From: an uncultured Neomegalonema sp.
Lineage (GTDB): Bacteria; Pseudomonadota; Alphaproteobacteria; Rhodobacterales; Rhodobacteraceae
Length of the DNA: 64,000 nucleotides
Assembly (NCBI GenBank): GCA_938008165.1
Contig: CALLLP010000010.1
Location: 124,001 to 188,000 of the forward strand
Reading direction: 5' to 3'
Part shown: positions 1-64,000 of the stretch, in pieces
Layout of the letters: each line of letters opens with the position of its first letter
Position numbering within the stretch: position 1 is the first letter of the stretch
Position numbers and translations under genes: made by a program
Notes under the pieces: model-generated
Told to the model about the DNA's origin: nothing
Seen by the model: the letters and a program-made list of their open reading frames with translations, nothing else
The model's database searches: none

Positions 1-1
1 T

Positions 2-2638
2 GTCTGGGTCGGGCAAGAACCCGGTTGGGACAGCCCCTTCAACCTCGGCGCCCATTGCGCCAAGGGCGCCGCCGTGCGCGAGCATGCCCATGGCGAACGC
101 CGCCTCAAGCATCCGATGAAGCTGGAAGGCGGCGAATGGAAGAAAATCTCGTGGGATCAGGCGATCAACGAGATCGGCGACAAGATGCTCGACATTCGCA
201 AAGGCCCCGCTGGCCCGGATGGCGTCTACTGGCTCGGTTCCGCCAAGCACAATAACGAACAATCGTACCTGTTCCGCAAATTCGCCGCCTATTGGGGCAC
301 GAACAACGTGGACCATCAGGCGCGTATCTGTCACTCGACAACGGTGGCCGGTGTGGCGAATACATGGGGCTACGGCGCCATGACGAACAGCTACAACGAT
401 ATTCATAACAGCCGCGCGATGTTTGTGATCGGGGGCAACCCTGCCGAAGCGCATCCTGTCTCGCTGCTGCATCTGCTGAAGGCGAAAGAGCAAAATAACG
501 CACCGCTCATCGTCTGCGACCCACGCTTCACGCGCACGGCGGCCCATGCGGATGAATATGTTCGCTTCCGCCCCGGCACGGATGTTGCGCTGGTCTGGGG
601 CATTCTCTGGCACATCTTTGAGAACGGCTGGGAGGACAAAGAGTTCATCCGTACCCGTGTCTGGGGCATGGACCAGATCAAGGAAGAAGTCGCGAACTGG
701 ACTCCCGAAGAAGTCGAGCGCGTCACCGGCGTTCCCGGCTCTCAGATGAAGCGCGTCGCGCGGACCATGGCCAATAACCGTCCCGGCACGGTGATCTGGT
801 GCATGGGCGGCACGCAGCACACGAACGGGAACAACAACACCCGCGCCTACTGCATCCTACAGCTCGCGCTGGGGAATATGGGCACATCCGGTGGCGGCAC
901 CAACATTTTCCGTGGCCATGACAACGTACAGGGCGCAACGGATCTCGGTGTCCTGTCGCACACCTTGCCCGGTTATTATGGCCTCAAACCCGGTTCCTGG
1001 AAGCACTGGGCGCGGGTCTGGATGGGCAATGATGCCTCCAAAGAAGAATGGGACGACGAATACAACTTCCTGCTCTCGCAATTCGGCTCCAAGGAGCTGA
1101 TGGAAGGCAAGGGTATTCCGGTTTCACGCTGGATCGACGGCGTTCTCGAAGATGCCGAGAATATCGATCAGCCCGATAACCTGAAGGCCATGGTGTTCTG
1201 GGGCCATGCCCCGAACTCGCAGACCCGCATGAAGGAAATGAAGACCGCGATGGAGAAGCTGGAGCTTCTGGTCGTTGTCGATCCTTTCCCGACCGTGACG
1301 GCGATGCTGCATGACCGTCAGGAAGGTGCCTATCTGCTGCCCGCTACGACGCAATTCGAGACCCACGGATCGGTGACCGCATCGAACCGCTCGGTTCAGT
1401 GGCGCGAGCAGGTTGTCGAGCCCCTCTGGGAATCGAAAACCGATCACGAAATCATGGCGCTGTTCGCGGATAAGTTCGGCTTTGCCGACCGCTTCTTCCG
1501 CAATATCCCACGTGATGAAAACGGGATTCCCTCGATCGAGGAGACAACCCGCGAATTCAACCGTGGCATGTGGACCATCGGATATACCGGCTGGGATCCC
1601 GATCGGATCAAATCCCATATGGCCAATCAGCAGACCTTCGACCGCACGACGCTGCAAGCGATCGGCGGCCCGAATGACGGGGAATTCTACGGAATGCCTT
1701 GGCCAAGCTGGGGCACGGCATCCATGGGCCATCCCGGCACGCCGAACCTCTACGATATGTCGCGGCCTGTCTCCGAAGGTGGTCTCACCTTCCGTGCCCG
1801 CTTTGGCGTCGAGCGGGATGGCGACAACCTGTTGGCCGAAGGCGTTTATTCGGTCGGGTCCGAGATCAAGGACGGCTATCCCGAGTTCACCATGGCCATG
1901 CTCAAAGAGCTGGGCTGGGACGGCGATCTCACGGATGACGAGCGTGCCATGATCGAAAAGATCGCAGGCGACAAAACCAACTGGAAAACCGACCTTTCGG
2001 GCGGCATTCAGCGGGTTGCGATCAAGCATGAATGCGCGCCCTTCGGGAACGCCAAGGCCCGTACCGTGGTCTGGAACTTTCCCGATCCGGTGCCGATTCA
2101 CCGCGAACCGCTCTATACGAGCCGCCGCGATCTGGTCGCAGACTACCCGACCTACGACGACCGCAAGGCCTATCGCCTGCCGACGATGTACGCATCGATT
2201 CAGGAGAAGGACTTTTCGAAAGATTACCCGATCATTCTCACATCGGGTCGTCTGGTCGAATACGAGGGTGGCGGCGACGAAACCCGCTCGAACCCATGGC
2301 TTGCAGAACTTCAGCAAGACATGTTCGTCGAGATCAACCCCCGCGATGCCAATGATATGGGCCTCCGTGACGGGGAACAGGTCTGGGTCGAGGGTGCGGA
2401 AGGTGCCAGAGTCAAGGTTATGGCCATGGTAACCGAACGCGTCGGCAAGGGCGTTGCCTTCATGCCGTTCCACTTCGGTGGACATTTCGAAGGCGAAGAC
2501 CGCCGCGCCAAGTATCCGAAGGGGGCCGACCCCTATGTACTCGGCGAATCCGCCAACACCGCAATGACCTACGGGTATGATTCGGTCACGCAGATGCAGG
2601 AGTCGAAATGCTCCCTCTGCAAGATCGAAAAAGCGTAA
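2..2638 (+). CDS. fdoG: Formate dehydrogenase catalytic (alpha) subunit, FdnG/FdoG type, 5'-truncated by window edge
   Basis: The frame is open from base 2, giving 878 visible residues. FdnG-like proteins run to about 1000, so roughly the first 80-120 residues lie outside the window. This is a molybdenum/tungsten bis-MGD enzyme that oxidises formate to CO2. The LGAHCAKGA segment (Cys codon 56-58) fits the fourth ligand of the N-terminal [4Fe-4S] cluster; the other three would be upstream. The Mo/W ligand position reads ARICHSTTVAG, with Cys (codon 329-331) where E. coli FdnG has selenocysteine, and the adjacent catalytic His is kept. The following GYGAMTNSYNDI and GGNPAEAHPVS match the family. 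The C-terminal molybdopterin-binding part includes TSGRLVEYEGGG and MPFHFGGHFEGED. The beta gene starts 15 bases downstream. I am confident of the family. The natural acceptor is inferred to be the membrane cytochrome b encoded next. Confidence 0.93.
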   Translation, partial: VWVGQEPGWDSPFNLGAHCAKGAAVREHAHGERRLKHPMKLEGGEWKKISWDQAINEIGDKMLDIRKGPAGPDGVYWLGSAKHNNEQSYLFRKFAAYWGTNNVDHQARICHSTTVAGVANTWGYGAMTNSYNDIHNSRAMFVIGGNPAEAHPVSLLHLLKAKEQNNAPLIVCDPRFTRTAAHADEYVRFRPGTDVALVWGILWHIFENGWEDKEFIRTRVWGMDQIKEEVANWTPEEVERVTGVPGSQMKRVARTMANNRPGTVIWCMGGTQHTNGNNNTRAYCILQLALGNMGTSGGGTNIFRGHDNVQGATDLGVLSHTLPGYYGLKPGSWKHWARVWMGNDASKEEWDDEYNFLLSQFGSKELMEGKGIPVSRWIDGVLEDAENIDQPDNLKAMVFWGHAPNSQTRMKEMKTAMEKLELLVVVDPFPTVTAMLHDRQEGAYLLPATTQFETHGSVTASNRSVQWREQVVEPLWESKTDHEIMALFADKFGFADRFFRNIPRDENGIPSIEETTREFNRGMWTIGYTGWDPDRIKSHMANQQTFDRTTLQAIGGPNDGEFYGMPWPSWGTASMGHPGTPNLYDMSRPVSEGGLTFRARFGVERDGDNLLAEGVYSVGSEIKDGYPEFTMAMLKELGWDGDLTDDERAMIEKIAGDKTNWKTDLSGGIQRVAIKHECAPFGNAKARTVVWNFPDPVPIHREPLYTSRRDLVADYPTYDDRKAYRLPTMYASIQEKDFSKDYPIILTSGRLVEYEGGGDETRSNPWLAELQQDMFVEINPRDANDMGLRDGEQVWVEGAEGARVKVMAMVTERVGKGVAFMPFHFGGHFEGEDRRAKYPKGADPYVLGESANTAMTYGYDSVTQMQESKCSLCKIEKA

Positions 2639-2653
2639 GGGGAGCAAAGAACA

Positions 2654-3247
2654 ATGGCACGAATGAAGTTCCTCTGTGACGCGGAGCGATGCATCGAAAG
2701 CAACGCCTTTGTCACGGCCTGTAAAAACTAGCACGAGGTGCCGTGGGGTGTTAACCGCCGCCGCGTCGTGACGATCAATGACGGCAAACCGGGCGAACGC
2801 TCGGTCTCCGTCGCCTGTATGCATTGCTCGGATGCGCCCTGCGCCGCCGTCTGTCCGGTAGATTGCTTCTACCAGTCGGAAGAAGGCGTGGTCCTGCACT
2901 CGAAAGACCTGTGCATCGGGTGCGGTTATTGCTTCTACGCCTGTCCTTTCGGCGCGCCGCAATACCCGCAGGCTGGCAATTTCGGCTCACGCGGCAAGAT
3001 GGACAAATGCACCTTCTGCGCTGGCGGACCGGAGGAAACCAACTCCGAAGCCGAGTTCCAGAAATACGGGCGCAACCGGATCGCAGAAGGAAAACTCCCG
3101 ATCTGCGCCGAAATGTGCTCGACCAAGGCACTGCTTGCGGGCGACGGAGACGATGTTTCCGACATCTATCGTGAGCGCGTTGTCGCCCGTGGTTTCGGCT
3201 CGGGTGCTTGGGGCTGGGGCACCGCTTACGGTCAAAAAGGCGCCTGA
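2654..3247 (+). pseudogene. fdoH: Formate dehydrogenase iron-sulfur (beta) subunit with in-frame amber stop and ruined first cluster motif
   Basis: An ATG at 2654, preceded by GGGGAGCAAAGA, opens a frame that reads MARMKFLCDAERCIESNAF and then hits TAG at 2729-2731 (codon 26). The same frame continues to 3247 with a convincing formate dehydrogenase electron-transfer subunit: CMHCSDAPCAAVCPVDC, CIGCGYCFYACPFGAP, CTFC and CAEMC. The family normally reads CIECNGCVTACKNEHE at the start. Here the second and third Cys are Ser and Phe, the Gly is Ala, and the Glu is the stop; each is explained by one base change. A GTG at 2738 could reopen translation, but it has no ribosome-binding site and would lose the first cluster. 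The rest of the gene shows no decay. Either this is a very recent loss of function or a local sequence error. As written, the enzyme would lack a full beta subunit. Confidence 0.85.
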
Positions 3248-3261
3248 TGGTGCCATGAATG

Positions 3262-3294
3262 AAAGGCGGGGCTTTCGCGGCTCCGCCTTTCGTT
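3262..3294 (+). terminator. Hairpin with T-rich tail between beta and gamma subunit genes
   Basis: AAAGGCGG (3262-3269) pairs with CCGCCTTT (3283-3290), followed by CGTTTTATG. It sits 15 bases after the beta stop and about 70 bases before the gamma start. It could act as an attenuator or a processing site that lowers expression of the downstream cytochrome genes. The T run is short, so full termination is uncertain. Confidence 0.5.
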
Positions 3295-3366
3295 TTATGT
3301 TCTTTATGGAATCGAAAAATTTCTCCTCGCCACTGACTGGCGGGTGATGGCGATTGGGGTACTGTC

Positions 3367-4686
3367 ATGAGAACATATGTTCTGAGATTGCTGGCGATGA
3401 GTGTTGCGGCGGTTCTTTTCCTCTCTTCGGGCAGTTCTGTCCCGGCACAGGAAAACACCGCACCGGTAACGGTTGATCGCAGTGCAACGGGCGGTGCCCA
3501 GACCCTCGACGACATTCTGCGGCGACAGCGCGGTGAAAACATCCCCGCCGATCTCGGAAACGGCGTCACCGGCACCGGCGCACCCAGCGATGGCCCGCTT
3601 GGAAGCCAAGGGGTGCTTTCGGACAGCGAATTGTGGCGGCGCGCGCGCCAAGGACAGGCGTTCACGACCAGTTCCCAAGATCCCAATGCGGGGATTCTCG
3701 TTCAGGACGAGGGCACGCAATGGCTGGCAACCCGCCAAACGACCCTTCCCAAATATTCCACCTATGCCATTCTCGCCATGGTGATCCTGCTGACGCTGTT
3801 CATGCTGATCCGTGGGCGCATTCGCATCATGTCGGGGTGGTCCTCGATCAAGATCGAGCGGTTTACCTTCATCGAACGCTTTGGCCACTGGCTCCTCGCC
3901 ACCAGCTTTGTAATCCTTGCGATTACGGGTCTCAGCCTGCTCTTTGGCCGCGAATATGTGGTGCCCGGTCTCGACTGGATCCATGCAAAAATGAACCCGG
4001 ATGCTATCGATCCCAATTATGGCCGCGATGCCTATGCGTGGTTCGCGTTGGCGGGCAAATGGCTGCATGACAATATCGCTTGGGCCTTCATGATCGGGCT
4101 GGTCCTGATCTTTGTCATGTGGGTCTTCCGCAATATCCCGACCTGGACCGATGTGAAGTGGCTCGCCAAGGGCGGCGGCATGTTCTCCAATGCCAGCCAT
4201 CCCCATGCGCGAAAGTTCAATGCAGGTCAGAAGATCCTGTTCTGGCTGGTCATTCTGCTCGGTGGATCACTTTCCGCTTCCGGGATTTCGCTGTTGCAAC
4301 CCGGTGAATACGCCATGTTTGCCGCGACCTTTGAAAAGCTGAATATGGCCGGTGAAGCCATCGGCTACCCGCTGGGGCTGGAAACATCCCTGTCGCCTAT
4401 TGAAGAAATGCAGTATTCGCAGGTCTGGCATACGATCATTGGCGTTGCGATGATCGTCATCGTCATCGCCCATATCTATATCGGATCGGTCGGCATGCAG
4501 GGGGCCTTCTCCGCGATGGGAAGCGGCAAGGTCGATCTTAACTGGGCGCGTGAGCACCACGACCTCTGGGTCGCCAAACTCGAAAAGAAGGGTAAGGTTC
4601 CGCGTCCCGCCGGTGCCAGCAACCCCAATACGCGGACGACGATGCCCCTGCGCGCACCAAAGAAACCGACTGTTCCCGCAGAGTAA
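3367..4686 (+). CDS. fdoI: Formate dehydrogenase cytochrome b (gamma) subunit
   Basis: This 439-residue protein is the membrane anchor that takes electrons from the FeS subunit and passes them through b-type haems to quinone. Residues 1-27 form a signal peptide (VLRLLAMSVAAVLFLSS, then VPAQ). A periplasmic, low-complexity stretch of about 100 residues follows, then the four-helix FdnI/FdoI core beginning near residue 130 plus one extra leading helix. Candidate haem ligands are the His of ERFGHWLLA and the two His of the WHTIIGVAM...AHIYIG helix. E. coli FdnI is about 217 residues, so this is the long form with an N-terminal extension that is common in alphaproteobacteria. The C-terminus is Pro/Lys-rich. 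The WD40-cytochrome c gene starts 11 bases after the stop, so they are probably cotranscribed. Confidence 0.92.
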   Translation: MRTYVLRLLAMSVAAVLFLSSGSSVPAQENTAPVTVDRSATGGAQTLDDILRRQRGENIPADLGNGVTGTGAPSDGPLGSQGVLSDSELWRRARQGQAFTTSSQDPNAGILVQDEGTQWLATRQTTLPKYSTYAILAMVILLTLFMLIRGRIRIMSGWSSIKIERFTFIERFGHWLLATSFVILAITGLSLLFGREYVVPGLDWIHAKMNPDAIDPNYGRDAYAWFALAGKWLHDNIAWAFMIGLVLIFVMWVFRNIPTWTDVKWLAKGGGMFSNASHPHARKFNAGQKILFWLVILLGGSLSASGISLLQPGEYAMFAATFEKLNMAGEAIGYPLGLETSLSPIEEMQYSQVWHTIIGVAMIVIVIAHIYIGSVGMQGAFSAMGSGKVDLNWAREHHDLWVAKLEKKGKVPRPAGASNPNTRTTMPLRAPKKPTVPAE

Positions 4687-4697
4687 CAGGCCGCGCG

Positions 4698-6044
4698 ATG
4701 CGCTTTCTTGTGGTCCTTGCAGTGGCCTTGATCGGTCTTACGGGTGCCGCCAAGGCGGATGGCTATCGCATATTCGAAGGGCATGGCGGCCCCATCCGCA
4801 GCACCGCGATTTCATCGGATGGCAAGCATGCCCTGACGGCGAGCTTCGATAACTCGATCGGATACTGGAGCATCGATGACGGCGATGCCGATCCTGTATG
4901 GCTGGAAGGTCATGAAGCGGCGGCGAATACAGCGATTTTTCTGCCCAATGAGGACTATGCCCTGTCGGCAGGAGACGATTTTCGTGTGATCCTGTGGTCC
5001 CTCAAGGAGAGAGACGCCGTCGCAACTTTCGAAGGGCATAAAGGAAAAGTGCTCGACCTCGCCATCACCGCCGATGGCGCGATCGCAGCCAGTGCCGGGT
5101 GGGACGGCTCCGTCGGGTTATGGGATCTCGACAGCCGACAACCCATCGCCATGCTCACGGGCCACCGCGCGCCTGTCCAAGCCGTGCGCTTTTCGGCCGA
5201 TGGGTCGTATCTCTATTCTGCCAGCTCAGACGGAACGGTGCGCCGCTGGATCGTGGCCACCCGATCATTCGACCGGATCGAGGCCAGCCACGGGTTCGGC
5301 GTCAACCGTCTCGTCGTGAACGATGCCGCTGGCTGGTTGGCCTATGGCGCATTGGATGGCGGGGTGCGGATTATCGATATCGAAACCGGGCAGGACATCG
5401 CCGATGTAACCTCCGGCCGCCAACCCGTGCTCGCACTGGTGCTCAGCCAAGATGGCAACCGGGTCGCCATCGGTGACGGCGAAGGGTTTGTCCATGTGGT
5501 CGATGCAAAGACATGGCAAACGATCAAGGATTTCCGCGCCGTGCCGCGCGGCCCGGTCTGGGCGCTGGCCTTTGACCCAACAGGGCGTCATGTCATGGCT
5601 GGAACCATTCAGGATCACGCGGATTTCTGGCCCATCGACGAGGCCGTCTCTCTCAGCGAATCGCAGACACCGATTCGCGCCTTTCACCGCGACCCGGCGA
5701 CCATGGCGAATGGTGAACGGCAATTTGCGCGCAAATGCTCGATATGCCACACGCTCGGCGAGGATTCGGGGCGTCGGGCGGGACCGACGCTCTATCAGAT
5801 TTTTGGGCGCAAGGCGGGAACGCTGGATGGATACCAGTATTCCGACGCACTGCTGGATATCGATCTGATTTGGGACGATACCTCCCTCGATAAGCTGTTC
5901 GATATCGGCCCGGACCATTATACTCCCGGATCGAAGATGCCGATGCAGCGGATCGTTAATCGGGAAGACAGGCTCGATCTGATCGAGTATCTTAGAACTG
6001 CAACGCGCGGGACCACCCCGCAGACCGGGGAGAATATCGAATGA
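4698..6044 (+). CDS. Exported WD40 repeat-cytochrome c fusion protein
   Basis: The protein has 448 residues. Residues 1-21 are a signal peptide (FLVVLAVALIGLTG, then AKADG). Residues of about 24-325 hold WD40-type blades, seen as repeated GH...V/I...S.DG....SAS.D..V..W units (for example GHKGKVLDLAITADGAIAAS, DGSVGLWDLDS). Residues of about 335-435 are a class I cytochrome c domain: the haem motif CSICH has Cys347, Cys350 and His351, and Met414 in PGSKMPMQ is the likely sixth ligand. It is predicted to be periplasmic. Its place directly after the formate dehydrogenase gamma gene suggests a role as a dedicated electron partner or assembly scaffold; that is inference. The stop overlaps the start of the next small gene (ATGA), which indicates translational coupling. 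Confidence 0.85.
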   Translation: MRFLVVLAVALIGLTGAAKADGYRIFEGHGGPIRSTAISSDGKHALTASFDNSIGYWSIDDGDADPVWLEGHEAAANTAIFLPNEDYALSAGDDFRVILWSLKERDAVATFEGHKGKVLDLAITADGAIAASAGWDGSVGLWDLDSRQPIAMLTGHRAPVQAVRFSADGSYLYSASSDGTVRRWIVATRSFDRIEASHGFGVNRLVVNDAAGWLAYGALDGGVRIIDIETGQDIADVTSGRQPVLALVLSQDGNRVAIGDGEGFVHVVDAKTWQTIKDFRAVPRGPVWALAFDPTGRHVMAGTIQDHADFWPIDEAVSLSESQTPIRAFHRDPATMANGERQFARKCSICHTLGEDSGRRAGPTLYQIFGRKAGTLDGYQYSDALLDIDLIWDDTSLDKLFDIGPDHYTPGSKMPMQRIVNREDRLDLIEYLRTATRGTTPQTGENIE

Positions 6045-6193
6045 AAGCCTTTCTCAGCGCCACGATCGTCATGTTCGGTATCGCCTTCGCGGCGGATTAT
6101 CTGCTCGGCGGCCCGGTTTTCGAAACCGGCGGTATCCTCATCCAGAGCAGTTCCGCCGATGTCTTCACATCCGATAATGTCAGGCTGGATTGA
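6041..6193 (+). CDS. 50-residue hydrophobic peptide coupled to the WD40-cytochrome c gene
   Basis: The start ATG at 6041 overlaps the stop of the preceding gene in an ATGA, typical of translational coupling. The product begins MKAFLSATIVMFGIAFAADY: one Lys followed by a hydrophobic stretch of about 17 residues, so it is either a signal peptide or a single membrane anchor. The remaining 30 residues are polar and end in DNVRLD. It lies three bases from the end of the convergent peptidase gene. I recognise no family. The coupling and the predicted membrane targeting make it a credible accessory part of the formate dehydrogenase locus. Confidence 0.6.
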   Translation: MKAFLSATIVMFGIAFAADYLLGGPVFETGGILIQSSSADVFTSDNVRLD

Positions 6194-6196
6194 CCG

Positions 6197-8245
6197 TCAG
6201 GCGGCGGTGTCCAGCAATCCGCGCCGCCGCAACAGCGCGTCCGGCTCCGGCCCACGGCCCCGAAAAGCGATATAGGCTTCTTCGGGATCCTGACGGCCAC
6301 CCGCGCTGTAGATATGATCGGCAAGGGAAGATGCCGTCGCCGGATCGAACGCGTCGCCCGCTTCCTCAAACGCCCCGAACGCATCCGCGTCCATCACCTC
6401 GGACCACATATAGCTGTAATATCCCGATGAATAGCCATCGCCGCTGAACACATGCGCGAAATGCGGGGTGCGGTGGCGCATGGCGAGACCGGCAGGCATG
6501 CCGATGCGCTCCAGCGTCATGCGCTCAAAGGCCATCGGATCGAAATCATCTGCGATCTCAGAACGATGCAGTTCAAGGTCCACAAGGGCGCTGGCAAGGT
6601 ATTGCACCGTTTCGGCCCCTTTATCGAAGGTTTGGGCACGGCGCACTTTATCCAGCAAAGCGTCCGGGATCGCCTCGCCCGTATCCGCATGGCGCGCAAA
6701 CTGGCGCAGGAGAGACGGCTCCATCAGCCAGTGTTCGTAAAGCTGGGATGGCAATTCGACAAAGTCCCGCGCGACCGACGTTCCGGCGATGCGCGGATAG
6801 GTGACATCGGACATCAAACCATGCAGGCCATGACCGAATTCATGGAACAGGGTTCGCGCGTCGTCGAAGGTCAACAGCGCCGTACCCCCGGCGGCGGGTT
6901 TGGAAAAATTCATCGTGTTGACGACGATGGGGCGCCTGTCACCCGACAGCTTATGCTGATCGCGAAAGCCGCTCATCCATGCCCCTGACCGTTTGGACGA
7001 GCGCGCGAAATAATCGCCGATGAAGATGCCCCGATGCGCTCCATCACGGTCTGTCACCTCCCATACCCGCGCGTCTGGATGGTGGCGCGGGGCGTCAGGC
7101 AGCGCCTGAAACGATAATCCGAACAGACGGTTCGCCGTGTGAAACGCGGCCTCTATCATGCGATCGAGTTGCAGATACGGCTTGACCTCTGCATCGTCGA
7201 GATCGAGGTCGCGCTTGCGGATTTTCTCGGCGTAATAGGGCCAATCCCATGGTTCGATTGCGAAATTGCCGCCCTCCTCCGCCGCGAAATTCTGCAGCTT
7301 GTCACGCTCGCGGTTTGCGCTGGCGCTGGCGCGCTCCCAGACCCGTTCGAGCAAGGCCGCGACATTTTCGGGGGCCTTGGCCATCTGATTATCGAGCTTG
7401 TAATGGGCGAAGGTGTCGAAACCGAGCAGACGCGCGCGCTCCTGCCGCAAGGCCATGGTTTCGGAGATGATCCCGGCCGTCGCCGTCTCCGCCCGCGCCT
7501 CGCCCCGGCCCGTAAAGCCGCGCCATGCCGCTTCGCGCAGGTCGCGGCGGTCGGCGAATTGCAGAAAGGGCTCGATGCTCGACCGGCTCGCCGTGATCGC
7601 GTAATGCCCCGGCTTACCGCGATCTTCCGCCGCCTTGGCCGCCGCATCGATCAGGGATTCGGGCAGGCCCGCAAGATCGGCCCGGTCCGCCATCAGGAGT
7701 TCGAGATCCGCTTCATCCGCAAGCAGGTTTTTGGAGAAAGCCGCGCCGAGGGTCGCCAGCCTGCCCATGATTTCGGTCATCCGGGTGCGTCCTGCTGTAT
7801 CCAGCCGCGCGCCCGCCCGGACGAATCCTTCGTGATAGAGCGTCAGGACGCGATCTTGTTCGGCGCTCAGAGCCAGATTCAGGCGGTTTTCATACAGGGC
7901 ATCGACCTTGGCGAACAGGCGTGCATCCATGTTGATCTCAGCCGAATGGCGGGCGAGAATCGGCGCAATCTCTGCCTCGATTGCCTGAAGCTCCGGCGAT
8001 GTATCGGCGCTGCACAGATTGAAGAACACCGCCGCCACGCGATCGAGCCGCTGGCCCGCGCACTCCATCGCCTCGATGGTATTGGCAAAACTTGGCGGAG
8101 CGGCCTCCGTGGCGATCCCCTCGATTTCGGCGCGCCATTCCTCGATGGCCTGATCGAAAGCGGGCTTGAAATGCCCGGCCTCAATGCGGTCGAAGGGCGG
8201 AATACCAAACGGTGTGGACCAGTCTTCAAGAAAGGGATTGGACAT
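6197..8245 (-). CDS. dcp: M3 family oligopeptidase (peptidyl-dipeptidase Dcp/oligopeptidase A type)
   Basis: This 682-residue zinc metallopeptidase, with no signal peptide, probably trims short peptides in the cytoplasm. The zinc motif is HEFGHGLHGLMSD with His468, Glu469 and His472; the third ligand is the Glu of the downstream ARDFVELPSQLYEHW segment. The substrate-binding GDGYSSGYYSYMWSEVMDADAF near the C-terminus is characteristic of M3A enzymes. I chose the ATG at 8245 (MSNPFLEDW) because a TCCGGAG ribosome-binding site lies just upstream and the length then matches E. coli Dcp (about 680). A longer open frame reaches 8380 but overlaps the neighbouring gene and is not needed. Dcp versus PrlC/OpdA cannot be settled by eye. 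Confidence 0.9.
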   Translation of the reverse strand: MSNPFLEDWSTPFGIPPFDRIEAGHFKPAFDQAIEEWRAEIEGIATEAAPPSFANTIEAMECAGQRLDRVAAVFFNLCSADTSPELQAIEAEIAPILARHSAEINMDARLFAKVDALYENRLNLALSAEQDRVLTLYHEGFVRAGARLDTAGRTRMTEIMGRLATLGAAFSKNLLADEADLELLMADRADLAGLPESLIDAAAKAAEDRGKPGHYAITASRSSIEPFLQFADRRDLREAAWRGFTGRGEARAETATAGIISETMALRQERARLLGFDTFAHYKLDNQMAKAPENVAALLERVWERASASANRERDKLQNFAAEEGGNFAIEPWDWPYYAEKIRKRDLDLDDAEVKPYLQLDRMIEAAFHTANRLFGLSFQALPDAPRHHPDARVWEVTDRDGAHRGIFIGDYFARSSKRSGAWMSGFRDQHKLSGDRRPIVVNTMNFSKPAAGGTALLTFDDARTLFHEFGHGLHGLMSDVTYPRIAGTSVARDFVELPSQLYEHWLMEPSLLRQFARHADTGEAIPDALLDKVRRAQTFDKGAETVQYLASALVDLELHRSEIADDFDPMAFERMTLERIGMPAGLAMRHRTPHFAHVFSGDGYSSGYYSYMWSEVMDADAFGAFEEAGDAFDPATASSLADHIYSAGGRQDPEEAYIAFRGRGPEPDALLRRRGLLDTAA

Positions 8246-8261
8246 CGAATTCTCCGGAGGG

Positions 8262-8681
8262 TCAGGGGCGCGCATAGGTGACAGCCGCATGCGCAACGGG
8301 CTTTTCAGGCGATCCGCTGGCGCTGTAGAGCAGGCAATCGCCCGCCACCAGACGCCGCCCAAGCTTGAGGATACGGGCATCGCAGAGCAGGTCTTCGCGC
8401 GCCGGTTTACGCAAGAAATTCAGATTCATATTGGTCGTGACCGTCAACGCTTCGGGACCGATCATCCCAAGGATGGCGACATAGAACGTGACATCCGCGA
8501 GCAACATGATGGAGGGGCCGGAAATCGTGCCCCCCGGTCGCAGATGCCGGTCGTCGCAGAGCAGGCGCATCCGGGCGCACATCGGTGTGACCTTCTCGAT
8601 CTGGAGTTGATCGCAAATCTGCGGAAACTCCCGGTCCAGAAAGCTTTTGAGTTCCACCGCATCGAGGGCGAGGGCGCTCAT
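8262..8681 (-). CDS. Hotdog-fold thioesterase-like protein (PaaI/YbgC superfamily)
   Basis: This 139-residue protein has the hotdog layout: a central helix with RPGGTISGPSIMLLADVTFYVAI, followed by strands TVTTNMNLNFLRKPAREDLLCDARILKLGRRLVAGDC. The T.NM...FLRK/P pattern is typical of PaaI-like acyl-CoA thioesterases. The substrate is unknown. The start overlaps the end of the upstream heme A synthase gene by four bases, and the peptidase gene follows 16 bases later, so the three are probably one transcript. An acyl-CoA thioesterase role is a family-level guess. Confidence 0.75.
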   Translation of the reverse strand: MSALALDAVELKSFLDREFPQICDQLQIEKVTPMCARMRLLCDDRHLRPGGTISGPSIMLLADVTFYVAILGMIGPEALTVTTNMNLNFLRKPAREDLLCDARILKLGRRLVAGDCLLYSASGSPEKPVAHAAVTYARP

Positions 8682-9808
8682 GCGCGGGCGATCTTCTGTT
8701 CGGTCGGATAGGCCGCCTCGTAGCGCGCGCGGACCAGCAGGACGATCAGAATGATCGCACCGATCTGATGGATGATGGCGTAGGCGAGTGGCGCGCCGTT
8801 CATGACGGTGAGAATTCCCCAGATCATTTGACCCACCGTCGCGACCAAAACCCAGTCATGCCAGCGCTTGAGCCGCGCATGGCCCGTCCGGCGACTGCGC
8901 AGCCAAAGCCAGATTACGGCGGCGAACAGCAGATAACCGATCATGCGGTGGTCGAATTGCACGAGGGCGGGATTCTCGAAGATGTTCTTCCAGAACGGCG
9001 TCATCTCGGTGGCCTCAGGTGGCAGGAACGCGCCATTCATCAGCGGCCAATCGATATATCCGCGCCCCGCATCATGCCCGGCCACCAGCGCTCCAGCCAA
9101 TATCTGAAGGAAGGCAAGCGCCCCGATTCCCGAAATCGCGCCGACCATGCCGCCAAACCGCTGTCGCCGTGCCGCAAGCGATTCGTGCTCAGGGCGAGAC
9201 AGGCGCAGGCCATTCCATACCAGCAGCGCAAGGATGACAAAGGCGAGGCCCAGATGAACGGCAAGGCGATAAGGCGCAACATCCACCCGCTCGGTCAGGC
9301 CGGAGGAGACCATCCACCACCCCACAGCCCCCTGTACGAGAATCAGCAGCCCCGGCACAAACAGCCGACCCACCCATCCGGCGGGGATCGCACCCCGTAC
9401 AAGAAACAGGGCAAAAGGAATGAGATAGGCCAAACCGATGATCCGCCCCAGAAAGCGATGCCCCCATTCCCACCAGTAGATGCGCTTGAATTCTGCCATC
9501 CCCATATCGTAATTCATCTCGATAAATTCGGGGATTTTCTGATACTTGGCGAATTCGGAGACCCAGCCATCGGGCGATAGCGGGGGCAGAACGCCGGTGA
9601 CGAGATTCCATTCAGTGATCGACAATCCGCTATCGGTCAGGCGCGTCAATCCGCCAATCACGATCATCAGAACGACCAGCCCCGCCACCGCAAACTGCCA
9701 CATCGCGACCCGGTGCCGCCGCCGGTCTGGCGTGACGACGGGGGCGGAGACGGTGCGTTCGGTCGTGGTCGCGTCTTCGAACAGGGCGCGCGGTTTCTTC
9801 TCGGCCAT
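8678..9808 (-). CDS. ctaA: Heme A synthase, type 2 (CtaA/Cox15)
   Basis: It oxidises the methyl group of heme O to give heme A for aa3-type cytochrome oxidases, in the inner membrane. From the ATG at 9808 it has 376 residues with eight predicted helices arranged as two similar halves. Haem-ligand His candidates are in WWEWGHRFLGRIIG, YRLAVHLGLAF, VQFDHRMIGYLL and AIIHQIGAI. The GGLTRLTDSGLSITEW loop is a Cox15 signature. A TTG at 9841 would add 11 residues, but AAGGA sits at a reasonable distance before the 9808 ATG, so I prefer the latter. The gene heads a minus-strand group with the hotdog protein and peptidase. Confidence 0.94.
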   Translation of the reverse strand: MAEKKPRALFEDATTTERTVSAPVVTPDRRRHRVAMWQFAVAGLVVLMIVIGGLTRLTDSGLSITEWNLVTGVLPPLSPDGWVSEFAKYQKIPEFIEMNYDMGMAEFKRIYWWEWGHRFLGRIIGLAYLIPFALFLVRGAIPAGWVGRLFVPGLLILVQGAVGWWMVSSGLTERVDVAPYRLAVHLGLAFVILALLVWNGLRLSRPEHESLAARRQRFGGMVGAISGIGALAFLQILAGALVAGHDAGRGYIDWPLMNGAFLPPEATEMTPFWKNIFENPALVQFDHRMIGYLLFAAVIWLWLRSRRTGHARLKRWHDWVLVATVGQMIWGILTVMNGAPLAYAIIHQIGAIILIVLLVRARYEAAYPTEQKIARA

Positions 9809-9938
9809 TCGGGGTCGGTCCTTTGTCAGATATTCCGGCAAACAATAGGGTCGGGCGCGCGGTGCGGCAACTGCTTGCGCGCCCTTGCCACACGGGCTTG
9901 CGCCGGTCGCGACGCTCGCCTATCACGGAAGGCGAACC

Positions 9939-10016
<78 letters not shown>

Positions 10017-10106
10017 GGTCGATCGATGCGCTTCATGCTGTATCCCGATATCCGCTTCTGTCGCCACATATTGCCCGACGCAGCATGGAAGAAGGATCGT
10101 CAACCG

Positions 10107-11048
10107 ATGAAACGTACCGCCCTGTTCACCGCCGCCGCCATTGCGCTGGCCTCGCCTGCCGCCGCCGCCGACAAGCTGACCCTGATCCTCGATTGGTTCA
10201 TCAATCCCGATCACGGCCCGATCATCGTCGCCGAGGAGCTGGGCTATTTTGCCGATGCGGGGCTGGAGGTTGAGGTCATCGCCCCCGCCGATCCCTCCGA
10301 CCCGCCCAAGATGGTCGCGGCGGGCAAGGCGGATCTGGCGGTATCGTATCAGCCACAATTGCACCTGCAAATCCATGAGGGCCTGCCGCTGATCCGGGTC
10401 GGAACGCTGGTGGCAACGCCGCTCAACTGTCTGTTGGTCAAGGACGATTCGCCCATCAAAACGCTCGCCGATCTCAAGGGCAGCAAGATCGGCTATTCGG
10501 TTGCCGGGGTGGAAGAAGCGATCCTGAATGCGATGCTGGCCACCCATGATCTGAGCATCGAGGATGTGGAATTGATCAATGTGAACTGGTCCCTCTCTCC
10601 CGCCGTGATGTCGGGTCAGGTCGATGCGGTCATCGGCGCCTTCCGCAATTTCGAGCTGACGCAGATGGATATCGAAGGGGTCAAGGGGCGCTGCTTCTTT
10701 CCCGAAGAAGAGGGCCTGCCCTCCTATGACGAATTGATCTATGTCGCCAATGCCGAGGATCGCGACGATGCCGTCATCGCCCGTTTTCTTGCAGCGACCG
10801 AACTTGCCACGCAATATATCGTCAACCACCCTGAGGAGAGCCGCAAGATCTTTGCCTCGACCGCGAAGGAACTGGGCGACGAGCTGAATACCCGTGCATG
10901 GGCCGACACCCTGCCCCGCTTTGCCCTGCGCCCTGCGGCGCTGGATGCCGGACGCTATGTGCGCTTCGAGGCGTTTCTGAAGGAGGCCGGGCTGATCGAA
11001 AAGATCAATCCGGTCAGCACCATCGCCGTGGATGTGAACGCACAGTGA
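10107..11048 (+). CDS. thiY: Thiamin-precursor (HMP/formylaminopyrimidine) ABC transporter, substrate-binding protein
   Basis: This 313-residue NMT1/ThiY-family periplasmic binding protein delivers a thiamin pyrimidine precursor to the ThiXZ importer. The ATG at 10107 gives a clean signal peptide (KRTALFTAAAIALASPAAAA) and is preceded by GAAGGAT. A longer frame to 10026 runs back to the riboswitch and would bury the signal peptide. The mature protein starts DKLTLILDWFINPDHGPI, typical of the NMT1 family, which uses an aromatic Asp-Trp-Phe start. The gene lies directly downstream of the TPP riboswitch, which supports the thiamin assignment. Its stop overlaps the tenA start (GTGA). Confidence 0.92.
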   Translation: MKRTALFTAAAIALASPAAAADKLTLILDWFINPDHGPIIVAEELGYFADAGLEVEVIAPADPSDPPKMVAAGKADLAVSYQPQLHLQIHEGLPLIRVGTLVATPLNCLLVKDDSPIKTLADLKGSKIGYSVAGVEEAILNAMLATHDLSIEDVELINVNWSLSPAVMSGQVDAVIGAFRNFELTQMDIEGVKGRCFFPEEEGLPSYDELIYVANAEDRDDAVIARFLAATELATQYIVNHPEESRKIFASTAKELGDELNTRAWADTLPRFALRPAALDAGRYVRFEAFLKEAGLIEKINPVSTIAVDVNAQ

Positions 11049-11728
11049 GCGCATATCCCTATGGCGACGCCTTTGCCCGCTGGCGCAATGCGGCGGGCGA
11101 GGATTGGAACGCCTATACGAGACATAGCTTCGTTGAAGGGCTGTCCAATGGATCGCTGCCACGGGCGTGTTTCCTGCATTATCTGGTGCAGGACTACGTC
11201 TTCCTGTTCCATTTCTCGCGCGCCTGGGCGCTGGCCGCCGTCAAAGCCGATCATCCGGGCGAGATGAAGACAGCCGCCGCGACCCTCGATGCCTTGGTGA
11301 ATCATGAGATGCCGATGCATATCAAGACCTGCGCGGCGGAGGGCATCGATGAGGCCACGCTATTCGCCGCGCGGGAGGAAGCGGAAACGCTGGCCTATAC
11401 GCGCTATGTAATGGATGCGGGGTTCTCAGGCGATTTTCTCGATCTGATGGCAGCGCTTGCCCCTTGTGTTATCGGCTATGGCGAAATCGGCGCGCGGCTG
11501 AACCGCGAGGCGACATCAGACACGTATCGCCCATGGATCGAAACCTATGCCGCGCCGGAATACCAGACTGTCTGTGCAGAGGTTGGCGCGCTGATCGATA
11601 ACGCACTGCACCATCGCTTCGGCGACGATCCGTGGCATGCACCCCGCGCCGATGCGCTGGCCGGACGGTTCATCACGGCGACCCGGCTGGAGGTGGATTT
11701 CTGGTCGATGGGCCTGCGCGGTGCCTGA
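11045..11728 (+). CDS. tenA: Aminopyrimidine aminohydrolase / thiaminase II (TenA)
   Basis: TenA hydrolyses aminomethyl-pyrimidine products of damaged thiamin to HMP for salvage. The 227-residue product starts at a GTG (11045) that overlaps the thiY stop. Visible features are HSFVEGLSNGSLP and YLVQDYVFLFHFSRAWAL (substrate-site Asp in QDY), the likely catalytic Cys in LAPCVIGYGEIG, and a conserved C-terminal Glu in ITATRLEVDFWSMG. The Cys places it in the TenA_C subgroup. Its position inside the TPP-riboswitch operon between the binding protein and the ATPase matches the known formylaminopyrimidine salvage pathway. Confidence 0.92.
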   Translation: MSAYPYGDAFARWRNAAGEDWNAYTRHSFVEGLSNGSLPRACFLHYLVQDYVFLFHFSRAWALAAVKADHPGEMKTAAATLDALVNHEMPMHIKTCAAEGIDEATLFAAREEAETLAYTRYVMDAGFSGDFLDLMAALAPCVIGYGEIGARLNREATSDTYRPWIETYAAPEYQTVCAEVGALIDNALHHRFGDDPWHAPRADALAGRFITATRLEVDFWSMGLRGA

Positions 11729-12446
11729 CGCACCGCCAGTTCACGTATCGGGGAGCTGTACGATGGGGGGGCGGGCCTTGTTCGGGCCGCTTGCCCTGAC
11801 CATTCCCGCCGGGGAGTGGACCTGCCTGCTCGGCCCCTCCGGCGTGGGGAAATCGACCATTCTGCGCTTGATTGCGGGGCTGGAGATCGGCGGCGTCTTC
11901 GATGGGGATATTACCTTCGCAGATGCGCCCGCCAGCCCCGCGCCGGTCGCCTATATGGCGCAGAGCGATCTGTTGTTTCCATGGCTTGACGTGACCGGCA
12001 ATGTCACCATCGGCGCGCGGCTGAGGGGGGAGACGCCGGATCATGCCCGCGCCGCCCGCTTGATCGATCAGGTCGGACTAACACTCCAAGCCGCTCAAAA
12101 ACCGGCCACCCTGTCGGGTGGACAACGTCAACGCGCGGCCCTTGCCCGGACCCTGATGGAAGACCGTCCCGTCATCCTGCTTGATGAGCCGTTCTCCGCA
12201 CTCGATGCCCGCACACGGGCTGAAATGCAGGCCCTTGCCGCAAGGTTGCTCACGGGCCGCACCGTGCTGCTCGTCACCCATGATCCGGCGGAGGCCGCAC
12301 GCCTTGCCCGAACCATCTATATCCTCGACGAGCGTGGCCTGCATACGTCACTGCCCCCCATGTCCCCCCCGATCCGCGCAGTCGATGCCCCGGAAACGCT
12401 GGAATGTCAGGCGCGCCTGTTCCGCACATTGAGTGAACCCGCATGA
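11721..12446 (+). CDS. thiZ: Thiamin-precursor ABC transporter ATP-binding protein
   Basis: This 241-residue ABC ATPase has Walker A GPSGVGKST, Q-loop AYMAQSDLLFPW, signature LSGGQRQRAALART, Walker B VILLDEPFSALD and the switch His in VTHDPAEAA. The GTG at 11721 fits the usual ABC domain length and overlaps tenA by eight bases; a further upstream start would run deep into tenA. It is expected to energise the ThiX permease. The order thiY-tenA-thiZ-thiX under one riboswitch supports the role. Confidence 0.88.
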   Translation: MPDAPPVHVSGSCTMGGRALFGPLALTIPAGEWTCLLGPSGVGKSTILRLIAGLEIGGVFDGDITFADAPASPAPVAYMAQSDLLFPWLDVTGNVTIGARLRGETPDHARAARLIDQVGLTLQAAQKPATLSGGQRQRAALARTLMEDRPVILLDEPFSALDARTRAEMQALAARLLTGRTVLLVTHDPAEAARLARTIYILDERGLHTSLPPMSPPIRAVDAPETLECQARLFRTLSEPA

Positions 12447-13207
12447 AGCGCTGGACCGGACCAATCGCCGCGACCGTCGTTGCACTCGCTCTGTGGCAAG
12501 GGATCGTCTGGATCGCAGATACGCCCCATTTCATCCTGCCCGGCCCGTTTCGCGTGGCCCAAGCCTTGGTGCGTGAGGCGGCCTTGATCGGGGAGAATAC
12601 GCTCGTCACCCTCGTCGAAATCCTGCTCGGTCTCGTCCTTGGTGCGGGACTGGGGGTCGCAACGGCCATTCACCTGTCGCTTTCCCCCACCGCGCGAACC
12701 TTCATCCTGCCGGTTCTGGTGTTTAGTCAGGCCATCCCCGTCTTCGCCCTCGCCCCCGTCCTGACCCTGTGGTTCGGGTACGGACTGGCACCGAAGATCG
12801 TCATGGCGGTATTGATCGTCTATTTCCCTGTTGCCTCCGCCTTTTATGACGGCCTGAGCGGCACTCCACGCGGATTGATCGATCTCGCGCGGGTGATGGG
12901 GGCCAGCCGGGGGCGGATCATGACACGCGTGCAGATCCCCGCCGCCCTGCCTTCGCTGGCCACGGGCCTGCGCCTCGCAGCCGTCTATGCGCCAATCGGG
13001 GCCGTGATCGGCGAATGGGTCGGCGCGTCGAAGGGGCTGGGCTATCTGATGCTCTACGCCAATGGCCGCTCGAAAATCGACCTGATGTTCGCGGCCCTGT
13101 TCGTATTGGCGATCATGACCGTCCTGCTACGCGCCACCATCGATCTCGTCTGCACAAAACTGCTGTCCCGCTGGACAGGCGAAACCGGCAGACCGAACGG
13201 ATTCTAG
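12443..13207 (+). CDS. thiX: Thiamin-precursor ABC transporter permease
   Basis: The 254-residue permease has about six hydrophobic segments and the BPD_transp_1 cytoplasmic loop ARVMGASRGRIMTRVQIPAALP, the EAA-type contact with the ATPase. Its start overlaps the thiZ stop (ATGA). It closes the TPP-regulated operon. The GAVIGEWVGASKGLGYL segment is typical of the SsuC/TauC/ThiX branch. The pyrimidine substrate is inferred from the operon. Confidence 0.9.
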   Translation: MKRWTGPIAATVVALALWQGIVWIADTPHFILPGPFRVAQALVREAALIGENTLVTLVEILLGLVLGAGLGVATAIHLSLSPTARTFILPVLVFSQAIPVFALAPVLTLWFGYGLAPKIVMAVLIVYFPVASAFYDGLSGTPRGLIDLARVMGASRGRIMTRVQIPAALPSLATGLRLAAVYAPIGAVIGEWVGASKGLGYLMLYANGRSKIDLMFAALFVLAIMTVLLRATIDLVCTKLLSRWTGETGRPNGF

Positions 13208-13247
13208 CGCGCGATACGCCGAACGGCACATTTACAGGAGAGGGGAT

Positions 13248-13321
13248 TGGAGCGGGCGGCGGGAATCGAACCCGCGTCATCAGCTTGGAAGGCTGAGGTC
13301 TTACCACTACACAACGCCCGC
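13248..13321 (-). tRNA. tRNA-Gly (anticodon TCC), 3' CCA encoded
   Basis: Read on the minus strand it begins GCGGGCGTTGTGTAGTGGTA. The acceptor arm GCGGGCG pairs with CGCCCGC. The anticodon arm CTCAGCCTTCCAAGCTGA presents TCC, and the T arm is GCGGGTTCGATTCCCGC. The discriminator T and an encoded CCA follow. It lies convergent to thiX with about 40 bases between. Confidence 0.96.
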
Positions 13322-13525
13322 GTAGTGAGGGTTGCCTATCAGATATTTGTCACCAGTCAACATCGTCTTGACGGGAAAGGGACCATTCGGTGCATTCCGA
13401 CCGGCGCGCCCGGCAACAGACAGCTCCATTGGTAAAGACTGGCTCAGCTCTTGCTCTCTCCGGATAGGACGGGGGGCATATGCGTCGAAACGAGACGCCC
13501 CGATCCGGAAAACAAGGGGCAGGAC

Positions 13526-14047
13526 ATGACACAGCTTCACAAATTTCGCATCATCTTCGCATTACTGAGCCTTGCCATGGTCTGGATGCTGGCGATCGTC
13601 GTCATGGCACAGCAAAACAAGATTACCTCGACCCAGAACGATTTGGCAGCCTTGCATAATGATTTGTCCACCCTCAAGGCATCCGATCCCGGCGCCCCGA
13701 AACCGGCAGTATCGCGCGACGAGGAGACCCCCCGGATAACTGCCTTGCGCGAGGAGGTCACGAGCCTGAAAGCCTTGGCTCAGGCAAAACCATCCGATCA
13801 ACGGGATGTGCCCGACGTGACGGTTTTAAAACTGGAAACCGATATGATCGAGATTCGCAAAACCCTAGCGGAACTGAAGAGCGCCAAGACACCGGATCAC
13901 ACCGCCGATATCGCCGCCTTGCAAAGCACCCTGTCGGACCTGCAAAGCAGTATCGGCGAATTCGAAAAGGCCCTGCACGGCTTGCATCTGTCGATCACGG
14001 CGCGGGATCGCGCAAACGAGCGCCAAAGCACTGCAACAATCCAGTAA
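13526..14047 (+). CDS. Membrane-anchored coiled-coil protein of unknown function
   Basis: The 173-residue product has one transmembrane segment at residues of about 8-28 (IIFALLSLAMVWMLAIVVMA). A long, heptad-like, charged region follows (TALREEVTSLKAL, LETDMIEIRKTLAEL, LQSTLSDLQSSIGEFEKAL). The ATG at 13526 is preceded by AAGGGGCAGGAC. A single N-terminal helix plus a coiled coil suggests a periplasmic or envelope-tethered protein. I recognise no family, and the neighbours (tRNA-Gly and a convergent ABC importer) give no functional hint. Confidence 0.65.
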   Translation: MTQLHKFRIIFALLSLAMVWMLAIVVMAQQNKITSTQNDLAALHNDLSTLKASDPGAPKPAVSRDEETPRITALREEVTSLKALAQAKPSDQRDVPDVTVLKLETDMIEIRKTLAELKSAKTPDHTADIAALQSTLSDLQSSIGEFEKALHGLHLSITARDRANERQSTATIQ

Positions 14048-14067
14048 AGCCAACGATCATCCGCCCT

Positions 14068-15912
14068 CTATCCGTTCAACTCCGCAAGCGAACGGTGGCA
14101 ATCGATGATATGGCCACTGCCATCATCGATCTTTGGCGGGTCCACCTCGTCGCATGTGCCCGCAATCGCAAGGGGGCAGCGCGCAAAGAACGGGCATCCC
14201 TTTTTGGTCAGTTGCACGGAACCGGATGCCCCGGCCTTTGCCTCGCGCGTCTGCGCCGCTTCCTCCAGCCAGCCCACACGCGGTTCGGGCACCGATGAGA
14301 CCAGCAAGCGCGTATAGGGATGGAATGGCGGCGCGAGAACCCGGTCGGTCGGGCCTTGCTCGGCGACCATTCCGGCATAGAGCACGACGATCTCATCCGC
14401 AAAAGACGATACTGTCGAGAGATCGTGACTGATAAAGACGAAAGAAACACCCGTTTCGCGCTGTAGGCGATTGAGAAGGTCGATCACATTCGCCGCGACG
14501 ATGGTATCGAGAGCCGATGTCACCTCGTCGCAGAGAACCACTTCGGGATTCGCCGCCAAGGCACGGGCAAGATTGACCCGCTGTTTCTGCCCCCCGGATA
14601 ATTCATGGGGATAGCGATCGGCAAATTGCTTGGGCAACTCGACCATATCCAGCAATTGATCGACCCGCGCACGCCGGGTCATCCCCTCGGCAGTGCCATA
14701 GAAATCGATGGGCCGCCCCAGAATATCGCGGATATGCTGACGTGGATTGAGGGCCGTATCCGCCATCTGGTAGACGAATTGCACCTTGCGCAACTGCTCG
14801 CGCGTGCGACCGGACAGACCGGGGGACAGGCGTTCTCCATCGAGATAAATCTCGCCTGCGGAGGCGGGCAGCAACCCGGCATAGACCCGCGCGAGGGTGG
14901 ATTTTCCACAACCCGATTCACCGATGATCCCGACCGTCTTGCCCCGCTCGATGGCGACATTCACATCGCGCAGCACCGGCACCAGCGGCAGACCATCGGC
15001 GCCCTTGCCATATCCCGCATCGATACCCCGCGCCTCCAGCGCCGGAGAAGCGCGCAGATGCTCGTCGGAGGATTCCTCGCCCTGCCCCGCCTCTGGCATC
15101 GGGCGGATCGCATCCATCAGGCGGCTGGTATAGGGATGCACCGGATTGGTGATGATCTCATGGACCGGACCGGCTTCCTTGATTTCGCCGTTATAAAGCA
15201 CGACGACACGATCCGCGATCTGGGCCACGACCGCGAGGTCATGGGTCACGTAGATCGCTGCGGCCCCTTCTTCCTTGATCACCTGCTTGAATGCCTTGAG
15301 CACCTCGATCTGGGTGGTCACGTCGAGGGCGGTGGTCGGCTCGTCGAGCACCAGCAATTCAGGGTCACCACACAGCGCCATGGCGGCCATCAGGCGCTGG
15401 AGCTGTCCACCTGAGACCTGATGCGGATAGCGCTCGCCGATGGTTTCGGGGTTTGGTAATTCGAGGGCGCGATAAAGGTCCAACGCCTTCGCATTCGCTT
15501 CGGCCTGAGTCTTCGTGCCGTGCAGGACCGGGGCCTCGGTCACCTGCTCGTTGATCTTGATCGACGGGTTGAAGGTCGCCGCCGCACTTTGGGCGAGATA
15601 GGCGACCGAGATACCCCGCAAGGGGCGCAACTCATCGGTGGTCATCTTCGTGACGTCCTGCCCAAGCAGCAACGCCTCACCCCCTGTGAAGCTGAGACCC
15701 GGTTTGGCATAGCCCAGCGCAGAGAGCGAAATGGTCGTCTTGCCGGAGCCGGATTCACCGATCAGCGCGACGACTTCACCGCGCCGCACCTTGAAATCGA
15801 CGCCTTTCACGATGCGTAGTTCAGACCCGTCATGCTGGATCGCACCGATCTTCAGATCGCGCGCCTCGAACACCACATCACCGGGATTTCGCGTATCTCT
15901 TGTCATGGTCAA
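14068..15912 (-). CDS. Peptide-type ABC transporter, fused double ATP-binding protein (DppD-DppF/YejF-like)
   Basis: This 614-residue protein holds two complete ABC ATPase domains. The first (about 10-265) has GESGSGKTT, VSGGQLQRLMAAMAL and LLVLDEPTTALDVTTQ. The second (about 295-555) has GESGCGKST, LSGGQKQRVNLARAL and VVLCDEVTSALD. Each is followed by the oligopeptide-transporter C-terminal region (PVHPYTSRLMDAI; PPFHPYTRLLVSSVPEP). The last part has a Cys-rich KKGCPFFARCPLA...CDE motif, the FeS-type element of Dpp/Opp ATPases. Its start overlaps the permease gene by four bases. It is the last gene of a four-gene importer operon for peptides or related solutes. Confidence 0.92.
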   Translation of the reverse strand: MTMTRDTRNPGDVVFEARDLKIGAIQHDGSELRIVKGVDFKVRRGEVVALIGESGSGKTTISLSALGYAKPGLSFTGGEALLLGQDVTKMTTDELRPLRGISVAYLAQSAAATFNPSIKINEQVTEAPVLHGTKTQAEANAKALDLYRALELPNPETIGERYPHQVSGGQLQRLMAAMALCGDPELLVLDEPTTALDVTTQIEVLKAFKQVIKEEGAAAIYVTHDLAVVAQIADRVVVLYNGEIKEAGPVHEIITNPVHPYTSRLMDAIRPMPEAGQGEESSDEHLRASPALEARGIDAGYGKGADGLPLVPVLRDVNVAIERGKTVGIIGESGCGKSTLARVYAGLLPASAGEIYLDGERLSPGLSGRTREQLRKVQFVYQMADTALNPRQHIRDILGRPIDFYGTAEGMTRRARVDQLLDMVELPKQFADRYPHELSGGQKQRVNLARALAANPEVVLCDEVTSALDTIVAANVIDLLNRLQRETGVSFVFISHDLSTVSSFADEIVVLYAGMVAEQGPTDRVLAPPFHPYTRLLVSSVPEPRVGWLEEAAQTREAKAGASGSVQLTKKGCPFFARCPLAIAGTCDEVDPPKIDDGSGHIIDCHRSLAELNG

Positions 15913-16892
15913 AGCCGCTTTGAAAGACGACCGCCCGCTTGCGCGGAAACGTCATCGACAACGAGATTGATGGCCACCGTCAGCGTCGCGATGGCCATGG
16001 CGGGCGCAAGAACCGGGATAATCGATTCACCATATTGCAGCGCGCCGAGATTCTCGCGGACCATCGATCCCCAATCGGCTTGCGGCGGCTGTACGCCAAG
16101 GCCCAGAAAGCTAAGCGACGAGATGAACAGGATGACGTAGATCAGGCGCAGCCCGAAATCGGTAATCAAAGGCATGGCGGCATTCGGCCAGATTTCGCGG
16201 GTGATGATCCACCATCGCCCCTCGCCCCGCGCCTTTGCCGCCTCGACGAAATCCATGACCATGATCTCCTGACCCAAGGCACGGGCAAGCCGGAACACAA
16301 CCGTCGCATAGATCAATCCGGCGGTGCAGATCAGCACCGGGATCGACGAGCCGATAGCGGCGACCACCACAAGACCCAGCATGATTGTCGGCAGACTGAG
16401 AAACGCGTCATTGATGCGGCTCATCGCCATATCGACCTTCGGTCCCGAGACCGCCGCACCGATCCCCAGAACAACACCGAGGACATAGGCCAGCAGCGTC
16501 GCGGCAAAGGAAATCCCGATCGTGCGCCCCGCCCCATAGATGATCCGGGAGAGGATATCGCGATCCTCGACATCCGTGCCAAGCAAGGCGCCCGCGCGCG
16601 GGGTCTGGAATTCGCTGTAATCATCCGGGAACGGCAGGTCATTTTCGCCATAGGGCGCAATGAACGAACCGAACACCGCGATAAACAGCCAGAACGCGAC
16701 GATAATCGCCCCGATCCATCCCGTCAGGGAAAACCGGAACCGGGCCTTGGGCGGCGCATCGGGCAATTCATCAAAACTGATACCATGCTCGAAGGGGGCG
16801 ACGAAATGGTCCGTCTTGTCCCCCTCCGAAAGCCCCCCAAGCCGGTCGGGATGGGCACCAAGCGGCACATCAATTGTGTTATCACGGCTCAT
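15909..16892 (-). CDS. Peptide-type ABC transporter permease (DppC/OppC-like)
   Basis: This 327-residue inner-membrane permease has a long cytoplasmic N-terminus with a first helix near residue 55 (GWIGAIIVAFWLFIAVFGSF). The OppC-type segment GTDVEDRDILSRIIYGAGRTI follows, then five further helices. The coupling loop VEAAKARGEGRWWIITREIWPNA contacts the ATPase. It overlaps both neighbours by four bases (ATGA), so the operon is translationally coupled. The substrate class (peptide, opine or similar) cannot be fixed from the permease. Confidence 0.92.
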   Translation of the reverse strand: MSRDNTIDVPLGAHPDRLGGLSEGDKTDHFVAPFEHGISFDELPDAPPKARFRFSLTGWIGAIIVAFWLFIAVFGSFIAPYGENDLPFPDDYSEFQTPRAGALLGTDVEDRDILSRIIYGAGRTIGISFAATLLAYVLGVVLGIGAAVSGPKVDMAMSRINDAFLSLPTIMLGLVVVAAIGSSIPVLICTAGLIYATVVFRLARALGQEIMVMDFVEAAKARGEGRWWIITREIWPNAAMPLITDFGLRLIYVILFISSLSFLGLGVQPPQADWGSMVRENLGALQYGESIIPVLAPAMAIATLTVAINLVVDDVSAQAGGRLSKRL

Positions 16893-17839
16893 TTCGGATG
16901 CCTCAGACGAGGGTTGGAGGCGAAGGCGGCAATATCCGCAATCAGCATCAGGACGACATATGTAAGACAGAAAATCATCCCAAGCCCCTGAATCAGCACG
17001 AAATCACGGCTTTGCACACCTTGAACGATCAAGGTCGCCAGACCCGGATAGGCGAAATAGACTTCAACGACGATCACCCCGGTCACGAGATAGGCGAGAT
17101 TAAGCGCCACCACATTGACGATCGGTCCGATGGCGTTCAGCAGGGCATGACGAAAGATGATGCGCCTGCGCGGCACGCCCTTCAAAATGGCCATCTCGAT
17201 ATAGGGCGAGGACATCACATTCAGCACTGCGGCCCGGCTCATACGGATCAACTGCGATGCGATAACGAAACTGAGCGTCGCGATGGGCAGGGCGAAATGG
17301 GCGATCAACTCGAAAAAGCCTTTGCCATCCGTACTGCCAACGACGACAGCATTGCCGATATCGAGCGCGAAGACGAATAGCAAGACGAGCAGAGTCGCCG
17401 TGAAGAATTCGGGCGCCGCGACCAGCGAGACGGACACAAAGGTCAGAACCCGGTCATAGAGACTGCCGGGGAACATGGCCGCCATGATGCCAAGCATCAG
17501 CGAGATCGGCACGCCGATCAAGGCGGTCAGGCAACTGACGATCACGGTGTTCTTGTATCGGTCGGCAATCAGATTCGTAATCGGCACATCCGAGGCGAGC
17601 GAAATGCCGAGATTGCCCGTCATGAAATTCTTGAGCCAAATCAGATATTGCGCCCAATACGGCTTATCGAGGCCAAGTTTTTCGCGCAAAGCGGCGACGT
17701 TTTCAGGAGTCGCTTCCTGACCCAATCTGATCTGCGCGGCATCGCCGGGCAGGATTTTGGTGCCGAAGAAAATGATCAATGAAACGGCCAGCACCGTCAC
17801 AAGACCGATGCCGAGACGGCGGAGAATAAGTCCGGTCAT
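16889..17839 (-). CDS. Peptide-type ABC transporter permease (DppB/OppB-like)
   Basis: The 316-residue permease begins with the diagnostic OppB start, a helix (LGIGLVTVLAVSLIIFFGTKI) and then LPGDAAQIRLGQ. Five more hydrophobic segments follow. Its ATPase-contact loop reads MSSPYIEMAILKGVPRRRIIFRHALLNA. It lies 82 bases downstream of the binding-protein gene and overlaps the DppC-like gene. It pairs with that protein to form the membrane pore. Confidence 0.92.
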   Translation of the reverse strand: MTGLILRRLGIGLVTVLAVSLIIFFGTKILPGDAAQIRLGQEATPENVAALREKLGLDKPYWAQYLIWLKNFMTGNLGISLASDVPITNLIADRYKNTVIVSCLTALIGVPISLMLGIMAAMFPGSLYDRVLTFVSVSLVAAPEFFTATLLVLLFVFALDIGNAVVVGSTDGKGFFELIAHFALPIATLSFVIASQLIRMSRAAVLNVMSSPYIEMAILKGVPRRRIIFRHALLNAIGPIVNVVALNLAYLVTGVIVVEVYFAYPGLATLIVQGVQSRDFVLIQGLGMIFCLTYVVLMLIADIAAFASNPRLRHPK

Positions 17840-17921
17840 CAGCGTATACCCCTTGCATGGTGAGCCGGATCGAGCCTCCCCCGCCTGAGCGGGAGAGACA
17901 TGACGTCAGCATGACGCAAGA

Positions 17922-19553
17922 TCAGGTATCCGCGCGCCAGAGAGTAACGGGCGCTTCCGCACCGCCGAAGTTGTTGAGCGGTACTTCAGTCCGGCCCTGA
18001 ACATGCGCGGCGGCCGCATCGACATAGTTGCGGTGCATCGGGATCGACATGCCATTTTCCTCGTGGATCATGGTCTGGAGATCGCAATACTTCGCCTTGC
18101 GCTTATCGGCATCGGTTTCGCCACGCACATCGATGAGAAGCTGGTCGAACTTGTCGTTTTTCCAGCGCGTTTCGTTCCAGTCGGCATCGCCCTTGAAGGC
18201 CAGCGTCATCATGATGTTGGCGGTCGGACGCATGTTCCACGATGCCACACAGATCGGCTCCTTGAGCCAGACGGCACCCCAATAGCCATCGGTCGTGACC
18301 TTCTTGACATCGAAGTTCATGCCGATCTTCTTGCCTTCACGTTGCATGAAGAGGCACTGCTCGACGGCACCGGGGGCGACTTCGGCACAGACAATCGGAA
18401 TAGCCGTGTTGCCGATACCCGATTTCTCGAAGTGGAACTTCGCCATTTCCGGGTCCAGCTCACGCTGGGGAATGTCAGGGCAATGGTCGAAATAGGCCGC
18501 GTTGATCGGCTGATCGTTACCGAGCGAGCCTTGTCCCTTCATGACGCCTTTCACGAGACGTTGACGATCCTGCAACGCCTGCATCGCCTTGTAGAGATGC
18601 ACGTTGTTGGACTGCTCCATATCGAGGCGCGGGGTGATGTTGACATAGGCCCCGGCCTTCAGCGACCAGATTTCCTTGCCGTCGGTCTTTTCGACCTGCG
18701 AGATCGCCTTGGGCGGCAGGTTGACCATCGCATCGACGTCACCGGCGAGGAATGCGTTGAGGCGGGCGGTGGAATCACCGATGCCGTAATGCTCCAGCTC
18801 GTCGAGATATCCGCCCTCGCCCCAGTAGTTTTCGAAGCTGGTGCCAACGGCGCGAACGCCGGGCTTGAATTCCTTGACCTTGTAGGGGCCGGTGCCGACA
18901 GCGGTTGCGAAATCGGTCGTGCCATCCTGAAGGATCTTGAAGTGGAACGTACCCAGCGCAATCGGCAGGTCGGCATTGGGCGAGGAGAGAACGGCACGCA
19001 CCTCGTAATCGTTCACCTTCTCCCACTTATCGATCATCGAGACGAGCGAGGATGCCTTCGAGATCGAATCTTTGCCGAGGTGACGGTTCATGGTGAAGAT
19101 CACGTCATCGGCGGTCAGCGTCTTGCCATTGTGGAATTCGACACCCTTGCGGATCTTGAAGGTCCATTCGGTCGCGTCGTCATTCGACAGCACTTCTTCA
19201 GCCAGTTCAGGCTCATAGCCCAGATCGGCGGTCAGGCGCGTGAGCGAGCCGTAGAACATACGACCACGGAAGTAATCCGCCGCCGAGGTGTAGAGAGCGG
19301 GATCGAGCGTGTCATTCGGGCCGTGCTGATCGGCCGCCATAATCAACTTGCCGCCGCGCTTTGGCGTATGGGCCGCCGCATGGGCGAGACCCGTGAACAG
19401 CGTGCCCGAGGCAAAGCTGGTGGCCCCGGCGGCCATCAGCCAGCCCATGACATCACGGCGGGACGCCCCGCGCTTCATCATGTCATTCAGATGATTGCGC
19501 TCATGGTATCCAAGCGCAGTGAGGCGAGGGTCGTTATTTTTGAAGTCAGACAT
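17922..19553 (-). CDS. Family 5 extracellular solute-binding protein (Tat-exported)
   Basis: The 543-residue protein is the periplasmic receptor of the downstream ABC importer. A twin-arginine signal (SRRDVMGWLMAAGATSF at about 32-50) follows an unusually long n-region, so export by Tat is likely. The mature part begins around TPKRGGKLIMAADQHGPND and contains the SBP_bac_5 signature WTFKIRKGVEFHNGKTLTADDVIF. Family 5 proteins bind peptides, nickel, opines or sugars; the ligand cannot be read from the sequence. It is the first gene of the operon, with an AT-rich 252-base upstream gap that probably holds the promoter. Confidence 0.92.
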   Translation of the reverse strand: MSDFKNNDPRLTALGYHERNHLNDMMKRGASRRDVMGWLMAAGATSFASGTLFTGLAHAAAHTPKRGGKLIMAADQHGPNDTLDPALYTSAADYFRGRMFYGSLTRLTADLGYEPELAEEVLSNDDATEWTFKIRKGVEFHNGKTLTADDVIFTMNRHLGKDSISKASSLVSMIDKWEKVNDYEVRAVLSSPNADLPIALGTFHFKILQDGTTDFATAVGTGPYKVKEFKPGVRAVGTSFENYWGEGGYLDELEHYGIGDSTARLNAFLAGDVDAMVNLPPKAISQVEKTDGKEIWSLKAGAYVNITPRLDMEQSNNVHLYKAMQALQDRQRLVKGVMKGQGSLGNDQPINAAYFDHCPDIPQRELDPEMAKFHFEKSGIGNTAIPIVCAEVAPGAVEQCLFMQREGKKIGMNFDVKKVTTDGYWGAVWLKEPICVASWNMRPTANIMMTLAFKGDADWNETRWKNDKFDQLLIDVRGETDADKRKAKYCDLQTMIHEENGMSIPMHRNYVDAAAAHVQGRTEVPLNNFGGAEAPVTLWRADT

Positions 19554-19805
19554 CTTTTCTCCCGGGTGTTCGGCAATGCGCAGTTTGCATATGCCTTTCC
19601 GTCATTGATTATTATCGAGCTTGTCATCGCTCCTTCGGTTAGTTTTGACCATCGACGAGAGGAGTGCAACAGCCGAAGATTGGTTTTTATTTATATTAAC
19701 GAGACTTTCTGTCTCATTCCTGATTTTGGTGATCGTTAACAGGGTTGACGCTGTACCACCCTGCCCGCTCATACTGATCGGGCGATTCGCGATTGGGACT
19801 CCGGG

Positions 19806-20873
19806 CTATCGCCCTTTCGAATCGAGAAAAAATCGTATTAATCCTTCCGAGGCATCCGGGGTGTTGGGGGCGGTATAGCTGCCCGCCTTGTCGCCACCGG
19901 ACCATGCATGGCCGAGAGTTTCAACATCCCAATATTCGGCGACGACGGTGCCATCCGGCAAAATCAGCCGATGCCGGGCCACCCCTTCCCCGGAAGATGC
20001 GTCGCTGTGAAGGGCCGCATCCGGGAAGACGCTTTTCATCGCATCGAAAATATACGCGCCATTCGAGGGCACGACCGTGCGGTCCTTGCGGCCATGGACG
20101 ATCATCGCCCGCGCATGAGGCGCTCCCTTCGCAATCGGAAACCCCTGACCGGACCCGCTGCCATTCATGGCCGCAAAGGCGGAGGAGACATCCTGCGCCG
20201 ACCCTGCGGCAAGCCCGGAATGCACGCCGATAGCGCTGAAGACATCCGAATAAGCCAACCCCAGAATCGCCGCCATGGCGCCCCCGGCGGATAGTCCGGC
20301 GGCAAAGACGGCTCCGGGGGGAACGGCATGTGTGGCCGCAATCTCCTGCGCAAGACCGGCAAGGATCGCGGCTTCGCCCGCGCCACGGCGCTGGTTTGAC
20401 GGGTCAAACCAGTTCCAGCATCCATTCGGATTATCCGCCGATCCCTGACCCGGATATGCAACGATCAAAGCCTCGCGCGCGGCGAGGGCGTTGAGGGCGG
20501 TTCCACGGGCGAAATCATCGGGATTCTGGCCGCAACCATGGAGCATAACGACCAGACCCCGAATGCCGCTAGGGGCCTGAGGCGGCAGGAACAGGCGGTA
20601 ATCGCGCCCACCATGCGGCCCGCGATAGGATTGCGAGAGCATGGGCATCGTGGCGGGGGGGATCGGCGAAGAGGAGGCGGTTTGGTGTGCAGAACCGGCC
20701 ACGCCCTCAATCGTGACCCCGTCAAAATCATCATCCGCAGGGGCGTGCGGAATATCGGTATCCGTATTGTTTCCGGTCAAGGCATCTTGGATCATGCGTG
20801 TGGCATTGAGCGGCTTACCGTCGCGGACGGCTTGGGTCGCGCGCCGCATCGCATCGAGGTAACTGGCATTCAT
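19806..20873 (-). CDS. PHB depolymerase-family esterase (LpqC-like)
   Basis: This 355-residue alpha/beta hydrolase has LVVMLHGCGQNPDDFA as the oxyanion region, nucleophile Ser in AAGLSAGGAMAA, acid Asp in VHGRKDRTVV and His in ETLGHAWSGG. These match the Esterase_PHB family, which cleaves polyhydroxybutyrate or feruloyl-type esters. No clear signal peptide is present, and about 110 residues of linker precede the catalytic domain, so an intracellular or phasin-linked role is possible. It lies 38 bases downstream of a ribbon-helix-helix gene on the same strand. I am sure of the fold, less of the substrate. Confidence 0.88.
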   Translation of the reverse strand: MNASYLDAMRRATQAVRDGKPLNATRMIQDALTGNNTDTDIPHAPADDDFDGVTIEGVAGSAHQTASSSPIPPATMPMLSQSYRGPHGGRDYRLFLPPQAPSGIRGLVVMLHGCGQNPDDFARGTALNALAAREALIVAYPGQGSADNPNGCWNWFDPSNQRRGAGEAAILAGLAQEIAATHAVPPGAVFAAGLSAGGAMAAILGLAYSDVFSAIGVHSGLAAGSAQDVSSAFAAMNGSGSGQGFPIAKGAPHARAMIVHGRKDRTVVPSNGAYIFDAMKSVFPDAALHSDASSGEGVARHRLILPDGTVVAEYWDVETLGHAWSGGDKAGSYTAPNTPDASEGLIRFFLDSKGR

Positions 20874-20911
20874 AAAGCAAACTTTCTTGGAAGCCGGACG
20901 GCCCGGAAAAC

Positions 20912-21331
20912 TTAGAAAAAGCGGTCGGCGAGGGCTTTTTTGACCGCGCGGCTGGCCTGAACGGTGCCCAGAACCGTCAGCGAGGCAATCGTCGCGCGGG
21001 CAAGATCTGGCGTCACATCCGGCGCGATGCGCACGAGACCGACAACGCGGATCGAAAGGCGCTCCCCCGCCTGCCGTGTGCGTTCGAGTGTGGCCGCATC
21101 GAGGTCTATCAACCCCAATTCGAAGGTTTGGCGCGACATCGATTGCGCCATCTCATCCGCATGATTGGCAAGCTGGTTTCGGATCGCCGTCCTAATCAGG
21201 TCGCTTCGGTTGGCATAAAAGCCGTCCTGCACCAACAAATCGACTCGGCCAAGATCGACCGGCCCCAGATTGATCGTGATCTTTTCACTGTCACAGCGTT
21301 TATCGGGGATCGGCACGACATTTGGCATCAT
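20912..21331 (-). CDS. CopG/ribbon-helix-helix-type DNA-binding protein
   Basis: From the ATG at 21331 it has 139 residues. The segment EKITINLGPVDLGRVDLLVQ followed by FYANRSDLIRTAIRNQL is a ribbon-helix-helix domain (strand, helix, NRSD-type turn, helix). The C-terminal 60 residues (LSIRVVGLVRIAPDVTPDLA...SLTVLGTVQAS) look like short beta repeats and may mediate oligomerisation. It probably regulates its own operon with the esterase and perhaps the divergent molybdoenzyme operon. A frame extending to 21376 exists but crosses the palindrome just upstream, so I prefer the shorter start. Confidence 0.72.
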   Translation of the reverse strand: MMPNVVPIPDKRCDSEKITINLGPVDLGRVDLLVQDGFYANRSDLIRTAIRNQLANHADEMAQSMSRQTFELGLIDLDAATLERTRQAGERLSIRVVGLVRIAPDVTPDLARATIASLTVLGTVQASRAVKKALADRFF

Positions 21332-21344
21332 TGCTATCCAAAAC

Positions 21345-21358
21345 CATCCACTTGGATG
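21345..21358. promoter_or_regulatory. Palindrome upstream of the ribbon-helix-helix gene, possible operator
   Basis: CATCCA-CT-TGGATG is a perfect 6+6 inverted repeat 14 bases ahead of the regulator's start. A second palindrome, TTGCA-T-TGCAA, lies at 21363-21373. Their position in the divergent region between the regulator and soeA fits autoregulation. This is pattern evidence only. Confidence 0.35.
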
Positions 21359-21602
21359 TTTATTGCATTGCAACATAGATATGTAAAGCTCTTTTGACAG
21401 TTTTCGTCGCGACAGGAAGACGGTACGGCAGGGATGTTAATTATCGCTGGCAAGTTGCACAGAAAATTGATACCTCACGTTTCAATATTCGAATGATTAT
21501 GATGCGATCTTGCAGCCTGCCGCCCTTGACGGACGCCAAGCCCTGCTCCAAACCTGACCGCAGGATCACCACTGCCTGATCGCTCTTGCCCGAGGACCGC
21601 CC

Positions 21603-24458
21603 ATGCCCCCTCTAGACGAGCCAAATGTCGAACGCTCGCCCAAAGTCTCGGACGAAGTTCGCTGTACGACCTGCTATATGTGCGCATGTCGCTGTGGCAT
21701 CAATGTGCATATCCGCGACGGTCTGGTCCGCTATATCGAGGGGAACAAGAATCATCCCGTAAACAAGGGCGTTCTCTGCGCCAAGGGCAGCGCGGGGATC
21801 ATGCAGCATTATTCTCCCGCCCGCCTGATGACCCCGCTGAAACGGGTCGGGCCGCGAGGCTCCGGCGAGTTTGAACCGATCTCGTGGGAAGAAGCGCTGC
21901 AAACCGCCGTATCGTGGCTCAAACCGATCCGCGAGACCGACCCCTCGAAGCTGGCCTTCTTCACGGGGCGCGATCAATCGCAGAGCTTTACGGGCCTTTG
22001 GGCGCAAAGCTATGGCACACCCAATTATGCGGCCCATGGCGGCTTTTGCTCGGTGAATATGGCCGCCGCCGGGATCTATACGATGGGGGGCGCGTTCTGG
22101 GAATTCGGCTCGCCGGACTGGGAACGCACGAAGATGTTCATGATTTTTGGCGTGGCCGAGGATCACGATTCCAATCCGATCAAGATGGGTCTGGGTCGCC
22201 TGAAAGAGCGCGGCGCGAAGGTGGTGGCGGTCAATCCCGTCCGCACCGGCTATAACGCCATTGCCGATGAATGGGTCGGGGTGACGCCGGGCACGGATGG
22301 CCTGTTTATCCTTGCGCTGGTGCATGAATTGATCCGCACCGGGCATGTCGATCTCGACTACTTGCTCCGCTATACGAATGCCCCGTGGCTGGTGATCCGC
22401 GATCCGGGCGCGGCGGATGACGGCATGTTCGCGCGGGACCATAACGGCAATACATTGGTTCTGAACCGCCATGCGAATGTCGTGCAAAACGCCAAGACCG
22501 CCCGCAAGAACGCGGCCCTGAAAGGGCAAGCGCGGCTGGAGGACGGGCGCGTCGCGGTTCCGGTCTTTCAGATCATGGCCGAGAAGTATCTCGACGATGA
22601 ATACTCTCCCGATTCCGTCGCCGAAAAGACGGGGGTGGATGCCGCGACGATCCGGCGGCTGGCGGCGGAGCTGGCCTATACCGCGTTTGAAGAAGCCATC
22701 GAAATCGACCAACCCTGGACCGATGTATACGGCGAGAAGCACGCGACCATGACGGGCCGTCCGGTCAGCTTCCACGCCATGCGCGGCATCAGCGCGCATT
22801 CCAATGGCTTCCAGACCTGTCGCGCGATCCATGTGCTGCAATTGCTGCTCGGTTCAGTCGAATGCCCCGGCGGCTTTCGCTTCAAGCCACCCTACCCCAA
22901 GCCTATGGAAGCGCATCCCAAACCCCATAGCGGATACGCACCCAATTCTCCGCTCGACGGTCCCCATCTGGGCTATCCGCGCGGCCCCGAAGACATGATG
23001 ATCAATGACGATGGCAGCCCAAGGCGCATCGACAAGGCATTCTCATGGGATGCGCCGATGTCGGCCCATGGCATGATGCATATGGTCATTTCCAATGCGG
23101 TGGCGGGCGATCCCTACAAGATCGATACATTGTTCCTGTATATGGCGAACATGTCGTGGAACAGCTCGATGAATACGCGCGGCGTGATGGACATGCTGGA
23201 ACAGCGCGATGCCAATGGCGACTATACGATCCCACATATCATCTATTCCGATGCCTATTCGTCGGAAATGGTCGCCTATGCGGATCTTGTCTTTCCCGAT
23301 ACGACCTATTTGGAACGGCATGACTGTATCTCGCTGCTCGACCGGCCAATCTGCGAGGCCGATGCCGCCGCCGATGCGATCCGCTGGCCCGTAGTCGACC
23401 CCAAGACTCAAGGCGTCGGTCGCGATGTACAGGGCTTTCAGTCGACACTATGCGCCTTGGGCGCCCGGCTGGGCCTGCCCGCTTTCACAAACGAGGATGG
23501 CTCGGCCAAGTACAAGGACTACGCCGATTACATCGTCAATCACGAGCGCAAGCCCGGAATCGGTCCGCTAGCCGGATTCCGGGGCGAGGACGGCACCGAA
23601 AGCGGACGGGGCAAACCGAACCCCGATCAGCTTCAACGCTATATCGACAATGGCGGCTTCTGGCTGGAACATGTGCCGGACGAGGCGGCCTATTATAAAT
23701 TCGCGAACCAAGCCTATCAGGATTGGGCCGTTGGTCTGGGATTCTTCGACGAGCCGCAGCCTTACACGATGCAGCTTTATGTCGAGACCATCCAGAAATT
23801 CCGCCTCGCCGCCGAGGGCCATGGCGACCGCCAACCCCCGGACCATATGCGCGACCGGGTGCGCAGTACCTTCGACCCGCTACCGATCTGGTATGCGCCG
23901 TTCGAGGAAACCATGGTCGATCAGGCCGAATACCCCCTCCACGCAATCACCCAGCGCCCGGCGGCGATGTACCATTCATGGGGATCGCAAAACGCATGGC
24001 TGCGCCAGATTCACGGGCGCAACCCGCTCTATGTCCCCGGTGAGCTATGCGATGAGCATGGGCTGGAGGATGGCGATTGGGCGCATGTTTCCTCGCATCA
24101 CGGTCGCATCACGGTGCCTGTCGCGCGGATGGATGCGGTAAACGGCAAAACACTGTGGACGTGGAACGCCATCGGCAAGCGAGCAGGCGCATGGGCGCTG
24201 TCCCCCGATGCGCCGGAGGCGACGAAAGGCTTTCTGCTCAATCACCTGATCCATGAATTGCTGCCCGAAAAAGGCGACGGGCTGCGCTGGGGCAATTCCG
24301 ACCCGATCACCGGACAGGCGGCATGGTACGATCTGCGCGTGAAGATCGAAAAGGCCGATGGTCCCCCGGAGATGACAAAACCCAGCTTCGAAGCCCAGAA
24401 AGGCCCCGCCCCCGAAGGGCCAAGCACTGTCGCCTATGGCGAGGAGTGGGGGAAGTGA
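21603..24458 (+). CDS. soeA: SoeA-like sulfite dehydrogenase, molybdopterin catalytic subunit
   Basis: This 951-residue bis-MGD oxidoreductase has an N-terminal [4Fe-4S] motif with Cys24, Cys27, Cys31 and Cys59 (TTCYMCACRCG...GVLCAKG). The Mo ligand is probably the Cys in AAHGGFCSVNMAA. No Tat signal is present, so it should face the cytoplasm, as known for SoeABC (oxidation of sulfite to sulfate with electrons passed to quinone). The neighbouring FeS and NrfD/DmsC-type subunits complete a SoeABC-like complex. The same superfamily includes formate dehydrogenases and polysulfide/thiosulfate reductases, so the substrate is inferred from the overall family resemblance and operon, not proved. About 270 bases separate it from the divergent regulator. 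Confidence 0.75.
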   Translation: MPPLDEPNVERSPKVSDEVRCTTCYMCACRCGINVHIRDGLVRYIEGNKNHPVNKGVLCAKGSAGIMQHYSPARLMTPLKRVGPRGSGEFEPISWEEALQTAVSWLKPIRETDPSKLAFFTGRDQSQSFTGLWAQSYGTPNYAAHGGFCSVNMAAAGIYTMGGAFWEFGSPDWERTKMFMIFGVAEDHDSNPIKMGLGRLKERGAKVVAVNPVRTGYNAIADEWVGVTPGTDGLFILALVHELIRTGHVDLDYLLRYTNAPWLVIRDPGAADDGMFARDHNGNTLVLNRHANVVQNAKTARKNAALKGQARLEDGRVAVPVFQIMAEKYLDDEYSPDSVAEKTGVDAATIRRLAAELAYTAFEEAIEIDQPWTDVYGEKHATMTGRPVSFHAMRGISAHSNGFQTCRAIHVLQLLLGSVECPGGFRFKPPYPKPMEAHPKPHSGYAPNSPLDGPHLGYPRGPEDMMINDDGSPRRIDKAFSWDAPMSAHGMMHMVISNAVAGDPYKIDTLFLYMANMSWNSSMNTRGVMDMLEQRDANGDYTIPHIIYSDAYSSEMVAYADLVFPDTTYLERHDCISLLDRPICEADAAADAIRWPVVDPKTQGVGRDVQGFQSTLCALGARLGLPAFTNEDGSAKYKDYADYIVNHERKPGIGPLAGFRGEDGTESGRGKPNPDQLQRYIDNGGFWLEHVPDEAAYYKFANQAYQDWAVGLGFFDEPQPYTMQLYVETIQKFRLAAEGHGDRQPPDHMRDRVRSTFDPLPIWYAPFEETMVDQAEYPLHAITQRPAAMYHSWGSQNAWLRQIHGRNPLYVPGELCDEHGLEDGDWAHVSSHHGRITVPVARMDAVNGKTLWTWNAIGKRAGAWALSPDAPEATKGFLLNHLIHELLPEKGDGLRWGNSDPITGQAAWYDLRVKIEKADGPPEMTKPSFEAQKGPAPEGPSTVAYGEEWGK

Positions 24459-24486
24459 ACAGCGACATGCTCGAAGGTCGAAAACC

Positions 24487-25362
24487 GTGAAATCGATCAC
24501 GCATCAGATCACCGGCTATGGCGGTGTCAAACTGCATGTGCGCGAGGCGGGTAATCCCGACGGCCCGCCGCTGTTGCTGATCCATGGCTGGTCTCAGCAT
24601 CATCTGAGTTGGTCAAAGCAGTTCAATGGCTCGCTGGCCAAACGCTTTCGCCTGATCGCGCCGGATTTGCGCGGCCATGGCGCTTCTGACAAACCGCTGG
24701 AGCCGCATCACTATGACTGCGCCGCCCCTTGGGCCGATGATATCCGGGCGGTGATACGCGACTTGTCGCTGGAAAACCCGCTGCTTGTCGGGTGGTCGAT
24801 GGGTGGACGATCCGTGATGGATTATCTGTCGATCCATGGCGACGATGCGATTTCCGGCGCGGCCCTTATCGGAGCGTCGGTCATGGCGCCGGGTGACCCC
24901 GAAGTGCTGACCGAACGCAGCCCGGCGGTAAAGGCCGAAGGCATGTATTCGCTCGATCAAGGCGTCGCGCTGACCTCGACCATCGCTTTTCTGCGCGCCT
25001 GCTTTGCCGCGCCGCTTTCAAAGCAGGATCTGGCACTGATGACCGGGTTCAACATGCTTGTGCCCCCCCAAATCCGCAAAGCCGCCCGCCTGCGCATCGG
25101 CAATGGTGAGGATGCGGCGATGCAACACATGACCAAGCCCGTCGCGATCTTCTGGGGCGAAGCGGAGAAAGTATGCTCCCGCGCCATGTTCGATGCGACG
25201 ACCGCCGCCCTGCCGGATGCCGCCGTCTTCACCTATCCCGGTGCAGGCCATGCGCCTTTCTGGGAGCGCCCGGACGCTTTCGACACCGATCTCGCCAGTT
25301 TCGCCGATACCGCTTTCACGCGCATTGCACCCCTGCAAGCCGCGCAAGGAGCCATTGCATGA
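24487..25362 (+). CDS. Alpha/beta hydrolase embedded in the soe-like operon
   Basis: The 291-residue product starts at GTG 24487, eight bases after GAAGGT; the soeA stop is 28 bases upstream. The fold signatures are LLLIHGWSQHHLSW (oxyanion loop), LVGWSMGGRSVM (nucleophile Ser) and GAGHAPFWERP (catalytic His). The usual acid position in GE.D reads GEAEKV, so the acid is Glu or lies elsewhere. It resembles small haloperoxidase/esterase-like hydrolases with no signal peptide. Its stop overlaps the soeB start (ATGA), so it is cotranslated with a redox complex. A maturation, cofactor or substrate-release role is possible but speculative. Confidence 0.82.
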   Translation: MKSITHQITGYGGVKLHVREAGNPDGPPLLLIHGWSQHHLSWSKQFNGSLAKRFRLIAPDLRGHGASDKPLEPHHYDCAAPWADDIRAVIRDLSLENPLLVGWSMGGRSVMDYLSIHGDDAISGAALIGASVMAPGDPEVLTERSPAVKAEGMYSLDQGVALTSTIAFLRACFAAPLSKQDLALMTGFNMLVPPQIRKAARLRIGNGEDAAMQHMTKPVAIFWGEAEKVCSRAMFDATTAALPDAAVFTYPGAGHAPFWERPDAFDTDLASFADTAFTRIAPLQAAQGAIA

Positions 25363-26105
25363 CCCAACTGCCCGAAACAACCGATCGCAAGCTCGGCCTC
25401 GTCATCGATCTCGATACCTGTGTCGGATGTCATGCCTGCGTCATTTCCTGCAAGGAATGGAATACGGGCGGCTATGGCGCGCCATTGGCCGATACGGATG
25501 CCTATGGCGAAGACCCCTCCGGCACCTTCCTGAACCGGGTGCATACCTTTGAGGTCAAGCCCGCGAACAAGCCCGCGATGGTCACGCATTTTCCAAAATC
25601 CTGCCTGCATTGCGAGGATGCGCCCTGCGTCACCGTCTGCCCCACCGGCGCCAGCTTCAAGCGCGCCGAAGACGGGATCGTTCTGGTGCATGAGGATCAC
25701 TGCATCGGCTGCGGTCTGTGTTCCTGGGCCTGCCCCTATGGGGCGCGCGAAATGGATGCGGTCGAGAAGGTGATGAAGAAATGCACGCTCTGCGTTGACC
25801 GCATCTATAACGAGAATATCCCCGAAGAGGACCGCGTTCCCTCCTGCGTGCGGACCTGCCCCGCCGGAGCGCGCCATTTCGGCGATCTGGGCGATGCGCA
25901 GAGCGATGTGTCGAAACTGGTGGCCGAACGCGGCGGTTTTGATCTCATGCCCGAGCAAGGCACCAAGCCCGTCAACAAATACCTGCCGCCTCGCCCCAAA
26001 CAGCAGCAGATGGCGGATGAACCCGTCAACCTCGCCGCCCTCGCCGAACCCAAAGCCACGGGCTTTCTGGGCTGGCTCGACGGCGCACTCGAAAGGCTCG
26101 GCTGA
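25359..26105 (+). CDS. soeB: SoeB-like iron-sulfur subunit
   Basis: This 248-residue electron-transfer subunit has four cysteine clusters: CVGCHACVISC, CLHCEDAPCVTVC, CIGCGLCSWAC and CTLC...CVRTC. These would bind four [4Fe-4S] clusters (or three plus one [3Fe-4S]), as in DmsB/SoeB proteins. It should carry electrons from SoeA to the SoeC membrane subunit. The start overlaps the hydrolase stop, and the stop shares one base with the soeC start. The C-terminus (NKYLPPRPK, then an Ala/Glu-rich tail) matches alphaproteobacterial SoeB proteins. Confidence 0.85.
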   Translation: MTQLPETTDRKLGLVIDLDTCVGCHACVISCKEWNTGGYGAPLADTDAYGEDPSGTFLNRVHTFEVKPANKPAMVTHFPKSCLHCEDAPCVTVCPTGASFKRAEDGIVLVHEDHCIGCGLCSWACPYGAREMDAVEKVMKKCTLCVDRIYNENIPEEDRVPSCVRTCPAGARHFGDLGDAQSDVSKLVAERGGFDLMPEQGTKPVNKYLPPRPKQQQMADEPVNLAALAEPKATGFLGWLDGALERLG

Positions 26106-27019
26106 TGCATCCCGCATATTCCGTCATCTTCTTTACCGTTGCATCCGGCGCAGGGCTTGGACTGATCGCCTTTATGGGTCTTGGCGCGCTGCGGATCGAC
26201 GAAATGTCGACCGGCTTTTTATTGACCGCCTTCGGGATCGGCTTTGCCTTGTCGGTTGCAGGATTGCTGTCCTCGACCTTCCATCTCGGCCATCCTGAGC
26301 GGGCGTGGCGCGCTTTTTCGCAATGGCGCAGTTCATGGCTATCGCGGGAGGGCGTGCTGGCCGTCGTCGCGCTGATCGTTGCCGCGATTTTCGCCGGGAT
26401 GTGGCTGTTTCTCGATCTCTCCTCGGCGTTTTTCGGGGTCGCGACGGCTGTTCTGGCCATGCTGACGGTCTGGGCGACGGGGATGATCTACGCGCAGATC
26501 AAGGCAGTCGATCTCTGGCATCGCTGGCTGACGCCCGTTTGCTATCTGCTGTTCAGCATTGCGGGAGGGGTGGTCCTGTTCCTTTTTGTCCATGCACTGA
26601 TGACCGGCAAGGCGGGCTGGGAATTATCGAGCGTTGCGATGATTGCCCTGCTGGTCGCTTGGGCGGTCAAATTATTTTGGTGGCGGGGCAGCGAAAATAC
26701 ACCGACCTCGACCCCCGACACCGCGACCGGGTTGGGCCATCTGGGCAAGGTGCGCCTGCTGGAGCGGCCCCATACGGGATCGAATTATCTTCTCAAGGAA
26801 ATGGGCTTTCAGATCGGCCGAAAGCACGCCAAGAAATTGCGCATGATTTCGGTCATGCTGGGGGCTATCTTGCCGATCCTGTTGATCCTGTTGGCGATTC
26901 CTGCGCCGCTTGACGTTCTGTGGCTCGGCTTGGCCGTGCTGGCGCATCTGTCGGGTATGCTGGTCGAGCGCTGGCTTTTCTTCGCCGAAGCGCGCCATTC
27001 GGTGATGGCATTCTACTGA
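26105..27019 (+). CDS. soeC: SoeC-like membrane anchor (DmsC/NrfD type)
   Basis: The 304-residue protein has about eight hydrophobic helices. It contains the DmsC-type segment STFHLGHPERAWRAFSQWRSSWLSREG, where a conserved Glu/His and SWLSRE are characteristic. It should donate electrons to quinone. It follows soeB with the stop and start codons overlapping by one base (TGATG). glnE starts 39 bases after its stop. Confidence 0.88.
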   Translation: MHPAYSVIFFTVASGAGLGLIAFMGLGALRIDEMSTGFLLTAFGIGFALSVAGLLSSTFHLGHPERAWRAFSQWRSSWLSREGVLAVVALIVAAIFAGMWLFLDLSSAFFGVATAVLAMLTVWATGMIYAQIKAVDLWHRWLTPVCYLLFSIAGGVVLFLFVHALMTGKAGWELSSVAMIALLVAWAVKLFWWRGSENTPTSTPDTATGLGHLGKVRLLERPHTGSNYLLKEMGFQIGRKHAKKLRMISVMLGAILPILLILLAIPAPLDVLWLGLAVLAHLSGMLVERWLFFAEARHSVMAFY

Positions 27020-27058
27020 TTTCTTTGCGCGATACGCGCGGGCGGATAGGGTGGCAGG

Positions 27059-29839
27059 ATGATTTCGACCCCGCTTCCCCATGATAAAAACCGCGCCATC
27101 CGCGCCTTGGACCATCTCGGTCTTTCCACCGGGGATGCCGGGGCCGCACTTGTGGAGGGGGCGGCGGGGTGCAGCCCCTATCTCGCCCGATTGATCGAGC
27201 GCCACCCGGATTTCGCACAGGCGGCCCTGACGGACGACCCGGCCAAGAAGCTGGCGCGCATATTGAGCGATGTCGCCGCCGCCGAAAGCCTCGAAAAACA
27301 GGCTGCCGTGATGGCCGCCTTGCGACGGGCGAAGGATCGCGCCGCCTTGCTCATCGCCCTGTGCGACCTTGGCGGAGCATGGACGCTCGACGAGGTGACA
27401 CATGCCCTGTCAGCCTTTGCCGATGCCAGCATCGGGGCGGCGACCGGATGGCTGATCGCTGCGGCGCGCGAAAAAGGCGCGCTGGATGACGGGCCGACCG
27501 GCTTTTTCGTCCTCGGTCTGGGCAAGCTGGGCGGGAGAGAGCTGAATTATTCCTCCGATGTCGATTTGATACCGTTCTTCGACCATGAGGGGCGCGATGC
27601 CGGGGAATACGGCGCGCGAAAGCAGGTTTTCAACCGCCTGACCCGCGATCTGGTCAAGATGCTCTCGGAGCAAACCGCCGAAGGTTATGTCCACCGCGTC
27701 GATCTGCGCCTGCGACCGGACCCCAGCTCGACCCCGCCCTGCATGTCCGTCGATGCCGCAGAGCGCTACTATGAAAGCTTTGGCAAGAACTGGGAGCGCG
27801 CGGCCTTTATCAAAGCCCGCATCATCGCCGGAGATGCGCAGGCGGGCACCGCCTTTCTCGACGGGATGAAACCGTTTGTCTGGCGGCGGTATCTGGATTT
27901 TGCGGCGCTGGAAGACGTGCGCGATATGAAGCGCCTGATCCATAAACATAAGGGACATGGGGCCATTGCCGTGGCCGGACATGATCTGAAACTCGGACGC
28001 GGCGGTATTCGGGAGATCGAATTTTTCGCCCAGACGCAACAACTGATCGCCGGAGGGCGCGAGCCACGCCTGCGCCTGACCCGCACCGTCGAAACGCTGG
28101 AGGCGCTGGTGCAGCATGACTGGATCACCGCCACCGCCCGAGAGGAAATGGCCGAATCGTATCGCCTGCTCAGAACCGTCGAGCATCGCCTGCAAATGAT
28201 CGCCGATGCCCAGACGCATCAAATGCCATCCGATGCCGAAGGGCTGGCGCAGATCGCGGCATTTTGCGGCTATACGGATTTTCCCGCTTTCGAGGCGATG
28301 CTGCGCGCCCATCTCGATCGGGTTTCCCACCGTTTCGACCGCCTTTTCGAAGGAGATGGCATCGGCGATCATCCGCTTGAAAAACCGGCTTTCGCCAATC
28401 CCGATGCCGCACAGGCGATTTTCGACCGCTGGCGCGCCGGTGACATCGCCGCCACGCGCAGCGACAGGGCACGGGCGAAGCTGGATCGGATTTTGCCCGT
28501 CATCACGGCGGCGGTGGCGGGGGCGGGAGATCCCGATCGAGCCTTGCTGGAATTCGACCGATTCCTGACCGGCCTGCCCGCCGGGGTACAGATTCTGTCG
28601 TTGTTCGAGGCCAATCCGAACCTGTTGGAGATGCTGACCGAAATCTGCGCCGCTGCGCCCCGCCTTGCGGCCTATCTGGGGCGCAATTCGGGGGTCATCG
28701 ATGCCTTGCTGTCGCGCGATTTCTTTGCGCCGACGCCGGGGGCCGATGCGCTGGTGGCCGAATATGCAGCGCTTGCACCCGATGAGCAGGATTTCGAGGC
28801 AAATCTCGATATGTCGCGCCGCTGGGCCAAGGAGCGCCATTTTCGGATCGGGGCCGCCTTGCTGCGCGGGATCGATACGCCGGACGAGGCGGGGCGCGCC
28901 TATTCGGCACTCGCGGAGGCATGCCTATGCGCGATGGTCGGCCCCGCCACAGCGGAGGTCGCGCGCCGCCATGGCCCGCCCCCCGGCGAGGGGGCCTGCA
29001 TCGTCGCGCTGGGGCGGCTAGGCTCAGGCGACATGACGGCGGCGAGCGATCTGGACCTGATCGTCATCTATGACGATTCGGACAAGGCATCCGAAGGGCC
29101 AAGGCCGCTGGCGGGCGGTCAGTATTATGCCCGCTGGACCCAACGCCTGATGAATGCCCTGACGGCGCGCACCGCCGAAGGCGCGGTCTATGAGGTGGAT
29201 ATGCGCCTGCGCCCCTCGGGCCAGTCAGGACCGCTCGCAACGCGCCTATCGGCGTTCGAGCGGTATCAGGCCGAGGAAGCATGGACATGGGAGCATATGG
29301 CCCTGACCCGCGCGCGGGTGATCGCCGGGCCCGATGCCCTGCGCGCGCGGGTCGAGGCAGCCATTGCCCAAGCACTCGCAAAACCGCGCAACCCCGATGA
29401 CGTGCTCAGCGATGCGCTGGAAATGCGCGGCAAGCTCGCAGCAGCAAACGAGAAAGAAACCCGCGACCCATGGGCGCTCAAGCTTACCCGTGGCGGGCTG
29501 GTCGATGCGGATTTTATATGGCAGGCACTGTGCCTCGCCCATGGCTGCACCGATGCGAGAGCATCCGATAGCGCGCTCGATTCTCTGGTGACGGCGGGGC
29601 GGCTCGATGGGGAAACAGGCGCACAACTGGCATCGGCAAGGGCTTTGCAGGCCGCATTACTGCATTTTATCCGGCTCAGCCATGACGGCCCCTTCGACCC
29701 GGAAACCGCCCCGCTGGCCCTCAAAACCGTAATGGCCAGAGCGCTGGGCGCAGCGGATTTCGAGGAGGTCGTCGTCAAAGTGTCGGCAGCGCAGAAAACG
29801 GTGCGCGCCGTGTTCGTGGAAACCTTCGGGTCCTTGTGA
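27059..29839 (+). CDS. glnE: Bifunctional glutamine synthetase adenylyltransferase/deadenylylase
   Basis: This 926-residue enzyme adenylylates and deadenylylates glutamine synthetase in response to PII, controlling nitrogen assimilation. Two nucleotidyltransferase domains are visible. The N-terminal one has GLGKLGGRELNYSSDVDLIPFFD and HRVDLRLRPDPSS; the C-terminal one has ALGRLGSGDMTAASDLDLIVIYD and YEVDMRLRPSGQSG. The length matches family members (about 940-980). It follows soeC on the same strand but belongs to a different pathway. The HDAC-like gene starts immediately at its stop. Confidence 0.95.
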   Translation: MISTPLPHDKNRAIRALDHLGLSTGDAGAALVEGAAGCSPYLARLIERHPDFAQAALTDDPAKKLARILSDVAAAESLEKQAAVMAALRRAKDRAALLIALCDLGGAWTLDEVTHALSAFADASIGAATGWLIAAAREKGALDDGPTGFFVLGLGKLGGRELNYSSDVDLIPFFDHEGRDAGEYGARKQVFNRLTRDLVKMLSEQTAEGYVHRVDLRLRPDPSSTPPCMSVDAAERYYESFGKNWERAAFIKARIIAGDAQAGTAFLDGMKPFVWRRYLDFAALEDVRDMKRLIHKHKGHGAIAVAGHDLKLGRGGIREIEFFAQTQQLIAGGREPRLRLTRTVETLEALVQHDWITATAREEMAESYRLLRTVEHRLQMIADAQTHQMPSDAEGLAQIAAFCGYTDFPAFEAMLRAHLDRVSHRFDRLFEGDGIGDHPLEKPAFANPDAAQAIFDRWRAGDIAATRSDRARAKLDRILPVITAAVAGAGDPDRALLEFDRFLTGLPAGVQILSLFEANPNLLEMLTEICAAAPRLAAYLGRNSGVIDALLSRDFFAPTPGADALVAEYAALAPDEQDFEANLDMSRRWAKERHFRIGAALLRGIDTPDEAGRAYSALAEACLCAMVGPATAEVARRHGPPPGEGACIVALGRLGSGDMTAASDLDLIVIYDDSDKASEGPRPLAGGQYYARWTQRLMNALTARTAEGAVYEVDMRLRPSGQSGPLATRLSAFERYQAEEAWTWEHMALTRARVIAGPDALRARVEAAIAQALAKPRNPDDVLSDALEMRGKLAAANEKETRDPWALKLTRGGLVDADFIWQALCLAHGCTDARASDSALDSLVTAGRLDGETGAQLASARALQAALLHFIRLSHDGPFDPETAPLALKTVMARALGAADFEEVVVKVSAAQKTVRAVFVETFGSL

Positions 29840-30751
29840 ATGCGCCTGCCGATCGTTCACCATCCCGATTATCAAGCGCCGCTGCATGACGGGCATACAT
29901 TTCCGATGTCGAAATACGGATACCTGCGCGATGTTCTGGTCGAGCAGGGCCTGACCGGGCCGGAAACATGGCTAACGCCTGCCCCCGCCAGCGAGGCGAT
30001 GATCGCGCGGGCGCATGACCCCGGCTATGTCGCGCGGGTTTTCGGCGCAGACCTGACCCGCGAGGAAGTGCGCCGGATCGGGTATCCGCATACGGAGCGG
30101 GTAACGCGCCGCTCGCGGCTGGCCTGTGCGGGCACCCTGATCGCCGCCCGTTTCGCGTTGGAGACGGGAATCGCCTGCAATACCGCCGGGGGCAGTCACC
30201 ATGCACGGTACGAGCACGGGGCGGGCTTTTGCGTCTTCAACGATGTCGCCGTCGCGATCCGCGCCTTGCAGCGTGAAGGGGGTCTAGGGCCGGTGGCGGT
30301 AATCGATTGCGATGTGCATCAGGGGGATGGCACGGCGGCGATCTTTTGCGGGGATCCGGGGGTCTACACCGCCTCGCTTCATGCCAGTGGCAATTATCCT
30401 TTCGACAAGGAGAAAAGCGACCTTGATATCGCCCTGCCCGATGGCAGCGGGGATGCCGATTACCGGGCGGCGCTGGATACGATGCTGGATCGCATCGGGC
30501 GCGAAGGACCATTCTCGATGGCCTTCTACAATGCCGGGGTCGATATTCATGGCGATGACCGATTGGGCCGGTTGACCCTGACCGAAGCGGGGATACGCGC
30601 GCGGGATCGCCGGGTTCTGGAATGGGCACAGGCGCAGGGATTGCCGCTCACTTGCGTCCTTGGAGGCGGCTATGACCGCGACCGACGGCGATTGGCTACC
30701 CGCCACGCGATCGTGTTCGAGGAGGCGCAGGCCGCGCTACAGCGCGCTTAG
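29840..30751 (+). CDS. Histone deacetylase-family zinc hydrolase (AcuC/acetylpolyamine amidohydrolase-like)
   Basis: The 303-residue protein has the HDAC-superfamily zinc site: GGSHHARYEHGAGFCVFND (active-site His pair and GFC/FND) and AVIDCDVHQGDGTAAIF (Asp and His zinc ligands), with later Asp in YNAGVDIHGDD. It removes acetyl or acyl groups from proteins or small amines. The ATG abuts the glnE TGA directly, so the two are likely cotranscribed. Whether it acts on protein lysines is unknown. The gene downstream is convergent. Confidence 0.88.
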   Translation: MRLPIVHHPDYQAPLHDGHTFPMSKYGYLRDVLVEQGLTGPETWLTPAPASEAMIARAHDPGYVARVFGADLTREEVRRIGYPHTERVTRRSRLACAGTLIAARFALETGIACNTAGGSHHARYEHGAGFCVFNDVAVAIRALQREGGLGPVAVIDCDVHQGDGTAAIFCGDPGVYTASLHASGNYPFDKEKSDLDIALPDGSGDADYRAALDTMLDRIGREGPFSMAFYNAGVDIHGDDRLGRLTLTEAGIRARDRRVLEWAQAQGLPLTCVLGGGYDRDRRRLATRHAIVFEEAQAALQRA

Positions 30752-30825
30752 AGGGATAATGACAAGTATTCCGACTCGGAAATCGCGCCAGAACACAGAC
30801 AGCGAGTTTTTCAACGGATCAACAC

Positions 30826-32094
30826 TCACTGAAAAAACTTTGATAACAGGCCAAGACCGGCACTTACCCCAAGCGTGAGCGCGACCCCTTTGTGGCATCG
30901 AAGCAATAGGAACGCCGCGATCCCCGCAATGACCGGAACACGCCAATCGATGGTCGAGACATCCGGCACCGAGAGCGTGAACGGCCCTGCCTTCTGCTGG
31001 GCCACCTGCCCAAAAACGACATGCAGGGCGAACCATAGCGACAGGTTGAGGATCACCCCCACGACCGCCGCCGTAATCCCCGACAAGGCCGCGCGCAACC
31101 GGGGCCGCGTGCCGATCCACTCGATGTAGGGAGCACCGGCGAATATCCACAGAAAACACGGGGCGAAGGTAGCCCAGAGCGTCACCGCCGCCCCCGCCAG
31201 ACCAGATCCAAGACTGATGCCGCCACCATCCCGCGCGGCGGCAAGAAAGCCGACGAACTCGGTGACGAGAATCAACGGGCCGGGCGTCGTCTCGGCAAGT
31301 CCAAGACCGTCCATCATCTCGCCAGCCGTCAGCCATCCATAGGCCGACACAGCGTCTTGAGCCATAAAGGCCAGAACGGCATAGGCCCCGCCAAAGGTGA
31401 CGGTCGCAAGCACCGAGAAAAACCAGCCGATCTCTCCCAAAACATGCCCCGGCATCACCCATTCGAGCATAGCAAGCGGAAGAATCCAGACCGCAAGCCA
31501 TGTCGCGACTGTCCCCGCCGTTCGCATCGGTGTCACAGCGAGAGGGGGTGCCGCCTCGCCCTGTCCGCCATCGCCCGCCATTGCCCCCGCCAGAGCGGCG
31601 CATGCAATGACAAGCGGATAAGGCAACGCGAGAAAGAAGATCGCACCGAAGGCCGCCGCCGCAATCGCCCAGTGCAAGGGCCGCAAAAGCGCCCGCTTTG
31701 CAACGCGCAGCAATGCCTCCACCACGATCACGAGCACCGCAGCCTTGACCCCCAGAAACAAGGCTTCGACAAGCGGCATATTCCCGTAAAATGCGTAAAC
31801 AGCCGCCAACGCCAACACCGTCAAGGCTCCCGGCAGGACGAACAGCACTCCCGCGATCAAACCGCCCATGACCCCGTGCAACCGCCATCCGGCATAGGTC
31901 GCAAGCTGCATCGCCTCCGGCCCCGGCAACAGCATGCAAAAGGACAGCGCATCGAGAAACTGTCGCTCCGTCAGCCACCGCCGTTCATCGACGAGAATAC
32001 GGTGCATCAAGGCGATCTGCGCAGCGGGGCCACCAAAGGACAGCACGCCGATCCGCGCCCATTCGCGGGTGGCCTCGCCCAAGGTCGGCGTCAT
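30826..32094 (-). CDS. chrA: Chromate transporter ChrA (long, two-domain form)
   Basis: This 422-residue membrane protein of the CHR family exports chromate by proton motive force. Both halves carry the CHR signature: SFGGPAAQIALMHRILVDERRWLTE...FCMLLPGPEAMQLATYAG in the N-half, and VTFGGAYAVLAFMAQDA...GLAETTPGPLILVTEFVGF in the C-half. About ten to twelve helices are present. Its start overlaps the chrB stop by four bases. A short AT-rich region separates it from the convergent HDAC gene. Confidence 0.92.
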   Translation of the reverse strand: MTPTLGEATREWARIGVLSFGGPAAQIALMHRILVDERRWLTERQFLDALSFCMLLPGPEAMQLATYAGWRLHGVMGGLIAGVLFVLPGALTVLALAAVYAFYGNMPLVEALFLGVKAAVLVIVVEALLRVAKRALLRPLHWAIAAAAFGAIFFLALPYPLVIACAALAGAMAGDGGQGEAAPPLAVTPMRTAGTVATWLAVWILPLAMLEWVMPGHVLGEIGWFFSVLATVTFGGAYAVLAFMAQDAVSAYGWLTAGEMMDGLGLAETTPGPLILVTEFVGFLAAARDGGGISLGSGLAGAAVTLWATFAPCFLWIFAGAPYIEWIGTRPRLRAALSGITAAVVGVILNLSLWFALHVVFGQVAQQKAGPFTLSVPDVSTIDWRVPVIAGIAAFLLLRCHKGVALTLGVSAGLGLLSKFFQ

Positions 32095-32909
32095 CGCGAC
32101 ACCGGCGCGCCGGGCCAGTCATGCCCCTCGTCCTGCCCGTCACGCGCCCAGCGATACAGCGCATCATACAGAACCATACCGGCTTCAAGCTGGGCCAGAT
32201 CATCGCGATACAACCGGGATAATCCGACGGAAACAGCCAGCAATCCTGCGGCTTCGGATGCAAGGTCGTGGCGATTGGTATCCGCAGCCCGGATGACGGT
32301 TGCCAGCGTGTCCAACGGCTCAACCGATAACCCGAATTCAGCACAGACTGTATCGAAGGAACACGATTTTCCCCTATGCGAGAAGCGCACCCCTTCGACA
32401 TCGAAAGGGATGGCATCGAATTTCTCCGCCACCAGCGTCACATCCTGCGGTGGCACGAACAGGAACTCGGCAGTCGGATCGATGAAGCGGCGTATCAGCC
32501 ACGGACAGGCAAGCCGGTCGATCTTTGGTCGGTGACGCGTGACCCAGCGTGTCGAGCGCAGGCCAAGACCGGGAATCGCCGTCTTGTCGATCATCGGCAA
32601 TCCTGCGTCACGCCATGCGAAATGGCCGCCTTCCAGCACTTCAGCCGCGATCCCACGACCGCGCAGGAGGGCCATCGTCCCGTGACTGATCTTGCGCCCC
32701 TTCTGGCAATATAGCACCGCACGCCGCGCCCCAATCCGGGCGGCGAGGGCGTCCAGCGCCGTGAAGGCATGGCGAACGGCGCCGGGTAGAAGACGCGGAT
32801 CATCGTCAAAATCTTCATCGATGCGCAGGTCGACGAGGACAGGGGCATCCGGCGTTCCGACGAGGCGCGCGAGTTGCTGAATGGTGATTTCATTGGGCGA
32901 GGGCATCAT
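32091..32909 (-). CDS. chrB: Rhodanese-ChrB fusion, chromate resistance protein
   Basis: From ATG 32909 (preceded by GAAGGA) it has 272 residues. Residues of about 5-105 are a rhodanese domain (PVLVDLRIDEDF; active-site loop VLYCQKGRK with the Cys). Residues of about 125-265 are the ChrB C-terminal domain (IDRLACPWLIRRFIDPTAEFLFVP and FDTVCAEFGL). ChrB proteins are linked to chromate resistance as regulators or reductase-related factors. The start overlaps chrA, so the two are one operon. A frame upstream to 32981 lacks a good start. Confidence 0.88.
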   Translation of the reverse strand: MMPSPNEITIQQLARLVGTPDAPVLVDLRIDEDFDDDPRLLPGAVRHAFTALDALAARIGARRAVLYCQKGRKISHGTMALLRGRGIAAEVLEGGHFAWRDAGLPMIDKTAIPGLGLRSTRWVTRHRPKIDRLACPWLIRRFIDPTAEFLFVPPQDVTLVAEKFDAIPFDVEGVRFSHRGKSCSFDTVCAEFGLSVEPLDTLATVIRAADTNRHDLASEAAGLLAVSVGLSRLYRDDLAQLEAGMVLYDALYRWARDGQDEGHDWPGAPVSR

Positions 32910-33109
32910 GGCATCCTTCACAGTCCCGCGTGAATGCAGGAACGGTTTCAACGGGATGCGACGCTTGAGCCGAAGCCTCACGGGGCGCGCGCGTGCCCCA
33001 TGTCTTCAAGATTGACGCGCGGTGATCGGCGAGTCAATCGCAACCTGATCGCTCTGATCCCCAAAACCCCATTGACCGTCCTGCCGTTCTCGCCTACCCC
33101 GCCTCTCGT

Positions 33110-33506
<397 letters not shown>

Positions 33507-33591
33507 CACAGGCTTCCCTCTTCGTAACATCACAGTAATGCAGACAGTGTATCTCCAGACACAGCTCTCTGAACCTTGATGGTGGCCTTTC

Positions 33592-34926
33592 GTGAAAATC
33601 CTGCTCATCAGTTTTCATTTTCCTCCGGATGCCCCCATTGCGGCGACCCGCGCTCCGAAATTCGCGCAATACCTGATCGGAGCGGGGCATGATGTGCGGG
33701 TTCTCTGCGCCCGAGACCCGCAATCGCATAATGCCCATGCTCTGAAAATCGACGAATACCGGGTCATCCGCACCGATTGGAACGATATTGGCGCCATCCC
33801 CGGCAATGTGCTGGATCGTCTCAAACCATCCCGGAAACAGGCCATGACGACCCCGGCCACCGGGATTGATTTGCCCCCTCCGCCCGCACGCCGCCCCGGT
33901 CTTCGGTCGCGGCTGGGCAAATTCTACGATTCTGCCATATGCCGCCCGGATCGCCGGACAGGCTGGCGCCCCCATGCCCTGAAAGCGGCGCAGGAATTAT
34001 TCGGGACATGGCAACCCGATCTGATCTACGCGACCTGCCCACCCCATTCTGTCGCGCCCATCGCGCGGGATATCGCACGGCTGGCCAAAGCGCCCTTTGT
34101 CGTCGAATTTCGCGACCGCTGGGCGCTCGATGCCTATTCCAACCATCCCGAATGGCGGCAACAACTCGACCGGCGGCAGGAAGCGGCGGTCATGTCAGAG
34201 GCCGCCGGAATCGTCACCGTCTCGCCCTTATGGGCACAAAGCTACCGGGCGCGCTATGGTGCCGATCGCGTGGCGGTGGTGATGAACGGTTTCGACCCAG
34301 AAGATTATCCATCCGCAAGGACGGAACCGCCCGCCGTCGATCAAAATCACATCGAGCTTTTATTCGCTGGCGCGCTCTATCCGGGCCGCCGCGATCCGCG
34401 CACGGTATTCGAAGCCATCGCCCTGCTCGGCGATGATGCCAAGCGGGTTCGGGTGACGATGCTGGGCAAGGATCTCGGCCCCGCCATTGCCTTGGCGCAG
34501 GAAACGGGCACCGAGGAATGCCTGACCCTCCTGCCCGCCGAACCGCATCCCGCCATCATCGCACGGCAATATTCGGCGGATGCCCTGCTAATGCTGCAAT
34601 GGAACGACGAGCGCGATGCGGGCACGGTGCCCGGCAAGCTGTTCGAATGCATCGGCGCACGGCGACCTGTCATCGCGACGGGCTGGATACCGGGCGTTGC
34701 GGGCCAGATGATCCAGCAAAGGGGTCTTGGTGTCATCGCGAACGAGCCGCGTATTCTTGCCAATAAATTATCCGCACTTCTCAGCGAAAAGCGCGCCCAT
34801 GGCCTGATCGCCCCCCTGCCCGCCAGCATACGCGAGGGCCTGACCCGCCACGAACAATTCAGCACGTTGGAGCCGTTTCTGGCCCGCGCCGCCGGGTGGG
34901 ATGCCCTGCAAACGGCTGCGGAATAA
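33592..34926 (+). CDS. GT4-like glycosyltransferase
   Basis: The 444-residue protein begins KILLISFHFPPDAPIAATRAPKFAQYL at a GTG start, the usual donor-fold entry of GT-B glycosyltransferases. Later parts include YATCPPHSVAPIARDIARLAKAPFVVEFRD, IVTVSPLWAQSYRARYG and LLFAGALYPGRRDPRTVFEAI, then a C-terminal VPGKLFECIGARRPVIA that fits the nucleotide-sugar site. No signal or helix is seen. It is cotranscribed with the flippase gene (overlap TAATG), which suggests a role in surface polysaccharide assembly. The sugar is unknown. Confidence 0.8.
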   Translation: MKILLISFHFPPDAPIAATRAPKFAQYLIGAGHDVRVLCARDPQSHNAHALKIDEYRVIRTDWNDIGAIPGNVLDRLKPSRKQAMTTPATGIDLPPPPARRPGLRSRLGKFYDSAICRPDRRTGWRPHALKAAQELFGTWQPDLIYATCPPHSVAPIARDIARLAKAPFVVEFRDRWALDAYSNHPEWRQQLDRRQEAAVMSEAAGIVTVSPLWAQSYRARYGADRVAVVMNGFDPEDYPSARTEPPAVDQNHIELLFAGALYPGRRDPRTVFEAIALLGDDAKRVRVTMLGKDLGPAIALAQETGTEECLTLLPAEPHPAIIARQYSADALLMLQWNDERDAGTVPGKLFECIGARRPVIATGWIPGVAGQMIQQRGLGVIANEPRILANKLSALLSEKRAHGLIAPLPASIREGLTRHEQFSTLEPFLARAAGWDALQTAAE

Positions 34927-36419
34927 TGAGCGATCAAACCCTATCCCGCAAGATGATGGGGGGGGCCGCGTGGATGGTCTCCGCACGGATGGTGATGCGG
35001 CTTTCGGGCTTGATCAACGTGATCATCGTCGCGCGCTTGCTGCCCCCGGCGGATTTTGGGGTCGTGGGCCTGACGGTCGCCTTTATCGGCGCGTTCGAGG
35101 CGATGAGCGATATGTCGCTGAACGCCGCCATCATTCGCCATCCCGACCCCAAACGCGCGCATTACGATACCGTTTTCACACTGATGACCCTGCGCGGGAT
35201 CATCCTTGCGGGCATTGCTCTGCTGGCGGCGGAGCCGATGGCGGCCTTCTATGGCGACGAGCGGCTGGTCACGGTGGCCTATGCGCTCGCGGCCCAGCAA
35301 ATCCTCTTTGCATTGGTGAATCCCGGCGTTGCCGATTTTCAGCGCGATTTCAACTTTCGCCGCGATTTCGCCTTTTTGGCGATCCGCAAACTGGCCAGTA
35401 CAATCGCCTGTGTGACCGTCGCCTTGACGCTTTGGCCGGATTATCGCGCGTTGGTCACGGGTTTGATTGCGGGGACGGTGGCGACGCTGATCGCATCCTA
35501 TGTCCTCAGCCCCTATCGCCCCCGGCCCTCATTGGCCGCGTTCAGCGAGATTTTCGGCTTCTCAAAATGGATGGTCGCGACGAACCTGCTGAAATTCGCA
35601 CAGCAGCGCCTCGATACCTTCATCCTCGGCAAGACGCTGGGGCTGACGGCGCTCGGCTTCTATGCGATCGCGCTGGAATTGGCAAATCTGGTATTATCCG
35701 AATTCGCCATGCCACTGGGGCGGGCCTTTATGCCCGGTTATGCAAAGCTGCAAAACGATGCGGCGGGCCTGCGGGCGCAATTCGGATCCGCTTATGGGGC
35801 GGCGATGCTGATCGCGCTACCGCTCGCGGTGGGGGTTGCGCTGGTGGCCGAACCGGCAATTCGGCTGGCCTTTGGCGAGGGATGGGAAGAATCGGTCGCA
35901 CCCATGCGAATCCTGACCGCAAACGGGCTGGCAATGGCGTCGAGCGCGTTTTGTTTTCCGGTTATCATCGCGATGGGACAGCCGCGAAAGCTGGCCCCGC
36001 TTCAACTTTTGTCGATCCTCATCGGAGCGCCGCTGATTACTTGGGCCTCCCTGAATTACGGGCTGACTGGCGCGGCATGGGCCATGGTCGGGATGAGCAC
36101 TTTCTACGCGTTGATGATGATGCGCGTCGCCCTGCGTCTGATGCAGGCGGATGCGAGCCTTGTCCTGCGCTTCATGCCCCGTCTGCTCGGCGCAGCGCTG
36201 GTGATGACCGTATCGGTGCAGATGGTGCAGGCAACCCTCGCACCCGTAACCGATGCGACAAGCGCCGCGATCGTGTTCGGAACCACGGCTTTAACAGGAA
36301 TCGCCACCTATCCGGCGGCCTTGATCGCGCTGTGGTGGATGGCCGGAAAACCCGCCGGACCAGAAGCGAGCGTGTTGAGCGTCATGACGCGCGCCCTGCC
36401 CCGCTTTGCTCAGAGCTGA
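34926..36419 (+). CDS. Lipopolysaccharide/oligosaccharide flippase (Wzx/MOP-like)
   Basis: This 497-residue protein has about twelve to fourteen hydrophobic segments and the polysaccharide-synthase start KMMGGAAWMVSARMVMRLSGLINVIIVARLLPPADFGVVGL. The ATG at 34926 overlaps the glycosyltransferase stop. It likely flips lipid-linked oligosaccharides across the inner membrane. Whether it belongs to an O-antigen, capsule or teichuronic-like pathway cannot be told from these two genes alone. Confidence 0.85.
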   Translation: MSDQTLSRKMMGGAAWMVSARMVMRLSGLINVIIVARLLPPADFGVVGLTVAFIGAFEAMSDMSLNAAIIRHPDPKRAHYDTVFTLMTLRGIILAGIALLAAEPMAAFYGDERLVTVAYALAAQQILFALVNPGVADFQRDFNFRRDFAFLAIRKLASTIACVTVALTLWPDYRALVTGLIAGTVATLIASYVLSPYRPRPSLAAFSEIFGFSKWMVATNLLKFAQQRLDTFILGKTLGLTALGFYAIALELANLVLSEFAMPLGRAFMPGYAKLQNDAAGLRAQFGSAYGAAMLIALPLAVGVALVAEPAIRLAFGEGWEESVAPMRILTANGLAMASSAFCFPVIIAMGQPRKLAPLQLLSILIGAPLITWASLNYGLTGAAWAMVGMSTFYALMMMRVALRLMQADASLVLRFMPRLLGAALVMTVSVQMVQATLAPVTDATSAAIVFGTTALTGIATYPAALIALWWMAGKPAGPEASVLSVMTRALPRFAQS

Positions 36420-36422
36420 AGA

Positions 36423-36956
36423 TTATTCCTGCTTCGATACCTGAGCGTATTCCAGCTCAACAGGCGTTTCACGCCCGAAGATCGAAACGGACACCTTCAG
36501 CCGTGCATTCTCGTGATCCACGTCCTGCACTTCGCCAAGAAACGATTCGAAGGGTCCGTCGATAACCTTGACCTTTTCGCCGATCTCGAAGCTGATGGTC
36601 GGACGCGGGCGCTCGGCCGCATCTTCCGACGTATCCATGATGCGGTCGATTTCGCGCTGGGGCACCGGCTGCGGCTTGCCGCCATCTCCCAGAAATCCGA
36701 CAACGCTCTTGGTATCTTTTACAAGGTGATACGCGGCGTCTTTCATATCCATTTTCACCAGTACATATCCGGGAAAATTCTTGCGCGGCACTTCGACTTT
36801 CTTGCCCCGTCGGACTTCGATGACCTGTTCGGTCGGAACGAGGATTTCCTCGAAACAATCGATCAGACCTTTGCGTTCCGCTTCGGACCGGATCGCGTCG
36901 GCGACCTTCTTCTCGAAGTTGGAGTAAGCGTGAACGATATACCAGCGATGCGCCAT
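36423..36956 (-). CDS. nusG: Transcription termination/antitermination factor NusG
   Basis: The 177-residue factor has the NGN domain (RWYIVHAYSNFEKKVADAIRSEA; NFPGYVLVKMDM) and a C-terminal KOW domain (EIGEKVKVIDGPFESFLGEVQDVD). The length and motifs are typical. It travels with RNA polymerase, affecting pausing, Rho termination and transcription-translation coupling. It follows secE on the minus strand with about 120 bases between, as is usual. Confidence 0.97.
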   Translation of the reverse strand: MAHRWYIVHAYSNFEKKVADAIRSEAERKGLIDCFEEILVPTEQVIEVRRGKKVEVPRKNFPGYVLVKMDMKDAAYHLVKDTKSVVGFLGDGGKPQPVPQREIDRIMDTSEDAAERPRPTISFEIGEKVKVIDGPFESFLGEVQDVDHENARLKVSVSIFGRETPVELEYAQVSKQE

Positions 36957-37078
36957 GACCGACCCGTTTCAAGGCCCATGGGTTTTCGCGCGCGCCCCCG
37001 TATGTTCTTGAGGAGCGAGCGCCCAACCATGCGCCGAATTTCAGTTGATGGGGCGTTTTACCGGGCGGGGAACAAAAA

Positions 37079-37291
37079 TCAAGCCCCGAGGGCCACAAGC
37101 ATTTCGATCATGAAATTCAACACCTGATCGACAAGCAGGAAAAAGATCGCCGTCAACGTCACCATGATGAATACCATGATGGTCGTCGTGATCGTTTCCT
37201 GACGGGTCGGCCAGGTCACCTTGGCGGTTTCGGCGCGCACTTGCTGAATGAACTGCGGAGCGTTCCGGATCCACGTTATCGGATTGGCCAT
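37079..37291 (-). CDS. secE: Protein translocase subunit SecE
   Basis: The 70-residue single-helix form begins NPITWIRNAPQFIQQVRAETAKVTWPTRQETITTT, with the conserved VTWPTRQE amphipathic segment. One transmembrane helix follows (VFIMVTLTAIFFLLVDQVL). It stabilises SecY in the translocon. tRNA-Trp lies 40 bases upstream and nusG downstream, the standard order. Confidence 0.96.
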   Translation of the reverse strand: MANPITWIRNAPQFIQQVRAETAKVTWPTRQETITTTIMVFIMVTLTAIFFLLVDQVLNFMIEMLVALGA

Positions 37292-37331
37292 CTTCGAGAC
37301 TTCCCTAATTCACCCCGGATCGGGGATCGCG

Positions 37332-37407
37332 TGGCAGGGGCGATAGGACTCGAACCTACGACATTCGGTTTTGGAGACCGACGCTCTACCAACTGAGCTA
37401 CACCCCT
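37332..37407 (-). tRNA. tRNA-Trp (anticodon CCA), 3' CCA encoded
   Basis: On the minus strand it begins AGGGGTGTAGCTCAGTTGGT. The anticodon arm reads GTCGGTCTCCAAAACCGA, presenting CCA, and the T arm is CGTAGGTTCGAGTCCTA. The acceptor AGGGGTG pairs with CGCCCCT, followed by G and CCA. It precedes secE and nusG. Confidence 0.97.
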
Positions 37408-37516
37408 ACGCGCGAAACTGCCGTTTAACGTATTGCATGGGGCTGCGCAAGATTGCGCCGTGCGATTTTTCGTATCAGTGAAGAATGCGCGCGCCTCTTT
37501 TGCCGGATTTTTTTCC

Positions 37517-38365
37517 ATGACCTTTGCCCCCATGCTGCGCGCTGCCCTGCTGATGTCGGCGGGAATGTGCTTTATTCCGGTGGGAGACACAGCCGGAAAG
37601 CTGCTGGGTGAGGCCGGAGTCGCGCCGGTTTTCATCGCATGGAGCCGGTTCGCATTGGGGGCCGTGCTGGTTTTTTGTGCCTTTGGCGGGCGAGGATTCG
37701 ACTTCAGGGTCTTTCGGGATTGGCGCTATTGGCTGCGGGCCGTGATCATCACGGTTGCTGTGACCTGCATCCTGACTGCCTTGACGACAGAGCCGATCGC
37801 GAATGTCTTTGCCGCGTTCTTCGTGGGACCGATTCTCTCCTACTTCCTCGCCGCATGGATGCTGGGCGAGACGATAACACGGGCGCGCACGATCCTGCTG
37901 TTCGCGGGGTTTTGCGGCGTCTTGATGGTCGTAAGGCCGGGCGGAGACCTGTCGGCGGGCATCGGCTGGGCGTTGCTGGCGGGGATGCTATACGGGTGCT
38001 TTCTGGTCGCGACGAAATGGCTGAGTGGCACAGTGGCCCCACGCAGCTTGTTGTTTTCGCACCTGACGATCGGCGCGATCCTGCTGACCCCGTGGGGCAC
38101 CGCCGCGATACCGGAGGCGACGGGCATGACCATGGCATTGGTTGTGATGAGCGCGGCGGCCTCGGCGATGGGGAACTTGCTTCATACCATCGCCACGCGC
38201 ATGACCGATGCGTCACGCCTCGCACCCTTTGTCTATGTGCAGCTCGTCTCCGCAACGCTGATGGGCATCGTCGTCTTTGGCACATGGCCTGACGGATGGA
38301 GCCTTGCAGGTCTGGCGCTACTGCTCGTTTCGGGCTTCGGCGCGCTTTTCCTGCAAAGGCGGTGA
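37517..38365 (+). CDS. DMT-superfamily (EamA) transporter
   Basis: This 282-residue membrane protein has about ten helices in two EamA repeats. Features are PVGDTAGKLLGEAGVAPVFIAWSRFALGAVLV and, after a central loop, VVRPGGDLSAGIGWALLAGMLYGCFLVATKWL. EamA proteins export metabolites, but the substrate is unknown. I chose the ATG at 37517 (MTFAPMLRA); a longer in-frame start at 37433 would add a weakly conserved leader. The NAD synthetase gene is convergent ten bases away. Confidence 0.85.
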   Translation: MTFAPMLRAALLMSAGMCFIPVGDTAGKLLGEAGVAPVFIAWSRFALGAVLVFCAFGGRGFDFRVFRDWRYWLRAVIITVAVTCILTALTTEPIANVFAAFFVGPILSYFLAAWMLGETITRARTILLFAGFCGVLMVVRPGGDLSAGIGWALLAGMLYGCFLVATKWLSGTVAPRSLLFSHLTIGAILLTPWGTAAIPEATGMTMALVVMSAAASAMGNLLHTIATRMTDASRLAPFVYVQLVSATLMGIVVFGTWPDGWSLAGLALLLVSGFGALFLQRR

Positions 38366-38374
38366 GGAGCGGGC

Positions 38375-40045
38375 CTATTCCTCGTCCAGATGCAATCGAT
38401 CCCGAAACCGATTCGTCAGCGGATAGCGTCGTTCCAGCCAGAAGGCGCGGGGGCTGAGTTTCGTACCCGGCGCGGACTGGAATCGCTTGAATTCCGAATT
38501 GCGCAGGAGAGTCGCGACCCGCTCGACCGTTTCACGTTCATACCCTGCACGCACGATATCGCCGATTTTCGCATCCCCTTCGATCAGTCGGTAGAGGATG
38601 CCATCGAGCACATCATAGGGCGGCAGGGAATCCTCGTCCTTCTGATCGGCGCGCAGCTCCGCCGAAGGGGGCTTGTCGATGATCCGGGTCGGAATGACGG
38701 CACCCGACTTGCCCATCATCCAGTCGCGGTAATTGGCGTTACGCCAGCGGCATGTTTCGAAAACCCGTGTTTTATACAGGTCTTTCAGCGGGTTATACGC
38801 CCCTGACATATCGCCATATAGCGTGGCATAACCGACCGCGACCTCGGATTTATTGCCGGTGGTCAGCAACAGATGCCCAAACTTATTCGACAGCGCCATG
38901 AGATAAAGGCCGCGCAGGCGCGATTGGATATTTTCTTCCGCAATACCCGGCTCGGTTCCTTCGAAGAAATCCTCCAGCGAACCATTGATCGCCTCGACCC
39001 CCGGCCCGATGGGCAGCGAGACATAGGGCGCGCCGATCCGGTTTGCGCATTCAGCGGCATCCTCCAATGAATGTTCGGATGTGTAGCGCGAGGGCAGCAT
39101 GACGCACCAGACATTCTCCGGTCCCAGCGCATCGGCGGCGATGGTCGCCACAAGAGCCGAATCGACCCCGCCGGACATGCCCAGCACCACGCGCTCAAAC
39201 CCGTTTTTCAGCACATAATCCCGCAATGACAGGACCATAGCGTAGTAATCCGCTTCCCATTCCTCCGGCACCGTATCCAATGGTCCCCGCTCGCAACGCC
39301 AACCATCATCGCCTCGGACGAATTCACAGTTGAGGATCGCCTCCTCGAAGAACGGTGCCTGCAAGGCCAGTTCACCGCCCGGATTGAGGACGAAACTGCC
39401 GCCGTCAAAGCATTGATCGTCCTGACCGCCGATCAGGTTGAGATACAACAGCGGCAATTCGGTCTCGACGACCCGTGCGACCATCACATTCATGCGAACG
39501 TCATGCTTGTTGCGGGCATAGGGCGAGCCGTTCGGCACAACGATGATCTCCGCCCCCGTCTCCACAAGCGTTTCGGCAACATCCGGAAACCACGCATCCT
39601 CGCAAATCGCCACACCGATGCGGACCCCGGCAATGGTCACAGGGCCGGGAGCGGGGCCGGGAACAAAGAATCGCTTTTCATCGAAAACGCCGTAATTGGG
39701 CAATTCATGCTTGCGGAACACCGTATCGATCTTGCCATCCCGCAGCAGATAGACGGCATTGAAGACCAATCCCTCCTCCAGCAAGGGACACCCGATCAGG
39801 ATCGCAGGGCCATCGACCGTCGCGGTGGCAAGGGCCTGCACCTCGCGGCGGCATGTCTCGATAAAGGCGGGTTTGCGGACGAGATCCTGTAGCTGATAGC
39901 CCCCGATAAACATCTCCGGCAGGATCAGCAAATCCGCGCCATCCTCGCGCGCACCGTCCAGCGCCTCATGCGCTTTGGCCGCATTTCCGGCGACATCGCC
40001 GACAATAGCATTCAGTTGCGCTGCCGCAATTTTGATCCGATCCAT
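38375..40045 (-). CDS. nadE: Glutamine-dependent NAD+ synthetase
   Basis: The 556-residue enzyme has an N-terminal nitrilase-like amidase domain with Glu in LLILPEMFIGGY, Lys and Cys in VAICEDAWF. The C-terminal ATP-pyrophosphatase domain has the SGGVDSALVATIA loop. It converts nicotinic acid adenine dinucleotide to NAD with glutamine as nitrogen donor. The ATG at 40045 (MDRIKIAAAQLN) matches the family start and follows a GGAG. A longer open frame reaches 40117. Confidence 0.95.
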   Translation of the reverse strand: MDRIKIAAAQLNAIVGDVAGNAAKAHEALDGAREDGADLLILPEMFIGGYQLQDLVRKPAFIETCRREVQALATATVDGPAILIGCPLLEEGLVFNAVYLLRDGKIDTVFRKHELPNYGVFDEKRFFVPGPAPGPVTIAGVRIGVAICEDAWFPDVAETLVETGAEIIVVPNGSPYARNKHDVRMNVMVARVVETELPLLYLNLIGGQDDQCFDGGSFVLNPGGELALQAPFFEEAILNCEFVRGDDGWRCERGPLDTVPEEWEADYYAMVLSLRDYVLKNGFERVVLGMSGGVDSALVATIAADALGPENVWCVMLPSRYTSEHSLEDAAECANRIGAPYVSLPIGPGVEAINGSLEDFFEGTEPGIAEENIQSRLRGLYLMALSNKFGHLLLTTGNKSEVAVGYATLYGDMSGAYNPLKDLYKTRVFETCRWRNANYRDWMMGKSGAVIPTRIIDKPPSAELRADQKDEDSLPPYDVLDGILYRLIEGDAKIGDIVRAGYERETVERVATLLRNSEFKRFQSAPGTKLSPRAFWLERRYPLTNRFRDRLHLDEE

Positions 40046-40256
40046 CCGTAAGGTCTCCATTCGCGGCGGGTCCGGTAAAGGAAATGGGGTGATAGCCCCC
40101 GGTGAGCAAGGCGGCAATGCCCCGATCGTCGTTTGACAAAGACGGACATGCCAGATGCGCGGTTCGCCGTTGCGTTGCGACGTGCGTATCCGATAAGGTT
40201 TGCAGCACTCGGAGGACGCCTCCGCGCGATTACGTTAGGTGAAGGCTGAGAGATAC

Positions 40257-41183
40257 ATGAGAAACCTGCTTTTGATTGGCACCACCGCCCTTACTCTGGG
40301 TATGGCCACAGCACCGGCCCTGATGGCTCAGGACACGGGCAAGCCGCCTGAGCAAAGCAGAATAACGTATAAGGACGGGGGCGAGTACACCGGCGATTTC
40401 GTCAATGGCAAACAGCACGGGAAAGGAAAGTTTGTCCTGCCCGATGGCTATGAATACGAGGGGGACTGGGTCGATGGCCAGATCGAGGGCAAGGGCGTCG
40501 CGACCTATCCCAACGGATCGACCTATACCGGCGAATTCGTGGATGGTGCGCCCCATGGTCAGGGCACCATCGTCTATGAGGATGGCGGCGAATATACCGG
40601 CCAGTGGATCGAAGGCCGCATCGAAGGCAAGGGCAAGGCCCAATATGCCAATGGCGTCGTCTATGAGGGCGACTTCAAGGATACGGTCCATCATGGCAAG
40701 GGCAAGATGGTCACCGCCGCCAAGTATGAATACGAGGGCGATTGGGTCGAGGGCCTGCAACATGGCGAAGGCACCGCAAAATATCCCAATGGCACGATCT
40801 ATACCGGCGATTTCCGCGAGGGTCTGCGCCATGGAAACGGCAAGATCACCATTGCCGATGACGGTTTTGAATTTTCCGGCACATGGCGCAAGGGCCTGAT
40901 GCATGGCAAGGGCGTCGCGAAATATCCCAATGGCGAGGCGTTCAACCTCTATGAAGGCGAGTTTCTGGAGGGCAAGCGCCACGGCTATGGCGTGATGCGC
41001 TATGCCACCGGCGAGGTATATGACGGCTATTGGGACAAGGGCGAAAAGACCGGCAAAACCGCCGAGAAAGAACCCGAAGACAAGGCCGAGAAAACCGAGA
41101 GCGACGGGAACGACAGGAACGACGACGAAAAAGCTCAAACCGTTGAAAAAACCGACGAGAAGAAAACCGTCGAAACCAATTGA
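40257..41183 (+). CDS. Exported MORN-repeat protein with highly charged C-terminal tail
   Basis: The 308-residue product starts at ATG 40257 with a signal peptide (RNLLLIGTTALTLGMATAPALMA, cut near AQD). About ten MORN units of 23 residues follow (Y.G.[FW]..G...G.G pattern). The residue after the Gly-pair position alternates strictly between Phe and Trp from unit to unit (GDF, GDW, GEF, GQW, GDF, GDW, GDF, GTW, GEF, GYW), giving a 46-residue super-repeat. The last 45 residues are dense in Lys and Glu. Periplasmic MORN proteins have been linked to binding of lipid or cell-wall ligands, but no function is known here. An efficient terminator follows. Confidence 0.85.
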   Translation: MRNLLLIGTTALTLGMATAPALMAQDTGKPPEQSRITYKDGGEYTGDFVNGKQHGKGKFVLPDGYEYEGDWVDGQIEGKGVATYPNGSTYTGEFVDGAPHGQGTIVYEDGGEYTGQWIEGRIEGKGKAQYANGVVYEGDFKDTVHHGKGKMVTAAKYEYEGDWVEGLQHGEGTAKYPNGTIYTGDFREGLRHGNGKITIADDGFEFSGTWRKGLMHGKGVAKYPNGEAFNLYEGEFLEGKRHGYGVMRYATGEVYDGYWDKGEKTGKTAEKEPEDKAEKTESDGNDRNDDEKAQTVEKTDEKKTVETN

Positions 41184-41227
41184 TCGTCATTTCTGCGACA
41201 TTTCGGACTTTTGTATCCCAAAGGCAT

Positions 41228-41265
41228 ATCCCCGGACTCATCCCCATGAGTCCGGGGATTTTTTT
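41228..41265 (+). terminator. Strong intrinsic terminator after the MORN gene
   Basis: ATCCCCGGACTCAT (41228-41241) pairs perfectly with ATGAGTCCGGGGAT (41246-41259) over a four-base loop, followed by a run of T. It ends transcription about 45 bases after the MORN stop codon. Confidence 0.93.
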
Positions 41266-41448
41266 GCCTTGAGGCTGGCCTCCCGAAGCGGCGGTGACGG
41301 CATTCGATACGCCCCTATCGGATGGCGAGACAGCGAAGGGGCAACATTTTCGCACAATATCGTCAGAACGAATGCAACCAGCGACAGTGTCACCGAGTTA
41401 TCGTAGGGTCCGGTCAATCAGACCAATATCCAATGCGGAGAAACTGTT

Positions 41449-41928
41449 ATGTTCAGAAACCTTTCCTTCTGCCTTGTCGCTCTGCTCGCTGCATCCCCGG
41501 CATTGGCGCAATCTGTCGTTGTTTCGGAATCGGCACTACAGGTACAGCCGCTCTCCCCGTCGCTGGGCACGACCGAATCGCTGGCGATCATCACCCCGAA
41601 TCAGGCGGAGGCATTGATCGACGGCACGGCGACACCAACGCCTGTGCCCGCCGCCGTGCAGACAATCATCTTGCCGGATGAAAGCGCGCAGGCCCTGAGC
41701 ACTCTGCCCCGAATCTCGCCACAGGAAGTCGAGATCTTGATCGAAGAGCCGCTGGTCGTCGATCCCAATGCGGAGCGCGCGGAACAGGATGTCTCGCTCT
41801 ATGTAATGGAAGAAGGCACGATCCTGCCCAGTGCATCATGGACCGCACGGGACAGCGAAGCATGCAAAGCGGCAGGCGGGATCGAATTGCCCCTGCCCAG
41901 CAATCGTATCGGATGTTTCAAGCTCTGA
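41449..41928 (+). CDS. Small exported protein of unknown function
   Basis: The 159-residue product has a signal peptide (FRNLSFCLVALLAASPALA, cut at AQS). The mature part is rich in Pro, Thr, Glu and Leu (for example SLGTTESLAIITPNQAEALIDG and ISPQEVEILIEEP). Two similar short units (ITPNQAEALIDG and ISPQEVEILIEEP) suggest an internal duplication. Two Cys in the last 25 residues (SEACKAAGG and NRIGCFKL) could form a disulfide. I recognise no family. The gap before it holds the MORN terminator. Confidence 0.7.
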   Translation: MFRNLSFCLVALLAASPALAQSVVVSESALQVQPLSPSLGTTESLAIITPNQAEALIDGTATPTPVPAAVQTIILPDESAQALSTLPRISPQEVEILIEEPLVVDPNAERAEQDVSLYVMEEGTILPSASWTARDSEACKAAGGIELPLPSNRIGCFKL

Positions 41929-41999
41929 TCGCGGCGAGCATATGGCCTGACGCTCCTATATGTCCCGCACCCGATGCGGGGCATTTGTAAGTCTATGGT

Positions 42000-43093
<1,094 letters not shown>

Positions 43094-43104
43094 TCAAGGG
43101 GCGA

Positions 43105-44349
43105 TTACTGCGCCGGTGCCACACGGGGGGTCAGAAGTGTCTCGAACCCGTCCGCCGGATGACGCGGCACGATCCGCGCTAGGCATAGCGACATGAACGC
43201 CATGGCGGCCCCCAGCATAAACACCGCCGCAGGCATCACGAGATAGAGATACCCCAACACCGCAGGCAGAAAAACAGCCGCGATATGGTTGATGGTAAAT
43301 GCAACGGCGGCGGTCGGCGCATGATCTTCGGGCGAGGCGATCTTCTGGAAATAGGTCTTCAGCGCGAAGGACATCGAAAAGAAGATATGATCCGCCAAAT
43401 ATAAAAACGCCGCCCAGAGCGGGTTCACATCGAGATAATAGATCAACGCATATCCCGAAAAGACGCAGATCAGCCCCGTATATTCGATGGTCAGCGCCAG
43501 CCGTTCACCAAAGCGCGTAATCAACAATCCGATCCATGGTGCGACCAGCATCGTGATAAACTGGTTTACAAGCAAAAGCGCAGCAGTTTCATGTAGTTCA
43601 TACCCAAACTTTTCAACCAGCATGAAGGTGGCGAAGACGAGAAAAATCTGCCGCCGCGCGCCCCCCATGAAGACCAGCGCATAATAGAGCCAATAGCGCC
43701 GCTTCATCATCAGCTCTTTGCGCTGGGCATGCGGGGCCTCGAAACGCGGATAGGCGACGATGGCAAAGAGGATGAGCACAATGGCAAGGCATCCCGCAAT
43801 CAGATAGGGCCAGCGGTAATCGAGCGGCACCGGGTCCACCGCCCCGCCCCGTGCCGTAAAGCCCCAGAAAATCAGCGCACCGAAGACAACGAATCCCACC
43901 CCGGCGGCCACCGCACGCAGATTGCCAAGCACCTGAGGCGCGCGCTCGCGGCTGAGCCATTGAAGCTGAAGCGATTGATTGATCGTCTCGAAATAATGAT
44001 AGCCGACGGAACTGATCATCGTGGTCAGGGCCAACCCCCAGAATGTCGGCAAAAAGCCCGTCATGGCCGCCCCAAAGGCCAATAACAGCAGCGCGACATA
44101 AGCCAGCGTCTGCTCGCGCATGAACAGGATGACGAGCACGGCCCCGAAGGACAGAAAACCGGGAATCTCGCGGATCGTCTGCATCCAGCCGATATCCGAA
44201 CCGTCGAATTGCGCCGCCTCGACCGCGAAATTATTGAGCAGCGCCATCCACACATCAAAAGATAACGCCATGGCGATGGTCATGACAATCAGCAGCGATT
44301 CGGGGCGTTGCCAGCGGGGAAGCGTGTGACTGTCGGCAATGCGGATCAT
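43105..44349 (-). CDS. MFS-type transporter
   Basis: This 414-residue membrane protein has about twelve helices. From the ATG at 44349 (MIRIADSHTL) it follows AAAGG. Motifs include GWMQTIREIPGFLSFGAVL and YHYFETINQSLQLQWLSRERAPQVLGNLRAV, an MFS cytoplasmic loop. I recognise the fold but not a substrate. It lies between the ferredoxin and the GlxA-like regulator on the same strand, about 90 bases from each. Frames further upstream give no plausible leader. Confidence 0.8.
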   Translation of the reverse strand: MIRIADSHTLPRWQRPESLLIVMTIAMALSFDVWMALLNNFAVEAAQFDGSDIGWMQTIREIPGFLSFGAVLVILFMREQTLAYVALLLLAFGAAMTGFLPTFWGLALTTMISSVGYHYFETINQSLQLQWLSRERAPQVLGNLRAVAAGVGFVVFGALIFWGFTARGGAVDPVPLDYRWPYLIAGCLAIVLILFAIVAYPRFEAPHAQRKELMMKRRYWLYYALVFMGGARRQIFLVFATFMLVEKFGYELHETAALLLVNQFITMLVAPWIGLLITRFGERLALTIEYTGLICVFSGYALIYYLDVNPLWAAFLYLADHIFFSMSFALKTYFQKIASPEDHAPTAAVAFTINHIAAVFLPAVLGYLYLVMPAAVFMLGAAMAFMSLCLARIVPRHPADGFETLLTPRVAPAQ

Positions 44350-44437
44350 GGCGCGCCTTTCTGATAGCCTATCGCTATCGAATTTCAGCACAAACCGATA
44401 GTCGGATAAGGGCGGCAAGACGAGCAGCCGTCCTGCC

Positions 44438-45445
44438 CTATTCCATGCCGATACCGTTATCTTCCAGTTCATGGGTGGAAACCGGCGGTGCGCCCCGCTC
44501 GCGATAGGGGGTCCGGTTGAAATACGAGCGATAGCATTTCGAGAAATGGGAAGGCGAGGTAAACCCCGAAGCAAGCGCAACGTTGATGACGGACATTTCA
44601 GTCTGTAACAAGAGGTTGCGCGCCTTTTGCAAGCGCAATTCCATGTAATAGCGCTTGGGCGAGCGATCCAGATACCGGCGGAACAGGCGTTCGAGTTGCC
44701 GCGTCGACATCTCGGATTGTTTCGCGAGGATCGAGGGGCTGATCGGCTCCTCCAGATTTTGCTCCATCATCTGAATGATCGTGACGAGTTTTGGGTGGCG
44801 GACCCCGATCCGGGCAGGCACGGACAGGCGCTGTTCCTCTCGCTCGCCACGCAGGGGGGTATGGATGATCTGATCGGTGATGAGGCTGACCACCGCTGAA
44901 TCCACATCCCGTGCAATCAGGGTCAACATCATATCCGTCGCCGCGATGCCTCCCGCACAGGTAAAGCGGTTACCATCGATTTCGAATAACCGATTGGTCA
45001 GCTCAATATCGAGAAACTCCTCCGAGAATGCCGCCTTGTTTTCCCAATGGATCGTGCAGCGCCGGTCGTCCAGCAATCCGGCTTTGGCCAGAATCAACGC
45101 CCCCGTACACAGCGCCCCCATGGGCGAGCCAAGGCGGCTTTGTTTGCGCAGCCATGTCAGAACCGGCTTAGTCGCCGCTTTATGCGCATTAAGCCCGGAA
45201 ACGACCACCACCCGCGCCGCGCGGGGGATATCCCCAAGGCCGCTCGACACATCTACCCGCGCCCCGCAAGACGATTGTACGGCCTCGCCAGTCTCGGAGA
45301 CCAAGAACCATTGATAGGTTTCGACACCCGTGCCCCGATTGGCAAGGCGCAGCGGCTCGATTGCAGACGCAAAAGCGATCATCGAGAAATCCTCGACGAG
45401 CAAGAAAACGTAGCAGATAGGCCCAGATCCGTCCGTTCCGCGCAT
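44438..45445 (-). CDS. GlxA/GbdR-type AraC-family transcriptional regulator
   Basis: The 335-residue protein has an N-terminal DJ-1/PfpI-like domain (residues of about 10-185; ILAKAGLLDDRRCTIHWENK and RFTCAGGIAATDMML) and a C-terminal AraC HTH domain (ILAKQSEMSTRQLERLFRRYLDRSPKRYYMELRLQKARNLL; SHFSKCYRSYFNRTPYRER). These architectures sense small amines such as glycine betaine (GbdR) or other metabolites. The amidase-like Cys site is replaced, as usual for regulators. Its target genes cannot be named; the neighbouring MFS transporter is a candidate. Confidence 0.85.
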   Translation of the reverse strand: MRGTDGSGPICYVFLLVEDFSMIAFASAIEPLRLANRGTGVETYQWFLVSETGEAVQSSCGARVDVSSGLGDIPRAARVVVVSGLNAHKAATKPVLTWLRKQSRLGSPMGALCTGALILAKAGLLDDRRCTIHWENKAAFSEEFLDIELTNRLFEIDGNRFTCAGGIAATDMMLTLIARDVDSAVVSLITDQIIHTPLRGEREEQRLSVPARIGVRHPKLVTIIQMMEQNLEEPISPSILAKQSEMSTRQLERLFRRYLDRSPKRYYMELRLQKARNLLLQTEMSVINVALASGFTSPSHFSKCYRSYFNRTPYRERGAPPVSTHELEDNGIGME

Positions 45446-45576
45446 GGCTCAACCTGTATAGCCGCCTTACCGCTCTAGCCGGTCCCGGACCGGGAACACA
45501 TAGCGAAGCAGATTGCTGACAGAAAAAGAGAATGGGCGTCAGGTCAAGGACGATTCGTCATGCGGCCCATCGCGCA

Positions 45577-46065
45577 TCACATCACCGGATTCCAAAAATA
45601 CGCCTGAAAGATCGAATCGACATCCTCGACCGCCTCCGTGCGCACAACCACCCGCTCGCGGGTAAAGAGCGTCACCTCGAAAGCATCGCGATAGAATGTG
45701 GCGGAAACGATGGTCGAGCGGGCGATATTGACGCAAGGGCGGTGACTGTCCAACGGCTCCAGAACAACACCGCCGGGAAAGATAAACAGCACTCCCTCGC
45801 GGGTCGTCGCCGGGTCAACGGGGATGGGATATACCGGCGCGACCCCCCTGCGCCTGCGCGATTGCAGCCGGGGGCCACACATGCCGCCGCGACAGGGTAT
45901 ATTGTCGATCACGTCCCATTCCGCCGGAACCCTCAACAGCTGCTGAAGGTGCGACACGCCGGAAATGGAAGGATCTATCACACGGTTGGCCTGTGCCATG
46001 GCAGTACGGGCACGCAGGGCACCTTGCCCGTCATCCTCGTCGTACACGCCAACAGCAAACGCCAT
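45577..46065 (-). CDS. Conserved-looking cytoplasmic protein of unknown function
   Basis: The 162-residue frame starts at 46065, five bases after GGAGGA on the minus strand. It contains CRGGMCGPRLQSRRRRGVAP and a C-terminal strand-rich region (GVLFIFPGGVVLEPLDSHRPCVNIARSTIVSATFYRDAFEVTLFTRERVVV). Three Cys and an Arg-rich loop are notable. No signal peptide or helix is seen. I do not recognise a family, and it is flanked by unrelated genes. Confidence 0.55.
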   Translation of the reverse strand: MAFAVGVYDEDDGQGALRARTAMAQANRVIDPSISGVSHLQQLLRVPAEWDVIDNIPCRGGMCGPRLQSRRRRGVAPVYPIPVDPATTREGVLFIFPGGVVLEPLDSHRPCVNIARSTIVSATFYRDAFEVTLFTRERVVVRTEAVEDVDSIFQAYFWNPVM

Positions 46066-46153
46066 ACCATCCTCCGAAACTACAACGGAAACTATGCAAT
46101 CAGGGCGGTAAAAATTCCCTCTACGCGAATGGTTAACTTTATACGCCTGCCTG

Positions 46154-46183
46154 TGGACACCTGAACATTCCTAGGGATATAGA
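46154..46183 (+). promoter_or_regulatory. Probable sigma-70 type promoter for DAHP synthase
   Basis: TGGACA (46154-46159) and TATAGA (46178-46183) are spaced by 18 bases, about 65 bases ahead of the aroG start. No leader peptide or riboswitch was recognised in between. Confidence 0.5.
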
Positions 46184-46249
46184 CGCGCAGGGTGTGCGAT
46201 GCGCCCCGGTGCCATCCGCGCCGATCTTACCATAATGAGGACCGAAGCG

Positions 46250-47581
46250 ATGACGGTGAACTGGTCTGCCGATAGCTGGAAAAACCACACGGCCTTGCAG
46301 ATGCCAGACTATGAGGACAAAGCGGCGCTCGATCGCGTGACCGCCAAGCTCGCCTCATATCCACCGCTCGTATTTGCAGGGGAGGCCCGCGCGCTCAAGG
46401 CACGGTTGGGCGATGTCGCACGGGGCGAGGCGTTTCTGATGCAGGGCGGCGATTGCGCCGAAAGCTTTGCCGAATTCTCAGGCGACATGATCCGCGACAC
46501 GTTCAAGGTGATGCTGCAAATGGCGGTCACGCTGACCTTTGCCACGCGTAAGCCGGTTGTGAAAGTGGGCCGCATGGCGGGCCAATTCGCCAAGCCCCGA
46601 TCCGCCCCGACGGAGACGAAAGACGGCGTGGAATTGCCCAGCTATCGTGGTGATATCATCAACGAACTGGACTTCACCCCCGAAGCCCGCCGCCCGAATC
46701 CCGACAAGATGCTCGAAGCGTATCTTCATGCAGCCGCAACGCTCAACCTGCTGCGCGCCTTTGCGACGGGAGGCTATGCCGATCTGGAGCGGGTTACGGA
46801 CTGGAATCTCGATTTCGCCAAGGACGAACGCTATGCCCAGACCGCCCAGCGCGTTTCGCAGGCGGTTGCCTTCATGAAAGCCTGCGGCGTCGATGCCGAT
46901 ACGGCGCAAGAAATTGCGACAACCGAATATTACACGTCGCATGAAGCGCTGTTACTGCCCTATGAGCAAGCGCTGGCGCGGGTGGATTCGACCACCGGCG
47001 ATACGGTCGCCTGCTCCGCGCATATGCTGTGGATCGGGGATCGCACCCGCCAGCCCGACGGTGCCCATGTCGAATTCTGTCGCGGGGTCGTCAATCCCAT
47101 CGGCGTAAAATGCGGCCCATCGATGACGGTGGAAGACCTCAAGCAACTGATGGGCATCCTCAACCCCGAAAACGAGCCGGGTCGCCTGACGCTGATCAAT
47201 CGCTTCGGCGCGGGCAAGGTCGGCGATCATTTGCCCAAGCTGATCGAGACGGTCAAGGCCGAGGGCGCGAATGTCGTCTGGTGCTGTGACCCGATGCACG
47301 GCAATACCGTCAAGGCCGAGAGCGGCTACAAAACCCGCCCCTTCGAGCGCATCTTGCAGGAAACCCGCGAATTCATCGATACATGTCAGGAGCAGGATGT
47401 CTATCCCGGCGGCGTGCATCTGGAGATGACGGGCAAGGACGTGACCGAATGCACCGGCGGGATGCGCGAGGTGACCGATGCGGGCCTGTCCTCGCGTTAT
47501 CACACTGCCTGCGACCCGCGCCTGAATGCCTCGCAATCCTTGGAAGTGGCTTTCCTGATCGCGGAAGAAATGGAACGCTAG
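46250..47581 (+). CDS. aroG: 3-deoxy-7-phosphoheptulonate synthase, class II
   Basis: The first step of the shikimate pathway condenses phosphoenolpyruvate with erythrose 4-phosphate. The 443-residue plant-type enzyme has [14 protein letters not shown] (metal-ligand Cys region), [32 protein letters not shown] and [24 protein letters not shown], all class II signatures. I chose ATG 46250 ([10 protein letters not shown]); an ATG at 46235 would add five residues. Feedback control cannot be judged from the sequence. The 209-base region after the stop contains two hairpins. Confidence 0.95.
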
Positions 47582-47639
47582 AATATCCGCTCTCAAGGGC
47601 AATAGAAGCATTGCCCGGCCCGGAAAATCGCGCCAAACC

Positions 47640-47706
47640 GTCATGATCCGCAGCATCTTCGGATCATGACCCGCCAAGCGGATCGAGCAGTGCGCTTGGC
47701 ATTTTC
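47640..47706 (+). terminator. Tandem hairpins downstream of DAHP synthase
   Basis: GTCATGATCCG (47640-47650) pairs perfectly with CGGATCATGAC (47660-47670). A second stem follows (GCCAAGCG, 47673-47680, with CGCTTGGC, 47693-47700), then ATTTTCTC. The second hairpin plus T-rich tail is the probable terminator; the first may stabilise the 3' end. Confidence 0.6.
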
Positions 47707-47790
47707 TCACCTCATCGGGCTTGATCGAGGGCTTGGGACAGTCAGGTATTGTCCCCAGGCCCCGGCGCATCGGTCAGGGCAGGAGAGATC

Positions 47791-48996
47791 ATGCCCCCCG
47801 TCCGATATCTAGACCGAACCACACCACCGCATATCACCACGCTGGTGCTGATGACTGCCGTGGCATCGATCTGTACGAACCTGTTCCTGCCTTCCCTGCC
47901 CGGTATGGCGGCGGAATTCGGCACTTCTTATGCGATCATGCAATTCGCCGTAACGGGGTATCTGGCCCTGACCGGCTTTGTACAGCTTCTCAGCGGGCCG
48001 ATTTCCGACCGATATGGGCGCAGGCCAGTGATGATCGTGGCGCTGATGGTCTTTATCCTCGCGGGGATCGGCGCGGCCCATGCGACCTCGCTGACCGGCT
48101 TTTTCCTGTGCCGCGCGTTTCAGGCATGCAGCGTCGTCGGCTTCGTCATCTCCCGCGCTGCGATCCGGGATATGGTGGGGCGAGAGCAGGCGGCAAGCAT
48201 GATCGGCTATGTCACCATGGGCATGGCCCTCGCGCCGATGATCGCGCCCACGGTGGGCGGGGCATTGGGTGATGCCTTCGGCTGGCGCTCGAATTTCCAT
48301 GCCCTTGCGCTGGCAGGGACGATTGCACTGGTGATCGTCTGGTTCGATCAAGGCGAGACAAACCGGCATCTGTCCGGCAGTTTTCGCGCGCAGGCCCGCG
48401 CATACCCTGCCCTCCTCCGCTCGCGGCGATTCTGGGGCTATGCGCTGACGATGATGTTCGCATCGGGTACGTTCTTTGCCTTTCTGGGCGGTGCGCCCTT
48501 TGTCGGGTCGGTCGTTTATGGTCTCAGCGCGACGGAAGTGGGGATGTATCTCGCGATTACGCCGATGGGCTATGCAACGGGTAACGGGCTGTCAGGGCGC
48601 TTTGCGGCGCGGATGGGTCTTTACCGGATGATGACCGTCGGGGCGCTGGTTACCTTATGCGTCATGTCGCTGACTCTGGTGACGGCGGCGGCGGGGATAG
48701 CGCATCCGCTGGGGTTCTTTGCCTTCACCTTCGCAATCGGGCTTGGGAATGGCATCATCCTGCCCTCGGCCAATGCCGGAATGCTGGATGTGCGCCCCGA
48801 TCTGGCCGGATCGGCGGCGGGGCTGGGCGGCGCGCTGATGACCTTTGGCGGGGCTGCCCTCTCGGCGCTGGCTTCCTTCACCCTGTCCGAAACATCGGGG
48901 ACGTATCCGCTGATCTACTGCATCCTCGGCTCATCGGCTCTGTGCCTCGCCTGCGTGCTCTACACGATCCGGGTCGAGAAGCGGGTGCGGGGATAA
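47791..48996 (+). CDS. Bcr/CflA-type MFS drug exporter
   Basis: This 401-residue MFS protein has twelve predicted helices and the loop motif GPISDRYGRRPVMIVAL of the 12-helix drug:proton antiporters. It starts at ATG 47791 after AGGAGAG. The pattern FLPSLPGMAAEFGTSYAIMQFAVTGYLA matches Bcr/CflA proteins (bicyclomycin or chloramphenicol export). The 3' end overlaps the convergent kinase-like gene by 66 bases. The real substrate is unknown. Confidence 0.87.
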   Translation: MPPVRYLDRTTPPHITTLVLMTAVASICTNLFLPSLPGMAAEFGTSYAIMQFAVTGYLALTGFVQLLSGPISDRYGRRPVMIVALMVFILAGIGAAHATSLTGFFLCRAFQACSVVGFVISRAAIRDMVGREQAASMIGYVTMGMALAPMIAPTVGGALGDAFGWRSNFHALALAGTIALVIVWFDQGETNRHLSGSFRAQARAYPALLRSRRFWGYALTMMFASGTFFAFLGGAPFVGSVVYGLSATEVGMYLAITPMGYATGNGLSGRFAARMGLYRMMTVGALVTLCVMSLTLVTAAAGIAHPLGFFAFTFAIGLGNGIILPSANAGMLDVRPDLAGSAAGLGGALMTFGGAALSALASFTLSETSGTYPLIYCILGSSALCLACVLYTIRVEKRVRG

Positions 48997-49488
48997 GGAG
49001 AGAAACGCCTCAAGCGCCGCCGGTGAGGAAAACCGATAGAGAATCCCGTTCGATGCGGCCATCTTGGCCATGTCGCAGCCCCGGTTTTTATGCCGATATG
49101 TCAGGACGAACCAAACGAATGACCAGTCAAAGCGCGCCGGGCACCCGGCCGCGACCTGCTCGCCGCCTTTACGCATCATCCCCCGCAGCGACCGGGTAAC
49201 GACGCGCCATACGCATAGCGCCGTCGGAAAATCGAGATGGATCACCACATCCGCAGCGGCAACCCGGATATCGAGCGTGCCGCTGTAATTGCCATCCAAG
49301 ATCCAGCGAGGTTGATCGGAAAATGCCTGCACTTTCTCGCGCCAGACATCGCTTGGCGGATGAACCCAGCCCGGCAACCAGTATTGTTGATCGAGATGGA
49401 TCAGCGGCAGGCCCACGATCTGCGCCAGCCTTTTGGCCATCGTCGATTTACCCGCGCCGGGACATCCGACGATAAGAATGCGATCCAT
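48931..49488 (-). CDS. P-loop nucleotide kinase-like protein (FlaR/topology-modulation type)
   Basis: The 185-residue product starts DRILIVGCPGAGKSTMAKRLA (Walker A) and continues LPLIHLDQQYWLPGWV and DGNYSGTLDIRVAAADVVIHLDFP. These match the small adenylate-kinase-like family often annotated as topology modulation protein FlaR. The phosphoryl acceptor is unknown. It is convergent with, and overlaps, the MFS gene. The overlap is antisense, so both genes can be real. Confidence 0.78.
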   Translation of the reverse strand: MDRILIVGCPGAGKSTMAKRLAQIVGLPLIHLDQQYWLPGWVHPPSDVWREKVQAFSDQPRWILDGNYSGTLDIRVAAADVVIHLDFPTALCVWRVVTRSLRGMMRKGGEQVAAGCPARFDWSFVWFVLTYRHKNRGCDMAKMAASNGILYRFSSPAALEAFLSLSPHPLLDPDRVEHAGEAQSR

Positions 49489-49515
49489 GTCAGTCCTTCG
49501 GGCCGAAATGCGGCC

Positions 49516-50736
49516 TTATCCTCCGGCAAACCCCGCATATCCCTTTGGGTCGAATGGTGCATCCGCCATTTCCAAATGCAGCAAATCGCCGTGATAGGGA
49601 TGCGCCCGCGCGACATCTTCGTTCAGCTCGACCCCAAGACCGGGGGCATCCGGCACGATGACGTATCCGTCTTCCCATTGCATCGGCGTCTTGAGAATAT
49701 CCGCATGGAACCCATCCCACCGCCCGATACTCTCTAAAATCAGGAAATTGGGCGAACACGCCCCGATCTGAACATTCGCGGCCCCGACCAGTGGTCCACA
49801 ATACAGATGCGGCGCGATCATCGCCGATGACGCCTCGGCCATGCCCGCGATCTTTTTCGCTTCCAAGAGACCCCCGACCCGGCCGAGATTCATTTGCAGG
49901 ATCGATGCGCCCCGCGCCTCCAGCAACCGCGCGAATTCTGCCTTGGTCGTCAGCCGTTCTCCCGCCGCGACGGGCACCGTGGTCGCGGCGGCGACTTGTG
50001 CCAATGCGCCGGGATTGTCGGGCGGGCATGGCTCCTCGAACCACAGCGGATCATAGGCTTCCAACCGCCGCGCCAGCCGGATCGCACCCGAAGCGGTGAA
50101 CTGCCCGTGGGTTCCAAACAAAAGATCAGCGCGAGTGCCCACCGCCGCGCGGATAGACCGGCAAAACGCCTCCGAGCGCTCCAAAGCCTCCAGATCGGGT
50201 TGCCGACCGTCATACACCGTGTAAGGCCCTGCCGGATCGAACTTGACCGCCGTAAAGCCCTGCGCCACCGCCTCCGCCGCGCGCTCGGCGGAGGCATCCG
50301 GGTCGCTGTAGAACGCCGCCGCATCCTCCTCCGGTTTTGGGTAGAGATAGGTATAGCTGCGAAGTCGCTGATGCACCCGCCCGCCCAGCAGCATATGCGC
50401 GGGCTTGTCGAGCGCCTTGCCCATAATGTCCCAGCAAGCCATTTCCAGACCCGAAATCACCCCCATCATCGACAGGTCGGGCCGGTGCGAGAACCCCGCC
50501 CCGTATCCGCGATGCCAGAGCGCCTCGATCCCGAAGGGGTCTGCCCCTTCCACAAAACGCGCGAAGACATCCGCCACCATCGCTTCGATGACCTTTGGCC
50601 CGAAAGTGGCGGCATAGACTTCGCCATAACCGACGATCCCACAGGCGGTGGTCAGCTTCACAAAGATAAAATACCGCCCCCCAAAGCCCGGTGGGGGATT
50701 TGCGACCACGAAGGTCTCAAGCGATATAATTTTCAT
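49516..50736 (-). CDS. Enolase-superfamily sugar-acid enzyme (mandelate racemase/galactarolactone cycloisomerase-like)
   Basis: This 406-residue enzyme has an N-terminal capping domain and a barrel with LWFEEPCPPDN and VPVAAGERLTT as metal-ligand Glu regions. VKFDP lies at the general-base lysine strand, and the MIAPHLYCGP His is the usual C-terminal base. The segment LLFGTHGQFTASGAIRLARRLEAYD resembles galactarolactone cycloisomerase and related sugar-acid dehydratases. The ATG at 50736 follows GGAGG; a GTG six bases upstream is also open. Substrate assignment needs experiment. Confidence 0.85.
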   Translation of the reverse strand: MKIISLETFVVANPPPGFGGRYFIFVKLTTACGIVGYGEVYAATFGPKVIEAMVADVFARFVEGADPFGIEALWHRGYGAGFSHRPDLSMMGVISGLEMACWDIMGKALDKPAHMLLGGRVHQRLRSYTYLYPKPEEDAAAFYSDPDASAERAAEAVAQGFTAVKFDPAGPYTVYDGRQPDLEALERSEAFCRSIRAAVGTRADLLFGTHGQFTASGAIRLARRLEAYDPLWFEEPCPPDNPGALAQVAAATTVPVAAGERLTTKAEFARLLEARGASILQMNLGRVGGLLEAKKIAGMAEASSAMIAPHLYCGPLVGAANVQIGACSPNFLILESIGRWDGFHADILKTPMQWEDGYVIVPDAPGLGVELNEDVARAHPYHGDLLHLEMADAPFDPKGYAGFAGG

Positions 50737-50934
50737 GGCCACGCCTCCGATGGGATCTGTATCGCGCCAAAGTAGCGACGCGACAAAACGTCGGCAATCT
50801 ACGATGGAATTGTCTAAAATTTACAATGAAGACTGAACCAAAAGCGACGGAAATCGTTTGGTCTTTACGTATAATTCGACACTAGAGCCTATACTCAATT
50901 CTTGCTCGCTTTGCATAAGGCGGGAACCGACACA

Positions 50935-51357
50935 ATGATAAAAACGGACCCTTCCGCAAACCCACGACCGGAAGCGATCCCAGCAGGCGGAGCCACGATA
51001 ATGACCCATACTCGTTTTCTTCCAGAACGGTTCGATCAAGAAACCGCTGCCGAATGGGTCGCCAGTTGCGCCACGACCGCAGGGTGGAGCAAAGCGGAAG
51101 CGGGGCGTCTCGCCTCCTGCGTGACCGAAAGCGCCTGCTCGGTATCTGGCCGAGCCTATCGCATGAACGCAAACGGGCCGGTTTTCGTCACGCTTGATCT
51201 GGATGCCGATGCCGCCACCCTCGAACTTCACCATGAGGGCGCCGTGGGCGACAAACCCTGCGACTGCGCGGCATCGCAGGTGGCGAGCGAGCGCGTCTCG
51301 ACCAACTGGACCGATGCGCAATTGCGGACTCATCGCTTGAAAATCGCTCGTCACTGA
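50935..51357 (+). CDS. Small protein with possible degenerate HATPase-like (anti-sigma) fold
   Basis: The 140-residue frame from ATG 50935 (or 107 residues from ATG 51001, which has the better GGCGGAG ribosome-binding site) contains GRLASCVTESACSVSGRAYRMNANGP followed by VFVTLDLDADAATLELHHEG. The spacing resembles the N-box and following strands of RsbW/SpoIIAB-type kinases, but the usual Asn is Ser and the His before the AY is Arg, so catalysis would be lost. No neighbouring anti-anti-sigma or sigma gene is present. The family call is weak; the frame itself is credible. Confidence 0.45.
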   Translation: MIKTDPSANPRPEAIPAGGATIMTHTRFLPERFDQETAAEWVASCATTAGWSKAEAGRLASCVTESACSVSGRAYRMNANGPVFVTLDLDADAATLELHHEGAVGDKPCDCAASQVASERVSTNWTDAQLRTHRLKIARH

Positions 51358-51446
51358 ACTGCGCAGAGCCTTTTTTACAAGGCCGATTGTGCCGTAGCGG
51401 GCAGTCCGGGGGGACCATCCGCTCCACGCCCGATCCGGATCGTCCA

Positions 51447-52196
51447 TTATTGGAAAGCGGCCTGGGTCGGGCGGGGGGTAGCGGCGCGCCGTCGCGACTT
51501 GCGGTAGATATCCCACCAATGCCAGAAGATGATGCCCAGCCCCACGATGCAGGGTGTGGCCCAGAGTATCGGCGACAGAGCCAGCTCCGGCGCGATCCGA
51601 ACGGCACCGAAGGCGAAGAATGCCGTATAGACCGAAATGCCCGCCCCAACCAACCCTTTCAGGTGCTGGCGCAGCCATGCATCGCGATCCGGCGCGCGGT
51701 GAAGGATGAACCACAGATTTGTGCCAACGGTCGCAAAGCCGATCGATGAAATTCCGATCATCAGCGGCTGAACCTGCGCGATCCCTTCCAGCAGGCATTT
51801 CATCGTTGCGACGAATAAGAGCGCCTGCAAACCCAGATTGCGCCAGTCGCGGTTGGCTGCGTGGTCGCGCTTATTGCGAACGCAGCACAGGCCATACCAT
51901 GACAAATTGATGGTCAGGATCGCAAGATAGAGCATCATCCAGCCAAAAATCGCTGCAATGAACTCGGCTGTGAAATCCATATGCGGATGCGTTCCGACCG
52001 GATCGATCAGGGTCGTACCGCTGATTCCGATGGCCAGCGTTCCGACCGTCAACATCCCGTAAGCGAAGACCTGCCCCCACCGGCGATGCCGACCACCGCC
52101 TTTGCGGCCAAGGACCGGCACCCAGAATGCGAGCAGGCCGACCGACCCGATTACGATATGCGCGACGATGAACGCCGAATGAAGCGTGTACACCAT
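51447..52196 (-). CDS. DUF2306-like multi-pass membrane protein
   Basis: The 249-residue protein has seven predicted helices. Helix-start segments include VYTLHSAFIVAHIVIGSVGLLAFWVPVLGRKGGGRHRRWGQVF and a C-terminal WATPCIVGLGIIFWHWWDIYRKSRRR. Conserved His residues in the first helices hint at a haem-like or metal site, seen in DUF2306 proteins. It is divergent from the P450 gene, and the 78-base gap has a dyad-rich operator-like sequence. The function is unknown. Confidence 0.75.
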   Translation of the reverse strand: MVYTLHSAFIVAHIVIGSVGLLAFWVPVLGRKGGGRHRRWGQVFAYGMLTVGTLAIGISGTTLIDPVGTHPHMDFTAEFIAAIFGWMMLYLAILTINLSWYGLCCVRNKRDHAANRDWRNLGLQALLFVATMKCLLEGIAQVQPLMIGISSIGFATVGTNLWFILHRAPDRDAWLRQHLKGLVGAGISVYTAFFAFGAVRIAPELALSPILWATPCIVGLGIIFWHWWDIYRKSRRRAATPRPTQAAFQ

Positions 52197-52239
52197 GGTG
52201 ACGTTTCCCTTGAGGTCCTTCCCGGCACCGTTTAACCAA

Positions 52240-52268
52240 GTGTCAACCTAAACTAACACCAGTGTCAA
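52240..52268. promoter_or_regulatory. GTGTCA/TAACAC half-site array in the divergent DUF2306-P450 promoter region
   Basis: GTGTCA occurs at 52241-52246 and 52262-52267, and TAACAC at 52254-52259. The last two form an imperfect palindrome (TAACAC-CA-GTGTCA), and the first two an N7-spaced one. Such arrangements usually bind dimeric TetR- or MerR-type regulators. The divergent gap is otherwise only 78 bases. Confidence 0.4.
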
Positions 52269-52274
52269 TCAAAC

Positions 52275-53648
52275 ATGACGCAAACGTCCTATATACCGCC
52301 GCGCCCCGTGCCCCTGCCGACCACATTGTCGCTGTTGCGGGTGATGTGGGAAGGGGATGGAAACCTGCTCAGTCTGCTGCCGCGCGATGCCTATACGACC
52401 GATATTGGCTGGCTCGGCTGGTCGCGGCGGTCGATTTTGATCGTCAACGATCCGGCGCAGGTCAGGCATATTCTCGCCGACCCGGACGGTATCTTTCCGA
52501 AAAACGATCTGATGACCGGGGCGGTCGAGCCGCTGATCGGCGAGTCGATCTTCGTGTCTTCCGGCGAAACATGGCGCAGGCAACGGCGCATGGTGGCCCC
52601 GGCCTTCAGCAACCTGCAACTCTCCCGCGCCTTTGCCGCCATGGACGCCGCCATCGACGCGCGCGAGGACGCGTTGGATCGCTCCGCTGTCGAGGGTGAG
52701 GCGGTGTCGGTCGATCTGACGATGAGCTGGCTGACGGCGGATGTCATCTGCCGCACGGTGTTTTCGGCACCGCTCGCGCCGGGGGTGGCGCAGGATGTCT
52801 ATGAGGATTTCAAGATCTTCGAGCGCTCCGCCGCCCATGTGGAACTCAAACGCCTGATCCTCGCCCCGGCTTTCGAGGAAATTCCGCAACATGAGCGCGT
52901 CCTTACCGCTTGTGCGCGTATCCGACAGCATCTGGGCACGATGGTAGACCCACATCTGAAAGACGATGCGGATTTTGACGACATCGCCTCGGCGGTGGTC
53001 GCGGCGCGTGACCCGCAGACGGGCGAGCGTTTTACCCGTGAGGAACTGATCGACCAACTGGGGGTCTTCTTTCTCGCAGGGCATGAAACCTCGGCCAGTG
53101 CACTGACATGGGCGTTTTACATCGCCGCGACACAGCCCGATATTCTGGGCCGGATACGCGGTGAAATCACGGAAATCTGCGGGGATGGACCGGTCGCCTT
53201 CGATCACATGCCCAAATTGATCTATCTGCGCAATTTCTTCAAAGAGGTGCTGCGCCTCTATCCCCCGATCACCTTTATTCCGCGTGTGGCACTGAAGGAT
53301 TGCGAAATCGGGGGGCGCAGGGTCAAGCGGGGGGCGATGATCATGGTCACGCCCTGGACCCTGCAACGACACAGGAAGTTGTGGAAAAACGCCGAAACCT
53401 TCGATCCTGATCGCTGGATGCCGGAGCGCGCCGACGATATCCCCAAGGATGCGTATATCCCCTTCGGTCTCGGCCCGCGCATCTGTGTCGGGGCGGCCTT
53501 TGCCAGCGTCGAGGCAGCGTTGATCCTCGCGCGTTTGCTGCGCCGCTACGATTTCACGGTGACCGGAACGGCAAAGATCCGCCCCGTCGCCCGCCTCACG
53601 ACCCGGCCACAAGACCCGATCCATGCGACGCTGACCCGGCGAGCGTAA
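52275..53648 (+). CDS. Cytochrome P450
   Basis: The 457-residue haem monooxygenase has the I-helix AGHETSASALTWAF, the K-helix ExxR in KEVLRLYPP and the haem-binding loop FGLGPRICVGAAFA with Cys404 as the thiolate ligand. No signal or N-terminal helix is seen, so it is soluble, like most bacterial P450s. The redox partners are unknown; the only ferredoxin visible is about 9 kb away. It lies divergent from the DUF2306 gene and about 60 bases upstream of the CorA/ZntB-like gene. Confidence 0.92.
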   Translation: MTQTSYIPPRPVPLPTTLSLLRVMWEGDGNLLSLLPRDAYTTDIGWLGWSRRSILIVNDPAQVRHILADPDGIFPKNDLMTGAVEPLIGESIFVSSGETWRRQRRMVAPAFSNLQLSRAFAAMDAAIDAREDALDRSAVEGEAVSVDLTMSWLTADVICRTVFSAPLAPGVAQDVYEDFKIFERSAAHVELKRLILAPAFEEIPQHERVLTACARIRQHLGTMVDPHLKDDADFDDIASAVVAARDPQTGERFTREELIDQLGVFFLAGHETSASALTWAFYIAATQPDILGRIRGEITEICGDGPVAFDHMPKLIYLRNFFKEVLRLYPPITFIPRVALKDCEIGGRRVKRGAMIMVTPWTLQRHRKLWKNAETFDPDRWMPERADDIPKDAYIPFGLGPRICVGAAFASVEAALILARLLRRYDFTVTGTAKIRPVARLTTRPQDPIHATLTRRA

Positions 53649-53710
53649 GCACTGTTTGCCCCATGCCCTCGCGTCCCCTATGCAACGGGAACGGAGGGGA
53701 GTGAGGCATT

Positions 53711-54691
53711 ATGGAAATCGAGAATGACGGCCTGTTGGGTGCGTGGCTCGTGGATGCGGATGGGCGGGCCGAAAGTATCGGCTGGTCCCACCTCAATCAG
53801 CCGGTCGAGCAGGGAGCATGGCGGTGGCTGCACTTTCATCGCGATGGCCCCGGCGCACAAAGCTGGCTGCTCGACGGCGATATCCCACCGAACCAGATCG
53901 CATGGGCCTTGATGGCCGATGACACGCGCCCCCGCTATACCGAAATCGATGGCACCGGCCTGCTCTTTCTGCGCGGCGTAAACCTGAACGAAGGCGCGGA
54001 ACCGGAGGATATGATCTCGCTGCGCCTCTCCATCGATCCGCATACGGTCATCACCGTGGGATTGCGGCGGCTGCGCACGATCGACAGCCTGATGGAAGAT
54101 TTCGCCCATGGGGATGTTCCCGCCACCCCCGGATTGCTGGTCGAGCGGATCATCTGCGCCCTGCGTCAGAGGGCAGAGCCGGTGGTGGACGAACTGGAAG
54201 AAATCATCACACAGCATGAACTCAACGCCCTGCGCGACACCGGCGCCCCCAATGTCGAGACCCGCAATGCCTTTACCGATGCCCGGCAGGATGCGGTTAT
54301 CCTGCGCCGGTATATGGTGCCCCAAGCCGAGGCGATCCGTACGATATTGCGTAAATCCCCCCGATGGCTGCATGCACGCGATATTCTCGAAGAAGAAGCC
54401 GCCGCCCATGACCGCATCGTCGAAGATCTCGACAGCGTGCGAGAGCGCGCCGCCGTCCTGCGCGACGAAATGGGAACGCGGTTGGCCGAGCGGATGAACG
54501 AAATCATGCTCGCCCTATCGATCGTTTCGGTCGTTTTCCTGCCCATCACCTTCGTCACCGGCCTGTTCGGGATGAATGTCGCCGGTCTGCCACTGGCCGA
54601 TGTACCATGGGGATTCTGGGTCGTCTGCGGCTTTATGATGCTATGCACGGGGATCACGGCGTTCATGCTGTGGCGGATGCTCCGGCGATAG
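53711..54691 (+). CDS. zntB: CorA-family metal transporter (ZntB-like)
   Basis: The 326-residue protein has a large soluble domain and two C-terminal helices with the signature FGMNVAGLPLADVPWGFW between them (GMN motif of CorA proteins). The GMN.AGLP variant is typical of ZntB rather than CorA. It transports zinc or similar divalent metals. The N-terminal domain includes RGVNLNEGAEPEDMISLRLSID. A strict zinc role is a family inference. Confidence 0.88.
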   Translation: MEIENDGLLGAWLVDADGRAESIGWSHLNQPVEQGAWRWLHFHRDGPGAQSWLLDGDIPPNQIAWALMADDTRPRYTEIDGTGLLFLRGVNLNEGAEPEDMISLRLSIDPHTVITVGLRRLRTIDSLMEDFAHGDVPATPGLLVERIICALRQRAEPVVDELEEIITQHELNALRDTGAPNVETRNAFTDARQDAVILRRYMVPQAEAIRTILRKSPRWLHARDILEEEAAAHDRIVEDLDSVRERAAVLRDEMGTRLAERMNEIMLALSIVSVVFLPITFVTGLFGMNVAGLPLADVPWGFWVVCGFMMLCTGITAFMLWRMLRR

Positions 54692-54874
54692 TATCGCGGC
54701 CTGAAATGCCGATTTTCGGGCCATGTCTCATCATCCCGCTTGGATGAGTGGCCGGAAGAGTGCTGAACAGCCACAAAGACCGTTTCCGGGATGCAACGGT
54801 GTTGTATGGTTGCGCTGCAACATTACATCGTGCATATGCCGCATAACCCTCTTTCCAATTCGGACATCGGTATT

Positions 54875-56698
54875 ATGGATATTCGCAACATCGCGATCAT
54901 CGCGCATGTCGACCACGGCAAGACCACGCTGGTCGATGAACTGCTCAAGCAGTCAGGCGCATTTCGCGCGAACCAATCCGTTGCCGAGCGGGCGATGGAT
55001 TCAAATGACATCGAGCGCGAACGCGGGATCACCATCCTCGCCAAATGCACCTCCGTCGAGTGGAAAGATGCGCGGGTCAATATTGTCGATACCCCCGGCC
55101 ATGCCGATTTCGGTGGCGAGGTCGAGCGTATCCTGTCGATGGTCGATGGAGTCGTCCTGCTGGTCGATGCCGCCGAGGGGCCGATGCCCCAGACGAAATT
55201 TGTGACCGCGAAGGCGCTGGCACTGGGCCTGAACCCCATCGTCGTGCTCAACAAAGTCGACAAGCCCGATGCCGAACCCGACCGCGCGCTGGATGAAGTG
55301 TTCGATCTGTTCGCCAATCTCGATGCGAACGAGAAACAACTCGATTTCCCCGTTCTCTATGCGTCAGGGCGCAGCGGTTGGGCCGATACCGAGCTGGACG
55401 GCCCGCGCAACAGCCTCGATCCGCTGTTCGATCTGGTGCTTGAGCATGTGCCCGCTCCGAGCGTTCTGGCGAATAAAGACAAGCCGTTCCGTATGCTCGC
55501 CACAACGCTGGAAGCAGACCCCTTCTTGGGGCGGATTCTGACGGGACGGGTGGAGGATGGCACGCTCAAGCCCAATACCTCGATCAAGGGCCTGTCCCGC
55601 GATGGCAAGGAAGTCGAGCGCTTTCGTGTCTCAAAGATTCTCGCCTTCCGGGGTCTGGCGCGCCAGCCCGTGGATGAAGCGGTCGCGGGCGACATCGTGG
55701 CCCTTGCCGGTATGGCGAAAACCACCGTCGCCGATACCCTGTGCGACGCCGCCGTGACCGAACCGATCGAGGCGCAACCCATTGACCCGCCGACCATCTC
55801 CGTCACCTTCAGCATCAATGACAGCCCCTATGCAGGCCGCGATGGTGATAAGGTGCAATCGCGCGTGATCCGCGAGCGCCTGATGCGCGAAGCGGAATCC
55901 AATGTCGCGATCAGGATCGCCGATACCCCCGATGGGGATGCTTTCGAAGTATCGGGCCGGGGCGAATTGCAGATCGGTGTTCTGGTCGAGAATATGCGCC
56001 GCGAGGGGTTTGAGCTTTCGGTCTCGCGCCCCCGTGTCGTCTATCGCGATATCGATGGGCAGCGTAATGAGCCTATCGAAGAAGTAACCGTCGATGTGGA
56101 TGACGAATATTCCGGCGTCGTGGTCGAAAAGCTGGCCGAACGCAAGGGCGAGCTGGTCGAGATGCGTTCCTCGAATGCGGGCAAGACCCGCATCGTCGCG
56201 CATGTCCCCTCACGCGGCTTGATCGGCTATCACGGTGAATTCCTGACCGATACACGCGGCACCGGCACGTTGAACCGCATTTTCCACGACTGGGCGCCCT
56301 TCAAGGGCAAGATCCAAGGGCGCCGTACCGGCGTTTTGATCTCGATGGAGACGGGGACGGCGGTGACCTATGCCATCTTCAACCTCGAAGACCGGGGCAA
56401 GTTCTTCATCAGCGGCGGAGAGATGGTCTATGAGGGCATGATTCTCGGCGAACATAACCGCGATAACGATCTGGAAGTGAACCCACTCAAGGGCAAGAAG
56501 CTGACCAATGTGCGCGCCTCCGGCAAGGATGAAGCCGTCGTTCTGACCACGCCTGTTCGCCTCAGCCTTGAACAGGCGATCGCCTATATCGCCGATGACG
56601 AATTGGTTGAAGTGACCCCCAATCATATCCGGTTGCGCAAACGTCATCTTGACCCGCATGAGCGCAAGCGGCAATCGCGCGCGGTTGCATCCGCATAA
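54875..56698 (+). CDS. typA: Ribosome-binding GTPase TypA/BipA
   Basis: This 607-residue translational GTPase has G1 [13 protein letters not shown]2 [11 protein letters not shown]3 [16 protein letters not shown] and G4 [14 protein letters not shown], then the BipA C-terminal domain ([18 protein letters not shown]...[17 protein letters not shown]). The ATG at 54875 gives the standard MDIRNIAII start; longer frames are open but unneeded. It acts on ribosome assembly and stress adaptation. About 230 bases separate it from the next gene. Confidence 0.96.
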
Positions 56699-56885
56699 TG
56701 CGGTTCGCCTTGGATCGAGTCGCAATTTGCGAACGAAAAAACGAGAATTAGAGTTTCAGTTCGTCGAATCGCCCTGCCGGACTGAAATTTTAAATACCGC
56801 AAGTGACTGAATTTAAATCACTCTCACCCACTAAAACGAATTGGATGATAATCCGTAAAACTATGGCATCGCCCTTGCTACCTAA

Positions 56886-56911
56886 CGTTTACGTCAAATT
56901 TGACGCGTAAC
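56886..56911. promoter_or_regulatory. Palindromic operator-like site upstream of the XRE regulator
   Basis: CGTCAAATTTGACG (56892-56905) is a perfect 14-base palindrome, flanked by CGTT on one side and AACG on the other. It lies about 27 bases before the XRE start codon and would overlap a promoter. It is the natural candidate for autoregulation by the downstream HTH protein. Confidence 0.5.
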
Positions 56912-56931
56912 GAAAAAGAAAAGGGTGCGAC

Positions 56932-57342
56932 ATGAAACACCATGTAGATGTGCACGTCGGTCAACGTATTCGTCGCCGTCGCTGGATGCTGGGCATCACC
57001 CAGCAACAGCTTGGCGATGCGGTCGGGATTAAGTTTCAGCAGATTCAGAAATACGAAACAGGCATGAACCGCGTCTCCGCAAGCAGGCTGTATGACATTG
57101 CCACCGCGCTTGATGTTCCTGTCGCCTTTTTCTTCGATGGCGTCAGTGATGACGGCACGACCGAGACGGTGGCCGATATCGACGAGGCAGCGGCGAATTG
57201 CAGCGCAACCAATGCTCCTTCGACGGATCTGTTTTCCGAAAAAGAAACCCTTGAGCTGATCCGATGCTACTATCAGATGCCTGAGGAACCCCGTCGGCGT
57301 CTGTTCGAGCTTACACGCTCTCTTTCGCGCGCGGCGGCATGA
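56932..57342 (+). CDS. XRE-family helix-turn-helix regulator
   Basis: The 136-residue protein has an N-terminal XRE domain (IRRRRWMLGITQQQLGDAVGIKFQQIQKYETGMNRVSASRLYDIATALDVPVAFFF). The remaining 60 residues are acidic with a final helical RLFELTRSL segment. Homologues are widespread in alphaproteobacteria as small stress or cell-cycle-linked regulators. The upstream palindrome suggests autorepression. hisN begins 40 bases downstream but could be separately expressed. Confidence 0.9.
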   Translation: MKHHVDVHVGQRIRRRRWMLGITQQQLGDAVGIKFQQIQKYETGMNRVSASRLYDIATALDVPVAFFFDGVSDDGTTETVADIDEAAANCSATNAPSTDLFSEKETLELIRCYYQMPEEPRRRLFELTRSLSRAAA

Positions 57343-57381
57343 TGCCATAATCCGGTGAATCGGATAAAAGCGTGAGATACG

Positions 57382-58197
57382 ATGACTGCGACTGGAGTGA
57401 CAGAATGCCTGCCGGTCGCGCATCGTCTCGCGGAGACGGCAAGACCTATCGCACACCGCTATTTCAGATCGGGTGGCCTTGGGGTCAACGACAAATCCGA
57501 TGCGGATGGTGCCTATGACCCGGTTACCCTTGCGGATCGTGAGATTGAACGGGCCATGCGGGCTATCCTCGCCGCCGAACGCCCCGATGACGGGATACTC
57601 GGAGAGGAATACGACGACGTTCCCTCGCGGAGCGGTATCACATGGGTTCTGGACCCCATCGACGGCACCCGCGCCTTTTTGTGCGGATTACCGAATTGGG
57701 GCGTGTTGATTGCGGTGAATGACGGAACGCGACCCGTCATCGGGATCATGGACCAGCCCTTTACCGGCGAACGATTCACAGGCATCGCCACGGCGGATAC
57801 CCACACCGCCACGCTGACACAACACGCCGAACAGCGCGCTCTATCGACAGGTAAAACGACCGATCTGAGCGACGCACTGCTATGCTGCACGGACCCTTCC
57901 ATGTTCAAGGGTGCCCCTGAGCGGGCCTCGTTTGACCGATTGAGCGCCCATGCGCGCCTGACACGGTTCGGGACGGATTGCTACGGCTATGCGCTGCTGG
58001 CGATGGGGCAAGTCGATCTGGTGGTCGAATCCTCGCTCAAGCCCTATGACATTCAGGCCCTGATGCCGCTGATCGAGGCGGCAGGCGGGGTCGTTACAGA
58101 CTGGCAAGGAGGCGATGCTCAGCACGGCGGGCAAGTCATCGCGGCGGCGACACCAGCCTTGCACGCGGCGGCGATCTCTGTTCTGAACGAGGCATGA
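57382..58197 (+). CDS. hisN: Histidinol-phosphatase (inositol monophosphatase family, HisN)
   Basis: The 271-residue phosphatase has the IMPase metal sites GEEYDD (Glu) and WVLDPIDGTRAFLCGLPNWG (the DPIDGT motif with Asp ligands), plus a C-terminal PYDIQALMPLIEAAGGVVTDWQGG. The DPIDGTRAF form with LPNWG is typical of HisN rather than SuhB. It removes phosphate from histidinol phosphate in histidine synthesis. The mazG start overlaps its stop by four bases (ATGA). Confidence 0.87.
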   Translation: MTATGVTECLPVAHRLAETARPIAHRYFRSGGLGVNDKSDADGAYDPVTLADREIERAMRAILAAERPDDGILGEEYDDVPSRSGITWVLDPIDGTRAFLCGLPNWGVLIAVNDGTRPVIGIMDQPFTGERFTGIATADTHTATLTQHAEQRALSTGKTTDLSDALLCCTDPSMFKGAPERASFDRLSAHARLTRFGTDCYGYALLAMGQVDLVVESSLKPYDIQALMPLIEAAGGVVTDWQGGDAQHGGQVIAAATPALHAAAISVLNEA

Positions 58198-59000
58198 TCG
58201 AAGAATACGGCTCCACCCCTATCGACGCCCTGCGCGAGATCATGCGCCGCCTGCGCGACCCTCAGGGCGGGTGCCCGTGGGATATAGAGCAGACCTTCGA
58301 GACCATCGCCCCCTATACCATCGAAGAAGCCTATGAGGTTGCCGATGCGATCCAGCGGGGCGACCGACTGGCCCTATGCGACGAATTGGGCGATCTGCTC
58401 TTGCAGGCGGTCTATCACAGCCGGATGGCCGAGGAGGAAGGCGCGTTCGATTTCGACGACGTGGCACGGGGCATCGCGGAAAAGATGATCCGGCGACATC
58501 CCCATGTCTTCGGTGATATGCAGATCGAATCCGCCGAAGAGCAAACCCGCCACTGGGAAGCGGTCAAACAGGCCGAACGCGCGACAGAGCCGGATGACAG
58601 CGCGCTGGCAGGGGTGGCCCTCGCCCTGCCCGCCCTGATGAGAGCGCAAAAACTGGGACGCCGGGCGGCACGGGTCGGGTTCGATTGGCCGGATCATACG
58701 GGCGTCTTGGACAAGATCACCGAGGAAGCGGGCGAGGTGGCCGAAGCACAGGCGCGGGGCGACAGGGCCGACATCGCGGAAGAATACGGCGACCTGCTAT
58801 TCGTCGTCGCCATACTTGGCCAGCATCTGGGAGTGGATGCCGAAGACGCCCTAACCGCCGCCAATCGCAAATTCGAACGCCGGTTCCGGGGGGTCGAGGC
58901 AAAGCTGGCCGACCGGGGCAAACGAGCGCAGGATTCGAATCTCGCGGAGATGGATGCGCTATGGAATACGGTGAAGGCGGAGGAGAAAGGGGACGGGTGA
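58194..59000 (+). CDS. mazG: Nucleoside triphosphate pyrophosphohydrolase MazG
   Basis: The 268-residue two-domain NTP-PPase begins LREIMRRLRDPQGGCPWDIEQTF, with EEAYEVADAI and DELGDLLLQ metal-binding Glu/Asp motifs. A second copy lies at about 180-225 (TEEAGEVAEAQARGDRADIAEEYGDLLFVV). It clears aberrant nucleotides or modulates nucleotide pools in stress. The TA-type MazF partner is absent, as expected for the housekeeping form. It overlaps hisN. Confidence 0.95.
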   Translation: MIEEYGSTPIDALREIMRRLRDPQGGCPWDIEQTFETIAPYTIEEAYEVADAIQRGDRLALCDELGDLLLQAVYHSRMAEEEGAFDFDDVARGIAEKMIRRHPHVFGDMQIESAEEQTRHWEAVKQAERATEPDDSALAGVALALPALMRAQKLGRRAARVGFDWPDHTGVLDKITEEAGEVAEAQARGDRADIAEEYGDLLFVVAILGQHLGVDAEDALTAANRKFERRFRGVEAKLADRGKRAQDSNLAEMDALWNTVKAEEKGDG

Positions 59001-60338
<1,338 letters not shown>

Positions 60339-60340
60339 CC

Positions 60341-60655
60341 ATGGCCCGGCCCATGAGCAGAGTGACCCGGATCATCGTTCTGATTGGCCTGCCGCTACTT
60401 CTGGCGGCAGGAATCGTCTATTTCTATGCCCGCACGTTTACCGGCGAATACGGAACCATCGCACGCGAAGACATCACCGCCGATCATGCCGTCGCCCAGC
60501 GGGAACTCAAGCGGCTGGAGGCCGTTCTGGCAGAGCGGAAACGGCGGAATCGGGGCCTGCATGCAGATAGCGTCAATCTAGACCTGCTCGACGAACGCGC
60601 CCGTGCGGAGCTTGGGATGCTTCGCACGGACGAGGTTTTCCTGCTCGAAGAATGA
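60341..60655 (+). CDS. ftsB: Septum formation initiator, FtsB/DivIC-like
   Basis: The 104-residue protein has one helix (IIVLIGLPLLLAAGIVYFYA), a following coiled coil (VAQRELKRLEAVLAERKRRN) and an FtsB-type end (LLDERARAELGMLRTDEVFLLEE). Such a gene follows eno in many alphaproteobacteria. It would act with FtsL and FtsQ in the divisome. The alternate ATG at 60353 would shorten the cytoplasmic leader by four residues. Confidence 0.88.
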   Translation: MARPMSRVTRIIVLIGLPLLLAAGIVYFYARTFTGEYGTIAREDITADHAVAQRELKRLEAVLAERKRRNRGLHADSVNLDLLDERARAELGMLRTDEVFLLEE

Positions 60656-60726
60656 CCGCGACCCTGTGCGGACCATGATCACCATCCCCGTTCTTACGAA
60701 ACCCATCCTTGTCGGGAGTCGATACC

Positions 60727-60885
60727 GTGCTTCTCATCGCCGCCTTCGCCGCCACATTCGCCCTTGTCTACATCTTGCAACAGCGGCGCGGGGCCATCAT
60801 GCTCGACCGATTGCACCGGGCCACTTTGGCCGGGATGGGCGTCATGATGCTGATCGTCTTCGTCGCGATTGTCTTCGGCGGATAG
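60727..60885 (+). CDS. 52-residue two-helix membrane peptide
   Basis: From GTG 60727, preceded by GGGAG, the product reads LLIAAFAATFALVYILQQRR then a short charged linker and a second hydrophobic segment (ATLAGMGVMMLIVFVAIVFGG). Two predicted helices and strong GC-ending codons favour a real gene. No family was recognised. The hairpin serving groEL lies about 55 bases downstream. Confidence 0.5.
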   Translation: MLLIAAFAATFALVYILQQRRGAIMLDRLHRATLAGMGVMMLIVFVAIVFGG

Positions 60886-60937
60886 AATGATCGGGGCTTT
60901 GGGGGTCGGCTTCCGCCCCGGATGCAGCGGGATCACA

Positions 60938-60970
60938 TGAAAAGGCCGCCCCGGTTCCCCGGAGCGGCCT
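60938..60970 (-). terminator. Intrinsic terminator of the groESL operon
   Basis: On the minus strand AGGCCGCTCCGG pairs with CCGGGGCGGCCT (60970 to 60943, one mismatch) around a short loop, followed by TTTTC. It lies about 35 bases after the groEL stop. On the plus strand it ends in GTTTCTT and may also stop the eno-side transcript. Confidence 0.85.
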
Positions 60971-61004
60971 GTTTCTTGTGGCTTAGAGCCGTAAGGTTTG
61001 ACCC

Positions 61005-62672
<1,668 letters not shown>

Positions 62673-62707
62673 TCAGTAGAATTTCGGGTGCGTTCAGAAA
62701 GGCGAAA

Positions 62708-62995
62708 TCAGGTGAGAATACCCATGATGTCGCTCTCTTTCATGATCAGCAGGTCTTGGCCGTCGACCTTGACTTCCGTACCGGACCATTTGCCGAACAG
62801 GATGCGATCGCCTGCTTTCACGTCAAGCGCGACGCGGTTGCCGCTGTCGTCACGTGCGCCTTCGCCAACGGAAACCACTTCACCTTCCTGCGGCTTTTCC
62901 TTTGCCGTTTCGGGGATGATCAGGCCACCGGCAGTTTTCTCTTCGCTTTCAACACGGCGAACGAGAACCCGGTCGTGCAGGGGACGAAATTCCAT
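62708..62995 (-). CDS. groS: 10-kDa co-chaperonin GroES
   Basis: The 95-residue lid protein has the standard start [33 protein letters not shown] (mobile loop) and [25 protein letters not shown]. It caps GroEL. It is the first gene of the operon, preceded by AAGGAGCG. Confidence 0.98.
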
Positions 62996-63038
62996 TATGT
63001 CGCTCCTTGGGTAATGCGATAGTCACTGTTTTACGCCA

Positions 63039-63065
63039 CTAGCACTCACATAAAGAGAGTGCCAA
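63039..63065 (-). promoter_or_regulatory. CIRCE operator (HrcA site) of groESL
   Basis: CTAGCACTC (63039-63047), a nine-base spacer, then GAGTGCCAA (63057-63065). This matches the CIRCE consensus TTAGCACTC-N9-GAGTGCTAA in all but two positions. It lies about 45 bases ahead of groES, just downstream of the proposed -10. Confidence 0.93.
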
Positions 63066-63077
63066 CAGCGTTGAGCG

Positions 63078-63106
63078 GACATATTCATCGCGCGGGCAAG
63101 CGTCAA
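63078..63106 (-). promoter_or_regulatory. Probable groESL promoter
   Basis: On the minus strand TTGACG (63106-63101) and TATGTC (63083-63078) are spaced by exactly 17 bases. The start site would fall a few bases before the CIRCE operator, the usual geometry for HrcA control. Confidence 0.6.
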
Positions 63107-63145
63107 CCCGTGCGATGGGCTGGATGTGAAAAATTTAATTCTTTT

Positions 63146-63508
63146 TTAGCGAATACGCCGGTTTGCCAGCCATAAAAGGGAGGAGACGAGCACCACCCCC
63201 GTCAAGGCTCCGGCGGTATTGGCCACCGCATCCGCCCATTCAAACCCCCGGCCCGGAATCGGAATTTGCCCGATTTCAAGGGCTAATCCGAGCAGGGGCA
63301 ACGCGAGGAGCAACAACCGGCGACGGGCGGGCCAGCCGAGAACAGCCGGAACCGCGAGCACGCAATACATCGCAAAGTGACCGATCTTATCCCCGCCCGT
63401 CGGCACAAAAGGCGTATGCAGGCGGGGATAGAGGCTGATGACCACCAAAAAGATCAACAGTATATAGAACGCACGGCGGCATAGCGGTCCCGCATGGAAC
63501 GTCGTCAT
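63146..63508 (-). CDS. VanZ-like membrane protein
   Basis: The 120-residue protein has four hydrophobic helices. It contains PTGGDKIGHFAMYCVLAVPAVL (the VanZ KxxHF pattern) and LEIGQIPIPGRGFEWADAVANTAGALTGVVL (the E.GQ...R.F...D..AN..G pattern). VanZ-like proteins are linked to envelope or lipid functions, but roles are poorly known. The start overlaps the end of the FMN-protein gene by four bases. Confidence 0.82.
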   Translation of the reverse strand: MTTFHAGPLCRRAFYILLIFLVVISLYPRLHTPFVPTGGDKIGHFAMYCVLAVPAVLGWPARRRLLLLALPLLGLALEIGQIPIPGRGFEWADAVANTAGALTGVVLVSSLLWLANRRIR

Positions 63509-64000
63509 TCTGTTCCCGGTATCCAGCGCGTCCCCGCCAACGGCACCTGCGCCATGGCCGCCGCCTCGACGGTCAGGGCGACAAGATCCTCCGGTTCAAG
63601 GTTATGCACATCCGATTTTCCGCAGGCCCGCGCGATGGTCTGGCATTCGAGCGTCATGACGTTCAGGAAATTCGCCAACCGCTGCCCCGCCTTGACCGGG
63701 TCGAGCCGCGCGGCAAGTTCGGGCACCTGCGTCGTGATCCCCGCCGGATCCTTGCCCTCGTGCCAATCGTCATAAGCCCCGGCGGTGGTGCCGAGAGCAT
63801 TGTATTCCGCCTCATAGGCCGGGTCATTATCGCCCAAGGCCACCAGCGCAGCCGTGCCGATGCTGACGGCATCCGCGCCCAGCGCAAGGCATTTGGCGAC
63901 ATCCGCGCCGTTGCGCACCCCGCCCGAGACGACAAGCTGTACCTTGCGGTGCATCCCCAGATCCTTCAGCGCCTGCACCGCAGGGCGGATCGCGGCGAGA
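63505..64000 (-). CDS. FMN-binding glutamate synthase-family protein, C-terminal part (continues beyond window)
   Basis: The visible 164 residues (no start in the window) contain the FMN-barrel end VQLVVSGGVRNGADVAKCLALGADAVSIGTAALVALG. The family's VHNLEPEDLVALTVEAAAMAQVPLAGT near the C-terminus is also present. This is the domain found in GltB and in the stand-alone GlxD/MgsC-type proteins. The absence of a GltB C-terminal beta-helix (it stops at IPGTE) points to the stand-alone form, for example the methylglutamate synthase or GlxD group. The N-terminal part must be checked outside the window. Confidence 0.82.
   Translation of the reverse strand, partial: LAAIRPAVQALKDLGMHRKVQLVVSGGVRNGADVAKCLALGADAVSIGTAALVALGDNDPAYEAEYNALGTTAGAYDDWHEGKDPAGITTQVPELAARLDPVKAGQRLANFLNVMTLECQTIARACGKSDVHNLEPEDLVALTVEAAAMAQVPLAGTRWIPGTE

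Follow-up and report, generated by a model that had tools for sequence, protein, structure and literature searches.

The window analyzed here, a stretch of 64,000 nucleotides, lies almost at the very end of the 188,008-base contig C10 of an uncultured Neomegalonema sp. and opens on a formate dehydrogenase operon whose genes all lie on the forward strand. The FDH3-type alpha gene (fdoG-like; positions 2 to 2638) starts upstream of the window on the same contig and encodes the Molybdopterin and Molydop_binding Pfam domains, and the gamma gene (3367 to 4686) encodes a cytochrome b561-type membrane subunit (TIGR01583, 130 bits versus a cutoff of 115.85; PF01292). Both frames are open, in agreement with the initial annotation, which had described the neighboring subunit genes as intact. 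The beta gene lies between them, in the gene order of an FDH3 operon. From the ATG at 2654, its frame reads MARMKFLCDAERCIESNAFVTACKN, a 5' part of 25 codons that includes an altered cysteine loop (2654 to 2728), and then runs into an in-frame TAG (2729 to 2731), where the relatives examined carry a Glu codon. The remainder of the gene (2732 to 3247) is strongly conserved and open again to 3244, with the terminal stop codon at 3245 to 3247; its first possible restart codon is the GTG at 2738. Instead of an uninterrupted frame of ∼197 codons, the window thus holds a beta gene broken at codon 26. Directly after the gamma gene lies a frame for a WD40-repeat protein with a C-terminal cytochrome c domain (4698 to 6044). 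Eight genus relatives have homologues of this protein in the stretches that carry FDH3, and it is a possible electron partner.

The beta gene encodes an FDH3-type formate dehydrogenase beta subunit (NCBIfam NF038355) and not an Escherichia coli-type FdoH. The part after the stop (2738 to 3244) scored 296.8 bits against NF038355 (cutoff of 240), and the complete protein of a genus relative, G010, scored 348.7 bits. Against TIGR01582, the model of the E. coli-type FDH-N/O beta subunit, the window part and the intact relative reached only 48.7 and 57.3 bits, respectively, far below the cutoff of 334.7. Because the first cutoff was exceeded and the second was missed by a wide margin, the name FdoH (Fdo/Fdn type) initially given to this gene is loose, and we replaced it with FDH3 beta.

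Three codons of the beta gene set it apart from its relatives: Ser16 and Phe19, which replace the second and third cysteines of the N-terminal CxxCxxCxxxC motif, and the TAG at codon 26. In this motif, cysteines are the ligands of an iron-sulfur cluster, a role that Ser and Phe would not fill. We surveyed the loop across 110 loci (30 + 80, some of which are the same contig counted twice) and found CIECNACVTACKNE in 108, CIECNGCVTACKNE in 1, and CIESNAFVTACKN followed by the stop in 1, the window's own. The Cys motif and the Glu were kept in all of the other loci examined (109/109, with the same double counting of some contigs). The amber stop and the altered iron-sulfur loop that had been read from this DNA are therefore both present. 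Four differences from the family form had been proposed, and three of them stand (Cys to Ser, Cys to Phe, and Glu to stop). The fourth, Gly to Ala, is no change, since 108 of the 109 other loci have Ala at position 18; the alignment of homologues that had been suggested as a check likewise found Ser16, Phe19, and TAG26 to be absent from relatives and Ala18 to be shared with them. It had also been proposed that each difference requires a single base change. This is uncertain for Phe19, because its codon, TTT, is a single change away from the TGT of 3 genus relatives but two changes away from the TGC of the other 7 (10 compared).

Compared with ten genus relatives, the only private bases in the altered stretch are 2699, 2709, and 2729, each found in 0/10 relatives. 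Together they define a span of 31 bases (2699 to 2729) that contains the Ser and Phe codons at the two motif Cys positions and the first base of the TAG, so the tight cluster of about 35 bases that had been described is real in this sequence. Three substitutions placed at random fell within 31 of the gene's 594 bases in 0.8% of trials; for the fdoGHI span of 4,949 bases, the corresponding probability was ∼1.1 × 10−4. Both values are post hoc and take no account of the invariance of all three affected residues. A search of 14 genus genomes for the 21-base pattern over 2696 to 2716, allowing up to 2 mismatches, found it in this genome and in none of the other 13. Of the genomes examined, only this assembly carries the cluster, which touches only residues that are invariant in the relatives compared. 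An apparent second case of an early-ending FDH3 beta gene, in G002, was rejected: the record reads N there, which explains the early end. The ten relatives share only ∼71 to 82% DNA identity with the window over the 3.5-kb locus, indicating that a near-identical strain is absent from the comparison.

The rest of the beta gene is intact, as had been stated initially. Among 189 beta-gene columns that are invariant in eight other genus genomes, this genome is private at codons 16, 19, and 26 and at no others, and downstream of the stop it is private at 0 of 164. Relative to genome G009, 53 of 59 base differences in the beta gene lie at third codon positions, and only five codons differ nonsynonymously, three of them in the cluster. 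This excess of third-position differences indicates that purifying selection acted on the gene up to the time of the change, and outside the cluster the alignments give no sign of relaxed selection. The neighboring genes were scored in the same manner. In fdoG, this genome has 6 private residues in 798 to 801 invariant columns, all conservative; leave-one-out counts in eight relatives ranged from 2 to 17, so the alpha gene likewise shows no sign of relaxed selection. In the gamma gene, 9 of 180 invariant columns are private, three of them with nonconservative residues, the second highest count of nine genomes (others, 0 to 13). This count might point to relaxed selection across the operon and leans toward a real loss; however, we give it little weight, since gamma is the more variable gene in all nine genomes.

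The quality of the assembly bears on how the cluster is to be read. The genome is a fragmented draft, probably metagenome derived, of 56 contigs and 3.14 Mb (85% complete, 2.2% contaminated). The altered site lies ∼61 kb from the nearest contig end and contains no N. We scanned for interrupted genes from the relatives' side, requiring 70% identity or more on each side of a stop; the relatives' frames cover ∼47 kb of the window at >60% identity. The scan returned 52 stop rows and 4 frame-change rows for the window. Among the stop rows, 2729 alone breaks a real gene, and the others lie in shadow frames of better-scoring genes; the four frame-change rows, or their neighbors, likewise lie inside better-scoring genes in another frame or strand. 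The stop at 2729 was supported by 10 relatives, compared to 4 for the next best row in the window and 5 for the best row in other stretches (position 8069 of locus L261, opposite a scored gene). As far as relatives cover the window, it contains no other interrupted gene.

Private residues gave a similar picture. Across 44 scored frames (28 from the window, 2 from just upstream of it, and 14 from another contig, C5:45001-65000), comprising 11,676 invariant columns and 291 private residues, there was no private loss of a cysteine; the 25 codons before the beta-gene stop were too short to be scored and do not enter this count. With the beta gene read over its stop, the 28 genes scored in the window alone comprised 8,029 columns, with 169 private residues. 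A further locus, L260 (C1:150001-170000), had too few relatives and yielded no scorable gene. A few other genes also have dense clusters of private residues, and similar clusters occur in L261, in each case without stops or Cys losses. One such run lies at 46820 to 47003, within a class II 3-deoxy-d-arabino-heptulosonate 7-phosphate (DAHP) synthase gene (TIGR01358; 46199 to 47581), and was found against genus members. We rejected it as an error of the same kind: since its frame is open, it probably reflects natural divergence or recombination. Reassignment of a stop codon, or widespread in-frame stops, was also rejected. The window and two other stretches of 20 kb contained 17 pairs of neighboring same-strand frames, and 11 pairs shared a reading frame. 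Nine of these 11 were inspected singly and proved to be ordinary gene ends or shadow frames; the remaining two have gaps of 33 and 36 bases. Because the same assembly looks clean elsewhere, errors of this kind are evidently not common in it, which counts somewhat against an artifact.

Nevertheless, we consider it probable that the 31-base cluster arose as a local error of consensus calling or assembly and that FDH3 beta is an ordinary, working gene in this organism. The likeliest reading is a consensus error, given that the draft is fragmented, that the change is shared by no relative, and that the gene is otherwise fully conserved. A single local cause is needed, and decay over time is disfavored. 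Such a cause could be, for example, a thinly covered stretch in which the consensus would have been taken from the error-rich end of one read; coverage at the cluster is presumably thin. Of the three options raised initially, a local consensus error thus fits best and a single very recent event comes second, while an internal start fares poorly.

A real and very recent inactivation, in which one complex mutation event altered several bases of the loop at once, is possible, though we hold it to be clearly the less likely of these two. The allele would have spread because another formate dehydrogenase covers the need, and FDH3 would then make a peptide of at most 25 residues in place of the beta subunit, leaving alpha unwired to the membrane subunit. 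A gene that is pristine except for one cluster is consistent with a single event, and the cleanness of the rest of the window and the high gamma count also speak for a real event. FDH3 is, moreover, dispensable in the group, because two genus members and many genomes of the order are without a close copy: no close FDH3 beta was found in G008 (68% complete) or G013 (91% complete), and at an E value of 1 × 10−70 none was found in 188 of 390 genomes sampled in the order, the other 202 having one. In addition, this genome encodes a separate formate dehydrogenase alpha subunit on another contig (C47:42253-44298, locus L223; TIGR01591, 744 bits versus a cutoff of 666), so formate oxidation need not rest on the window operon alone and a real loss of FDH3 could be tolerated. 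As a separate observation, the interval 21603 to 27019 of the window contains a second molybdopterin oxidoreductase gene, an NrfC/TtrB-like iron-sulfur subunit gene (25173 to 26105), and additional open frames; no NCBIfam cutoff was reached there.

Several results argue against such an event. For gene conversion or template switching, we found no donor of at least 12 bases on either strand within 84 kb of the contig and none of 10 to 11 bases within 3 kb. At the sensitivity of BLAST, the genome contains no second copy of the altered loop, the only other match being 43 bases of a paralogue that align to window positions 2814 to 2856. The 32-base altered stretch likewise had no exact match in viral contigs. 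All three changes fall at invariant residues, which a single random event would not need to do. Finally, because neither the alpha gene nor the rest of the beta gene shows relaxation, a real event would have to be very young. As a base rate for such stops, among the matches listed in the order search an internal stop occurred in this genome only, and every other FDH3 beta gene among the genus matches listed was free of one.

An altered but functional protein, made by read-through of the TAG or by restart at the GTG at 2738 and without a complete first Cys motif, is very improbable. The 169-residue frame downstream of the stop is fully conserved and still scores above the FDH3 beta cutoff, which speaks for such a protein. 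A search for amber suppressor tRNA genes had been suggested; none with a CUA anticodon was present among the 31 tRNA genes found in this genome (85% complete), and a read-through product would still be without two of the motif cysteines. Past the stop, the first start codon is the GTG at 2738, which is a Val codon in relatives. No Shine-Dalgarno-like sequence occurs at the usual distance before it (preceding bases, CTAGCACGAG), and the predicted product would lack the whole N-terminal Cys motif. The altered form was found in 0/109 other loci examined. We give the least credence of all to the version in which the sequence is real and a short beta protein from this GTG, without the first Cys motif, is still under selection; FDH3 would then operate with a cut-down electron wire, or the fragment would serve another partner. 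Stepwise pseudogene decay, which could account for a stop codon and two lost motif cysteines, is just as improbable as read-through or restart: the private residues of the beta gene (3/189) all lie in the cluster, no radical one occurs in 801 fdoG columns, and chance clustering of this tightness has a probability of ∼0.008 in the gene and 1 × 10−4 over the operon. The initial judgment that random decay explains clustered changes in an otherwise intact gene poorly is consistent with these values.

The two leading readings differ in what follows from them. If the cluster is an error, it serves as a caution: an annotation pipeline would label the enzyme nonfunctional, and membrane formate oxidation would be missing from a metabolic reconstruction of the species. 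If it is real, the locus would represent the loss of a respiratory enzyme in a single step, so recent that no further decay has set in, which would be useful for the study of clustered mutation and would not constitute a new kind of system.

Among known systems, the window gene is closest to the FDH3 beta family (NF038355), with which it shares its place between the alpha and gamma genes and a downstream part that scores above the cutoff. With the stop read over, it is 98% identical to the FDH3 beta protein of G010. It differs from the family in that two of the four cysteines of CxxCxxCxxxC are missing and a TAG follows. Among solved structures, the intact relative aligns over 193 residues with chain B of PDB 9vap, a 4Fe-4S dicluster domain-containing protein (E = 6.8 × 10−100); the solved chain has the complete loop CIECNGCVTACKNE, whereas the loop of the window is incomplete. 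The beta subunit of E. coli Fdn (PDB 1kqf chain B, TIGR01582), a multicluster electron transfer subunit of the same broad kind, gave only a weak match (44 bits over residues 52 to 124).
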